Part shown: one piece after another, positions 1-42,173 of the stretch
Numbering within the stretch: the first letter of the stretch is position 1
Layout of the letters: every line of letters starts with the position of its first letter
Assembly (NCBI GenBank): GCA_036497565.1
Contig: DASXJE010000078.1
Span: 1-42,173, forward strand
Length of the DNA: 42,173 nucleotides
Reading direction: 5' to 3'
Source: Mycobacteriales bacterium
Lineage (GTDB): Bacteria; Actinomycetota; Actinomycetes; Mycobacteriales; QHCD01
The notes under the pieces: generated by a model
Told to the model about the DNA's origin: nothing
Seen by the model: only the letters and a program-made list of their open reading frames with translations
Database searches by the model: none
Translations under genes and position numbers: made by a program

Positions 1-1
1 G

Positions 2-77
<76 letters not shown>

Positions 78-139
78 CGGGACCGGGGACGAGATTACCA
101 GGCGCGGGGATGCCACGCGGCCAGCAGCCGGCAGGGGGC

Positions 140-703
140 TCAGCCACTGGCCGCGCGACGGGACGCCAGGACGTCGCTGTCCTGCCCCGCGTCGTGTCCG
201 TGCGCGGCCGAGGTGAACGCCGGCCGGGCGACCGGACGCTGGCCGGCCGGACGGCGCTGGACGGGCGCCGGATGCGGTACGTCGGCCACGCGGGGACGCG
301 GCACCGCCGGACGGTCCCGCCGGCTGCGCTCCCGGAGTACTTCCTTGCGCAGCGACCAGAGATAGCCGGCGAGCAGCAGGTCGAAGCCGGCCTGCGGGAT
401 CCAGCAGACCGGTCGCCAGCCGATGGCGAGCAGGAGCGTGACGAGGGTGAGCATGACGAGGGTGCCCAGGGCGCGCCGGCGGCGGAGGAGCATCTCCTCC
501 CGCGCGGACCGGTCTACGTAGTCCTCGTCGTGCGCGAACGCCGCCGGCCCTGACGTCTGCCGGGACAGCACCCGCATGGCGCCGCTGAACTCTTCCACCG
601 AGCGGAGTTCGACTCCGTCGCCCCGGTTGCGGGCGAACATCGGCACCAGCACAACGACCCACATGACGACAAGGACGATGGCGGTCAGGATCGTCGAGCT
701 CAC
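140..703 (-). CDS. sepX: Divisome membrane protein SepX/GlpR (short form)
   Basis: A 187-residue membrane protein. Residues 2-22 form an N-terminal membrane segment, followed by a conserved acidic stretch (VELRSVEEFSGAM, about 31-43), two further hydrophobic segments (about 80-96 and 101-117) and a Pro/Arg-rich tail. This matches the SepX/GlpR family, which in Streptomyces stabilises FtsZ rings and in Corynebacterium is the membrane receptor of Glp. The GTG start at 703 is chosen because GGGAGG lies about 7 nt upstream. The usual partners rimJ, glp and galU follow upstream on the same strand. The oddity is size: as I recall, mycobacterial and corynebacterial relatives are about 350 residues, so the long C-terminal region is mostly missing. 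I see no frameshift. Confidence 0.82.
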   Translation of the reverse strand: MSSTILTAIVLVVMWVVVLVPMFARNRGDGVELRSVEEFSGAMRVLSRQTSGPAAFAHDEDYVDRSAREEMLLRRRRALGTLVMLTLVTLLLAIGWRPVCWIPQAGFDLLLAGYLWSLRKEVLRERSRRDRPAVPRPRVADVPHPAPVQRRPAGQRPVARPAFTSAAHGHDAGQDSDVLASRRAASG

Positions 704-819
704 CAGGCCCCCTCCCGTCACCCCGGTCACAACAGTGACCCAACGCTAACCAGGAGCGACCGGTCGATGCGGGAGGTAACGCGGTGTGTCGTGCGTAGCG
801 TGCGGCGTCGTACCCGATC

Positions 820-1437
820 TCACTGTCCGGCGTCGGCACTCAACCGCGTCACCATGCGACGCGGGCAGTCCTCGACGGTGAGGGCATAGCCGATGTGGTC
901 GCGGAATCCGCCGTCGATGTCGAGGTAGCGCACGAAGTACGCCTCCTCCCGAAAGCCCAGCTTCTCGACCACCCGGCGGCTCGCGGCATTCTCCGGTCGG
1001 ATGTCGATCTGGACCCGGTGCAGACCGACAGGGCCGAAACAGTGGTCCGTCGCGAGCGCGACGGCGACCGTGATCACGCCGCGGCCGGCCACCGACCGGT
1101 CGACCCAGTAGCCGATCTGGGCCGACCGCAGGGCGCCACGCACGATGTTGGCCACGGTCAGCTGACCGACGAGCGCGCCGTCGTAGGTGACGGCGAACGG
1201 CAGCACGGAACCCGTACGGGTCTGCCGGCGCAGTCGATTGAGCATCGCGAGGAACGCCGACATCGAGTGCCGGTCGGCCCACGACTGGGGCGAGGACGGT
1301 TCCCACGGGGAGAGCCAGGCTTCGTTGGACACCCGCAGCTGGCTCCAGACCGCGGCGTCACGCGCTCGCAGCGGCCGTAGCCCCACCTTTGCGTGCGCGA
1401 GGGTCGCAGGCCATCCCGGGTGCCGTCGGCTGTCCAC
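820..1437 (-). CDS. RimJ-like GNAT N-acetyltransferase
   Basis: 205 residues with a GNAT fold. An N-terminal RPLRARDAAVW strand/helix is followed by IGYWVDRSVAGRGV, the acetyl-CoA loop region, and the IRPENAASRRVVEKLGF signature typical of the RimJ/RimL type that acetylates protein N-termini. The substrate cannot be read from the sequence. The GTG start lies 6 bp after the glp stop codon, so it is almost certainly co-transcribed with galU and glp. A RimJ-like acetyltransferase between glp and sepX is the standard actinobacterial gene order, which supports orthology even though its role in division is unproven. Confidence 0.9.
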   Translation of the reverse strand: MDSRRHPGWPATLAHAKVGLRPLRARDAAVWSQLRVSNEAWLSPWEPSSPQSWADRHSMSAFLAMLNRLRRQTRTGSVLPFAVTYDGALVGQLTVANIVRGALRSAQIGYWVDRSVAGRGVITVAVALATDHCFGPVGLHRVQIDIRPENAASRRVVEKLGFREEAYFVRYLDIDGGFRDHIGYALTVEDCPRRMVTRLSADAGQ

Positions 1438-1443
1438 TGTGGA

Positions 1444-2685
1444 TCACGACCCCGCTGGCAGGATCGGGAGGACGGTCACGGTGTCGCCCCGGCTGACCTT
1501 GGTCGTCTCCTCATCGGTGACGATCAGACAGTTCGCCTGCGCCATGCTGGCCAACAGGTGCGATCCGGGCCCGCCGACCGGGGTGACACCGTAGCTGCCG
1601 TCGTCCTCGCGGTGGAGCAGGCCACGGCGATACTGACGCTTCTCCGCGGGGCTGTCGAAGTCCTCGGCGGCCGTGGCCTCGAGGCTGCGCCGGAACAGCC
1701 GGTTCTTGCCCAGCATCAACCGGATCGCCGGGCGGACGAAGATCTCGAACGAGACCAGCGCGCTGACCGGATTGCCCGGCAGGCCGAAGAACGGTGTCCC
1801 GCCGGCGCCTAGCGTGCCGAAGCCCTGCGGCATGCCGGGCTGCATCGCGATCCGGTCGAAGGACACCGTGCCGAGCTCCTGGAGCGCCTCTTTCACGACG
1901 TCGAACGCGCCGGCGCTGACCCCGCCGCTGGTCACGAGCATGTCGGCACGCAGCAGCTGTCCCTCGAGGACCTCCAGGAGGCGACGCTTGTCGTCCTCGA
2001 CGATCCCGGCCCGGTAGACCTCGGCGCCGGCCTCGCGGGCGGCCGCGGCCAGGGAGTAGCTGTTGACGTCGACGATCTCGCCCGGGCCGGGCTCGCCGCC
2101 GACCTCCACGAGCTCCGAACCGGTCGAGATCACGACGACCCGGGGTCGCGGTCGCACCAGGACGCGGGATCGTCCGACCGCGGCGAGCAGCCCGACCTGC
2201 GCCGGCCCGATCGGCGTGTCGACGCTGACCGCGACGTCACCGGGCTCGACGTCCTCCCCGATCCGCCGGATGTAGTGGCCCGGCGTCGGCGCCTGCCGGA
2301 TCGACACCCGCGCGACACCTCCGTCGGTCCACTCGACCGGCACCACGGAGTCCGCCCCGGCGGGCATCGGAGCTCCGGTCATGATCCGCACGGACTGGCC
2401 CTTGCCCACTCGATCAGGAGCCCGGGAGCCGGCGGCCACGTCGCCCACCACCGGGAGGGTGACCGGGTCGTCCTCGCTGGCGGTACGTACGTCGTCGGCC
2501 CGCACCGCGTAGCCGTCCATCGAGGAGTTGTCGAACCCCGGCAGTGGCGCCTCAGCCACGACCTCCTCGGCGCACATCAGGCCCTGCGCGTCGAGGAGCG
2601 CGAGCTCGATCGGGTCCGGCGCTCGCACCTGGGCCAGAACCCGTTCCAGTTGCTCGTCGACGGTGCGCATGGGATGCGATGTCAC
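1444..2685 (-). CDS. glp: Gephyrin-like molybdotransferase Glp (MoeA family)
   Basis: 413 residues with the complete MoeA architecture: N-terminal domain with LPGFDNSSMDGYAVR, a central MPT-binding domain (STGSELVEVG, VTSGGVSAGAFD, FFGLPGNPVSALVSFE) and a C-terminal beta domain. MoeA enzymes insert molybdate into adenylylated molybdopterin. In Actinobacteria the copy linked to sepX/glpR also binds FtsZ and was named Glp; synteny places this gene in that group. The GTG at 2685 overlaps the galU stop as GTGA, which points to translational coupling and decides the start over the ATG at 2670, which lacks a ribosome site. Whether it still works in cofactor synthesis is open; other moa genes lie 12 kb away. 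Confidence 0.93.
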   Translation of the reverse strand: MTSHPMRTVDEQLERVLAQVRAPDPIELALLDAQGLMCAEEVVAEAPLPGFDNSSMDGYAVRADDVRTASEDDPVTLPVVGDVAAGSRAPDRVGKGQSVRIMTGAPMPAGADSVVPVEWTDGGVARVSIRQAPTPGHYIRRIGEDVEPGDVAVSVDTPIGPAQVGLLAAVGRSRVLVRPRPRVVVISTGSELVEVGGEPGPGEIVDVNSYSLAAAAREAGAEVYRAGIVEDDKRRLLEVLEGQLLRADMLVTSGGVSAGAFDVVKEALQELGTVSFDRIAMQPGMPQGFGTLGAGGTPFFGLPGNPVSALVSFEIFVRPAIRLMLGKNRLFRRSLEATAAEDFDSPAEKRQYRRGLLHREDDGSYGVTPVGGPGSHLLASMAQANCLIVTDEETTKVSRGDTVTVLPILPAGS

Positions 2686-3581
2686 GCGCGACCCGCCACG
2701 AAGTCCTCGAGCCACCGACGGAACTCCGGCCCGATGTCCTCGCGGTCGCAGGCCAGCCGGACGATCGCCCGCAGGTAGTCGCCGCGATCTCCGGTGTCGT
2801 AGCGCCGGCCGCGGAAGACCACGCCGTGCACCGGTTCGCCTGCCTCGACCAACCCCAGCAGGGCATCCGTGAGCTGGATCTCGCCGCCTCGACCCGGCGG
2901 GGTGTTGCGCAGCACGTCGAAGATCCGCGGCGACAGGACGTAGCGGCCGATGATCGCCAGATTGCTCGGGGCGTCTTCCGGCTGTGGCTTCTCGACCAGG
3001 TCGGTGACCCGCACCACCCGCTCGTCATCGGTTCGGCTCGCCGCCACGCAGCCGTACATCGAGACCTGACTGCGCGGCACCTCGAGCAGCGCGACCACAC
3101 ACCCGCCGTGGGCGCCCTGGACCTCGAGCATGGTCGACAGCAGCGGATCGCGGGCGTCGATGAGGTCGTCGCCGAGCATCACCGCGAACGGCTCGGAGCC
3201 GACGTAGGAGGCGGAGCAGAGCACCGCGTGGCCGAGACCCTTGGGCTCGCCCTGCCGCACGAACTGCATGTTGGCAAGCTCCGCCGGCCGGATGACCGAC
3301 TGGAGCCGCTCGTCGTCGCCCTTCTCGATCAACGCGGCCTCGAGCTCCGGCGCACGGTCGAAGTGGTCGGCGATCGCATCCTTGCCGCGCCCGGTGACCA
3401 CCAGGACGTCGCCGAGGCCGGCGTCCACCGCCTCCTCGACGATGTACTGCAACGCCGGTATGTCCACCACCGGGAAGAGCTCCTTCGGCACGGCCTTCGC
3501 GGCCGGCAGGAAGCGGGTGCCGAACCCGGCGGCGGGGATCACGGCCTTGCGGGGTGGGCTGGCGCTCTCCGAAGCTGGCAT
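2682..3581 (-). CDS. galU: UTP-glucose-1-phosphate uridylyltransferase GalU
   Basis: 299 residues. The nucleotide-binding signature GFGTRFLPAAKAVPKE (residues 19-34) is followed by QYIVEEAVDAG, VMLGDDLID and a VEKP motif, all typical of bacterial GalU. The enzyme makes UDP-glucose from UTP and glucose-1-phosphate for cell wall glycans and trehalose. The gene heads the galU-glp-rimJ-sepX operon and is divergent from 5-formyl-THF cyclo-ligase. No ribosome site precedes the ATG; instead TAGTCT lies exactly 6 nt before it, so the transcript is probably leaderless. Confidence 0.96.
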   Translation of the reverse strand: MPASESASPPRKAVIPAAGFGTRFLPAAKAVPKELFPVVDIPALQYIVEEAVDAGLGDVLVVTGRGKDAIADHFDRAPELEAALIEKGDDERLQSVIRPAELANMQFVRQGEPKGLGHAVLCSASYVGSEPFAVMLGDDLIDARDPLLSTMLEVQGAHGGCVVALLEVPRSQVSMYGCVAASRTDDERVVRVTDLVEKPQPEDAPSNLAIIGRYVLSPRIFDVLRNTPPGRGGEIQLTDALLGLVEAGEPVHGVVFRGRRYDTGDRGDYLRAIVRLACDREDIGPEFRRWLEDFVAGRA

Positions 3582-3587
3582 TCCCGG

Positions 3588-3593
3588 AGACTA
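3588..3593 (-). promoter_or_regulatory. Predicted -10 box of leaderless galU
   Basis: Minus-strand TAGTCT ends 6 nt before the galU ATG. A -10 hexamer of the form TANNNT at this distance puts transcription start on or next to the start codon. Confidence 0.6.
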
Positions 3594-3634
3594 AAGGGTG
3601 GGCCTGGCGGGAAGGGCACCGACGGCGCGATCCT

Positions 3635-4279
3635 GTGCCGGTGGAGTCGCGCGGAAAGGCCGAGCTTCGGCGCTCGCTGCTCGCGGTACGCGCCCGCACC
3701 GACCCTGCGGCGCTCGCCCGCGCGGCCTCCGACCTGTGCCGCCAGGTGCTGATGGCCGGACCGGTGCGGGCGGCCCGGTCGATCGCGGCGTATGTCCCGG
3801 TCGGCACCGAACCCGGATCGGTGGAGCTGCTCGACGCGCTCCGGGCCCGGGTCGACCGCGTCGTCCTGCCGGTCGTCGTCGCGGGGTCGCCGGCCCTGGA
3901 CTGGGCGGTCTACGCCGGCGCGGACCAGCTGCAGGCCGGCCCCCTATCGCTGCGTGAGCCGGTCGGCGCGCGCCTTGGTCCCGACGCGCTCGCCGAGGTC
4001 GACGTGGTGCTGGTGCCCGCCCTGGCCGCCGACCGGGCGGGCCGGCGCCTGGGCCGCGGCGGCGGCTACTACGACCGGGCGCTGGCCGCCGTACCGGCCC
4101 CGACCCCGGTGGCGGCGCTGCTGTATGACGACGAACTGCTCGACCAGCTGCCCGACGAGCCGCACGACAGGCGTGTCACAGTGGCCGTGACCCCTGCCCT
4201 CGGGTGGGTCCCGTTAGGCGGAGATTCCGCCCGTGGGATGCCCCCAGTGGACGACAGGCCGGGTCATAGCGCACCATAG
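3635..4279 (+). CDS. 5-formyltetrahydrofolate cyclo-ligase
   Basis: About 214 residues. The sequence begins with the helical KAELRRSLLAVR segment and contains the family signature GRRLGRGGGYYDRAL, which binds ATP and substrate phosphate. The enzyme converts 5-formyl-THF to 5,10-methenyl-THF using ATP, returning folate to the one-carbon pool. The GTG at 3635 was chosen over longer in-frame options because those would run into the galU promoter; the GTG at 3641 is also possible. It is divergent from galU and followed 44 bp later by the zinc-ribbon gene, the same order as Rv0993-Rv0992c-Rv0991c in M. tuberculosis. Confidence 0.9.
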   Translation: MPVESRGKAELRRSLLAVRARTDPAALARAASDLCRQVLMAGPVRAARSIAAYVPVGTEPGSVELLDALRARVDRVVLPVVVAGSPALDWAVYAGADQLQAGPLSLREPVGARLGPDALAEVDVVLVPALAADRAGRRLGRGGGYYDRALAAVPAPTPVAALLYDDELLDQLPDEPHDRRVTVAVTPALGWVPLGGDSARGMPPVDDRPGHSAP

Positions 4280-4323
4280 GGGTTAGCAGTCACCACGCGA
4301 GAGTGCCAAAACAGGAGGTCGGT

Positions 4324-4707
4324 GTGCCGACGTATCAGTACGCCTGCACCGAGTCGGCGTGCGGCCACCAATTCGAGAAGGTCCAGTCGTTCAGTGACAC
4401 GGCACTGACGACCTGTCCGATCTGCGAGGGTCGGCTGCGCAAGGTCTTCTCCCCGGTCGGGGTCGTCTTCAAGGGCTCGGGCTTCTACCGGACCGACAGC
4501 CGGGCCGCGAACGGCTCGAAGAACGGTGCAGGCAAGGGCGAAAACGCGAAGAGCGGGAAGGACAGCGCCGCGGCGAAGTCCGACTCGTCCGCGAAGAGTT
4601 CCGAAGGCGGCTCGTCGGACAAGTCGAGCTCGTCGGACTCGTCGTCCAAGTCCACCTCGGGCTCGACGTCGGGGTCCACGAGCAGTCCCAAGGCCGCCGC
4701 GACCTAG
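4324..4707 (+). CDS. FmdB-type zinc-ribbon protein, Ruc-like redox chaperone
   Basis: 127 residues. The N-terminal zinc ribbon starts VPTYQYAC and has four cysteines at C8, C13, C31 and C34 (CPIC knuckle), followed by a conserved SGFYRTDS. The rest is a disordered Ser/Lys/Gly tail. The GTG start is fixed by AGGAGG 5 nt upstream. The syntenic M. tuberculosis gene next to the cyclo-ligase, Rv0991c, encodes Ruc, a redox-regulated chaperone that acts with the Hsp70 system through these cysteines and a disordered tail; the same role here is inferred from architecture and position. Its TAG stop shares the palindrome CTAG with the stop of the convergent exporter gene. Confidence 0.85.
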   Translation: MPTYQYACTESACGHQFEKVQSFSDTALTTCPICEGRLRKVFSPVGVVFKGSGFYRTDSRAANGSKNGAGKGENAKSGKDSAAAKSDSSAKSSEGGSSDKSSSSDSSSKSTSGSTSGSTSSPKAAAT

Positions 4708-6353
4708 GCCGTCGCGACCTCGGGTGGTGCGTCCTGGTCTTCGGCTCGACGTCCGATCGGGACCGTAGGGACCAGGCCGGTCAGAAACAGCGCACCGGTG
4801 CCGAACAGCGCGACCACCCACAACGAAGAACGCAACGCCGCAACGCGGGCCGTGCTGTTCGCCTTCACGACCTCGTCGGCCACCGGTGCCGGCACGTCGG
4901 CCTTCGCCAGCGCGGCCTTCAGGTCGGTGTCGGAGACGAACGGCACCCCGCCGGCCAGCTCGGTCGAGGCCTTGGCCTTGAGGTCCGGCGGAATCGACCC
5001 GCTCGCCTCGATGCCGCTCGCCAGGCCCGTGGTGAGCGAGGAGATGAGCACGGCGCCGACGAGCGCGGTCCCCAACGAGGCGCCGAAGTTGGTGACGGTG
5101 TTCTGCAGGCCGCCGACCTCGGCGCTCTGATCGTCGGGCACGGCCGACACGGTCACCGCTCCGAGCTGTGAGGCCAGAGCGCCCATCCCGAGGCCCAGGA
5201 ACAACATCGGGATGAAGACGATGCTGGCGTCCGCCCCCGGGTCGATCCCGCCGATCAACACCAGCGTGCCCGCGACCATCGACAGCACCCCGAGCCGCAC
5301 CACCAGCCGCGGCCGGGCCCCCGGAAAGAACTTCGGCACGCCGAGCGCACTGATGAGCAGAGCGAAGGACAGCGGAAGAAGGCGGGCGCCCGTCTGCAGG
5401 GCCGAGAGCTCCAGTACGACGGAGAGGAACAGCGGGATGGTGAAGAACACCCCGGCCTGAAGGAAGAACTGGACGAAGAACATCGACAGCCCACCGGCGA
5501 GCCGGCGGTTGCGCAGCATGGCCGGGCGGACCATCGGCTCCACGCCCCGGCTCACGACATGCGCCTCCCATTCGAAGAAGGCGAAGAGGACCAGCAGGCC
5601 GCCGATCACGAGCCAGATGACGGGCGACGTACCGAAGAGGGTGGGAGCGTCGGGCTTGGCGGAAACCCAGCCCCAGTCCCCTGAGCGCAGCACCCCGAAG
5701 ACCGTCATCGACAGGCCGACGATCGACAGCACAGCTCCCACCAGGTCGAAGTGCGTCCGAGCCGTGGGCGGGTTGTCATGCACCTTGCGCAACACCGGAA
5801 GGATCGCCGCCACGATCACCACCTCGGCGACGAAGACCCAGCGCCACGACGCGAAGGTGGTCACGGCACCGCCGATGAGCGGGCCGACCGCCACCGCGAC
5901 GGCGCTCGCTGCCGCGATCAGCCCGTAGGCGGAAGTGCGGCGCTCCTGCGGGACGTTGGCGGCCACTAGCGCCACGATTGCCGGCATGATCAGCGCGGCG
6001 CCAAGCCCTTCGAGAACGGACCACCCGATCAGCAGTACGCCGAGGCTTGGCGCGAGGGCGGTGGTCAGCGAGCCGGCGGCGTAGACGACCAGGCCGATGC
6101 CGAAGGCCCTCCGGCGTCCGATGATCGCCCCGATCTTGCCTCCGGTGATCATGAACGACGCCATCACGAGCGTGTACAGGGTGATCGCGGTCTGGATGCC
6201 GGTGACGGTGGTGCCGACGTCGGCCGCGACCTGGCGGATCGAGACGTTCATGACCGACGTGTCGAGGGTCATGAGGAACTGGCTGGAGGCAAGCACGCCG
6301 AGGACGAGCCCGCTTCCGGCGACCGCAGCCGAGGGCTTCACAGCGCCGCTCAC
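4704..6353 (-). CDS. DHA2-family MFS multidrug exporter
   Basis: 549 residues, a polytopic transporter of the EmrB/QacA (14-TM) type. The DHA2 signature LDTSVMNVSI lies at residues 30-39, followed by GGKIGAIIGRRRAF between TM2 and TM3 and GPLIGGAVTTFASWRWVF in TM5. Such proteins export drugs or toxic metabolites using the proton gradient; the substrate is unknown. A hydrophilic loop near the C-terminus (about 430-510) carries charged helices. The GTG start is decided by TACTGT exactly 6 nt upstream with no ribosome site, so it is probably leaderless. It is divergent from the SAF-domain gene and has no nearby TetR-type regulator. Confidence 0.9.
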   Translation of the reverse strand: MSGAVKPSAAVAGSGLVLGVLASSQFLMTLDTSVMNVSIRQVAADVGTTVTGIQTAITLYTLVMASFMITGGKIGAIIGRRRAFGIGLVVYAAGSLTTALAPSLGVLLIGWSVLEGLGAALIMPAIVALVAANVPQERRTSAYGLIAAASAVAVAVGPLIGGAVTTFASWRWVFVAEVVIVAAILPVLRKVHDNPPTARTHFDLVGAVLSIVGLSMTVFGVLRSGDWGWVSAKPDAPTLFGTSPVIWLVIGGLLVLFAFFEWEAHVVSRGVEPMVRPAMLRNRRLAGGLSMFFVQFFLQAGVFFTIPLFLSVVLELSALQTGARLLPLSFALLISALGVPKFFPGARPRLVVRLGVLSMVAGTLVLIGGIDPGADASIVFIPMLFLGLGMGALASQLGAVTVSAVPDDQSAEVGGLQNTVTNFGASLGTALVGAVLISSLTTGLASGIEASGSIPPDLKAKASTELAGGVPFVSDTDLKAALAKADVPAPVADEVVKANSTARVAALRSSLWVVALFGTGALFLTGLVPTVPIGRRAEDQDAPPEVATA

Positions 6354-6359
6354 GGACCG

Positions 6360-6365
6360 ACAGTA
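6360..6365 (-). promoter_or_regulatory. Predicted -10 box of leaderless DHA2 exporter
   Basis: Minus-strand TACTGT is separated by 6 nt from the GTG start at 6353. A matching box serves the divergent gene at 6477-6482. Confidence 0.6.
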
Positions 6366-6476
6366 CGGGTCCGGACCGGCCGCTAGCACGAAGTTGGGTT
6401 TCTCGCTCCGGCCGTCCACAGGGCGTCGACCGTCCCCAGATGCAGCAGGGATGCCCCCTGCAGCGGCCGTCGTTCC

Positions 6477-6482
6477 TACGGT
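6477..6482 (+). promoter_or_regulatory. Predicted -10 box of leaderless SAF-domain gene
   Basis: TACGGT is followed by 6 nt (CGGACC) and then the ATG at 6489, with no Shine-Dalgarno sequence between them. Confidence 0.6.
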
Positions 6483-6488
6483 CGGACC

Positions 6489-7151
6489 ATGGCAGGTGTC
6501 GACATCCGGGAGCGGTTGCGGTCGCGGCTCGCGACGGTCTCGCGGCTGGCCCGATGGCCGCGGCGGCTCCTGGCGCTGGGTCTGCTGGGTGGCGCCGCGC
6601 TGCTCGCCGCCCGGGCGCATGCGCCGGATCCCCCGACCCGTCCGGTGCCCACCCTCACCGTCCTCGTCGCCGCGCGCGATCTGGCCGCCGGCCGCCTTCT
6701 GTCGGCTGCCGCCGTGCGACCGGAGACGCTGCCCCGGGCCGCCGCCCCGCACGGCGTCCTGCGACCGGGCGACCGGATCTCCGGCCGGCGCCTGGCCGCA
6801 CCCGTGCGACAAGGTGAGCCGCTGACCGACGTCCGGTTCGCCGACGCCGCTCCGGCCACAGCCGCGCATGGCCCGGGCACGGTGTCGGTGCCGGTGCGCC
6901 TGGCCGACGCCGACACCGCCGCGCTGCTCCACCCCGGCGACCGCGTCGACGTCCTCGCGGTCCCGGCCGGTGCCGAGTCAGGACCGGCGACGGTGATCGC
7001 CCGCGACCTGCCGGTCGTCACCGTGCCGCGCCCGCGCGCGGCGTCGGCGACGGACGGGGCGCTCGTCGTTCTCGCCGCTCCCGAGCCGGTTGCCGGCCTG
7101 CTCGCCGGGGCAGCGGCCGACCGCGTCACGGTCGCGCTCCATCCGCCCTGA
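6489..7151 (+). CDS. SAF-domain (CpaB/RcpC-like) membrane protein
   Basis: 220 residues. An N-terminal basic stretch is followed by one membrane segment (about 26-42, LLALGLLGGAALLAARA), then a SAF domain (VLVAARDLAAGRLLSAAAVR through GDRISGRRLAAPVRQGEPL, about 55-110) and a second beta-rich half with LHPGDRVDVLAVP. This is the layout of CpaB/RcpC proteins, which belong to Flp pilus assembly, but no other pilus gene is present. Stand-alone SAF proteins beside the cyclo-ligase/FmdB genes are common in Actinobacteria, so a pilus role is doubtful. It is rich in Ala, Arg and Pro. Confidence 0.8.
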   Translation: MAGVDIRERLRSRLATVSRLARWPRRLLALGLLGGAALLAARAHAPDPPTRPVPTLTVLVAARDLAAGRLLSAAAVRPETLPRAAAPHGVLRPGDRISGRRLAAPVRQGEPLTDVRFADAAPATAAHGPGTVSVPVRLADADTAALLHPGDRVDVLAVPAGAESGPATVIARDLPVVTVPRPRAASATDGALVVLAAPEPVAGLLAGAAADRVTVALHPP

Positions 7152-7159
7152 GGACGCGG

Positions 7160-7330
7160 CTAGCCCCCGTGGTGGGGTGGCCGTTCGCGGGTGATGCGCT
7201 CGTCGTCGTCGGATTCGGGTAGCTCGCCCCAACCCAGGTCGGTGTCCTCGTCGGAGCGGTCCGGCACGACCCGTGGCTCATCTGGTGCCGTCCGGTCGGC
7301 GTCGTCGTCCCGGCGGCTGTCCCCGGTCAA
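7160..7330 (-). CDS. Small acidic hypothetical protein
   Basis: A 56-residue frame starting at a TTG that overlaps the upstream CBS gene stop as TTGA. The product is highly charged, with an Asp/Arg-rich N-terminal part, a central DEDTDLGWGELPE motif and a C-terminal RERPPHHGG. The amino-acid pattern (an acidic track with GWGE, then a basic PP-H tail) resembles short conserved hypothetical proteins of Actinobacteria rather than an antisense shadow, and the overlap suggests co-translation with the CBS protein. The function is unknown. The start is uncertain; an internal GTG (VVPDRSDEDTD) would give a shorter protein. Confidence 0.5.
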   Translation of the reverse strand: MTGDSRRDDDADRTAPDEPRVVPDRSDEDTDLGWGELPESDDDERITRERPPHHGG

Positions 7331-7803
7331 TCGAGGTCCCCGTGCTCGATACGGGTCAACCGGCGGGACCGCACGAGTTCGTCGTTCGGCAACACCACCT
7401 CGTCGGAGGCCTGGCCGAGTGCGCCGAGGATGGCGACGAGATCCCGCAGCGACACGACACCGACGACGGTGCCGGCCCCGCCGACCGGCGCCGGCGCCAT
7501 GACGGGCAGGTGCCGGATCCACCGGGCGGCCATCTGGCGGGCGGCTTCGTAGATCGCCGTCTCGGGCACCACCGTGTAGACATCCGCGGTCATGACGTCA
7601 CCGACCACCGTGCCGTCGAGGTCCCCGCCGGCCGCAACGGCGCGGAGCAGGTCGCGCTCGGTCACGATCCCCAGCAGCAGGCCGTGCTCCATGACGAGCA
7701 GGGAACCGGTCTGGGCCCGCCACATCTGCGCGGCCGCGGCCCGCAGCGTCTGTCCCGGCGAGTCGCTGACGCTGACCGGCGTCATGACCTCGGCTACCTG
7801 CAC
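7327..7803 (-). CDS. CBS-domain pair protein
   Basis: 158 residues forming one Bateman module: first CBS at about 5-60 (VMTPVSVSDSPGQTLRAAA ... GIVTERDLLRAV), second at about 66-135 (VMTADVYTVVPETAIYEAA ... GVVSLRDLVAIL). Such modules bind adenine nucleotides or similar ligands and act as energy or ionic sensors; no catalytic domain is attached. The GTG start is supported by AAGGAG 5 nt upstream. A second CBS protein occurs at 19611-20042, but the two differ in motif detail. Confidence 0.88.
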   Translation of the reverse strand: MQVAEVMTPVSVSDSPGQTLRAAAAQMWRAQTGSLLVMEHGLLLGIVTERDLLRAVAAGGDLDGTVVGDVMTADVYTVVPETAIYEAARQMAARWIRHLPVMAPAPVGGAGTVVGVVSLRDLVAILGALGQASDEVVLPNDELVRSRRLTRIEHGDLD

Positions 7804-7853
7804 GGCGGCTCCTTCGGTGCTCCCTCAGCCCGACAATAGTCGGCCCGCCGACC

Positions 7854-9341
7854 TCACAGGATGCCTTGCATCCGCCGGCTGATCGCCGGCGAGATGAGGT
7901 ACATGACCACGCCGGCGACCACCACGATCCCCCCGACGACACCGAAGTACGTCACCTCGGAGTGCGCGTTGTAGGTGCCGACCACCTGCGCGCTGATCCC
8001 CTGCGCCGCCGCATCGGACAGGAACCACAGGCTCATGGTCTGCGACGCGAACGCCGCCGGCGCGAGCTTGGTGGTTGCCGACAGTCCGACCGGCGACAGG
8101 CACAGCTCGCCGAGGATCACGACGACGAAGCTGGCGACCAGCCAGAACGGCCCGACCTTCTGGCTCGTCCCGAACAGCAGCCCGGGCAGCATCATGATGA
8201 GGTAGGACAGGCCGGCGAAGAGCAGGCCCGCGGAGAACTTGCGCGGCGTCGAGGGCTGTTTGCGTCCCCACCGCAGCCATAGGCCGGCGAACACCGGCGC
8301 GAGGAGCACGATCGCGAGCGGGTTGATGGACTGGAACCACGCCGCCGGTACCGCCCAGCTGCCGACGTGGCGGTCGGTCCGATCGGCGGCGAAGATCGCC
8401 AGCACCACCGAGCCCTGTTCCTCGATGAGCCAGAAGAACACCGAGGCGATGAACAGCGGGATGTAGGCGAGCAGCCGGGATCGCTCGACCTGGGTGGTCT
8501 TCTCGCTGCGGAGCATCACGATGAAGTAGCCGGTCGGCAGCACGATGGCGAGGATGCTGATCAGATTGACGACGGCCTGCACGTCCAGGTGACCGGTGAG
8601 ACGCAGTGCGAGCAGCACCACGGCCACCGCACCGACGGCGCCGCCGATCCGGCTCATCGCGGCGCCGCGCTCCCGTGAGGTCAGCGGGTTTGCCGGTGCC
8701 TGGCCGGCGCCGGCGAGACTGCGGCGGCCGACGACGTACCAGACGAGTGCCATCGCCATGCCGAACGCGGCGAAGCTGAACCCCGCGTGGTAGTTCCAGT
8801 GATCCGCCAACGCACCGACGACCAACGGCGCCACGAACGCACCCAGGTTGGTGCTCATGTAGAAGATGCTGAAACCGGCGTCCCGGCGGGCACCCTTGTC
8901 CGGGTAGAGGTCCCCGACGACGTTGGAGATGTTGGGCTTCAGCAGGCCCGTGCCCAACACGATCAGCACCATCGACAGGTACAACGCGGTCAGCCCACCC
9001 GATGGCAGCGACAGCGCGATGTGCCCGAACATGATGAAGACGCCGCCGACGAAGATGGAGCGTTGCGATCCGAGCAGCCGATCGGCGACCCATCCTCCGA
9101 TGACGCCGGACATGAAGACCGCGGCGCCGTAGATCGCCATCAGCGACGCCGCCGTGGACTGGGCGATCCCCAAGCCGCCGTGGTTGAGCTGCGAGTACAT
9201 GTAGTACAGCAGGATCGCCCGCATGCCGTAGTAGGAGACTCGCTCCCACATCTCGGTGAAGAAAAGCGTGGACAGTCCCCGGGGGTGCCCGAAGAACCCT
9301 CCCTGCTGCGGCCGCGTCGTTTTGGTCGCGGTGGCGCTCAC
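7854..9341 (-). CDS. POT/PTR2-family peptide:H+ symporter
   Basis: 495 residues with about 14 hydrophobic segments. The diagnostic ExxER motif is at E30, E33 and R34 (FFTEMWERVSYYGMR), and the PTR2 signature region GLLKPNISNVVGDLYP follows TM4. These proton-coupled symporters import di- and tripeptides. The GTG start has AAGGAG 5 nt upstream. It is followed by the CBS protein on the same strand after 50 bp, so read-through into it is possible. Confidence 0.93.
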   Translation of the reverse strand: MSATATKTTRPQQGGFFGHPRGLSTLFFTEMWERVSYYGMRAILLYYMYSQLNHGGLGIAQSTAASLMAIYGAAVFMSGVIGGWVADRLLGSQRSIFVGGVFIMFGHIALSLPSGGLTALYLSMVLIVLGTGLLKPNISNVVGDLYPDKGARRDAGFSIFYMSTNLGAFVAPLVVGALADHWNYHAGFSFAAFGMAMALVWYVVGRRSLAGAGQAPANPLTSRERGAAMSRIGGAVGAVAVVLLALRLTGHLDVQAVVNLISILAIVLPTGYFIVMLRSEKTTQVERSRLLAYIPLFIASVFFWLIEEQGSVVLAIFAADRTDRHVGSWAVPAAWFQSINPLAIVLLAPVFAGLWLRWGRKQPSTPRKFSAGLLFAGLSYLIMMLPGLLFGTSQKVGPFWLVASFVVVILGELCLSPVGLSATTKLAPAAFASQTMSLWFLSDAAAQGISAQVVGTYNAHSEVTYFGVVGGIVVVAGVVMYLISPAISRRMQGIL

Positions 9342-9405
9342 CTGAACTCCTTCGCTTGTCGCCCCCCTTGTTGGCGTGTGTCCGACGACATGCCTTCTGT
9401 CCGGA

Positions 9406-9432
9406 CTACGCAGCCGTGTTCACGCTGCGTGG
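9406..9432 (-). terminator. Hairpin downstream of the HAD gene
   Basis: ACGCAGC (9408-9414) pairs perfectly with GCTGCGT (9424-9430), and an inner GTG/CAC stem extends it around a single bulged C. No T-tract follows, so this is at most a U-less actinobacterial-style terminator between the HAD gene and the peptide transporter. Confidence 0.4.
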
Positions 9433-9530
9433 CGCTGACCGCGCGCCTGGGCCGCGGTCTGTGCCGCAGGCCGACGCTCGCTGGACCGACATTGTGCTTG
9501 CCCGATCGCGAACTGGTGAAACAGGCTACC

Positions 9531-10199
9531 TCACTGCCGTGGTAGCGGCCCGTCGCCGAGGTGTTCCAGGATGTCGCGCGGCGACGTGTAGACCGCCGAG
9601 GCGCCGGCCTCCAGCAGCTCCTGTGCGGAGAATCCGCCGCTCAGCACGGCGACGAACGGAACGCCCGCGTCAATCGCGGATCGGGCGTCCCACACCGCGT
9701 CGCCGATCATCACCGGCGAGTGGGCCCGCGCCTGCTTTGCCGCGGTCTCCACCAGGTCCGGTGCCGGCTTGCTCTGCCCGACGTCCTGCGTGCTGATGAC
9801 CGTGCTCACGGCGTCGCCGGCGTCGATGAGGTCGAGGAAGCGGTCGACCATCTCGCGCTCCCCGGAACTGGCGATGGTGACCTCGATTCCGCTGTCCTGC
9901 AAGGCGATCAGCAGGTCGCGCGCACCGTCGAGCGGTGCGACCTCGTCGATCATGCGGGCGAATTCGTTGCCATGACCGGCCCGCAGCGTGTCGCCGTGGC
10001 GCCGCTCGACGTCGTCACCGGCCAACGCCGCGATGATCCGATCGCCGCCCATGCCGACGTGCCGGTGGATCCGCCAGATCGGCAGCGTGATCTGCACGCC
10101 GCGGAACGCGCGGTACCACGCAAGCGCGTGCTGATAGTTGCTGTCGACCAGCGTGCCGTCGACGTCGAATATCACGGCGTCGGTTTCTGGCGTGCTCAT
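9531..10199 (-). CDS. HAD-superfamily phosphatase
   Basis: 222 residues. Motif I DVDGTLVDS gives the nucleophilic Asp, motif II is TIASSG, and motif III/IV is K-PAPDLVETA with MIGDAVWDA. A helical cap lies between them (about 25-90), so this is a subfamily I enzyme of the phosphoglycolate phosphatase/beta-phosphoglucomutase type. The substrate cannot be assigned. The ATG at 10199 is chosen because upstream sequence in this frame has a Ser/Pro-rich, non-coding look. It is divergent from the DNA ligase. Confidence 0.88.
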   Translation of the reverse strand: MSTPETDAVIFDVDGTLVDSNYQHALAWYRAFRGVQITLPIWRIHRHVGMGGDRIIAALAGDDVERRHGDTLRAGHGNEFARMIDEVAPLDGARDLLIALQDSGIEVTIASSGEREMVDRFLDLIDAGDAVSTVISTQDVGQSKPAPDLVETAAKQARAHSPVMIGDAVWDARSAIDAGVPFVAVLSGGFSAQELLEAGASAVYTSPRDILEHLGDGPLPRQ

Positions 10200-10297
10200 C
10201 GGTCTGCCACTCGTCGGCTCACCACGCTCCGTTTGTACACCGTGTGCCGCCCGAACGAGGCGGTCGAGGCATATCGTCGGGTTCGACGACGAGGGCG

Positions 10298-11311
10298 GTG
10301 ACGACGACGGCTGACCTGCGCGCAATGGTCGAGGCCCTGCCCGGAGGCGACCGGCTGCGCCGGGAAGCGCTGCCGACCGCGCCGAAGGCGATGCTCGCCA
10401 CCCTCACCCACGAGCGGTTCTCGCGCGACGGCTGGCTGTTCGAACGGAAGCTGGACGGCGTGCGCTGCCTCGCGATCTGCGACAGTGCCTCCGTCCGGCT
10501 GTCCTCCCGTACCGGACAGCGGCTCACGAACACCTACCCCGAGCTGGTCGACGCCCTCACCGGTCACGGCGAAGGCGGATTGGTGGTGGACGGCGAGGTC
10601 GTGGCGTTCGAACACGGCCACACCAGCTTCCACCGCCTGCAGGGGCGGATGCAGATCACCGACCCCGACGCGGCTCGGCGTACCGGCATCGCGGTCTTCT
10701 ATTACGTGTTCGACATCCTGCACGCCGGCGGGTACGACGTCCGCTCGTTGCCTTTGCGGGCGCGCAAGCGGCTGCTGCGTCAGGTGGTGCCGTTCGGCGA
10801 TCCGCTGCGCTTCACCGTCCACCGCAACCGCGACGGCGAGGCGGCATTCGAGCAGGCCTGCCGCTGGGGCTGGGAAGGCGTGATCGCCAAACGCGACGAT
10901 TCGCGCTACGTCCCGACCCGGTCGCCGGACTGGTTGAAGTTCCGGTGCGACAGCCAGCAGGAGTTCGTGATCTGCGGATTCACCCCGCCGAAGGGCTCCC
11001 GGATCGCATTCGGGGCGCTGCTGCTCGGCTACTACGACGGACCCGCCCTGCGCTACGCCGGAATGGTCGGCACCGGTTTCGACACGGCGACCCTGCGCGA
11101 CCTGCATGCCCGGCTGCAGTCGCTCGAGCAGGACCGCCCGGCCGTGACCGGCAAGGGTCTCCCGCGGCGGGCCCACTGGGTCAAACCGGCGCTGGTGGCC
11201 CAGGTGGGCTTCACGGAGTGGACCAGCGACGGAAAGCTCCGCCATCCGCGCTACCTGGGCCTCCGCACCGACAAGCGGCCGCGGGACGTCGTACGCGAAG
11301 ACCCCGACTGA
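10298..11311 (+). CDS. ATP-dependent DNA ligase (LigC/LigD ligase-domain type)
   Basis: About 337 residues: adenylation domain followed by OB-fold, with no polymerase or nuclease domain. Motif I is ERKLDGVR with the adenylated lysine at about K51; the Arg motif SSRTGQR, motif III VVDGEVVAF, IIIa YYVFDILHAGG, motif IV EGVIAKR and motif V DWLKFRC are all present, so it should be active. Homologous domains act in non-homologous end joining or as backup repair ligases. No ku or primase gene lies nearby. The GTG at 10298 is used; the ATG at 10325 is an alternative. Confidence 0.92.
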   Translation: MTTTADLRAMVEALPGGDRLRREALPTAPKAMLATLTHERFSRDGWLFERKLDGVRCLAICDSASVRLSSRTGQRLTNTYPELVDALTGHGEGGLVVDGEVVAFEHGHTSFHRLQGRMQITDPDAARRTGIAVFYYVFDILHAGGYDVRSLPLRARKRLLRQVVPFGDPLRFTVHRNRDGEAAFEQACRWGWEGVIAKRDDSRYVPTRSPDWLKFRCDSQQEFVICGFTPPKGSRIAFGALLLGYYDGPALRYAGMVGTGFDTATLRDLHARLQSLEQDRPAVTGKGLPRRAHWVKPALVAQVGFTEWTSDGKLRHPRYLGLRTDKRPRDVVREDPD

Positions 11312-11344
11312 GCTCGCCCCTCGGCGCAGTGCTGAGATCAGGCA

Positions 11345-12433
11345 ATGCCCACGATCGCTGAGTCCAGTCCGGTACCGCAGACGTCGATGCGCGGGGTCTA
11401 CCTGCCCGGCGGGCGCACCGTCGACATCCGCGACGTACCCGTCCCGACACCCGGCCCCGGGCAGGTCGTCCTCTCGATCATGGCGTCGTCGATCTGCGGC
11501 AGCGACGTGCGCGCCATCTACCGCGACCACCTGGGCACCGGCGCCGAGGCCTACCAGGACGTCGTCGCCGGACACGAACCGTCCGGCGTCGTCGTCGAGG
11601 TGGGCCCGGAATGCCGACGGCTGCGGCCGGGCGACCGGGTCACCGTCTACCACATCTCCGGCTGCGGACAGTGTGCCGAATGTCAGCGCGGTTACCTGAT
11701 CGGCTGCACCTCACCGCTGCGCGCCTCCTACGGGTGGCAGCGCGACGGCGGCCATGCGCCGTACATGCTCGCCGACGAACCCACCTGCCTCCCGCTCCCC
11801 GACGAACTGTCCTTCGTCGACGGGGCGCTGGCGGCCTGCGGGTTCGGCACGGTGTTCGAGGCGCTGTCCCGGATCGGGGTCTCCGGACGCGACCGGTTGC
11901 TGGTGACCGGCCTGGGCCCGGTCGGGCTGGCCGCCGGGATGCTCGGACGTGCGCTGGGCGCATCGCAGGTGATCGGCGCCGAGGTCTCCGCGGGACGGCT
12001 TTCCTGGGCCCGCAAGCTCGACCTCTTCGATGAGGTGATCGACGTCGGCGACGGCGGTCTGGAGCAGGTCTTGGACGCGACCGGCGGAGAGGGCACCGAG
12101 GCGAGCATCGACTGCTCGGGATCGGGGCCCGGGCGACTGCTGGCGCTGGGCGCGCTGAAGACCTGGGGCCGGGCCAGCTTCGTCGGCGAAGGCGGCGACG
12201 TCACCATCGACGTCTCCGAGATGCTGCTGCACAAGCAGGTCACCCTCTACGGATCGTGGGTGACCTCGTTGCGGCACATGGAGGAGTTGACCGACTTCCT
12301 CGTCCGCACCGGGCTGCGGCCCGAGCGACTGGTGACCGATCGCTTCGGCCTGGAGGATGCCGCGGCGGCCTATGCGGCCGCGGACGGCCAGCAGACCGGA
12401 AAGGTGTGCATCCTCCCCCACGGCGACGAGTAA
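11345..12433 (+). CDS. Zinc-dependent medium-chain alcohol dehydrogenase
   Basis: 362 residues. Catalytic zinc ligands are C51 (SSICGSD) and H77/E78 (GHEPSG); the structural zinc loop has C107, C110, C113 and C121. The Rossmann motif TGLGPVGLAAG follows. This layout fits the sorbitol/threonine/(S,S)-butanediol dehydrogenase branch that oxidises secondary alcohols with NAD(P). The substrate is unknown. It lies 33 bp after the ligase gene on the same strand but is functionally unrelated to it. The region just downstream carries the palindromic repeats. Confidence 0.93.
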   Translation: MPTIAESSPVPQTSMRGVYLPGGRTVDIRDVPVPTPGPGQVVLSIMASSICGSDVRAIYRDHLGTGAEAYQDVVAGHEPSGVVVEVGPECRRLRPGDRVTVYHISGCGQCAECQRGYLIGCTSPLRASYGWQRDGGHAPYMLADEPTCLPLPDELSFVDGALAACGFGTVFEALSRIGVSGRDRLLVTGLGPVGLAAGMLGRALGASQVIGAEVSAGRLSWARKLDLFDEVIDVGDGGLEQVLDATGGEGTEASIDCSGSGPGRLLALGALKTWGRASFVGEGGDVTIDVSEMLLHKQVTLYGSWVTSLRHMEELTDFLVRTGLRPERLVTDRFGLEDAAAAYAAADGQQTGKVCILPHGDE

Positions 12434-12461
12434 GCCCGCCCAACTTCCGCGGCCCCAACTT

Positions 12462-12519
12462 CCATGATCGTGATCGGAAAAAGCCGCGAAACGCCGACGG
12501 AATCCGATCACAATCATGG
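12462..12519. repeat. 58-bp palindromic element, copy 1
   Basis: Outer arms CCATGATCGTGATCGGA (12462-12478) and TCCGATCACAATCATGG (12503-12519) pair over 17 positions with one mismatch, which becomes a G-U on the minus strand. The loop contains GCGAAACGCCG. Read on the minus strand it aligns without gaps with copy 2. Confidence 0.85.
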
Positions 12520-12536
12520 AAATCGGGGCGGCGCCG

Positions 12537-12594
12537 CCGTGATCAAGAGGGGATTCGTACGGCGTTTCGTGCCGAAATCCCCTCTTGATCATGG
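12537..12594. repeat. 58-bp palindromic element, copy 2
   Basis: Arms at 12537-12555 and 12576-12594 form a 19-position stem with a 16-bp perfect core (TGATCAAGAGGGGATT with its complement) and one G-U. It has the same length, ends (CC-TGATC ... GATCATGG) and loop core CGGCGTTTCG as copy 1 read on the minus strand, but a different mid-stem sequence. It lies 17 bp from copy 1 in the opposite orientation and ends 55 bp before the stop codon of the SsgA-like gene. Confidence 0.88.
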
Positions 12595-12649
12595 GCGAGG
12601 GGCGAGGGGGTGCGGGCGGCGGGATGAGAGGTGGGGCGGTCGCGGCGGG

Positions 12650-13057
12650 CTAGTCCGAGAGGACGTAGGTCAGCTCGAGGTCCCAGTCGATCGTCTCCTC
12701 GCCGTACGGGACGAGTTGCTCGCACTGGTTCAGGAACAACGCCAGGGCGTCGTGGTCGATCATGACCATCGTCCGGTCACCGGAATGCTCCAGCCGGAGC
12801 AGGATTCCGGGCCGGTCGGAGTCGGCGACGGAGCAGACCTGCACCGCACCCTCGCCGCCCTGCGACGTCAGGCCGTCGATGAGGCACCCACGGTCGACCA
12901 CCCATTGGGCCACCGAGCCGGCGGAGTGCAGCCGTAGCCGCACCGCGAACGGGTCTTCGACGTCGAAGAAGACTTCGAGGACCACCAAGGTCTCGTCGCC
13001 GACGGCAATGAGCTCGGCCGGCACACGCGCCCGCACCACTGTCCCGGGCAATGTCAT
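12650..13057 (-). CDS. SsgA-family sporulation/cell division regulator
   Basis: 135 residues across the SsgA-like (SALP) domain. The diagnostic central part DPFAVRLRLHSAGSVAQWVVDRGCLIDGL matches the family pattern in which an Arg/His-rich strand precedes a W-V-x-x-R-x-L-x-x-G-L helix. The C-terminal half (ALFLNQCEQLVPYGEE) is also typical. SALPs control septum placement and spore wall formation in sporulating Actinobacteria; SsgB recruits FtsZ. Which paralog this is cannot be told. The ATG has GGGAGG close upstream. Its presence suggests a lineage with complex division or spores. Confidence 0.85.
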   Translation of the reverse strand: MTLPGTVVRARVPAELIAVGDETLVVLEVFFDVEDPFAVRLRLHSAGSVAQWVVDRGCLIDGLTSQGGEGAVQVCSVADSDRPGILLRLEHSGDRTMVMIDHDALALFLNQCEQLVPYGEETIDWDLELTYVLSD

Positions 13058-13184
13058 CGGCCTCCCACGAGGTGTGGCGGGCTCCCGAGCATCGCGTTCG
13101 ATCCGAGCTCAGTTTTTACCAGCCTTCGATAGGCAACCATTACCCCGTTGCGGACCCGATCACACCCGCCGCGCCGATCGAGGG

Positions 13185-13550
13185 TCAGTCGATGTCGAGC
13201 GTGTCGTCGAGGTGGGTGATGCCGAGCAGCCGGCGCAGGGCCGAGGAGGGGCCGCAGATGACCAGGTGGCCCCCGCCCGTCGACATCGCCGTATCGGCCT
13301 CGACGAGCACGCTCAGACCGGCGCAGTCGCAGAAGGTCACCCCATGCAGATCGAGGACGACGCGCCGGCAGCGGGTGGCTCGGAGCCAGTCGAGGGCCTC
13401 TTCGAGGCGGGGAGCCGTCGCGAGGTCAAGCTCTCCGTTGACGGTGAGCTGGCTCGCGGCGCCGAGGGTGCGGACATCGAGATCGAGTCGCGGCGGGTCG
13501 ATGCTCGACTCGGTCGGAGGCAAGGACGTGAACGAACCTGGTGGTCCCAT
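13185..13550 (-). CDS. STAS-domain protein (anti-sigma factor antagonist-like)
   Basis: 121 residues. The STAS fold is clear: QLTVNGELDLATAPRLEEAL, then RRVVLDLHGVTFCDCAGLSVL and the helix after it. SpoIIAA-type antagonists bind anti-sigma kinases and are switched by phosphorylation of the serine in D-S-S/x-G. Here the motif is D75-C76-A77-G78, so the phosphorylatable residue is a cysteine. The ATG at 13550 is preferred over the GTG at 13568 because a GGGGGG ribosome site lies about 6 nt before it. No anti-sigma kinase or sigma gene is adjacent. Confidence 0.85.
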   Translation of the reverse strand: MGPPGSFTSLPPTESSIDPPRLDLDVRTLGAASQLTVNGELDLATAPRLEEALDWLRATRCRRVVLDLHGVTFCDCAGLSVLVEADTAMSTGGGHLVICGPSSALRRLLGITHLDDTLDID

Positions 13551-13692
13551 AGCTGTCCCCCCGGACACAAGCAGTACCGGCGCGGTGCCGGGGGATGTGG
13601 GCCGGCAGCCGACGGTGGCGGATACGCAGCTGACTGCCCAACCTGTCCTCGATCCTACGGCGACCGGCAGCCGCCCGCAGGACTAGCGGACA

Positions 13693-13941
13693 ATGGCGGC
13701 CGTGGTGATCATCCGCTACTGGGCCGGCGCGCGTGCCGCGGCCGGCTGCGCCGAAGAGCGCATGGAGGTGGCGACGATCGGTGAGTTGGTGTCGGCGTTG
13801 ACCCCCCGCGACGGACTGGCGCGTGTGCTGGGGGCGAGCAGCCTGCTCATCGACGGAGCGACCGCACGGGTCGACGACGCCGGCCGCCGGTTGCCGGCCG
13901 GTTCCGTGGTCGACGTCCTGCCGCCGTTCGCGGGCGGATGA
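13693..13941 (+). CDS. MoaD/ThiS-family sulfur carrier
   Basis: 82 residues with the ubiquitin-like fold of MoaD: IIRYWAGARAAAG at the N-terminus, a hydrophobic middle and the essential C-terminal Gly-Gly (VVDVLPPFAGG) that becomes the thiocarboxylate. MoaD delivers sulfur to cyclic pyranopterin monophosphate inside molybdopterin synthase with MoaE. It faces moaE tail to tail with a 24-bp gap, so the two subunits come from separate transcripts. ThiS is less likely because of the RYWA-AR signature and the moa context. Confidence 0.88.
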   Translation: MAAVVIIRYWAGARAAAGCAEERMEVATIGELVSALTPRDGLARVLGASSLLIDGATARVDDAGRRLPAGSVVDVLPPFAGG

Positions 13942-13965
13942 GCGGCCGACCCGGTACGCCGCGGT

Positions 13966-14382
13966 TCAGGGGCAGTTGACCCATTCGTCGGATCCGTCGG
14001 TGAAGCGCTGCCGCTTCCACACCGGCAGCCGGTCCTTGACCAGGTCGACCAGGCGTTCGGCGGCGGCGAAGGCCTCGCCGCGGTGGGCCGCGGCGACGGC
14101 GGCGACGAGGGCGATGTCTCCGACCACGAGAGTTCCGACCCGGTGGCTCACCGACACGGCGTGCACCGCGGGATCGGCGGCGACCTCGTCGGCCACCGCT
14201 TGCAGCACGTCGGCCGCGCTCGGGTGGGCCACGTATTCGAGTTCGACGACCGACCGGCCGTGGTCGTGATCGCGGACCACGCCGCTGAAGACGACCGTCG
14301 CGCCGGAGCCCGGCCCGGCGACGGCCTTCGCGTGCAGATCGGGCGACAGCGGCGCCTCGGTGACCTCGACCGTCGCCGTCAC
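13966..14382 (-). CDS. moaE: Molybdopterin synthase catalytic subunit MoaE
   Basis: 138 residues. Family motifs include GATVVFSGVVRDHDHGRSV near the N-terminus, VSVSHRVGTLVVGD, and the catalytic lysine region VKDRLPVWKRQ near the C-terminus. MoaE with MoaD makes molybdopterin. The GTG start overlaps the mogA stop as GTGA, so it is the third gene of moaC-mogA-moaE and translationally coupled. Nothing is missing relative to the family. Confidence 0.93.
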   Translation of the reverse strand: MTATVEVTEAPLSPDLHAKAVAGPGSGATVVFSGVVRDHDHGRSVVELEYVAHPSAADVLQAVADEVAADPAVHAVSVSHRVGTLVVGDIALVAAVAAAHRGEAFAAAERLVDLVKDRLPVWKRQRFTDGSDEWVNCP

Positions 14383-14888
14383 GCGGCACCACCCGGATGG
14401 TCTCCGCCGGCGGCCTGGGCGAGGACGTGGCCGACCAGCGGAGCCAGGACGGCGAGCCCGTCGCGGACACCACCGGGCGAGCCCGGCAGGTTGACGACCA
14501 GCGCCCGGCCGGCCAGGCCGGCCAGCCCACGGCTGAGCACCGAGGTCGGCACCCGCTCCCGGGCGGACAGCCGCAGGGCCTCGGCGATGCCGGGGATCTC
14601 CCGGTCGAGCAGCGGCCGCGTCGCCTCCGGAGTGACGTCGGTCGGGGTCACCCCGGTGCCTCCCGTCGTCAGCACGAGCTGGGCGCCGCCGGACAACCCC
14701 GCCCGGATCGCCGCAGCGATCGCGGGCACGTCGTCCGGGACCACGACCGGTTCGTCGACCGCGAAGCCGAGGTCGGCGAGCCCGGCCGCGAGAATCCGGC
14801 CCGACTCGTCCGCCCGTTGACCCCGGGCACTGCGGTTGGAGCAGGTCACCACCACGGCCCTGCTGCCGTCCGGAACCCGCTCACTCAT
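14379..14888 (-). CDS. mogA: Molybdopterin adenylyltransferase (MogA/MoaB family)
   Basis: 169 residues of the MoCF-binding fold: AVVVTCSNRSARGQRADESG at the N-terminus, VLTTGGTGVTPTDVTPEAT as the MPT-binding loop, and VVNLPGSPGGVRDGL at the C-terminus. The protein adenylylates molybdopterin before molybdate insertion by MoeA-type enzymes. The ATG at 14888, with a GGGGGCG ribosome site, overlaps the moaC end by 8 bp. In Actinobacteria the same family is often called MoaB; the two cannot be separated from sequence alone here. Confidence 0.9.
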   Translation of the reverse strand: MSERVPDGSRAVVVTCSNRSARGQRADESGRILAAGLADLGFAVDEPVVVPDDVPAIAAAIRAGLSGGAQLVLTTGGTGVTPTDVTPEATRPLLDREIPGIAEALRLSARERVPTSVLSRGLAGLAGRALVVNLPGSPGGVRDGLAVLAPLVGHVLAQAAGGDHPGGAA

Positions 14889-15372
14889 CGCTCGCCCCCG
14901 TCGTACGCCGGTAGTCACCGGACCGCCCGCCGGTCTTCGTCTCCACCCGGACATCGGTGAGGACGGCCCCCCGGTCGACCGACTTCACCATGTCGATCAG
15001 CGCCAGACCGGCAACCGCGACGGCGGTGAGAGCCTCCATCTCGACACCGGTGCGGTCGGCGGTGCGGGTGCGCGCGGTGATGCGGACGCCTCGGTCGACC
15101 AGGTCGAGGTCCACCTCGATGCCGTGCAAGGCGATGGGGTGGCACAACGGCACGAGATCCGGGGTGCGCTTCGCGCCCATGATGCCGGCGATCCGGGCGA
15201 CGCCGAGCGCGTCACCCTTGGGTACGCCGTCACCCCGGAGGAGGTCGACGACGTGCGGGGACACAACGAGCAGCCCGCTCGCCGACGCCTCCCGGACGGT
15301 CACCTGCTTGTCCGCGACGTCGACCATCCGCGCGGCACCACTGTCGTCGACGTGCGTCAGGCGGTCGGGCAT
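14881..15372 (-). CDS. moaC: Cyclic pyranopterin monophosphate synthase MoaC
   Basis: 163 residues. Family landmarks are the N-terminal THVDDSGAARMVDVADK, the active-site motif LVPLCHPIAL, GVEMEALTAVAVAGL and the catalytic DMVKSVDRG. MoaC completes the first step of molybdenum cofactor synthesis begun by MoaA, which is not in this window. It leads the moaC-mogA-moaE operon. No ribosome site precedes the ATG; TAGGCT lies 7 nt upstream, which predicts a leaderless transcript. It is divergent from the membrane peptide/PRC-barrel operon. Confidence 0.95.
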   Translation of the reverse strand: MPDRLTHVDDSGAARMVDVADKQVTVREASASGLLVVSPHVVDLLRGDGVPKGDALGVARIAGIMGAKRTPDLVPLCHPIALHGIEVDLDLVDRGVRITARTRTADRTGVEMEALTAVAVAGLALIDMVKSVDRGAVLTDVRVETKTGGRSGDYRRTTGASDE

Positions 15373-15379
15373 GGGACCA

Positions 15380-15385
15380 AGCCTA
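15380..15385 (-). promoter_or_regulatory. Predicted -10 box of leaderless moaC operon
   Basis: Minus-strand TAGGCT lies 7 nt before the moaC ATG. The opposite strand of the same 106-bp gap holds TAGACT at 15430-15435, a candidate -10 for the PRC-barrel operon. Confidence 0.55.
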
Positions 15386-15478
15386 GTGCGGGGGCGGTTG
15401 CGCCGGCCGGCATCCGGTTGCCGTCGGACTAGACTCGGGTCCTCTCGATCGGCTCTGTGACGGCGAAGGCGGCACTAC

Positions 15479-15601
15479 ATGGCGTGGTGGGTGTGGCTGA
15501 TCATCATCGTGGTCGCGGTGATCGTGCTGTTGGCCGGCGTGCTCGCGATACAGGCGCGTCGACGCTCGGGCGGGGTCATCACCAAGCGGGGCCGTCGATG
15601 A
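15479..15601 (+). CDS. 40-residue single-pass membrane peptide
   Basis: ATG at 15479 to TGA at 15601. The product starts MAWWVWLIIIVVAVIVLL, a Trp-rich membrane segment (residues 3-23), and ends with a strongly basic tail (QARRRSGGVITKRGRR), predicting a short N-out or inner-leaflet anchored peptide. Its stop overlaps the next ATG as ATGA, so it is translationally coupled to the first PRC-barrel protein. A GAAGG ribosome site lies about 10 nt upstream. Function is unknown; it may be a membrane partner for the two PRC-barrel proteins. Confidence 0.72.
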   Translation: MAWWVWLIIIVVAVIVLLAGVLAIQARRRSGGVITKRGRR

Positions 15602-16170
15602 GCGTTCTGATGCGGGCCACCGAGATCATGAAGCGCCCGGTAGTCACCCTCGCCGGTGAGGACGTCGCCCAGATCAAGGACATCGTCTACGCCGGCGCCG
15701 AAGCCGGTGAGGTGGCGGGTTTCACCCTGGCCGGACGCGGGCTCTTCAGCGGTCCCCGTAAGGAAGCACTGCCGTGGTCGGCGGTGCACGGCCTGGGCCG
15801 CGACGCGGTGATGATCGCCGACGAGCAGGCCCTCGACGACCGTCAGACGGTGGTCGAGAAGGGCGAGGCACGTGGCGGCGACGTGCTCGGCTCCCGCGTA
15901 CTCACCGACGACGGCGTCGACCTGGGCAAGGTCGTCGACGTGATCCTCGAGGTCGGCCGCACCGCCGACGTCGTCGGCTACGCCATCGATTCGACGGAAG
16001 CGCTGGGACGCGACGGGCGCACGGTACTCATCCCGCTGCCCGACACCATCGCCGTCTCCGGCGAGGCTCTGATCGTGCCCTCGGCCACGACGGAGTTCGT
16101 CACCGACGACCTGTCCGGGTTCGGTGCCGCCGTCGAAGCGTTCCGCACCCGGCTGCGCGGAGGTGTCTGA
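15598..16170 (+). CDS. Tandem PRC-barrel protein (first)
   Basis: 190 residues with two PRC-barrel-like beta domains: about 5-75 (MRATEIMKRPVVTLAGEDV ... GFTLAGRGLFSG) and about 92-165 (VLGSRVLTDDGVDLGKVVDVILE ... VVGYAIDSTEAL), then an amphipathic C-terminal helix. PRC-barrels are protein- or RNA-binding modules known from RimM, photosynthetic reaction centre subunit H and archaeal CdpB division proteins. Position 2 of a coupled three-gene operon: its ATG overlaps the peptide stop (ATGA), and its TGA shares an A with the next ATG. The specific role is unknown. Confidence 0.85.
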   Translation: MSVLMRATEIMKRPVVTLAGEDVAQIKDIVYAGAEAGEVAGFTLAGRGLFSGPRKEALPWSAVHGLGRDAVMIADEQALDDRQTVVEKGEARGGDVLGSRVLTDDGVDLGKVVDVILEVGRTADVVGYAIDSTEALGRDGRTVLIPLPDTIAVSGEALIVPSATTEFVTDDLSGFGAAVEAFRTRLRGGV

Positions 16171-16601
16171 TGCGGTTCAAGGAAGCGAAGAACCACAAGG
16201 TGGTCAGTACGACGGACGCCGCCACGGTGGCCAAGGTCCGCGCCTTCGTCGTCGATCCGCGGACGGCCTCCGTCGTCGGCCTGCGGTTGAAAAAGGCGCC
16301 GGGCCCGGGCGATGTCATCGCGTGGTCGGACCTGAAAGCGTTCGGCCGCGACGCCGCCACCATCGAATCGGCGGAGGCGATCCGGATCGCCGACGGCGAT
16401 CTCGCCGCGCTCGCCGAGTCCGACCGCGACCTGATGGGCAAGCGCGTTCTCACCGAAGGCGGCGACGGACTCGGCACGGTGAACGACGTGGAGTTCGATC
16501 CGGCCGACGGATCGATCCGGGCGATCCTGACCGGCACCGAGGAGATCGCCGGGCCACGGATGCTCGGCCTGGGCAGCTACGCCGTCGTGGTACGCGCCTG
16601 A
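16170..16601 (+). CDS. Tandem PRC-barrel protein (second)
   Basis: 143 residues, again two PRC-barrel-like units: about 3-70 (FKEAKNHKVVSTTDAATVAKVRAFVVD ... VVGLRLKKAPG) and about 83-143 (LMGKRVLTEGGDGLGTVNDVEFD ... GLGSYAVVVRA). It resembles the upstream protein enough to suggest duplication, but lacks the C-terminal helix. The ATG starts on the last base of the previous stop (TGATG), so translation is coupled. It ends 9 bp from the convergent YbjQ-like gene. Confidence 0.83.
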   Translation: MRFKEAKNHKVVSTTDAATVAKVRAFVVDPRTASVVGLRLKKAPGPGDVIAWSDLKAFGRDAATIESAEAIRIADGDLAALAESDRDLMGKRVLTEGGDGLGTVNDVEFDPADGSIRAILTGTEEIAGPRMLGLGSYAVVVRA

Positions 16602-16610
16602 CCTAGTCGC

Positions 16611-17021
16611 TCAGCCGCGCTTGACGTCCGCCGATTCGTATCCCGTCGGCTGCCACGCCGGCCGGCCGGCGTCGGCGCTGACCTGCTGCTTGGCGTCGTC
16701 GGTCGTCGGCGTCACCACCACGGCGGTGCCGTAGGCGACGATCTCGGTCCAGGTGTCGCCCATCTCCGAGGTGTCGAAGCGCATGCCGACGATCGCGTTG
16801 GCGCCACGCGCCTGCGCCTCGCCGATCATCCGGCCCATGACCTCGTTGCGGCTGTCGATCATCACCTTGGTCATGCCCTTGAGCTCACCACCGAACATCG
16901 ACTTCAGCCCGGCGCCCATCTGCGACCCGATGTTGCGGGAGCGCACCGTGAGCCCGAATACCTCGCCGTGCACATGGGTGATGGCGTATCCCGGAATATC
17001 GTTGGTCGTCACGATCAGCAT
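16611..17021 (-). CDS. YbjQ/UPF0145 family protein
   Basis: 136 residues, family of small pentameric proteins of unknown function. Landmarks are MLIVTTNDIPGYAITHVHGEVFGLTVRSRNIG, the central EVMGRMIGEAQARGANAIVGMRFDTSEM and the strand EIVAYGTAVVV. Families of this type are often labelled heavy-metal-binding, but no metal site is visible here. The ATG at 17021 is fixed by GGAGG 6 nt upstream. The C-terminal 25 residues are polar and outside the conserved domain. Confidence 0.88.
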   Translation of the reverse strand: MLIVTTNDIPGYAITHVHGEVFGLTVRSRNIGSQMGAGLKSMFGGELKGMTKVMIDSRNEVMGRMIGEAQARGANAIVGMRFDTSEMGDTWTEIVAYGTAVVVTPTTDDAKQQVSADAGRPAWQPTGYESADVKRG

Positions 17022-17062
17022 GTGAATCCTCCGTTCGGTAATTCCGACACTACGTGGAGGCA

Positions 17063-18670
17063 CTAGGACCGCGGAGCGGAAACCTCCAGCACATCGCCCA
17101 CCGGACGCTCACCGGTGCTGTCCGACGGCGAGTTGACCAGCCGGCCCCGGATCGCCATCGTCGTCGATCCGCCGCCGTCGAGATTCATCGCGTCGACCGC
17201 CCCGAGAGAACGCATGAATCGGGCTTCTTCTCCCAGGGTCATTCCTGCGCTGAACCCCGGCTGCCTGCCGTCGACGGTCACCAGCAGCAGCCGATGGTGC
17301 CCATCGACGCCGACCATCGTGCGGGGATTGCGCCGCACCCCCCAGCCGTACATGAACGACGGGTCGCCGGGATGCATGATTCCGTCGGCCCGTACGTCGA
17401 CGTCGGGTCGGCCGCCGCGGACCAGCCACGGGCCGCCGCCGACGATGTCGAGACCGGGGTGCAGTGCCACCGGATGATTGCTGCCGTCGTGGACGGTGCT
17501 GCCGACCTGCAGCCGTCGGCCCACCGCGGCGTGCGCCTGCAACCAAGCTGCTCCCCCGCCGACCCCCTGCAGGACTGAGCCGCCGGCCGGAACGGCGCCC
17601 CCGCGGGCGCCCACCGACGTCACCCGGCCGTGCGCATCGAGGGTGGCCTCGGTGCCCGGTCCGGTCGGTGTGGCCTCACCCAAAGCCGGGGTGAACTGCA
17701 CGATCTCGCTCGGATCGGTGCAGGTGATGTCCTGCAGCGGCCCCTGGGTCGGCTGGTCACCGCCGACACCACCGCAGTCTCGGATCAGGCCCGGCTTGCG
17801 GTTGATCCCGTCGAGCACGGTCCGGGACCCGTCGTCGGACCGCAGGAGCAGCCGGGTGGACAGCGCGGCGATCCGGGCGTGGTTGTGGTCGAGCAGCAGC
17901 GCGACCCGGCCGTTGGACGCCTCGCTGTCGAGCGTTCCGTCGTACTCGCCGATACCGGCCGGCTCGCCGGGGATCCCGTCGTCGGGTGAGATGACGAAGA
18001 AGCCGGCGTTGACCGCCGCCAGGGCACCGTCGGCCGCGGCGATCTCGCTGGTGCGTTGCCGGCCGGCGACCGCGGCGCCGTAACTCGCGCGCACGGTGCC
18101 GGTGAATCGGCGCGGGTCGATCCTCAGCACCCGGATCCGCCACGGACCCGTCGTCGGATGACCGTCGTCGCCGGTGTAGTCGACGCTGGGCAGGAAGCCG
18201 GCGGCCTTGACCGCGGTCGACTCGGCGGTGGCCGCGGCCTGGTCGGTGAAGCGGCCGATGCGCACCCGCCAGCCGAGAACGCCAGCGGGCAGGTCGGCGT
18301 AGGCGGGGTTGTCGACGCGTTCCACCCGCGGCGCGAACCCGGCGGCGCGCAGCTTGCCGGCCAGCGCGTCGGCGTCCGCCCGGGGCGCCAGCACCGTCTG
18401 TGGCGCATCCGGGTCCGGCGACGGCGGCGCACCGCCGCCGGGGATCGCGACCGTGACCGTCCAGACCTCGGTCGCCGAGGGGTGCCCGGCCCGGATGGTC
18501 GTGAGGGACACGCCGGGCGCGAGTCGGGCGACCGCGCGCGGTACGCCGGACGGCGCTGCGCGGTCACCGGCCTGTGCGCCCGCCGGTACGGCGACGCCGA
18601 GCGTGACGAGGACGATTCCGGCCGCGGAAACCGCGGCCCGGACGGAACGGCGCAGCGGTCTGGACAGCAT
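17063..18670 (-). CDS. Secreted SPOR plus phosphodiester glycosidase (NAGPA) protein
   Basis: 535 residues. A Sec signal peptide (about 1-33, RRSVRAAVSAAGIVLVTLGVAVPAGAQA) leads to a SPOR-like region (about 95-160, with DADALAGKLRAAGFAPRVE and GWRVRIGRFTDQAAATA) and then a large phosphodiester glycosidase domain with INAGFF-like AAVNAGFFVIS, a later LLVTVDGRQPG and the terminal signature DAMNLDGGGSTTM. The domain family cleaves glycosidic phosphodiester bonds, as in the human mannose-6-phosphate uncovering enzyme; bacterial members probably act on cell-wall glycans. GGAGGAG lies 5 nt before the ATG. Confidence 0.88.
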   Translation of the reverse strand: MLSRPLRRSVRAAVSAAGIVLVTLGVAVPAGAQAGDRAAPSGVPRAVARLAPGVSLTTIRAGHPSATEVWTVTVAIPGGGAPPSPDPDAPQTVLAPRADADALAGKLRAAGFAPRVERVDNPAYADLPAGVLGWRVRIGRFTDQAAATAESTAVKAAGFLPSVDYTGDDGHPTTGPWRIRVLRIDPRRFTGTVRASYGAAVAGRQRTSEIAAADGALAAVNAGFFVISPDDGIPGEPAGIGEYDGTLDSEASNGRVALLLDHNHARIAALSTRLLLRSDDGSRTVLDGINRKPGLIRDCGGVGGDQPTQGPLQDITCTDPSEIVQFTPALGEATPTGPGTEATLDAHGRVTSVGARGGAVPAGGSVLQGVGGGAAWLQAHAAVGRRLQVGSTVHDGSNHPVALHPGLDIVGGGPWLVRGGRPDVDVRADGIMHPGDPSFMYGWGVRRNPRTMVGVDGHHRLLLVTVDGRQPGFSAGMTLGEEARFMRSLGAVDAMNLDGGGSTTMAIRGRLVNSPSDSTGERPVGDVLEVSAPRS

Positions 18671-18719
18671 GTCGCTCCTCCATACGGCCGATGACGGCCG
18701 ACAGCCTGCCACGGCGGGA

Positions 18720-18725
18720 TAGCCT
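18720..18725 (+). promoter_or_regulatory. Predicted -10 box of leaderless DMT transporter
   Basis: TAGCCT is followed by 7 nt and the GTG at 18733. The same hexamer precedes the sulfotransferase gene at 30724. Confidence 0.58.
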
Positions 18726-18732
18726 CGACCAA

Positions 18733-19629
18733 GTGAAGATCGGCTTGCTTTTCGCCGGAGCCGCCGCGCTCTGCTACGGCAGCGGCTCGATCATGCAGGC
18801 GACAGCGGCCCGTCGTAACGCCGTATCCGCCGGCGTCGACCCCCGTCTTCTCGTCCGGCTGGTCACGCAGTTGCCCTACCTCATCGGGGTCGGGCTGGAC
18901 ATGCTCGGATTCTGTTTCGGTGTCCTCGCGCTGCGGGTGATGCCGCTCTACGTCGTCCAGGCCATCGTGTCCGCCAACCTCGCGGTCACCGCGGTGCTCG
19001 CCGGGCTGGTCTTCCGGCTCCGGCTCTCGGCCGCCGAGTGGGGATCGATCGTCGCGATCTGCCTCGGCTTGTCATTTCTCGGGCTGTCGGCGGGGCACGA
19101 GGGCGCCCGCGACAACCCATTGGTGGTCCGGGCCGCGCTCCTGGGCGGGGCCATCGCGCTCGGCCTCATCGCGCTGGTCCTGGTCCGAACCGAACGCTCG
19201 GTGCCGTCGGTGCTGCTCGGCGGCGTGGCCGGGCTGGGTTTCGGCACGGTCGCGTTGGCCGCCCGCACGATTCCGACGCTCGCGCCCGCCGAGCTGGTCA
19301 GAGACCCGGCGGCCTACGCGCTGCTGATCGGCGCCCTGGTCGGCGCGCTGTTCTTCGCGACGGCGTTGCAGCGGGGCCGGGTCACCACGGTCACCGCGTC
19401 GGTGGTGGTCGGCGAGACCGTGGTCCCCGCAGTCGTCGGGGTGACCGCACTGGGCGACACGATCCGGCCGGCGACCGCGCCGTTGGCGATCGCCGGCTTC
19501 GTCGTCGCGATCAGCGGGGTGCTGGCCCTGGTGCACTACGGCGGCGCCGGTGAACTGCCCGAAAACACGGCCGAGAACCACAACGCGACCGTCGAGGCCG
19601 AGCCGGGCGGTCACCGACCGGTGATGTAG
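18733..19629 (+). CDS. DMT-type (EamA-like) membrane transporter
   Basis: 298 residues with nine or ten hydrophobic helices in two repeated halves (LLFAGAAALCYGSGSIMQATAARR ... and ... LLIGALVGALFFATALQRGRV). The layout fits the drug/metabolite transporter superfamily, small-molecule exporters or carriers of unknown substrate; the NIPA/magnesium branch has a similar start. The GTG at 18733 is preferred for its TAGCCT box with 7 nt spacing. Its last 19 bp overlap the convergent CBS gene. Another DMT-type gene lies at 23199-24107. Confidence 0.85.
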   Translation: MKIGLLFAGAAALCYGSGSIMQATAARRNAVSAGVDPRLLVRLVTQLPYLIGVGLDMLGFCFGVLALRVMPLYVVQAIVSANLAVTAVLAGLVFRLRLSAAEWGSIVAICLGLSFLGLSAGHEGARDNPLVVRAALLGGAIALGLIALVLVRTERSVPSVLLGGVAGLGFGTVALAARTIPTLAPAELVRDPAAYALLIGALVGALFFATALQRGRVTTVTASVVVGETVVPAVVGVTALGDTIRPATAPLAIAGFVVAISGVLALVHYGGAGELPENTAENHNATVEAEPGGHRPVM

Positions 19630-20042
19630 CTCTCCAGGTGGGCCGTGGTGCTCTGCAGGTCGTCGATCCGACTCTTCACGACGTCGCCGATGCTGACGAT
19701 TCCGACGAGCCGGCCGTGATCGACCACAGGAACGTGTCGGACCCGCTGCTCGGTCATCACCCGCATCACATGCTCGACCGAGTCGGTGGGGGCGGCGGTC
19801 GACACCTCGGCCGTCATGATCTGGGCGACCGGTGCATCGAGGAGCGCCGCGCCGTCGGAGTGCAGCGCACGGACGACGTCCCGCTCGGACACGATGCCGA
19901 CCAGGGTCTGGTCGGCGGTCTGGACGACCATCGCGCCGACCCGTCGTTCGGCCAGCCGGTCGAGCAACGTCGCCACGGTGACCTCAGGCGACACTGTCGC
20001 CACGTCCGCCCCTTTACTGCGCAACACATCGCTGATCCGCAT
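19611..20042 (-). CDS. CBS-domain pair protein, MRISDVL type
   Basis: 143 residues, a single Bateman module. The start MRISDVLRSKGADVATVSPEVTV and repeats GIVSERDVVRAL and VPVVDHGRLVGIVSIGDVVKSRI fit a widespread bacterial family of free-standing CBS proteins that bind adenosyl ligands. The ATG at 20042 is selected because the family usually begins at this MRISDVL; ATG at 20060 is possible. The C-terminal helix (DLQSTTAHLESYITGR) is family-typical. It overlaps the convergent DMT gene. Confidence 0.88.
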   Translation of the reverse strand: MRISDVLRSKGADVATVSPEVTVATLLDRLAERRVGAMVVQTADQTLVGIVSERDVVRALHSDGAALLDAPVAQIMTAEVSTAAPTDSVEHVMRVMTEQRVRHVPVVDHGRLVGIVSIGDVVKSRIDDLQSTTAHLESYITGR

Positions 20043-20167
20043 GGCGTCCGACCCACTCATCGGGGCTCGACCTGCTCGTGCCCTGAGGATCAACGGTAGC
20101 GCCGACATCGGCACCACCGACAGAGATTGGTTGCTCTGCTCAGGCGGATCTACTCAGCCGGATCTGC

Positions 20168-20356
20168 TCAGGCGGATCGGCGATGCGTCGCGGTGAGGCC
20201 GGTCACCTCGTTTCCGATCTGGTCCCAGGCCCAGGCGCGCATCCGGTCGGCGGTGAGCGCGGTCGCCGCGTTGCGTCGTGCCCCGGCGACGAGTCGGCGG
20301 TCCAGGCGACGTATCGGCCACGACATCGCGGCGACGGTGTAGGCGGCAACGCGCAT
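20168..20356 (-). CDS. Small hypothetical protein (62 residues)
   Basis: ATG at 20356 with a strong GGGGGG ribosome site 4-5 nt upstream. The product begins MRVAAYTVAAMSWPIRRLDRR and is rich in Arg, Ala and Trp (MRAWAWDQIGNEV), a basic amphipathic protein with no clear membrane segment. No family is recognised. The strong ribosome site and its position between two unrelated genes support it; a short antisense shadow cannot be excluded. Confidence 0.5.
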   Translation of the reverse strand: MRVAAYTVAAMSWPIRRLDRRLVAGARRNAATALTADRMRAWAWDQIGNEVTGLTATHRRSA

Positions 20357-20448
20357 GTTCCCCCCTCTGCGGTGCGACAGGCCCAGTCAAGGGCACGTTA
20401 GTTACGGCTGTGTGACGCTGGGTAAAAACGGTGCGAATGTGAGGGGAA

Positions 20449-22419
20449 TTACCCCCGGGCGCCGGCGGCGGCGGGCTGCTCCGGCTCTCCTCGTCGGCCG
20501 GAGCCGCCGACGCCCGAGGCGATCTTGCGAGCGGTCCGGATCTCTTCGGTCACCGGGTCGAGCACCGCGTCGTCGGGAGGGTCGCGCAGGACCGGTGGAC
20601 GCCGCTCGCGCAGCGCCGCGGCGAGGTCGCGGATCGCGTCGCGCAGCTCGGCGACATGGGCCGGGTCCGGGGCGGACCCGGAGTCGCGGGTCTGCGTCGC
20701 GGTATGGGTGATCGCATCGGCGGTGCGCTCGAGTTGCACGATCATGGGCCACCAGGCAGCGGCGGCGTGGCCGGCCGGAGGCGGTTCGGCCAGCAGTTGC
20801 TGCAGCGCGGTACGGACCTCCGACAGCGCGCGGTAGCTCCGCCGACGCTGCCGGGCCCGCCGGGAGTCGTCCCCGGCGAATGCGGCCTCGAGGTAGTCAC
20901 CGAGCGCGTCGACCGCGTCGGCGACCTGCGGGCCGAGCCGCACCCGCCAGGTACTCGGCCAGATCAGGTAGCCGAGCACCAGCACGATGGCGCAGCCGGC
21001 GAGCGTGTCCACCAGCCGGGTGGTGAGGATCGTCGATCCCTGCGGCGATCCGAGGTCGATCAGGAGTACGGCGAGTGGTGTGAGGAACGTCGAGAACATG
21101 CCGAAACTGCGCCGGACCGCATAGGGAAGCGTCGCCGCGAACACCGCGATGAACGGCAGCAGGTAGGACCCCGTCGGGACGACGAGAAGGAGTCCGGCGC
21201 CGATCACGACACCGAGCAGAGTCCCCAGCCCGCGCTGCACCGCCCGGGCGAACACCGAGCCGAAGTCGGGCTTGAGGACGATCGCGACGGTCAGCAGCAT
21301 CCAGTAGGAGCGCTGCAGCGGCACGATCGACCGCAGCAACTCGGCCACCCCCATGCACAACACGAGCCGGACGACGTAGCGCCGGGTATTGGGCCCGGTG
21401 AGGAGCCGGTCCGCGGCGGTCTCGAGCCGCTGGTGAAGGGTCGGCGGTGCCAGCGCCGGCTCGGTCCCCGCGGTCGGCGGTTCGTCGAACTGGTCGACGA
21501 CGGCGCCGTACCCACGGCGCAGCGCGCGCAGCAGCGGCGTCTCGTGCTCGAGCCGTGGAAACGGCAGCGGGCGCTCGCCGCGCAGGATCGCCCCGGCGAG
21601 GCTCGATACGGCGAGCCGCACCTCCGGGTCGGGGGGCCGCGCGCGGTGGGCGATGGCCACCGCCGCCTCGGTCAGCGGTGCCGCCGCGTTGAGCAATGCC
21701 GCGAGCCGTTGATAGTCCATGTTGCGTCCGACCGATGTAGCCCGGGCACCGAGCAGAGTGTCGTAGCCGTCGTTGAGTCCATCGGTCAGCGCCTGCCGCG
21801 CCTGCGGCATCGTCGGGGTCCCCGTCGCAGCGAGGAGACCGGCGATGCGCCGGTAGACCTCCGCCACCGCCGCGCGCTCTGGCGTCCGTGAGCCCTCGAG
21901 TAAGGCCCGCGCGAGCGAGAGAAGCACCGCCCACGCGCCACCGGCGAGGAAAAGCAGGGACAGCAGGTACGGCGGCTGCGGAACCCGCAGGCCGGAGCCG
22001 ATGGCCGTATAGACCAGCAGTTGCAGACCGGCCAGGGACAGGATCGAGTTCACGACGCTGATCACCGCGGAGAAGGCCGCGAGTACGGCGATGAGGATGA
22101 CCGAATACCAGCCGGGAACCGCGACCACGCGGCCGATGACGAGACCGGCGCCACCCGCGACAGCGGCGGCACCCGCCCGGAGCAACCGGATCCGCACCGG
22201 CCCGCCGCGGTCGGCGAGACCGCAGGCGAGCGCGCCCATGGCGGCGAAGACGCCGAGCCGCAGCTGGCCGGCGGCCAGGGCGACCGCGAGCGGCGCGGAC
22301 ACCGTGAGCGCCATCCGGAGCATGTCCAGCCACGGGACCGGGGCGGGAAGGGGCCGGACCACGCGCACCATCCAGTCGGGTGCGGCGACGTCGAGGTGGT
22401 GCTCCCTTCCCAGCCGCAC
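20449..22419 (-). CDS. FUSC-family inner membrane protein
   Basis: 656 residues in the YccS/aromatic-acid-exporter layout: a first bundle of hydrophobic helices (about 30-175), a cytoplasmic helical region (about 180-345), a second bundle (about 345-480, with the conserved RSYWMLLTVAIVLKPDFGSVFARAVQRGLGT region) and a long charged C-terminal helical tail. FUSC proteins export aromatic acids or affect envelope stress; the substrate is unknown. The GTG has GGAGGAG 6 nt upstream. It is divergent from the PTH2 gene. Confidence 0.88.
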   Translation of the reverse strand: MRLGREHHLDVAAPDWMVRVVRPLPAPVPWLDMLRMALTVSAPLAVALAAGQLRLGVFAAMGALACGLADRGGPVRIRLLRAGAAAVAGGAGLVIGRVVAVPGWYSVILIAVLAAFSAVISVVNSILSLAGLQLLVYTAIGSGLRVPQPPYLLSLLFLAGGAWAVLLSLARALLEGSRTPERAAVAEVYRRIAGLLAATGTPTMPQARQALTDGLNDGYDTLLGARATSVGRNMDYQRLAALLNAAAPLTEAAVAIAHRARPPDPEVRLAVSSLAGAILRGERPLPFPRLEHETPLLRALRRGYGAVVDQFDEPPTAGTEPALAPPTLHQRLETAADRLLTGPNTRRYVVRLVLCMGVAELLRSIVPLQRSYWMLLTVAIVLKPDFGSVFARAVQRGLGTLLGVVIGAGLLLVVPTGSYLLPFIAVFAATLPYAVRRSFGMFSTFLTPLAVLLIDLGSPQGSTILTTRLVDTLAGCAIVLVLGYLIWPSTWRVRLGPQVADAVDALGDYLEAAFAGDDSRRARQRRRSYRALSEVRTALQQLLAEPPPAGHAAAAWWPMIVQLERTADAITHTATQTRDSGSAPDPAHVAELRDAIRDLAAALRERRPPVLRDPPDDAVLDPVTEEIRTARKIASGVGGSGRRGEPEQPAAAGARG

Positions 22420-22501
22420 CGAACGCTCCTCCCACCGACGGTCGTTACCGCTGCTAACCGTCCGACGTCATCCGTCGACGCCGTAGGCGATACTGCCCCG
22501 A

Positions 22502-23194
22502 GTGGATGCTCCCGAACAGCCTCGCGCCGGCCGGCACGCCGATCCGATCGGCGAGCCGCCGTGGGGGATGCAACTCGTCGTCCACGTCCCAAAAATAGAT
22601 CCACCGACTCATCTCGCCGTCTGCGAGGCGACCGCCGCCGCGGTCGTCAGCCTGCTCGCCGATCCGCGCGCCCAGCCGGACGGCGAATGGCACGAGCGGG
22701 TTCGCCGGTGGGAGGACGGCCGCATCCGTAAGGTCGTGCGCCGCGCCCGCGGCGCGCCGTGGCGCGCGACCGAACAACTCGACCAGGTGACGGTCGACCG
22801 ACGGGGCGCGCAGGTGCGCGCGTTCGTGCCCGGTCCGGTGGACGCCGTACCCCCTGAATTAGCGAAGCTCCAGGTCGCCGGCACCGACCTGGAAGAGCAG
22901 GGCGAACCCTCCCCCGCCGACGACGACACCCTGTGCATCGCGGCCACGCCCCGGGCCCGGATGTCGACCGGTAAGGCGGCGGCCCAGTGCGGGCACGCGG
23001 CTCAACTCGCCTGGACCGAGATCGACGACGCGCGCCGGGCGGCCTGGGTCGCTGCCGGGCTGCCGGTGAGCGTGTCTCTTCCGGACCGGCGGCGGTGGCG
23101 TCGCCTGACCCGCACCGCCCCGGTCCGGGTGGTCGACGCCGGCTTCACGGAGATCCCGCCGGGTACGACGACGACCGTGGCGTGGTTCGCGTAG
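22502..23194 (+). CDS. PTH2-family peptidyl-tRNA hydrolase
   Basis: 230 residues. The C-terminal half carries the PTH2 core: STGKAAAQCGHAAQLAW (about 155-171), then DAGFTEIPPGTTTTVAWF at the end, matching the family AQCxHA and D-x-G-x-T-E-I-x-P-G-T patterns. The N-terminal half (QLVVHVPKIDPPTHLAVCEATAAAVVSLL) is an extra domain seen in actinobacterial members. PTH2 enzymes release peptide from tRNA, normally in Archaea and eukaryotes; a bacterial Pth1 probably exists elsewhere. GATACT lies 7 nt before the GTG, so leaderless translation is possible. Confidence 0.8.
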   Translation: MDAPEQPRAGRHADPIGEPPWGMQLVVHVPKIDPPTHLAVCEATAAAVVSLLADPRAQPDGEWHERVRRWEDGRIRKVVRRARGAPWRATEQLDQVTVDRRGAQVRAFVPGPVDAVPPELAKLQVAGTDLEEQGEPSPADDDTLCIAATPRARMSTGKAAAQCGHAAQLAWTEIDDARRAAWVAAGLPVSVSLPDRRRWRRLTRTAPVRVVDAGFTEIPPGTTTTVAWFA

Positions 23195-23198
23195 TCGG

Positions 23199-24107
23199 CT
23201 AGGACGCCGTCGGCTGCGTCGTGGCCGGCTCGGGTGCGGTGGCGGGCTCAGGGGCGAAGCGCGCGGCGGAGCGGGCCAGCGCCACGGTCCCGAGGACCAC
23301 CACGACGACGCAGAGGCCGATCAACACCAGGGCCGGGCCACCGGCCCGCAACGTCTCGCCGAGGATCGTCAGGCCGAGCACGGTCGCCACGATCGGCTCC
23401 AGCACGGTCGCCGCCGGCAGTGATGCCTCCAGTGAGCCGGCCTGGAAGGCCGCCTGCTGCAGCACGACCCCGAGGATCCCGACGACCATCAGGGCGTAGG
23501 TCTCCCAGTTGGTGAAGACGGCCACCGCGCCGTGGCCGACCAGGCTCGCGACCGCCTTCGTCAGCGCCGCGATGATGCCGTAGAGGATGCCGGTCGCGAT
23601 GGCGAGCGGCAGCGCGCGTGATGCGCGCCGCCGCCGGGTGGCTGACCACAGCAGACACGCGAGGACGCACGGGACGATCACGATCGCGGCGTGCAACCAG
23701 GCGGTGATCGATGCCCGCGCCATGCCGCGGGTCGGCTGCCCGACGACGACGAAGATCGCGAGCGCGACCGCGAGGAGCACCGCCCAGACCCAGTCGGCGC
23801 GGGCCATGTGGCGGTGGTTCCACCGGGCGCCGAGCGGCAGGGCGAACAGCAGCGCGGTGACAAGAAGCGGTTGCACCAACAGCAGCGAACCGAGTCCCAG
23901 GGCCACCGCTTGGACGACGAACCCGCCGATGTTGCCCCCGAAACCGCCCCACCACAGCGGCCGGCGCATCAGCGTGAAGAGCAGGTGGGCGCCGTGTGCG
24001 GAGTCGTCCGGGACCTCGTAGGCGGCGTGCTGCTCGGCGACCGTCGCGACGGCGAAGAAGCCGGCAGCCACCAGCGCAAGGATGACGACGACAAAGGTCA
24101 TGGCCAT
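23199..24107 (-). CDS. DMT-superfamily transporter (10 TM)
   Basis: 302 residues with ten predicted membrane helices in two EamA-like halves. It begins MAMTFVVVILALVAAGFFAVATVAEQ, with the second half around ILYGIIAALTKAVASLVGHG and ATVLEPIVATVLGLTILGETL. The ATVLEP...GE pattern before the last helices is typical of the family. The substrate is unknown. The C-terminus is a Pro/Glu/Thr-rich tail (APEPATAPEPATTQ). Start at 24107 or the in-frame ATG at 24101. It faces the PTH2 gene with a 4-bp gap. Confidence 0.87.
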   Translation of the reverse strand: MAMTFVVVILALVAAGFFAVATVAEQHAAYEVPDDSAHGAHLLFTLMRRPLWWGGFGGNIGGFVVQAVALGLGSLLLVQPLLVTALLFALPLGARWNHRHMARADWVWAVLLAVALAIFVVVGQPTRGMARASITAWLHAAIVIVPCVLACLLWSATRRRRASRALPLAIATGILYGIIAALTKAVASLVGHGAVAVFTNWETYALMVVGILGVVLQQAAFQAGSLEASLPAATVLEPIVATVLGLTILGETLRAGGPALVLIGLCVVVVVLGTVALARSAARFAPEPATAPEPATTQPTAS

Positions 24108-24153
24108 TCCACTGTGACGTATCCCGTCGCAGTGGGACCGCGTTATCCCAGGA

Positions 24154-24172
24154 TCGCGCGCGAGGCGCGCGA
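24154..24172 (-). terminator. GC-rich hairpin after DUF3039 gene
   Basis: TCGCGCGC (24154-24161) pairs perfectly with GCGCGCGA (24165-24172) around a GAG loop, only 5 bp past the DUF3039 stop. There is no T-tract, as is common for actinobacterial terminators. Confidence 0.55.
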
Positions 24173-24177
24173 AAGCC

Positions 24178-24441
24178 TCAGGCCTTCATCGACTCGTAGA
24201 TCTCCTTGCATTCCGGGCACACCGGGAACCGTTCGCCGTCCCGAGTGGGCACCCAGACCTTCCCGCAGAGCGCCCGGACCGGCGTGCCCTCGATCGCTGC
24301 GGCCATCTGATCGGACTTGCGAACGTAGTGCGCGAGCCGCTCGTGATCGCCGGGCTCGGAGTAGCTGGTGTCCGGCCGGGTTTCTTCGATCGTCTGGGTT
24401 TCTTCGATGGTCTGGGTCTCGTCAGCAGTCCGCATGATCAC
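24178..24441 (-). CDS. DUF3039 family protein
   Basis: 87 residues. The conserved part is HERLAHYVRKSDQMAAAIEGTPVRALCGKVWVP followed by FPVCPECKEIYESM, with a C-x-x-C pair and a further cysteine that suggest a small zinc site. The family is restricted to Actinobacteria and has no known function. The N-terminal leader contains a direct repeat TIEETQ-TIEET, which looks like an unstructured spacer and could vary between strains. Start at 24441 (GTG) or the ATG at 24435. A hairpin terminator follows the stop. Confidence 0.9.
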   Translation of the reverse strand: MIMRTADETQTIEETQTIEETRPDTSYSEPGDHERLAHYVRKSDQMAAAIEGTPVRALCGKVWVPTRDGERFPVCPECKEIYESMKA

Positions 24442-24453
24442 GGCCTCATTCTC

Positions 24454-24939
24454 TCACCGGCCCGAGCCGGCCCCCACCGCACCGTCGGGCAGGGCGTCGA
24501 TCGCCGTGATCCGCACGGACCGCTCGCCCTGCGGGGTCCGGTAGGTGACGGTGTCGCCGGCCGAGGAACCCAGCAGCGCTCGACCGAGCGGGGAGCTCGG
24601 CGTCACCACGTCGACGTCCTCGTCGACCTCGGCGAGGCCGCCGACGACGTATCGCTCCGGGGCGCCGTCTCCGAAGTCGAGAGAGACGAGCACACCGGAC
24701 CGCACGGTTCCGTCCAACGGTGCGACGTGCGCCGGCCGGTCTGCTGCATCCAGCCGATCGCGCAACCGCTGAATGCGTATCTCGACCTGCTCCACGTCGA
24801 ACTCACGGAGGGTTCGTTCAGCCTGGTCCGCCGGGTCTTTGCCGACGGTGTTGGCCGCTACGTCCATCAGGCGTGTGCGCTCGATCTCGAGCGCGGAAAG
24901 CTCCTCGTGGAGTCGGCCACGGGATTCTGGTGTCAGCAC
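24454..24939 (-). CDS. GreA/GreB-family transcription factor
   Basis: 161 residues. An N-terminal coiled-coil (about 5-68) carries an acidic tip KDPADQAER with D35 and D38, in place of the D-L-K-E-N tip of GreA; the C-terminal FKBP-like domain has PSSPLGRALLGSSAGDTVTYRTPQGERSVRI. Gre factors enter the RNA polymerase secondary channel and stimulate cleavage of backtracked RNA. The tip keeps acidic residues but differs from canonical GreA, so this may be a paralog with altered activity, like the Gre-like factors of mycobacteria. GTG start; AAGGAG lies 10 nt upstream, a long spacing. Confidence 0.85.
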   Translation of the reverse strand: MLTPESRGRLHEELSALEIERTRLMDVAANTVGKDPADQAERTLREFDVEQVEIRIQRLRDRLDAADRPAHVAPLDGTVRSGVLVSLDFGDGAPERYVVGGLAEVDEDVDVVTPSSPLGRALLGSSAGDTVTYRTPQGERSVRITAIDALPDGAVGAGSGR

Positions 24940-24973
24940 GATATTTGCGCTCCTTGATTGATGCTTTGTTTGG

Positions 24974-24999
24974 CGACCGCGGCCCGGGGACCGCGGTCG
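24974..24999. terminator. GC-rich inverted repeat upstream of the Gre-like gene
   Basis: CGACCGCGG (24974-24982) pairs perfectly with CCGCGGTCG (24991-24999) around an 8-nt loop. It lies between the glycosidase gene end and the Gre-like start, both on the minus strand. A terminator for the former or an operator for the latter are both possible; there is no T-tract. Confidence 0.4.
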
Positions 25000-25087
25000 T
25001 GCAGGGCAAACGAGGGCCGACCCGAGACTGTTCCCGGTTGCGATTGCCTTTTTGGACACAACCTCTGCGAGCCTGCGGACGCGTCGA

Positions 25088-27358
25088 TCAGGCGAGGTCG
25101 GGCGGGGCGACGTCCGAGCGGTAGCCGTTGTTGAGCCAGACCGCATCGATGACCTGGCCGGCCCCGAAGTACGACGGGCGCACGCCGTGTCCCTGTGGCA
25201 CTTCTCCGTCGTAGGTCTCGGCGAACTGGTTCGCGCGTACGACGTCGCGCAACGCACAGTTGGCCAACGCCAGGCCCTGCGTCGGATGTCCCTGGTCGAT
25301 GAGACCGCGCACGGTGTAGCTGATGTCCGGGTACTTCGGCTGCACGAAACCGGAGAAGCTGCGCCCCGGCCGGTAGGTGTGCAGGAACCGACGGAGCAGT
25401 CCGGCCAGCTCCGTACTTGCCGCCGGCCAGAGGTCGAGATGCAGACCGGTGCCGATCCAGAGGACGTTGCCGGGGTCGGCCCCGGACGTTCCCGGCCGGA
25501 TCATCTCCACCGGCTCCGCCGTCGGCGTCGGCCAGAACCAGCGCAGGTAGTCGGTGAAGGTCGCTGCCCGATGGGCCTCCCACATCGCGACGTCGGCAGT
25601 CTCGCCAAGGGTGGCGGCGAGGTCGCGGGCGAAACCCATGTCGACGAGCACCGAGGCGACGAACTGGGCGTCCTTCTGGTCGGTCGGGGTGCTGTCCTTG
25701 AAGATCCAGCGCGGATCGGCCTCGGCCCAGAGCAGGTGCCGGCGCAGGGCCGGGTAGACGTCGGCGAGTGCAGCCGAGTCTCCGGTGAGCGCGTGCAGGG
25801 CGGCGGCCGTCTGCGCCTTGCGGCTCGGCAACCCCTCCCCGGCCAGCTCGCCGTCCGGCCGGACCAGTGTCATCAATCCCCGGTACGCCGACCAGGCAGT
25901 CTCGGGGTCGAGATGGGCGTAGTGCTGCATCGCGAGCAGGCTCTCCCAGGCCGCGGTCGCCGCCGCCCCGGGCGGTCCCTCGACGTAGAGCGACGGCTTG
26001 CCGGTCGCGAGTTGCGGATATGCGAACCCGGCCTCCGGCATCGGCGGGAGTACGTCGGCGGCCAGGAACACCCACGCCTTGTAATAGGCGGCCCGGACCG
26101 CGGCCGCACTGACACCCAGCCGAGGCACGGCGCGGATCGCGAACCGCCGCGGCCGCGGCACCAGCCGGAGCAACTCGTCCCAGAACCGCCGCCGGCAGGT
26201 CTCGACGGCGTCGAGGTCACCGGACTCGAGTACGGCACCGGCGCGGGCCTGCGCGGTCGCCGCTCCCCCGTCGGCGAGGGTGGCGAACGCGACGGCGGCC
26301 GCGATCGGCGTGGGCCCGTTGCCGGACCGCACCGGGACCGACCAGAATCCGCCGATGGTCGGCGTACCGGTGCGGGCCAGGCCGGCGACGAGCTCAGGCT
26401 GCGTCCGGTGGAACGCGGCGTCCCCGTCGATCTCGAGGTCCGCCGAGAGGCGTACGGCGTAGGCGAACCGTTCCCCGAGCACGGTCATGGTGCGGGCCGC
26501 GGGGTCCCAGGACGCCGAGCCGGCGAACCGGCCGGTCACCACCCACCGGCCGGCGTCGGTGTCGTCGACGAGCGACGCGGTGCGCAGCACGGTGTCGACG
26601 TCGGCGAGCAGGTCCGAGCCGGCGGCCTCGGATCCATCCGGATAGCGCGCCTGCCAGGGCAGCGTGTGCGGCAGCCATTCGACCGTCCGTTCGGCGGCGC
26701 CGACCAGGACCGGAACGACGGCGAGGAAGCGGAGGTGGTCGATGCGCACCGGCTTGCCCCACACAGCCGCGCGCAGCACCAGCTCGATCCGGGTGACACC
26801 AGACCAGCCGGTGCGCTCGGCGATGTCGTAGCTGAAGGTGCCCGTGCCGCGGCCGTCCGGCTGGATCACGATGTCGGGGCCACCGTCGCGACTGACCCGC
26901 AGCCCCCACGCATCCGCGACCGACGCCACCGCGATCTCCAGCCACGGCGACGCGTCGAGATCGACCTCGACGGACCGGCGGACCGCCCCCGAGTAATGCG
27001 GCGCGCCGTGCCGCAGTTCGAAGCGCAGCTGGCCGTCGGCGACGGCATCGACGTCCGCGCCGACCGTCCACGCCGGATCGAGGCTGTCGAACTCGTCCCG
27101 CCAGACCACGTCGACCGCGCCGGCTCGATCGGCGGCGCGCCGGTACAGACCGACGGCGGACGCGAGCTCGTCGGCATGGTCGGCCGCGTAGTAGCCGAGG
27201 TTCAGCGGCATCTCCGGACCGGTCGAGTACTGCAACGGGCTGAGGGTCGTTGTGCCGTTGAAGGGGTTCAGGACGAGCCGGCTCGACGGAAGGCTCAACC
27301 ACCGACGTTGGTCCGGACCGGTCTCGCGCAGATCCGCTGACTCCATGACGAGGCCCAT
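25088..27358 (-). CDS. Glycosidase-like protein, (alpha/alpha)6 type
   Basis: 756 residues without a signal peptide. The middle holds a beta-sandwich region (about 85-240, with WRDEFDSLDPAWTVGADVD and RTVEWLPHTLPWQ), and the C-terminal part from about residue 400 is mostly helical with trehalase-like hairpins (AAYYKAWVFLAADVLPP, WESLLAMQHYAHLDPETAW, DAQFVASVLVDMGFARDLAATLGE). This fits six-hairpin glycosidases such as the GH37/GH63 group, but I cannot identify the catalytic acids, so the exact family is open. It is divergent from an ABC sugar importer and probably hydrolyses the imported glycoside inside the cell. Confidence 0.68.
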   Translation of the reverse strand: MGLVMESADLRETGPDQRRWLSLPSSRLVLNPFNGTTTLSPLQYSTGPEMPLNLGYYAADHADELASAVGLYRRAADRAGAVDVVWRDEFDSLDPAWTVGADVDAVADGQLRFELRHGAPHYSGAVRRSVEVDLDASPWLEIAVASVADAWGLRVSRDGGPDIVIQPDGRGTGTFSYDIAERTGWSGVTRIELVLRAAVWGKPVRIDHLRFLAVVPVLVGAAERTVEWLPHTLPWQARYPDGSEAAGSDLLADVDTVLRTASLVDDTDAGRWVVTGRFAGSASWDPAARTMTVLGERFAYAVRLSADLEIDGDAAFHRTQPELVAGLARTGTPTIGGFWSVPVRSGNGPTPIAAAVAFATLADGGAATAQARAGAVLESGDLDAVETCRRRFWDELLRLVPRPRRFAIRAVPRLGVSAAAVRAAYYKAWVFLAADVLPPMPEAGFAYPQLATGKPSLYVEGPPGAAATAAWESLLAMQHYAHLDPETAWSAYRGLMTLVRPDGELAGEGLPSRKAQTAAALHALTGDSAALADVYPALRRHLLWAEADPRWIFKDSTPTDQKDAQFVASVLVDMGFARDLAATLGETADVAMWEAHRAATFTDYLRWFWPTPTAEPVEMIRPGTSGADPGNVLWIGTGLHLDLWPAASTELAGLLRRFLHTYRPGRSFSGFVQPKYPDISYTVRGLIDQGHPTQGLALANCALRDVVRANQFAETYDGEVPQGHGVRPSYFGAGQVIDAVWLNNGYRSDVAPPDLA

Positions 27359-27380
27359 GACCTGGACAACCTACCCACTC

Positions 27381-27409
27381 TTGACAATTGTGCGGAGCGA
27401 TCGGATTCT
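27381..27409 (+). promoter_or_regulatory. Promoter of the ABC importer operon
   Basis: TTGACA at 27381-27386, a 17-nt spacer and GATTCT at 27404-27409 form a good sigma-70-type promoter about 120 nt before the lipoprotein gene. An imperfect inverted repeat (GGAGCG at 27394-27399, CGCTCC at 27416-27421) brackets the -10 box and could be a repressor site. Confidence 0.6.
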
Positions 27410-27528
27410 GTGACGCGCTCCACAGCCGACACGACGAGGCCACGGCCCTCCGTGCGAGACACGACGGTGGCTCGGCCCGTTCTCTGCCGTGTCCGGCCAC
27501 CGCTCGTGGTCGTCGAAGGAGATCGTGG

Positions 27529-28848
27529 ATGACAGCTCGGCTGAGCCGACGTAGGTTCCTCGCGTCCGCGGCCACGGCCGCCGGCGTCACCGCACTGGGA
27601 TCGGGCTGCGGCTCGTCCGGCGGGAAGACCACGTTGACCATCATGGGCACCAGTCCTGCCGAGATCACGGTCCAGGACATCGCGGAGTTCGAGGCGAAGC
27701 ATCCCGACGTCAAGATCAAGATGGTGACGGTCTCGGAGACGCTGCTCACCGCGATGTTCGCGGCCGGGAGCCCGCCGGACGTCGTCCGTGACCAGGGCGT
27801 GCCGAACACGCCGTACCTCGTCAAGCGCGGGCTGGCCGAAAACCTCGACCCCTATTTCGCGAAGAGCAAGGTCCTGTCGCCGGACAAGCTCGCCCGGGTC
27901 GACGACACGTGGCGCTACGACGGCACCGAACAGGGAAAGGGCCCGCGCTACGGCTTGGCGAAGGACTACTCGCAAGACGCGATGATGTGGTGCAACACCA
28001 GACCGTTCGAGAAGGCCCGGGTCGACCTGCCGTCGATGACCGACCCGATCAGCTACGACGAGATGCTCGACATCGGGCAGCGGCTCACCAAGCGCTCCGG
28101 GGTGAAGTACTCGGCGTACGGCCTCTACCCGCCCTACGACGTGAGCCTGACGGCCGGCTTCCTCAACATGGTCGCGTCGGCCGGAGGGTCGATCTTCAAC
28201 GACGACTTCTCCAAGGTCGACTTCTCCGCACCCGAGCCGCTGTCGGCGCTGAAGTGGTACCTGAAGTACGCCGCCGCGAAGATCGGACCGACGGTGGCCC
28301 GGCCGTTGGCCGCCGGCGCCTGGCCGGCGTTCGACGGCGACCAGCTGGGCATGCTGGGCTACGGCTACTGGTTCTCCGGCGAGGTCGCCACCGATCCCAA
28401 GCTGCAGGACCATGTGCGGCTGATGACGGCACCGCAGTTCGGGTCGAACCGGATCAGCCCGTGCTTCTCGGCGACGGGGCACTGGATCCCGCAGAAGGCG
28501 GCGCACAAGGAGGCCGCCTGGGCCTTCTTCGAGCACTACTTCGGCGGGCCACCCGCGGTCCGGCGGGCCCAGTCCGGCTGGGGCCTTCCGGGCATCACGT
28601 CGATGGAGGCGGACCTGCCGAAGTCGAAGGCCTATCAGAAACAGGCGCTCGGCGTACAGGACAAGGAACTCCCGCACTACTCGGTGCTGAAGTTCTCGCC
28701 GTACGTCGCGATCAGCGCGATCGACGCCTCACTCAGCCAGGAGCTGGTCAAGGGTCTGGACGGCGGGTTGGCCGCGGGCAAACTCGCCGACGCCATCAAC
28801 GGCACGCTGAATCCGCTTCTCCGGCAGGGAAAGGAACTCATCACGTGA
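27529..28848 (+). CDS. ABC importer sugar-binding lipoprotein
   Basis: 439 residues. The N-terminus combines a twin-arginine-like SRRRF and a lipobox LGSGC with the lipidated cysteine at C27, followed by a Gly/Ser linker. The mature part is a cluster D/E solute-binding protein (LTIMGTSPAEITVQDIAEFEAKHPDVKIKMV at the start, DYSQDAMMWCNTRPFEKA in the hinge, and a helical C-terminus). It captures a carbohydrate outside the cell. The ATG follows AAGGAGA by 7 nt. First of a three-gene operon; its stop overlaps the next GTG as GTGA. Confidence 0.93.
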   Translation: MTARLSRRRFLASAATAAGVTALGSGCGSSGGKTTLTIMGTSPAEITVQDIAEFEAKHPDVKIKMVTVSETLLTAMFAAGSPPDVVRDQGVPNTPYLVKRGLAENLDPYFAKSKVLSPDKLARVDDTWRYDGTEQGKGPRYGLAKDYSQDAMMWCNTRPFEKARVDLPSMTDPISYDEMLDIGQRLTKRSGVKYSAYGLYPPYDVSLTAGFLNMVASAGGSIFNDDFSKVDFSAPEPLSALKWYLKYAAAKIGPTVARPLAAGAWPAFDGDQLGMLGYGYWFSGEVATDPKLQDHVRLMTAPQFGSNRISPCFSATGHWIPQKAAHKEAAWAFFEHYFGGPPAVRRAQSGWGLPGITSMEADLPKSKAYQKQALGVQDKELPHYSVLKFSPYVAISAIDASLSQELVKGLDGGLAAGKLADAINGTLNPLLRQGKELIT

Positions 28849-29843
28849 CCACCTCCCTCGCCGGGCGTACGGCAGTCCGTCGCCGACAGCAGCCTGCGCA
28901 GACCGAGGGCTGGAAGCGCTACCGCGGACGGACCTTCTACGCGTTCGTCGCGCCGTGGCTGCTGGGCTTCATCCTGCTGACGCTTTTTCCGCTCGGCTAT
29001 GCCCTCTGGCTCAGCCTCACCAACTACGACGGCCTCACCGGTCGCTACCACTACGTCGGCGGCCGCAACTACACCGACATCCTCAGCGACCCCGACGCGC
29101 TGCACGCCCTGACCCGCACCGGGCTCTACACCGCCGTCACGGTCCCGGCCGGAATCATTCTCGGCCTGGCGCTCGCGGTGCTGGTGAACCGCCCGATCCG
29201 CGGTCGCGCAGCCTTCCGCGCCCTTCTCTACCTGCCGGCCGTGGTCCCGATCGTCGGCTCCGCGCTGTGTTTCAAGCTGCTGTTCAACTCCGACTTCGGC
29301 ATGTTGAACAACATTCTCGGCTGGTTCGGCATCTCCTCGATCGACTGGCTCGCCGACCCGACGGTCTTCTGGGTGATGATCGCCATGACGCTCTGGGGCG
29401 TCGGCAGCACAATGATCATTTCGTTGTCCGGGCTGCAGGGGATCCCGCAGGAGCTGCAGGAGGCCGCTCGCGTCGACGGGGCGAACGCGTGGCAGGTTTT
29501 CCGGCGTATCACCCTGCCGCTGCTTTCGCCGATCATCCTGTTCGAGGTCATCACCGGCGTCATCTTCGCCGTCCAGGCCTTCGTCCCGGCGCTGCTGCTG
29601 TCCGTGCAGTCGGCGTCAACCACCGTCACGTCGGTGCCGCAGAGCAACTACCTCTACATGATCCACGTCTACGCGCAGTACTTCGCCTACGGCAGGTTCG
29701 GCTACGCCTCCGCCCTGCTGTGGGTGCTGTTCGCGCTGATCCTGATTCTCACGCTGATCATCTTCAAGGTGAGCGCCAGCACGGTGTTCTACGAGAGTGG
29801 CCCTGACGAACCGGCTACACGCAGAGGACGGCGGACCCGATGA
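28845..29843 (+). CDS. ABC sugar permease, MalF type
   Basis: 332 residues, six membrane helices beginning at TFYAFVAPWLLGFILLTLFPL (about 30-50). The EAA loop for the ATPase is present as EAARVDGANAWQVF followed by FRRITLP. The PALLL, NYLYMIHVYAQYFAYGRFGYASA pattern is typical of MalF-like subunits of carbohydrate importers. The GTG overlaps the lipoprotein stop (GTGA) and its own stop overlaps the next ATG (ATGA). Confidence 0.95.
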   Translation: MTTSLAGRTAVRRRQQPAQTEGWKRYRGRTFYAFVAPWLLGFILLTLFPLGYALWLSLTNYDGLTGRYHYVGGRNYTDILSDPDALHALTRTGLYTAVTVPAGIILGLALAVLVNRPIRGRAAFRALLYLPAVVPIVGSALCFKLLFNSDFGMLNNILGWFGISSIDWLADPTVFWVMIAMTLWGVGSTMIISLSGLQGIPQELQEAARVDGANAWQVFRRITLPLLSPIILFEVITGVIFAVQAFVPALLLSVQSASTTVTSVPQSNYLYMIHVYAQYFAYGRFGYASALLWVLFALILILTLIIFKVSASTVFYESGPDEPATRRGRRTR

Positions 29844-30670
29844 GCACGCGGACCGAGAGCGCCCCGCGGAAGGCAGCGATCTACACCGTGCTGACGGTGG
29901 TCTCCGTGCTGTTCGTCGTACCTCTGCTGTGGCTGCTGTCGATCGCCTTCAAGAACGCCGGTGAGCTGTCCAGCGCGGCGTGGCTGCCGCATTCGCTGCG
30001 CTGGGCCAACTTCCACGATGCGCTGACCCTGATCCCCTTCGGGCGCTACGCCCTCACCTCGCTGCTGCTGGCCACCGTGCAGGGCGCGCTCGCCACGCTG
30101 AGTTCGGCCATGGTCGGTTTCGGCTTCGCCCGGCTGCGGGCCCGGGGCAAACGTCCGCTCTTCCTCGTCGTCGTCGCAACTCTGATGCTGCCGCAGATCG
30201 TGACGCTGATACCGACCTACCTCATCTTCGCCCGCATCCACCTCATCTACACCTACTGGCCGTGGGTGCTGTGGGGGCTCGGCGGGTCGGCATTCCTCAT
30301 CTTCCTGTTCCGGCAGACCTTCACGAGCATGCCGATGGACCTCGAGGATGCCGCGATCATCGACGGCTGCGGCTACTTCCGGATCTTCGCCACGATCTTC
30401 CTGCCCCTGGCCAAAGCGGTCACGGCCGCCGGGTTCATCCTGTCGTTCACCGCGGCCTGGGGCGACTTCATCGCGCCGTCACTCTTCCTCAGCCAGGACC
30501 AGACGACGCTCGCGGTCGGCCTGAGCAACGGCTACCAGACCAGTGCCGGAACCCCGCTCAACAACGCGCTGGCCGCCGGCGCGATCCTCTACATCCTCCC
30601 CGTACTGCTGCTCTTCGTGGTCGCGCAGCGCGCCTTCATCGGCGGATTCATGACCTCAGGGCTGAAATAG
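29840..30670 (+). CDS. ABC sugar permease, MalG type
   Basis: 276 residues with six helices. The EAA loop reads EDAAIIDGCGYFRIFATIFLP, and AWGDFIAPSLFLSQ with the C-terminal GFMTSGLK is typical of MalG-like subunits. With the MalF-type partner it forms the channel of a carbohydrate importer. The start is translationally coupled to the previous gene. No ATPase gene follows, so a shared MsiK/MsmX-like ATPase elsewhere must power the complex. Confidence 0.95.
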   Translation: MSTRTESAPRKAAIYTVLTVVSVLFVVPLLWLLSIAFKNAGELSSAAWLPHSLRWANFHDALTLIPFGRYALTSLLLATVQGALATLSSAMVGFGFARLRARGKRPLFLVVVATLMLPQIVTLIPTYLIFARIHLIYTYWPWVLWGLGGSAFLIFLFRQTFTSMPMDLEDAAIIDGCGYFRIFATIFLPLAKAVTAAGFILSFTAAWGDFIAPSLFLSQDQTTLAVGLSNGYQTSAGTPLNNALAAGAILYILPVLLLFVVAQRAFIGGFMTSGLK

Positions 30671-30723
30671 CGGCGCGGTCAGGGCATTCCGTGGGCCACC
30701 TATCGCCGTCGAGCAGTTCGCAC

Positions 30724-30729
30724 TAGCCT
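30724..30729 (+). promoter_or_regulatory. Predicted -10 box of leaderless sulfotransferase
   Basis: TAGCCT, 6 nt, then the GTG at 30736, with no ribosome site. It is identical to the box of the DMT gene at 18720. Confidence 0.6.
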
Positions 30730-30735
30730 CGTCCC

Positions 30736-31635
30736 GTGCCCGAGGCGACCGTTCGCTACCAATCAGACGACGAAGACAGCGCCCGATGGCTGGGCTTCCC
30801 GTTCCGGTCCGGCGACATCGTGATCAGCACCCGGTCCAAGAGCGGCACGACGTGGATGCAGATGATCTGCGCCCTGCTGGTCTTCCAGACGCCGAAACTG
30901 CCCGCACCGCTGGTCGAGTTGTCGCCCTGGGTGGACTGGCTCACCCAGCCGCGGGAGCAGATGCTCGCGGGGCTGACCGATCAACAGCACCGGCGGTTCG
31001 TCAAAACCCACACCCCGCTCGACGGGGTTCCGGTCGATCCACATGCCACCTACATCGTGGTCGCCCGGCATCCGCTCGACAGCGCGGTCTCGCTCTACCA
31101 CCAGGGTGACAACATCGACCGGGCCCGGCTGCGGGAACTCACCGGCCGGCCCGAGCCGGCCCGCCCGCCCCGGCCCCGCCCGTCGCTGCGCGACTGGCTC
31201 GTCCGCTGGATCGATCGCGAGTCCGATCCCCGCGATGAGCTGGACTCGCTTCCCGGGGTGATGTGGCACCTGTCCGACGCCTGGTCTCGGCGGGCCGAGC
31301 CCAATGTCGTGCTCGTGCACTACGACGACCTGATCGCCGACCTCGACGGCGAGATGCGCCGCCTGGCGTCGCTGCTCGGCGTCTCGGTACCCCGCGCGTT
31401 GTGGCCCGATCTGGTACAGGCTGCGACGTTCGACGAAATGCGGGCCAATGCCCGGCGCACCGTTCCCAGCCGGGACGGTGTCCTGAAAGACACCGCGGCC
31501 TTCTTCCGGCGCGGTACCTCCGGCGCTGGTCGCGAGGTCTTGTCGGACGACGAGGTGGAGCACTACTACGCGCGGACGACGTCGATGGCGTCGGCCTCAC
31601 TGCTGCAGTGGGTGCATCGCCGCAAACCGGCTTGA
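30736..31635 (+). CDS. PAPS-dependent sulfotransferase
   Basis: 299 residues. The 5'-phosphosulfate loop is SKSGTTW at 34-40, the catalytic-type KTH is at K90-H92, and the 3'-phosphate motif is RHPLDSAVSLY from R111. The C-terminal FFRRGTSGAGREVLSDDEVEHYY corresponds to the RKGxxGDWK motif with some changes. The enzyme transfers sulfate from PAPS to a hydroxyl or amine of a small molecule, which cannot be named. No PAPS synthesis or secondary-metabolite genes are near. A Pro/Arg-rich insert (about 143-160) is unusual. Confidence 0.9.
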   Translation: MPEATVRYQSDDEDSARWLGFPFRSGDIVISTRSKSGTTWMQMICALLVFQTPKLPAPLVELSPWVDWLTQPREQMLAGLTDQQHRRFVKTHTPLDGVPVDPHATYIVVARHPLDSAVSLYHQGDNIDRARLRELTGRPEPARPPRPRPSLRDWLVRWIDRESDPRDELDSLPGVMWHLSDAWSRRAEPNVVLVHYDDLIADLDGEMRRLASLLGVSVPRALWPDLVQAATFDEMRANARRTVPSRDGVLKDTAAFFRRGTSGAGREVLSDDEVEHYYARTTSMASASLLQWVHRRKPA

Positions 31636-31665
31636 CGCACCACCGATCGCCCGCAGACTGAGGAC

Positions 31666-32235
31666 ATGCTGCCCGGGTCGGACTTCGCCGCGCTGAGTGC
31701 GCCGGAGCTCGTCGAGCAGCTCGGCGACCCGCACCGGTACTTCACGGCGCAACAGCGTCTGCTCGCCCTCGGCCCGGATGCCGCCGAGCCCGCCCGCGAC
31801 GGTCTGCGCCACCGGGATCCGCGGGTACGCGCACGGTGCTGCAAGATCCTCGACCACGTCATGGACGCGGCGAGCACCCCGGCCCTGCTGGCGGCGCTCG
31901 ACGATCCCGTCGCCGAGGTCCGGATCGAGGCGCTGCACGCTCTCGCCTGCGATCGCTGCAAGAGCGACAGCACATGCCGTCCTGCGGCGGTCGACGTGCT
32001 TCCGCCCGCGATGGCACTGCTGCGCGCCGATCCCGACCCCCATGCGCGGGCGATGGCCGTCGAGCTGGTGGGCGCGTGGGTGCACACCCATCCCGAGGCG
32101 GTGCATGCCATCGACGTCGCTGCCGCCGGCGACCCGGCACCGGCGGTGCGCAAGAAGGCGCGGTGGTACGCCCCGGGCGGCACCGTCTACCGGCGTACGG
32201 CGCCGAAAGGACACCGGGCCGCTCAGCGGACCTGA
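31666..32235 (+). CDS. HEAT-repeat protein with cysteine cluster
   Basis: 189 residues made of about four HEAT-type helical repeats (QRLLALGPDAAEPARDGLRHRDPRVRARCCKILDHVMD ... AALDDPVAEVRIEALHALACD ... ). A Cys-rich loop CDRCKSDSTCRPAAVDVLPP interrupts the repeats and recalls a known actinobacterial HEAT family with ACDRCK-CRP. Such proteins serve as protein-protein scaffolds; no ligand is known. CAGACT lies 6 nt before the ATG, a weak leaderless candidate. Its last 13 bp overlap the convergent sigma gene. Confidence 0.82.
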   Translation: MLPGSDFAALSAPELVEQLGDPHRYFTAQQRLLALGPDAAEPARDGLRHRDPRVRARCCKILDHVMDAASTPALLAALDDPVAEVRIEALHALACDRCKSDSTCRPAAVDVLPPAMALLRADPDPHARAMAVELVGAWVHTHPEAVHAIDVAAAGDPAPAVRKKARWYAPGGTVYRRTAPKGHRAAQRT

Positions 32236-33167
32236 CCGCGCCCGCCGCGCAAGGGGTGATCGGCGGTGATCAGCGGCCCGAGGTGCCGAAGCTTGTCGGG
32301 GTTGATCACCGAGCGGACGGCCTGGACGGTGCCGTCGAGGATGTCGAGGGCCAAAACGTTCAGCAGCCGTCCGTCGGCGTCGAGGAAGAGCGCGCCCGGC
32401 TGCCCGTTGACCGGCACGGGCTCGAAATGCAGATCGTATTCGGCGGCGGCCCGGCTGAGCGCCGCCAGCAGCCGGAGCACCTTGTCCCGGCCGTTGACCG
32501 GCCGAGGCAGCGACGGGCCGTTGCCGCCACCGTCGCCGTAGGCCACGACGTCAGCGGCGAGCATCGTGATGAGCGGGTCGAAATCGCCGTCCTCGAGGGC
32601 GATGAAGAACCGGGTCGCGAGTTCGTCGCGCTCCTGCACCTCGGCGTCGAAGCGGGGTTTGCGGACGTCGACATGTCGGCGGGCCCGGTGCATCAGCTGT
32701 CGGCAGTGCTGCTCTGTCTTGTCGAGGATGCCGGCGATCTGCGGGTAGTCGAACTCGAACACCTCGCGGAGCAGGAACACGGCCCGTTCCGTCGGACTGA
32801 GCGTCTCCAGGAGCACGAGAAAGGCCATCGAGAGGGTGTCGGCGAGTTCGACCCGCTCGGACTCCGGCGTCGTGTCGGTGCGGACGAGTGGTTCGGGGAG
32901 CCAGGGCCCGACGTAGGCCTCGCGGCGCATCCGGGCCGACCGCAGATGATCGATGCTGAGCCGGGTGACCACCGAGGAGAGGTAGCTTTTGAGCGAGGCG
33001 ATCTGCGTACCGGCGGCCTGGGCGCGACGCAGCCGCAGGTAGGCGTCGGAGACGATGTCCTCGGCGTCGGCCACGCTGCCGGTCATCCGGTAGGCGAGCG
33101 AGAACAGCAACGACCGCAGCGCCACGAAGTCCTCGGCGCCGGCCGTGCCGTCGTCGGCCATCAGCAT
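32223..33167 (-). CDS. ECF41-group sigma factor (SigJ type)
   Basis: 314 residues. Sigma-2 (about 12-80, FVALRSLLFSLAYRMTGSVADAEDIVSDAYLRL) and sigma-4 (about 115-175, TLSPTERAVFLLREVFEFDYPQIAGIL) are followed by a SnoaL/NTF2-like C-terminal domain of about 130 residues. The linker WLPEPLV, the DGGGN loop (around 225-235) and terminal NPDKL match ECF41, in which the fused C-terminal domain replaces an anti-sigma factor. AGGAG lies 7 nt before the ATG. It is divergent from the oxidoreductase and shares a twin promoter with it. Confidence 0.93.
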   Translation of the reverse strand: MLMADDGTAGAEDFVALRSLLFSLAYRMTGSVADAEDIVSDAYLRLRRAQAAGTQIASLKSYLSSVVTRLSIDHLRSARMRREAYVGPWLPEPLVRTDTTPESERVELADTLSMAFLVLLETLSPTERAVFLLREVFEFDYPQIAGILDKTEQHCRQLMHRARRHVDVRKPRFDAEVQERDELATRFFIALEDGDFDPLITMLAADVVAYGDGGGNGPSLPRPVNGRDKVLRLLAALSRAAAEYDLHFEPVPVNGQPGALFLDADGRLLNVLALDILDGTVQAVRSVINPDKLRHLGPLITADHPLRGGRGQVR

Positions 33168-33190
33168 CCTTCCGCTCCTGCCTTTCCCCT

Positions 33191-33219
33191 GAGACGGGGC
33201 CGCGCGCCGATCTGTGACA
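33191..33219 (-). promoter_or_regulatory. ECF41 promoter of the sigma gene
   Basis: Minus-strand TGTCACA (33219-33213), 16 nt, then CGTCTC (33196-33191). This equals the published ECF41 consensus TGTCACA-N16-CGTC, and predicts autoregulation. Confidence 0.88.
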
Positions 33220-33234
33220 GCCCCACGTCGAACC

Positions 33235-33263
33235 TGTCACAGCACGACGACCGGCGTCGTCTC
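33235..33263 (+). promoter_or_regulatory. ECF41 promoter of the oxidoreductase gene
   Basis: TGTCACA (33235-33241), 16 nt, then CGTCTC (33258-33263), the exact mirror of the sigma-gene promoter 15 bp away. It predicts that this oxidoreductase is the target of the ECF41 factor. Confidence 0.9.
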
Positions 33264-33299
33264 AGAGGGGTGACAACCTCGACTGTGAAGGCAGGCGAC

Positions 33300-34514
33300 A
33301 TGAAGCACAACGTTGTGATCATCGGAGCGGGATACGCCGGTGTCCCCGCCGCCCGGAGGTTGGCCCGCCAGGTGTGGCCGGACGAGGTCACCGTCACCCT
33401 GGTCAGCGCCTTCGGCTCCTTCGTGGAGCGTCCCCGGTTGCACCAGCTGGCCACCGGCCAGGACATCGACCAGGTGCCGTTGAGCCGCTACCTCAGCGGC
33501 TCGGGCGTCGAACTGGTGACCGCGTCGGTCACCCGTATCGACCTGGCCGGCCGCGAGGTGCACACCACCGACGAGCGCGGCGGTCGGCGCACCCTGCTCT
33601 ACGACACACTGGTCTACGCACTGGGCAGCAACATCGACGTCACGTCCGTGCCCGGCGTCGCCGAGCATTGCGCCATCCTGGTCGGCGCCTCCGCAGCGTT
33701 CGAGCTGCGCGATCGACTGACCGACCTCGCGGAGCGCGGTGGTGCCACGGCCACGGTCTGCGGGGGCGGACTGACCGGCATCGAAACCGTCACCGAGATC
33801 GCCACGGCGTTCCCCGGCATCCGCACTCAGCTGGTCAGCTCCGGCACGCCGGGCGGGCGGCTGTCGGACAAGGCCCGTCGCTACCTCGACGACACCTTCA
33901 CCGCGCTCGGTGTCCGCGTCGTCGAGGATGCCCGCGTCGACCGGGTCGAGCCGACGAGCCTGGTGCTCGCCGACGGCCGACACATTCCGTTCGAGCTGTG
34001 TGTCTGGGCCGGTGGTTTCACCGTGCCCACGCTCGCGCGGACGGCGGGGCTGGCGGTCAACGCGACCGGCCGGGCGCTCGTCGATACGACGCTCCGGTCG
34101 GTGTCCCACCACGACGTCTATGTCATCGGTGATGCGGCAGCCGTCGCCGGGCGCTGGGGAGAGCAACTCGCGATGGGCTGCCGTTCCGGTGGCTTCACCG
34201 GACCGAAGGTCGCCGACGTCATTGCCGCCCGGCTCACCGGTCGGGACCCGAAACCGTTCGCCTTCCGCTACATCCACGAATGCATCAGCCTCGGCCGCCG
34301 CCACGGTCTGGTGCAGTTCCTCAACGCCGACGAGACGCCGAAGAACCGGGTCCTGACGGGTCGGAAGGCGATCACCTACAAGAACACCACCCTCAACGGC
34401 GCCCGCTTGCTGTTCCGGCACTCCGGACCGGTGCTGGGCCGTCGTCGACACCTCGTCCCGACACCGACGCCGATCACGTCGAGGACGCAGCCGAAGTCCT
34501 CCCGGGTCGGATGA
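33300..34514 (+). CDS. NAD(P)/FAD-dependent oxidoreductase, NDH-2-like
   Basis: 404 residues. The FAD-binding Rossmann motif IIGAGYAG is at 7-14; a second nucleotide motif CGGGLTGIE occurs near 157, and the FAD-closing YVIGDAA near 277. The order fits the NDH-2/ferredoxin reductase superfamily; no C-terminal membrane helix is evident. ECF41 operons usually encode an oxidoreductase, epimerase or carboxymuconolactone decarboxylase beside the sigma gene. The ATG at 33300 with GGCAGG upstream is used; the GTG at 33270 lies at the expected transcription start and could serve a leaderless form. Confidence 0.88.
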   Translation: MKHNVVIIGAGYAGVPAARRLARQVWPDEVTVTLVSAFGSFVERPRLHQLATGQDIDQVPLSRYLSGSGVELVTASVTRIDLAGREVHTTDERGGRRTLLYDTLVYALGSNIDVTSVPGVAEHCAILVGASAAFELRDRLTDLAERGGATATVCGGGLTGIETVTEIATAFPGIRTQLVSSGTPGGRLSDKARRYLDDTFTALGVRVVEDARVDRVEPTSLVLADGRHIPFELCVWAGGFTVPTLARTAGLAVNATGRALVDTTLRSVSHHDVYVIGDAAAVAGRWGEQLAMGCRSGGFTGPKVADVIAARLTGRDPKPFAFRYIHECISLGRRHGLVQFLNADETPKNRVLTGRKAITYKNTTLNGARLLFRHSGPVLGRRRHLVPTPTPITSRTQPKSSRVG

Positions 34515-34530
34515 TGACGGCGACGCAAGC

Positions 34531-35292
34531 TCATTCGCCGGGTCGCGCGATCACCGAGAACTCGGTGCCGAAGGGATCGGTGATCGTCGCCATCCGCCCG
34601 TAGAGCATGTCCTGCGGGTCGTCCACCGTGCCTCCGGCGGCCGTCGCCCGCTCGACGGTGGCGTCGGCGTCGGCGACCTCGAAGGTGGTGTTCCAGGCCG
34701 ATTCCGGCGCATCCGGGTTGCCGAAAATGCCCCCGACCTCGTGACCGTCCGGTCGGCGCAGGAAGGTGAAGTCGAGATCCGGCAGGTCGTCGTTGCGATC
34801 GAGCGTGAAACCGAACACGTCGGCGTAAAAGCGCTTGGCCGGCTCGGGCTCCGACGTGATCAGGTCGTTGCGGACGAGGGAGTTGGGCTCGTTGACGACC
34901 TCGCACCCGATGTGCGACCCGCCCTGCCACAGGCCGAACTGCGCGCCGCCGGGATCGCGGGCGATCACCATCCGGCCCTTCCCGCCGACCTTCATCGGCT
35001 GCCGCACGATCGTGCCCCCGGCGTCGGCGATGCGGGCCGCGGCGGTGTCGCAGTCCGCCGTGGCGAGATAGACGTTCCACCGGGCGTTTCCGCTGTCCGG
35101 CGTCGGCATCATCCCGGCAACCCGCCGACCGCCCAGCAGGCAGTTGGTGTAGTGCCCGGTCGCCGCGGATCCCCGGTGATAGGTCCAGCCGAAGACCGCG
35201 CCGTAGAAGTCACCCGCCCGCCCGAGATCGGGGACGCCCAGGTCGATCCACGTCGGGGTGCCCTCGGGCTGGTTGCTCGTCACGTGGCTCAT
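34531..35292 (-). CDS. VOC-family (glyoxalase/bleomycin-type) protein
   Basis: 253 residues made of two VOC beta-alpha-beta-beta-beta modules: about 15-120 (TPTWIDLGVPDLGRAGDFYGAVFGW ... ARDPGGAQFGLWQ) and about 135-245 (NDLITSEPEPAKRFYADVFGFT ... ITDPFGTEFSVI). VOC proteins bind metal and act as dioxygenases, glyoxalases or resistance proteins; the activity is not evident. The ATG at 35292 has GGAG 6 nt upstream. Its first 83 bp lie inside the 3' end of metG in another frame, so the two are probably co-transcribed. Confidence 0.86.
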   Translation of the reverse strand: MSHVTSNQPEGTPTWIDLGVPDLGRAGDFYGAVFGWTYHRGSAATGHYTNCLLGGRRVAGMMPTPDSGNARWNVYLATADCDTAAARIADAGGTIVRQPMKVGGKGRMVIARDPGGAQFGLWQGGSHIGCEVVNEPNSLVRNDLITSEPEPAKRFYADVFGFTLDRNDDLPDLDFTFLRRPDGHEVGGIFGNPDAPESAWNTTFEVADADATVERATAAGGTVDDPQDMLYGRMATITDPFGTEFSVIARPGE

Positions 35293-36859
35293 CGCTGGCT
35301 CCATCCGCATTCAGTGGTTCCGGCACCGTAGCGGCGGCCACCGACAGGACGGGGTCGAGTCGGGGGAACGCCGGCTCCGGCCGTCCGACCCGGTCACCGG
35401 ACAGCAGCTGGCTGCGCAGCCGAGCGGCGCCGGTCGGGATGAACGGCTCCAGTTCGATGGCGACGACGCGGCACGCGTGGACCAGCAGCGCGAGTACGTC
35501 GTCCAGCCGGCCCGCGGCTGTCGCGTCGCCGCTGCGCTGCGCGCCGGCGAGCTCCCAGGGCCGTTCGGCGTCGACCAGCCGGTTGCCCTCATCGACCACC
35601 GAGGACAGCGCCCCGGTGGCTGATCGGAAGTCGAAGTCGTCCAGGGCCCGGTCGATACGGCCGGGGAGCTCGGACAGGGCACCGGCCAGCGCCGTCCCGG
35701 AGGTCGATCCTCCCGGCGCAGCGACCCGGCCGTCGCGGTACCGGTGCACGAGGGTGAGGATCCGGTTGACGAGGTTTCCCAGCGCGTGGGCAAGGTCGCC
35801 ATTCGCGCGGTTGACCAGCCGGTCGACGGTGAAGTCGGTGTCCCCGACGCGGGACACCTCACGCAGCAGCCACCAGCGGACCGCATCCACGCCGTAGCCG
35901 GCCACCAGCAACGCCGGGTCGACGGCGTTGCCGGCGGTCTTGGACAGCTTCGCCCCGTCGACGGTCAGGTAGTCGTGCACGAAGATGGCAGTCGGCAGGG
36001 GTTGGCCGGCCGAGAGCAGCAGGGCCAGCCAATAGACGGCGTGGAACCGCACGATGCCCTTGCCGATCACGTGCACCCGCTCGGCCGACTCCACCCACCA
36101 CTGCCGGTACGCCGGATCGTCGGTGGCGTAGCCGAGGGCGGTGACGTAGTTGGTCAGCGCGTCCCACCACACGTAGACCACCTGCGCAGGGTCGTCCGGG
36201 ACCGGGATCCCCCAGCCGCCCGCCCGTGCGGCGGGACGGGAGACGCTGAAGTCGGCCAGACCGGCGCGGACGAAGGCCAGCACCTCGTTACGCCGGGCCG
36301 GTGGCTCGACGCGGACCGCGCCGGACTCCAGAGCCGCCAGCACCGGCTCGGCGTACCGGGACAACCGGAAGAACCAGTTCTCCTCGGCGACCACCTCGGG
36401 AGCCACCCGATGCTCGGGGCAGAGTCCGTCGACGAGTTCCGCCGGGTTGTAGAACTGCTCGCAGCCCCGGCAGTAGAGCCCCTCGTAGCCCTTGCAGTAG
36501 AAGTCGCCGGCCACCGCACACTCCCGCCACAGCCGGGTCACTCCGGCGGCATGCCGCGGATCGGAGCTGGTGCGGATGAAATCATCGAAGGACAGCGCCA
36601 GCGGCTCCCGCAGGGCGGCGAAGCGTTCGGCGTTGTCCCGCACGAACCTGGCAACCTCGACCCCGGCCTCCCGGGCGGCGGTGACGTTCTTGAGGGCGTT
36701 GTCGTCGGTTCCGGTGAGGAAGCGGACCGGCTGGCCGCGCAGGCGTCGATGACGGGCCAGTACGTCGGTCTGCACCAGTTCCAGTGCGTGCCCGAGGTGC
36801 GGGGCGGCGTTCACGTAGGGAATCGCCGTCGTGATGTAGAAGCGTCCGGTGACGGACAT
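35210..36859 (-). CDS. metG: Methionyl-tRNA synthetase
   Basis: 549 residues. The HIGH-type motif is PHLGH in YVNAAPHLGHALE and the KMSKS-type motif is KLSKT in VDGAKLSKTAGN. The zinc knuckle region is CKGYEGLYCRGCEQFYNPAELVDGLCPEH. The anticodon-binding helical domain follows and there is no C-terminal dimerisation domain. The ATG at 36859 is preferred over 36865 because AAGGA then lies 7 nt upstream. The last 28 residues are a Pro/Arg/Asp-rich tail that overlaps the VOC gene and looks unlike the family end. Confidence 0.95.
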   Translation of the reverse strand: MSVTGRFYITTAIPYVNAAPHLGHALELVQTDVLARHRRLRGQPVRFLTGTDDNALKNVTAAREAGVEVARFVRDNAERFAALREPLALSFDDFIRTSSDPRHAAGVTRLWRECAVAGDFYCKGYEGLYCRGCEQFYNPAELVDGLCPEHRVAPEVVAEENWFFRLSRYAEPVLAALESGAVRVEPPARRNEVLAFVRAGLADFSVSRPAARAGGWGIPVPDDPAQVVYVWWDALTNYVTALGYATDDPAYRQWWVESAERVHVIGKGIVRFHAVYWLALLLSAGQPLPTAIFVHDYLTVDGAKLSKTAGNAVDPALLVAGYGVDAVRWWLLREVSRVGDTDFTVDRLVNRANGDLAHALGNLVNRILTLVHRYRDGRVAAPGGSTSGTALAGALSELPGRIDRALDDFDFRSATGALSSVVDEGNRLVDAERPWELAGAQRSGDATAAGRLDDVLALLVHACRVVAIELEPFIPTGAARLRSQLLSGDRVGRPEPAFPRLDPVLSVAAATVPEPLNADGASDEPRDEQPARGHPDVDRPGRPRSRAGG

Positions 36860-36903
36860 CGTCATTCCTTCCGCCCTGTCGCGAGCGGGGGGAAGACGCA
36901 GAA

Positions 36904-36927
36904 CAGGCCCCGCAGCACAGGGGCCTG
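36904..36927 (-). promoter_or_regulatory. Hairpin in the metG leader (possible attenuator)
   Basis: CAGGCCCC and GGGGCCTG form a perfect 8-bp stem with an 8-nt loop, followed on the minus strand by TTCTGCGTCTTCC. It lies between the tiny upstream ORF (36941-36979) and the metG start. Confidence 0.5.
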
Positions 36928-36940
36928 GTCGTCGGTTTGG

Positions 36941-36979
36941 TCAGCGCACGCCGAGGAGCCCCGGGAAGGGGCGCATCAT
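36941..36979 (-). CDS. Putative metG leader peptide (12 residues)
   Basis: ATG-ATG start at 36979 and TGA at 36941 give MMRPFPGLLGVR. It is too short to judge by composition. Its position ahead of a strong hairpin and metG, and the two initial methionine codons, fit a translated leader that could sense Met-tRNA levels. No clear ribosome site was found, so it is a weak candidate. Confidence 0.35.
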   Translation of the reverse strand: MMRPFPGLLGVR

Positions 36980-37076
36980 TCGCTCGCGGCGTGGCTGCAT
37001 ACCTCACATGGTGCCAGAAATCCTGTGGTCGGGCATGTCGGTAGTCGTCCGGGGCCGCAGTCGGCATGATTGCTGC

Positions 37077-37865
37077 ATGCCGTCTGGTAGACCGTTGGAA
37101 GGCCGGGTCGCCCTGGTGACCGGCGCGAGCCGTCGTATCGCCATCGGCGCAGCCATCGTCCGCCGGCTGGCCGCGGACGGCGCCTCCGTACTCCTGCACA
37201 CCTGGTCGCCGCACGACGCGGAGATGCCCTGGGGTGCGGATGTCGGTGGCGCCGAGGCGCTCGTCGAGGAGCTCCGCGGCGAGGGCGCACGGGTCGAGCT
37301 GGTCTCGGCCGACCTCGCCGATCCCGAGAGCCCGGCCGCCCTCGTCGATGTCGCCCGCAGCAGCTTCGGACACCTCGACATCGTCGTGGCCAACCACGCC
37401 CGGTCCAGCGGCCAGACGCTCGAGAACCTGACCGCCGAGGAGATCGACCTCAGCTACGCGGTCAACACCCGCGCCTCCATGCTGCTGGTCAAGGCGTTCG
37501 CGCAGCACCACGACGGCCGGCCCGGCGGGCGGGTCATCCTCTTCACCTCGGGCCAGTACCACGGCGCCATGCCGGGCGAGCTCCCCTACATCGCCTCCAA
37601 GGGGGCACTGCACCAGATCACCCCGAGCCTCGCGACCCACCTCATCCGCCGCGGCATCACCGTCAACTGCGTCAACCCGGGTCCCAGCGACACCGGCTAC
37701 GCCGACGCGGCGACGAGGGCCCGGGTCGTCGCCCTGCACCCAGGGGGTCGGTGGAGCCTCCCCGTCGACATGGCCCGCCTGGTCGCCTGGCTGGTCAGCG
37801 ACGAGGCGGACTGGGTGACGGGGCAGGTGATCGCCTCCGACGGGGGCTGGTCCGTCGGTCGCTAG
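37077..37865 (+). CDS. Short-chain dehydrogenase/reductase
   Basis: 262 residues with the classical SDR fold. The cofactor motif is TGASRRIAIG (with TGASRR-IG in place of TGxxxGIG), the structural motif is ANHAR in place of NNAG, and the catalytic YIASK motif is present, with NPGPSDTGYA after it. Members use NAD(P) to interconvert alcohols and ketones; the substrate is unknown. CATGAT lies 6 nt before the ATG, a weak leaderless box. It is divergent from metG and followed 57 bp later by pyrH. Confidence 0.9.
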   Translation: MPSGRPLEGRVALVTGASRRIAIGAAIVRRLAADGASVLLHTWSPHDAEMPWGADVGGAEALVEELRGEGARVELVSADLADPESPAALVDVARSSFGHLDIVVANHARSSGQTLENLTAEEIDLSYAVNTRASMLLVKAFAQHHDGRPGGRVILFTSGQYHGAMPGELPYIASKGALHQITPSLATHLIRRGITVNCVNPGPSDTGYADAATRARVVALHPGGRWSLPVDMARLVAWLVSDEADWVTGQVIASDGGWSVGR

Positions 37866-37922
37866 GCGAATCGCTACGGTCGGTCGGGTCGCGGGGCGCG
37901 CGGCCCGGAGAGGGGTCGTCAG

Positions 37923-38636
37923 GTGGCGCGATACGGCAGGGTCGTCCTGAAGCTCAGCGGTGAGGCACTGGCGGGGTCCGGCGGGTCAGCCGTCGATCCG
38001 GCAAATCTTGCGCACTTCGCCGACGAGATCCTCGCCGTACACACCGCCGGGTTGCAGGTGGCGGTCGTGGTCGGCGGCGGCAACTACTTCCGCGGCAAGA
38101 TGGCGGACGGGTGGGGCATCGGCCGTGCCGAGGCGGACAACATCGGCATGCTCGGCACCGTCATGAACGCCCTGATGCTGCGTGGGGTTCTCACCGCACG
38201 CACCGATTCCGACGTCCGCGTCATGACCGCAGTGCCGATCCAGACGGTCGCGGAGCCGTTCATCCGGCTCCGTGCCATCAGGCACCTCGAACGCCGGAAC
38301 ATCGTGCTGCTGGCCGGCGGCATCGGCCAGCCCTACGTCACCACCGACTACCCGTCGGTGCAGCGGGCACTCGAACTCGACGCCGATGCGCTCCTGGTCG
38401 CCAAGCGCGGTGTGGACGGTGTCTACGACAGCGACCCGAACGTCAATCCCCAGGCCCGTCGCTACACGCAGCTGAGCTACCAGGACGCGATCCGCGAAGG
38501 CATCACCGTCATGGACCGCAGCGCGTTCGTCCTCGCCCAAGAACACAGCCTGACGATGCACGTCTTCGACGTCGCGGTCGCCGGGTCGATGAGCGACATC
38601 TGTGCCGGCATCGACGTCGGCACCACCGTCCGCTAG
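37923..38636 (+). CDS. pyrH: UMP kinase, non-canonical paralog
   Basis: 237 residues of the amino-acid kinase fold. VVLKLSGEALAG at the start, VVGGGNYFRG, NIGMLGTVMNALMLRGVL and VDGVYDSDP all fit UMP kinase, which makes UDP from UMP. Differences from canonical bacterial PyrH are GGIGQPYVTTDYPS where GGTGNPFFTTDTA is usual, and LVAKRGVDGVYDSDP where LKGT-KVDGVYD is usual. The gene stands alone, without rpsB, tsf or frr, so it is probably a second copy. The GTG has GGAGAGGGG about 8 nt upstream. Confidence 0.85.
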   Translation: MARYGRVVLKLSGEALAGSGGSAVDPANLAHFADEILAVHTAGLQVAVVVGGGNYFRGKMADGWGIGRAEADNIGMLGTVMNALMLRGVLTARTDSDVRVMTAVPIQTVAEPFIRLRAIRHLERRNIVLLAGGIGQPYVTTDYPSVQRALELDADALLVAKRGVDGVYDSDPNVNPQARRYTQLSYQDAIREGITVMDRSAFVLAQEHSLTMHVFDVAVAGSMSDICAGIDVGTTVR

Positions 38637-38648
38637 AGCTCGCGGGGG

Positions 38649-39659
38649 TCACGCCCAGCCGGCGACGACCACCTTGCCGATGGTCGTGCCGCTCTCGATC
38701 TGGCGGTGCGCCTCGCGCAGCGTGGCGGCGTCGATGGGTCCGAGCTCGGTCGTCAACGTCGTTTGCAGGGCACCCGAATCGACCATCGACGCGACCGCGG
38801 CCAGCAACCGGTGCTGCTCCACCATGTCCGGCGTCTCGAACAGCGAGCGGGTGAACATGCTCTCCCAGAGCCACGCGGCACTCTTCGCCTTCAGCGGCAT
38901 CAACTCAATCGCACCTGGATCGTCAATGGCGGCGATGCTCCCGAACGGCGTGATGAGGTCGGCGAAGGCATTGATGTTGTCCTTCGACTGCGGCGTGAAG
39001 ATGTAGTCGACACCGTCCGGCGCCACGGCCCTGACGGCGGCGGCGAGATCGCCGTAATGGTCGACCACATGATGGGCGCCCATGCGGCTCGCCCACGCGC
39101 GCGACTCGTCGCGGCTGGCGGTACCGACGATCGTCAGCTCGGTCATGGTGCGCGCCAGCTGGCAGAGCATCGACCCGACCCCGCCGGCCGCCGACACCGC
39201 GAGCAACGTCCCCTTGTCGTCCGCGCCCACCTTCAGCCGGTCGAAAAGAACCTCCCAAGCGGTGATCGTGGTGAGCGGCAGCGCGGCCGCCTCCGCGAAC
39301 GTGAGACTCGCCGGCTTCGACCCCACCAGGCGCTGATCGACCAGGTGGAACTGGGCGTCGGTGCCCGGCCGGTTGTTGGCTCCGGCATACATGACGTCCT
39401 CGCCGACGTCGTACAGCGAGACCTCGGCGCCCCGGCCGACCACCGTCCCGGCGGCGTCGAAGCCGAGGACGGTCGGCTGGTCCCGGTCACCGCGGCGCCG
39501 GATCTTCGTGTCGACGGGATTCACGCTGACGGCTTCGACCCGCACCAGCAGGTCGTGCGGACCCGGCTCCGGGATCGGCAGCTCGATGTCGGTCAGGCTG
39601 CTCTCGTCGCTGATGGGCAGGCTCTTGGTGAACGCGACGGCGCGCATGATGTCGGTCAT
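38649..39659 (-). CDS. Zinc-type alcohol dehydrogenase-like / quinone oxidoreductase
   Basis: 336 residues of the medium-chain reductase superfamily without zinc ligands. The N-terminal GroES-like domain has VRVEAVSVNPVDTKIRRRGD; the Rossmann domain has AAGGVGSMLCQLARTM. These are features of NADPH quinone oxidoreductase-like enzymes that reduce quinones or enones. TAGGTT lies 6 nt before the ATG, so translation is probably leaderless. It faces pyrH tail to tail. Confidence 0.9.
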   Translation of the reverse strand: MTDIMRAVAFTKSLPISDESSLTDIELPIPEPGPHDLLVRVEAVSVNPVDTKIRRRGDRDQPTVLGFDAAGTVVGRGAEVSLYDVGEDVMYAGANNRPGTDAQFHLVDQRLVGSKPASLTFAEAAALPLTTITAWEVLFDRLKVGADDKGTLLAVSAAGGVGSMLCQLARTMTELTIVGTASRDESRAWASRMGAHHVVDHYGDLAAAVRAVAPDGVDYIFTPQSKDNINAFADLITPFGSIAAIDDPGAIELMPLKAKSAAWLWESMFTRSLFETPDMVEQHRLLAAVASMVDSGALQTTLTTELGPIDAATLREAHRQIESGTTIGKVVVAGWA

Positions 39660-39663
39660 CGCC

Positions 39664-40137
39664 TCAACCTACCCAGCCGACCGGCGAGCCCTGAACGTCG
39701 TCCGGCTGGTCCCCCGGCGACCGGTACAACCATGGGCCGGAGCAGCGGCTGAACCCGGCACCCACGTAGAACTGCTCGGCGTCGTCCAACGCGGACACGA
39801 AGATCACCCGGGCACCGGCGTCTTCGAGCCAGCTGCGGCAACTCTCGAGCAGGGAGCTGCCGACGCCCTCGCCGCGCCGGCTGTCCTCGACGACAAGCTC
39901 TTCGATCATCCCGTAGGCCTCGACCCCGTAGTCGACGACGGTGACCGCCGCCAGGCCGATGACGCCCCGCTCATCGCTGGCGACGAACGTTTTCGACTCC
40001 TGACGGATGAGCGGCAGCGTCGCACGGCCCGCGTCCTGCGGATGCAGGTGCTGCAGCAGCCGCCGGATCGCGTCCCGGTCGGCGGCAGCGGCTGTCCGAA
40101 CCGCGAAGGACTCCGGCGCCGTCTCGTCGCTGTGCAT
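39664..40137 (-). CDS. GNAT family acetyltransferase
   Basis: 157 residues from the ATG at 40137 (a GTG at 40161 would add 8). The core reads VRTAAAADRDAIRRLLQHL, then GMIEELVVEDSRRGEGVGSSLLESCRSWLEDAGARVIFV, with the RRGEGVG acetyl-CoA loop, and FYVGAGF near the end. The substrate is unknown. It sits 4 bp upstream of the quinone oxidoreductase start, so that gene's TAGGTT box lies within this gene's 3' end. Confidence 0.87.
   Translation of the reverse strand: MHSDETAPESFAVRTAAAADRDAIRRLLQHLHPQDAGRATLPLIRQESKTFVASDERGVIGLAAVTVVDYGVEAYGMIEELVVEDSRRGEGVGSSLLESCRSWLEDAGARVIFVSALDDAEQFYVGAGFSRCSGPWLYRSPGDQPDDVQGSPVGWVG
39666..39671 (-). promoter_or_regulatory. Predicted -10 box of leaderless quinone oxidoreductase
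   Basis: Minus-strand TAGGTT, 6 nt before the ATG at 39659, embedded in the last codons of the upstream acetyltransferase. Confidence 0.55.
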
Positions 40138-40207
40138 GGCTCGATCTTCGACCTGATCCACCCCCAGGGTCGAGTACCAGACGCGTAGGTCCGGCTGGAA
40201 GGATCGC

Positions 40208-41047
40208 GTGGTGGTACTGGCAGCGGACAGTCACGTGCACAGCGAGTGGTCCTGGGATGCGCCGTACGGCTCGATGGACCGGACCTGCGCCCGGGCGGTG
40301 GAGCTGGGTCTGCCCGCGGTCGCATTCACCGAGCACGCCGATTTCACGACCTGGACGGCCGATGTCCGCGATCTCGACGACCACCTTCGGGCACTTGCCA
40401 CGCCGGACGGATCACTGACCCCGCCCCAGATGGACCTCGACGGTTACCTCGAGTGCCTGCAGCGGTGCCGCGACCAATATCCGACGCTTCGGATCCTCAG
40501 CGGGGTGGAGTTGGGCGAAGCCCATTGGCACACCGACGTCGCCGCGAAGATCCTCGACGCCGGACAGTTCGACCGGGTGCTCGGTTCGCTGCACTCCTTG
40601 CCCGTCGGCGAGCGGTTCTTTGAGCCGGGCGAGCTGTTTCAGCAGCGGCCGGCGTTCGAGGTGATCCGCGACTACCTGGCCGAACTGAAGCGTTTGGTCG
40701 CCGGTTCCGACGTGTTCGCGGTGCTCGCCCACATCGACTATCCGGTCCGCCACTGGCCGGCGCAGGCCGGGCCGTTCGATCCGAACGCGTTCCAGGACGA
40801 GTTCCGTGACGTACTACGGGCTCTTGCGACCAGCGGCCGAGCGCTGGAGGTCAACACCAAAGTGCCGCTCCACCCGGAGATCGTCCGCTGGTGGCACGAC
40901 GAAGGCGGCGAAGCGATCACGTTCGGGAGTGACGCCCACGACCCGGCGGTGCTCGCGCGTGGCTTCGCCGAGGCCGCAGCCATGGCCGAAACCCACGGCT
41001 TCCGATCCGGCCGCCACCCCTACGACTTCTGGATACGGTCGAGCTGA
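40208..41047 (+). CDS. PHP-domain phosphoesterase (histidinol-phosphatase-like)
   Basis: 279 residues. The four PHP motifs are present: H9-x-H11 in DSHVHSEWSWD, FTEHADF, GVELGE followed later by GSLHS, and AHIDYP; the terminal FGSDAHDP supplies the last metal ligands. The fold binds a trinuclear metal site and hydrolyses phosphate esters, as in histidinol-phosphatase HisK; the true substrate is unknown because no his genes are near. The GTG has GGAAGGA about 4-5 nt upstream. It is divergent from the GNAT gene. Confidence 0.92.
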   Translation: MVVLAADSHVHSEWSWDAPYGSMDRTCARAVELGLPAVAFTEHADFTTWTADVRDLDDHLRALATPDGSLTPPQMDLDGYLECLQRCRDQYPTLRILSGVELGEAHWHTDVAAKILDAGQFDRVLGSLHSLPVGERFFEPGELFQQRPAFEVIRDYLAELKRLVAGSDVFAVLAHIDYPVRHWPAQAGPFDPNAFQDEFRDVLRALATSGRALEVNTKVPLHPEIVRWWHDEGGEAITFGSDAHDPAVLARGFAEAAAMAETHGFRSGRHPYDFWIRSS

Positions 41048-41224
41048 GTCGGCGTCCGCATTGTCGCTTCGGGGCCTTATGCCGCTGGACATCCAGGACT
41101 TCATCGGCCTTGTCGTTGGATGGGCGAGTTGTGCCCGATCGCGGCGGCCGCCCATTGCGGTTACGCATCACCGCGACCTGTCCCCGAGACTAAGGTGGGG
41201 GCGAACGTCGGGGGAAGAGGTGCC

Positions 41225-41740
41225 ATGAGCGACAACGCCGAGACCGCGATCCTCGCCGGGGGCTGTTACTGGGGAATGCAGGAGCAGATCCGCCAGCGCG
41301 ACGGGGTGATCTCCACCCGAGTCGGCTACATCGGTGGCGAGAACGAGAACCCGACGGACGATGACCATCCCGGCCACGCCGAGGCCATCGAGATCGTCTT
41401 CGATCCTGAGCAGACCTCCTACCGGGACATGCTCGAGTTCTTTTTCCAGATCCACGACCCGACGACCAAGGACCGTCAGGGCAAGTACTCCGGCTCCGAC
41501 TACCGCTCCGAGATCTTCTACACGACCGACGAGCAACGCCAGGTGGCCGAGGACACGATCATGGACGTCGAGGCCTCCGGCCTCTGGCCCGGCAAGGTCG
41601 TCACCAAGATCAGCGAAGCCGGCCGTTTCTGGGAGGCCGAGGCCGACGACCAGTACTACCTGAAGCGCTATCCGGACGGCTACTCCTGCCACTTCCCGCG
41701 GCCAGGATGGAAGCTGCCACACCGCGCGACCACGGTCTGA
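41225..41740 (+). CDS. msrA: Peptide-methionine (S)-S-oxide reductase MsrA
   Basis: 171 residues. The nucleophilic cysteine is C14 in GGCYWGMQE, followed by [11 protein letters not shown] and [24 protein letters not shown], all family hallmarks, and [14 protein letters not shown] near the end with a possible resolving cysteine. MsrA repairs oxidised methionine with thioredoxin. The ATG has GGGGGAAGAGG upstream, and TAAGGT near 41192 is a candidate -10. Its end is 10 bp from the convergent GNAT gene. Confidence 0.95.
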
Positions 41741-41750
41741 CAGGTCAGCC

Positions 41751-42173
41751 TTAGTCGTCCGGCAGCCGGGAGTAGACGAACATGTCGCGACGTGAATCGC
41801 CGAGTTGTTGCCAACTGCGGAGCAACCCCTCTCGGTGATACCTCGCCCGTTCTGCGGTTCGCCACGAGGGCTCGTTCGTCGGTTCGATGAAGAGCTCCAG
41901 CCGGTGAACATCGCTCAGGCGGAGCGCCCATGCCGACAGGGCGTTGAGCGCGGCAGTGGCATAGCCACGTCCGCGGAATTCGGGCGAGACCCAGTAGTGG
42001 AGACTGGCTCGCCCATGAGCCTCCTCGCGATAACCGGTGGCGCCGTCCGGCGCCACCGCGCGGAGCCAGAGCCCGATTCCTCCGAGAGCTTCGTCGGTCC
42101 CGCTGTCGGTAATGGCCAAGGACAGTCCCAATCCAAGTTCGGCGCGAAGTTTCTGACGCCGGACTTGCTCACG
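41751..42173 (-). CDS. GNAT family acetyltransferase (partial, 5' end outside the window)
   Basis: 140 codons, open to the window edge, so the N-terminus is missing. The visible part reads GLSLAITDSGTDEALGGIGLW, then HYWVSPEFRGRGYATAALNALSAWAL with the RGRGYA acetyl-CoA loop, and RLELFIEPTNEPSWRTAERARYHREGLLRSW. This is the RimJ/RimL-like branch. The TTG at 42131 is not the true start, because the frame continues with a family-like sequence upstream of it. It faces msrA tail to tail. Confidence 0.85.
   Translation of the reverse strand, partial: REQVRRQKLRAELGLGLSLAITDSGTDEALGGIGLWLRAVAPDGATGYREEAHGRASLHYWVSPEFRGRGYATAALNALSAWALRLSDVHRLELFIEPTNEPSWRTAERARYHREGLLRSWQQLGDSRRDMFVYSRLPDD

Follow-up and report, generated by a model that had tools for sequence, protein, structure and literature searches.

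Viewed across the draft genome, the two palindromes that lie at positions 12462 to 12594 of the window (the whole stretch of DNA analysed here, 42,173 nucleotides of a Mycobacteriales genome, contig DASXJE010000078.1) are two members of a family with 73 dispersed copies, as a sequence-only reading of the window had suspected in calling them dispersed and REP-like. The explanation that we favour, with somewhat better than even confidence, is that they are REP-like, non-autonomous palindromes which an enzyme copies and which persist at gene ends, probably as hairpins that form bidirectional transcript 3' ends lacking a U-tract. Their architecture is REP-like and works like a REP system, yet the features of REP membership that were tested fail. 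The strangest features of the family are a near-constant core set between unrelated arms, the flipping of this core, and the strictly mixed composition of its close pairs.

Both palindromes of the window were confirmed where the sequence-only reading had placed them, each being exactly 58 nt long and the two being separated by 17 nt (Table 1). Their opposite orientation holds as well, since the core CGAAACGCCG is read on the forward strand in copy 1 and on the reverse strand in copy 2 (a search of the genome with the core pattern returned copy 2 at C78:12556-12569, reverse strand). Each stem comprises 17 bp with one mismatch, and 4 of the 17 base pairs (columns 9, 10, 13 and 14) differ between the copies, all of them paired, so that the stems do differ with pairing kept. 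The ends are shared overall as described, but not in detail: copy 1 ends in AATCATGG and not in GATCATGG, and copy 2 starts with CCGTGATC. When folded as a single strand, either element is 6.8 to 7.6 standard deviations better than its dinucleotide shuffles (z -6.8 to -7.6), with none of 200 shuffles equalling it. The suggestion that the tandem pair folds as one larger structure did not hold, as the 171-nt strand is predicted to form two separate hairpins. A search of Rfam with eight loci gave nothing over the gathering score, the only matches, two to MIR1120 (L034), lying below it. An alcohol dehydrogenase gene on one side and an SsgA-like gene on the other converge on the pair; the SsgA-like one, to which the sequence-only reading had drawn attention, is real as a gene but incidental as a neighbour, no Pfam family having more than four members among 125 proteins neighbouring the copies. 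Further along the window (13693-15372), a run of small genes resembles a molybdenum-cofactor group by eye.

Table 1. Features of the window around the pair of palindromes
Feature	Positions	Strand	Remark
Zinc-type alcohol dehydrogenase gene	11345..12433	+	stop 28 nt before copy 1
C-rich outer flank of the pair	12440..12461	no strand	C-rich inward flanks found around copies generally
Class A palindrome (copy 1)	12462..12519	+ (core strand)	58 bp
Copy 1 core CGAAACGCCG	12487..12496	+	core columns near-invariant within class A
Class B palindrome (copy 2)	12537..12594	- (core strand)	58 bp
Copy 2 core CGAAACGCCG	12560..12569	-	core columns near-invariant within class B
G-rich outer flank of the pair	12595..12625	no strand	same inward-flank C-richness as other copies
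SsgA-like gene	12650..13057	-	stop 55 nt from copy 2; convergent

The count of copies rests on a covariance model built from 25 of them, whose 145 matches in the genome correspond to 73 places, most of these being matched on both strands; one weak match at C300 was dropped. A plain pattern, CCATGATC-N20-48-GATCATGG, finds 25 places, and its reversed control none. All 73 copies were inspected together with their flanks, and their near-identical arms assign 33 of them to class A and 40 to class B. Within these classes (33 A and 34 B copies of 58 nt were compared, one odd B copy and five copies of other lengths being excluded) the stem is near-invariant save for its outermost three pairs, the columns of the inner stem and core scarcely vary, and the differences that do occur are one-sided in 47 cells and both-sided in 10. 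In a test covering the class B arm word, its exact form GATCAAGAGGGG was found at 76 sites, all of them inside elements when the list of sites is set against the list of elements, and sites outside elements with one mismatch stay at the control level. The exact class A pattern was matched once in other species, by eye within a coding sequence of Nocardia, in a search from which the own genome was possibly omitted.

The asymmetric core, CGA(A/C)ACGCCG, extends beyond these two classes. A hairpin scan of the baseline stretches defined below met a first palindrome that is neither A nor B, with the core GACACGCCG, and two further arm classes, C and D, occur in the same genome with nearly the same core, CGA(A/C)ACGCCGTACG. 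Elements of classes C and D are each exactly 74 bp long between the same landmarks, their arms are themselves palindromic, and the two classes again differ by matched stem changes; 20 copies were read, in 20 stretches chosen for carrying the core, and the genome total is thus at least 20. The close pair of different types seen in the window proved to be the rule: all 12 pairs of adjacent copies (less than 200 bp apart) are heterotypic, six joining A to B and six joining C to D (L289, L295, L299, L300, L302 and L304). Under random assignment of classes, six A-B pairs out of six would be expected with a chance of about 0.015, and by our own arithmetic the figure for the C-D pairs is similar. Gaps of 14 to 60 nt separate the partners and, since both the gaps and the core orientations vary among pairs, the pairs were probably not copied as units.

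From the differing but paired stems, the sequence-only reading had concluded that structure is under selection, and had looked to covariation among relatives for support. This conclusion is weakly borne out, given that the inner stem is near-invariant within each class and that orthologues show no more compensation than shuffles do. Covariation is strong in an alignment of 25 rows (A1, comprising 23 exact-end genome copies and the two window copies, with two identical repeats not entered), but it amounts to the difference between classes A and B, in rows picked for perfect ends. A class-wide alignment (A2) draws mostly on matches to patterns in which ends and core are preset, and for that reason its conserved columns carry no weight as evidence. 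Among 13 aligned orthologues of one element, at site e1, compensation was not above shuffles; these are 13 of 28 rows, three in which the element is present (L188, L192 and L194) being omitted and the other 12 lacking it. The differing stems therefore mainly reflect distinct copied classes, and the differences look like differences between whole classes, copied as units.

Orthologous sites in one genus point in the same direction, for there an entire palindrome may be retained, exchanged for one with different arms, lost, or altered by inversion of its core. At site e1 a palindrome occupies 16 of 28 rows, being kept in close relatives and absent from others. At site e2 the arms are kept while G378 and L189 have the forward core and 11 others the reversed one; 5 further rows carry the arms and neither core orientation by the pattern used. 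Arms thus change mainly by replacement of the whole palindrome, which weakens any inference of structural selection from stems that differ. As a separate observation, a 6.4-kb gene block in G378 (L175, G378:C40:28400-39000) is flanked by two elements in the same orientation. At the corresponding sites, relatives show a different kind of arm (GATCAAGAGGTTTGCGTC), yet another kind, a truncated remnant, or no hairpin at all. The block is missing from L222 and L225, whose junction carries a single palindrome. Some relatives have a different gene at this place, and the site looks like a spot of gene turnover.

Genes around the copies were called with a purpose-made, simple codon-usage caller, so their boundaries are approximate. 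By these calls, 25 of the 73 copies lie in convergent gaps, 30 in same-direction gaps and 12 in divergent gaps, 4 overlap a called gene and 2 lie at contig ends; reading into the element, a stop codon is met within 60 nt in 56 of the 73. Convergent gaps hold 25 of the 67 classified copies, or 20 of 61 distinct gaps, against 10.3% of intergenic bases, and the enrichment by distinct gap has a p of 1.8e-6 against the share of bases and of 9e-4 against the share of gene pairs. The baseline for this comparison is 271 kb in 20 stretches, 14 taken by contig number and 6 hand-picked from large contigs, with the window included; of its 26036 intergenic bases 2692 fall in convergent gaps, and 40 of its 251 gene pairs are convergent. 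Of the 30 copies in same-direction gaps, 28 are closer to the upstream stop, at a median of 25 nt; the core points along transcription in 13 of the 30 and opposes it in the other 17. The element itself provides the stop codon in 10 cases; the divergent gaps place 12 of the 67 classified copies away from gene ends. A similar picture emerges from G378, where 22 of the 35 copies counted were read for context: 11 are convergent, 7 same-direction, 2 divergent and 2 inside called genes. Judged by this placement, a role of the hairpins at gene ends appears likely.

No U-tract follows the hairpins, the 15 nt after each of 58 ends containing 12% T and 53% G. The inward 20-nt flanks are C-rich and G-poor, with 51% C in convergent gaps, 52-57% in same-direction gaps, 58% in divergent gaps and 66% in G378, and the stretch from stop codon to hairpin has 58% C and 18% G, against about 37% C and 31% G at other gene ends. 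A Rho site was considered for this flank and rejected, because divergent gaps and the start side are C-rich too; being found also around divergent copies, the C-rich flanks are no signal of transcription, and are a property of the site or of the element. Facing flanks pair slightly above cross-shuffles in their first 10 nt only (0.464 versus 0.412, 1/2000). Selection at the RNA level, sought as an asymmetry of G-U type, was likewise rejected: in same-direction gaps, one-sided changes gave GT 5 versus AC 3 where the core runs with the transcript and GT 4 versus AC 3 where it runs against it, and in the absence of a transcript-strand bias no such selection is seen.

In proteobacteria, dispersed palindromes are well documented, and a RAYT is credited with moving part of them. 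The RAYT-type transposase that the sequence-only reading had suggested looking for was not found in the draft genome, which is 97.8% complete and gave no match to Y1_Tnp (PF01797) at E up to 0.1, the control being positive in 8 of 14 genomes. Likewise, no transposase appears among the 25 commonest of 215 Pfam families in the 125 neighbouring proteins, and none of 72 copies has identical 2- to 9-mers directly on both sides (chance would give 1.8 for 2-mers), so the target-site duplication of a MITE of a DDE transposon is lacking. Viral contigs yielded 52 pattern matches, none of which is a palindrome, and no match to the class C and B patterns; plasmids and phages gave no match. Among the entries listed, searches of the literature found no description of this palindrome family, and two matches to sequence strings that were inspected are primers. 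Integron attC sites are also imperfect palindromes, of 57 bp and more, that follow a gene, and they form a clustered array in one orientation relative to genes, whereas the copies described here are dispersed over many contigs, in both orientations and often between convergent genes. An intrinsic terminator shares the hairpin soon after the stop but not the missing U-tract.

With the REP, BIME and REPIN elements of the GTAG and CGTC super-families, the present elements share the many extragenic copies and the close mixed pairs. The available part of PMC3733652 describes REP families as palindromes of 20-40 bp with stems of 5-13 bp, occurring in close pairs of which mixed ones are preferred in many families, and that of PMC6006769 describes pairs of Y and Z2 REPs in E. 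coli. In contrast, the elements here are 58 bp long with a 17-bp stem (A and B) or 74 bp long (C and D), are actinobacterial, come with no Y1/RAYT gene that could be found, and conserve the core between the arms instead of an end tag; in the 8 nt flanking the 73 copies, GTAG occurs 0 times on the left and 4 on the right, and CGTC 3 times on the left and 0 on the right. Another likeness is to the U-less (I-shaped) or bidirectional transcript ends of actinobacteria, which the available portion of PMC8269248 documents in Streptomyces clavuligerus: there, too, a strong hairpin follows soon after the stop without a U-tract, often between convergent genes. Those, however, are individual hairpins, whereas here one sequence with a fixed core recurs at 73 loci. 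Inverted DNA uptake sequences of Neisseria and Pasteurellaceae, treated as terminators and gene-end hairpins in the accessible text of PMC1852404, also use a repeated sequence as a gene-end hairpin; since no exact copy of the class B arm word turned up outside the elements, that word is no free-standing uptake word. What is available of PMC5217627 concerns other pairs of gene-end motifs.

Relatives of the palindromes occur across the class, with genus-specific arms and often the same core. The covariance model matches 18 of 61 genomes including the own one, most clearly G020, G001 and G010, many of the others being weak, and the pattern of ends plus core matches 25 of 296 genomes of the class, again including the own one (reversed control 0); judged by eye, several of these matches resemble coding sequence. 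A loop-free pattern, TGATCATG-N28-54-CATGATCA, is found in 70 of 296 genomes, with at least five copies in 35, and its reversed control gives single matches in 4; single matches are mostly chance: of 19 genomes checked, 11 have a copy in which 5 or more of the 8 interior pairs are present, and 8 have none. This pattern misses the arms of the window itself, so the kinship rests on the TGATC ends that all share and, for some of the matches, on the core. One arm type occurs in 30 of 41 genomes of a Micromonospora-like genus (a presumed name), its copy number ranging from 0 to 35. The loop is mostly GACACGCCG in G378; in G366 (L134) and G375 (L133) the same arms enclose at least three other recurrent motifs (GATCTCC, GACAAAACGGAC and GGGTAAGCGCTTACCC), and hence the core is not universal. 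The nearest relative carries two near-identical palindromes, CCGAGATCGCGGTTCACC with the core GCGACACGCCG, 2.2 kb apart (L113, G001:C19:14075-14134 and 16288-16347).

Under the favoured reading, a putative trans-acting enzyme would copy the element after recognising its core, possibly in a single-stranded DNA hairpin. The arms may diverge between lineages for as long as they stay palindromic, giving rise to classes and to genus-specific arms, and copies would survive where the hairpin is harmless or useful, that is, at gene ends; there it probably serves as a U-less 3' end for transcripts from either direction. Same-class neighbours were probably lost by recombination or slippage, or barred by insertion immunity, leaving only heterotypic pairs. 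Gene conversion, for its part, seeds no new loci, and this weighs on the strongest competitor, a rather doubtful one, in which bidirectional terminators under hairpin selection became repetitive through recombination and gene conversion and not through mobility. Such terminators would fit the location at gene ends, the convergent enrichment and the hairpins kept at orthologous sites, as well as the U-less 3' ends known in a GC-rich actinobacterium from the available part of PMC8269248; yet hairpin selection leaves unexplained why 73 loci with no relation to each other share almost the same sequence and why one core persists between unrelated arms, and both the missing U-tract and the lack of within-locus covariation above shuffles speak against it. 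It is unlikely, too, that the elements are binding sites for a nucleoid protein, topoisomerase or recombinase acting at the asymmetric core, with this function driving their spread. The conservation of the core across four arm classes and its presence in other families agree with that proposal, as do the free orientation and the 6.4-kb block of G378 between same-orientation copies, replaced by one palindrome in L222 and L225; plain homologous recombination or deletion could account for the block equally well, and a binding function would not be essential, given that one arm type ranges from 0 to 35 copies within a genus.

Two further alternatives are improbable. True REP elements whose RAYT has either been lost or is not captured in the draft would account for many extragenic palindromes in mixed pairs, like the REP dimers of the available text of PMC3733652, and a genome that is 97.8% complete could be missing the gene; the ends without a GTAG or CGTC tag, the length of 58-74 bp instead of 20-40 bp, and the lack of a Y1 match next to a control positive in 8 of 14 genomes argue otherwise. 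To a similarly small degree, the matched stems might result from mutation alone, through template switching that corrects one arm of a quasi-palindrome to the other. Both the 10 both-sided cells within classes and the inversion of the core between orthologues are in keeping with this process, but the 47 one-sided cells imply that it is not dominant, and it leaves the copies unexplained.

Returning to enzyme-copied palindromes, a broader proposal can be put forward only tentatively, as we hold it to be less probable than not: a class-wide actinobacterial system of mobile palindromes, with a core-recognising enzyme, exchangeable lineage-specific arms, sister classes about four stem pairs apart, immunity to or selective loss of identical neighbours, and cores that flip. 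The elements are an apparently independent and widespread actinobacterial counterpart of the proteobacterial palindromes, for which a RAYT was not found, the core is near-constant and the arms are free. Since the pairing rule holds for two unrelated pairs of classes within a single genome, the question of why REP pairs are mixed becomes directly testable and, if the hairpins end transcripts, they constitute a large natural set of bidirectional gene-end parts for GC-rich bacteria. Finally, G378 contains another family of dispersed hairpins, with (AG)ATCTTGGACA(G/C)TTTCCGT arms and short loops, at L277:962-1008, L277:2019-2069, L286:15183-15237 and L287:157-207.

Follow-up and report, generated by a model that had tools for sequence, protein, structure and literature searches.

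The window (the whole stretch of DNA analysed, 42,173 nucleotides) carries the same motif twice, in mirror image, between a sigma factor gene and a divergent oxidoreductase gene, which raises the question of whether the two copies are separate promoters or a single regulatory site, and which sigma factor reads them. Reading the window sequence directly, we observed TGTCACA-N16-CGTCTC once per strand, at 33191-33219(-) and 33235-33263(+). On the minus strand, the N16 spacer lies between TGTCACA (33219-33213) and CGTCTC (33196-33191), and the site from 33219 to 33193 reads TGTCACAGATCGGCGCGCGGCCCCGTC, then TC; on the plus strand, it lies between TGTCACA (33235-33241) and CGTCTC (33258-33263), and the site from 33235 to 33261 reads TGTCACAGCACGACGACCGGCGTCGTC, again followed by TC. 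Within the -10 element only CGTC is strongly conserved, the following T (49%) and C (52%) being merely the commonest bases. The predicted ECF41-type promoters are hereafter called P-sigma (33193..33219, minus strand, -10 CGTC at 33196-33193) and P-ox (33235..33261, plus strand, -10 CGTC at 33258-33261). Their -35 heptamers are separated by a 15-bp centre (33220..33234) and form a perfect inverted repeat, TGTGACA-N15-TGTCACA. The first-pass annotation had given this geometry exactly and had recognised the ECF41 consensus, in agreement with the motif TGTCACA-N16-CGTC defined by Wecke et al. (2012; PMC3426412), who mapped it in two species; its function as a promoter has been proven for B. licheniformis and R. 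sphaeroides (PMC3426412). An ECF41 target promoter consists of TGTCACA-N16(+/-1)-CGTC upstream of a COE and/or ECF gene, and both P-sigma and P-ox correspond exactly to this description.

We then considered the two flanking genes. The gene on the minus strand (32223..33161, ATG at 33161, alternative ATG at 33167) encodes an ECF41 (SigJ-type) sigma factor of 312 aa, which scored above the curated cut-offs of TIGR02957 (SigX4; 346.9 bits, cut-off 323.25) and PRK09636 (SigJ; 320.6, cut-off 271). Pfam Sigma70_r2 and r4_2 were also above cut-off, and the protein contains exact copies of YVGPWLPEP in the linker and NPDKL in the C-terminal part, the two signature motifs of ECF41 (PMC7730460). SnoaL_2 reached 24.7 bits, just under its cut-off of 27, yet we accepted the C-terminal extension because the solved SigJ structure 5xe7 matched residues 10-292 (E 6e-47), nearly the full length, and because both curated models were above cut-off. 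The earlier proposal of an ECF41 sigma factor with a fused SnoaL domain therefore holds, with SnoaL_2 itself as its weakest element. The neighbouring genes encode a HEAT-repeat protein, a sulfotransferase, the oxidoreductase and a glyoxalase-like protein, and no anti-sigma factor gene adjoining the sigma gene was found among them. The gene on the plus strand (33300..34514, ATG at 33300) encodes an FAD/NAD(P) oxidoreductase of 404 aa with a match to Pyr_redox_2 (2e-36), its best solved relative being the NDH-like YjlD of B. subtilis (9.5e-30). The protein is thus an FAD/NAD two-dinucleotide-fold reductase related to a solved NDH-2, in line with the first description of it, and no matched NCBIfam model scored above its cut-off; judged from the protein sequence, "NDH-2-like" appears to be a fair label. 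Both gene starts are preceded by a sequence resembling a ribosome-binding site (GGAAGG and AAGGCAGG). An in-frame GTG at 33270 lies 30 nt upstream of ATG 33300 and 9 nt past the -10 element, and a leaderless start of the oxidoreductase at this codon is possible.

A search of the window with TGTCACA-N14..18-CGTC returned two matches, both at this locus, and no further one anywhere else in the window. Shuffled windows contained 0.21 matches on average, with at least two matches anywhere in 2/100 shuffles. By a first-order Markov estimate, the probability of a site is ~4e-7 per position, and the chance of finding one in the intergenic region is ~5e-5 on one strand and ~2e-9 on each strand at once. 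A chance origin of the promoter pair is excluded. At the scale of the source genome (G000), the count that the first-pass annotation had suggested gave 6 exact N16 matches against ~4 expected by the same model, with 1 match over three spacings for the reversed-pattern control; it brought out further motif-bearing loci, but little excess over chance. The genome-wide count is thus weak as proof of a regulon, and a single motif somewhere in the genome is far less telling than its position at this locus. The matches on contigs C89 and C177 were taken as chance, and a relaxed motif (TGTCRCN-N16-YGTY; 76 matches vs 31 for the reversed control) was too loose for use.

The perfect inverted repeat of the heptamers would also suit another explanation, in which a dimeric transcription factor binds TGTGACA-N15-TGTCACA as a single palindromic operator and CGTC is incidental. 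The comparison with Nakamurella lactea bears directly on this. The closest relative of the sigma factor in the genome collection is encoded there, at locus L009 (76% identity), beside a divergent oxidoreductase 65% identical to that of the window. The L009 intergenic region also contains one promoter per strand, the counterparts of P-sigma at L009:2840(+) and of P-ox at L009:2796(-), each TGTCGCA-N16-CGTC: N16 and CGTC are kept, both -35 elements carry the same A-to-G change relative to the window, and the gap between them is 43 bp vs 15 bp. The two L009 sites are the sole occurrences of TGTCGCA-N16-CGTC in the whole 5.8-Mb N. lactea genome, and TGTCACA-N16-CGTC occurs in five places, all outside L009. 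A fixed spacer, a free mutual distance and a joint change point to two promoters of one sigma factor, unlike the operator of a dimer. This was the only true ortholog found with the same arrangement; within the same family, the search for further orthologs covered one other genome, in which the oxidoreductase is absent. Recognition-helix residues that might be linked to the TGTCGCA variant were considered, but nothing was concluded from this single case. Elsewhere in N. lactea, two TGTCACA-N16-CGTC sites on opposite strands face each other at G444:C2:476863-476924 (L210/L211), adjoining another SigJ-like ECF gene related to a sigma gene on contig C107 of the source genome.

We also scanned 395 genomes of the class for mirrored pairs, using the pattern GACG-N16-TGTGACA-N5..35-TGTCACA-N16-CGTC. 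The pattern was present in 14/395 genomes and the reversed control in 0, and every pair has an ECF41 gene on one side (in L136, behind an NmrA-like gene). As the scan pattern presets N16 for these 14 matches, the N. lactea pair and the mirrored loci L024 and L124, all three found apart from the scan, are the more independent cases. Over the mirrored loci examined, these three included, the gap between the -35 elements ranges from 6 to 58 bp. The partners, named from reading the sequences and not by profile search, include MMPL transporters (six loci, five with a 6-bp gap) and SDR, carboxymuconolactone-decarboxylase-like, NmrA-like, DoxX-like and NDH-2-like proteins. The six MMPL loci, with gaps of 6 or 23 bp, do look operator-like; nevertheless, the heptamer-CGTC distance stays at 16 bp while the gap varies in the ortholog and elsewhere, and the heptamer with N16 and CGTC stands singly before many ECF41 operons. 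We therefore rejected the single operator on the variation of the gap and regard it as very improbable. The same variation shows the 15-bp spacing to be incidental, and the meaning first attached to the mirror geometry itself was overstated. A tree built from 86 ECF41 proteins requires 5 changes of the mirrored arrangement, at least 4 of them forced by well-supported branches, indicating that the arrangement was gained or lost repeatedly.

Some of these loci have features of their own. In L130, L131, L133, L134 and L135, the ECF41 gene is divergent from an MMPL-type transporter, the -35 heptamers are 6 bp apart, and candidate start codons lie 8-9 nt past the -10 on both sides; perhaps binding is mutually exclusive there and the transcripts are leaderless. 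At L024:2870-2950 and L137:1500-1578, one of which comes from an uncultured Mycobacterium, the divergent partner of the ECF41 gene encodes a small membrane protein of DoxX-like type, and 23-24 bp separate the mirrored promoters. At L050:2914(-), L074 and L081:2923(-), the ECF41 gene has the motif immediately upstream, though directed away from the gene; these loci have no motif before the sigma gene, and their promoter is on the side of the divergent partner only.

We further analyzed the loci of related oxidoreductases. Among the 30 best-matching oxidoreductase loci in the 395 genomes (window locus included), the fetched flank contains an ECF41 gene in 29. Most of them fall within a different ECF41 clade (24 rows, support 100/100), where the sigma gene precedes the oxidoreductase gene in the same orientation in 22/24 cases. 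TGTCACA-N16-CGTC is absent from this 24-row clade; instead, 19/24 loci have TGTCA-N18-GGTT before the oxidoreductase, mostly as TGTCAGG-N16-GGTTC and with constant spacing (for example L152, L158, L167 and G226:C1:7009726-7009753). Across 12 genomes picked as carriers, this dialect occurs once in 10/12 and twice in 2/12, with 0-1 matches per genome for the reversed control. L160 and L165, which also belong to this clade, have the intermediate form TGTCAGG/C-N16-CGTT. In the sigma proteins, the dialect is accompanied by TNLCLNxLTSAR in place of TRLSIDxLRSAR in region 2.4 and by QQ in place of RQ in the region 4.2 helix, an association confined to one clade and possibly the product of one evolutionary event. 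No dialect motif was detected before the sigma gene in 18/18 tested loci of the L149-L170 group.

These open arrangements bear on a further alternative, in which P-ox alone is functional, the sigma gene is transcribed from a housekeeping promoter and the sigma-side motif is a relic or a coincidence. The L149-L170 group, with its dialect promoter solely before the oxidoreductase, offers a precedent, and P-ECF is rarer than P-COE in Table 4 of Wecke et al. (36 and 41, respectively, of 55 divergent <ECF< >COE> loci; PMC3426412). However, P-sigma has retained its N16 spacer in N. lactea and shares its -35 change with P-ox there, and a chance site on the sigma-side strand would be a rare event (~5e-5, as above). 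We consider this alternative unlikely, somewhat less so than the single operator. The conserved sigma-side promoter of the ortholog supports the autoregulation first proposed for the window as a deduction about this locus; since the sigma genes of L149-L170 have no such promoter, not every version of the module includes autoregulation.

Taken together, these results make it highly probable that the locus contains two independent back-to-back ECF41 promoters from which the adjacent sigma factor drives its own gene and the divergent oxidoreductase gene. Starting from what was directly observed (the elements, their spacing, the gene identities and the conservation of both promoters in the ortholog), we propose the following sequence of events. 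By analogy with ECF41 members of Bacillus and Rhodobacter, the fused SnoaL-like C-terminal domain would restrain the sigma factor until a cytoplasmic signal activates it, and the active factor would recognise the motif, as its counterparts in these genera do. It would then bring RNA polymerase to P-ox, for expression of the NDH-2-like oxidoreductase, and, by extrapolation to this organism, to P-sigma, which would establish a positive feedback on its own gene. The enzyme might in turn remove or respond to the inducing signal.

On the basis of the sequences, an ECF41 sigma factor very likely controls both genes, but the source genome encodes more than one such factor. A second ECF41 sigma factor (TIGR02957, 369 bits) is encoded on contig C129, behind an epimerase gene, and the epimerase-sigma operon carries the identical motif, so that this factor probably reads it as well. 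On contig C94, an operon for an SDR and an alcohol-dehydrogenase-like (quinone-oxidoreductase-like) protein has an ECF41-type motif 10 nt before the SDR ATG (G000:C94:20537-20563, or L173:5538-5564), overlapping the end of a cytochrome b gene; it has no adjacent sigma gene. The claim that the switch controls a single oxidoreductase is therefore unsupported and, since a second ECF41 factor likely reads the motif, the adjacent sigma factor is not proven to be the regulator.

The two promoters could be served mainly, or also, by the C129 sigma factor, the locus then being a node of a shared regulon that includes the C94 operon. The exact motif before the C129 operon and the position of the C94 motif are consistent with this, as is the identity of 82-83% between the C94 SDR and its homologues in two other genomes (L142 and L143), which are the mirrored-promoter partners of ECF41 genes. 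Conversely, the recognition helices of the two sigma factors differ (KTEQHCRQL vs RSEAACRQL), a single target per ECF41 has been proposed (PMC3426412), the genome-wide motif counts are near chance, and C94 could be a contaminating contig, the assembly having a contamination of 4.42%. Overall, we hold a shared regulon to be possible but doubtful, and retain the adjacent sigma factor as the preferred regulator of both genes.

We lean only slightly towards a broader reading, in which the versions of the sigma-oxidoreductase module form a naturally occurring series of rewiring and cis-trans co-evolution, from the joint private -35 of N. lactea to the open loop of L149-L170, with the CGTT forms as intermediates. 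If so, one sigma factor would govern the same enzyme in two versions, closed-loop (mirror or operon) and open-loop, and promoter specificity would shift together with regions 2.4 and 4.2. We rate this side result as more interesting than the locus itself, and the dialects, if confirmed, could serve as orthogonal sigma/promoter pairs. No description of TGTCAGG-N16-GGTTC was found in the literature searched, which excluded the 2021 ECF re-classification (where the dialect may be contained), and the same literature yielded no paper on subgroup-specific ECF41 promoters beyond Wecke et al. (2012).

Compared with known systems, the sigma factor shares with M. tuberculosis SigJ (ECF41, PDB 5xe7) the domain order sigma2-linker(WLPEP)-sigma4-SnoaL_2, the motifs of the latter being slightly diverged (YTGTWLPEP and NPDKF). 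The N. lactea locus, likewise with divergent genes and with N16 in both promoters, differs by its TGTCGCA -35 elements and its 43-bp gap. The value of this comparison lies in a compact two-promoter module whose -35 copies have both changed together in the sister species, a clean test of the co-evolution of a sigma factor and its own promoter. The arrangement itself was described in 2012, and the locus is ordinary for ECF41. We found no mechanistic difference from the <ECF< >COE> loci of Wecke et al., from which only the particular locus and the NDH-2-like partner differ, and their COE classes include oxidoreductases with Pyr_redox/_2, like this partner. With the sigma group, the motif, the spacer, the divergent order and a motif before both genes in common, the locus bears out the published ECF41 model in a further lineage.
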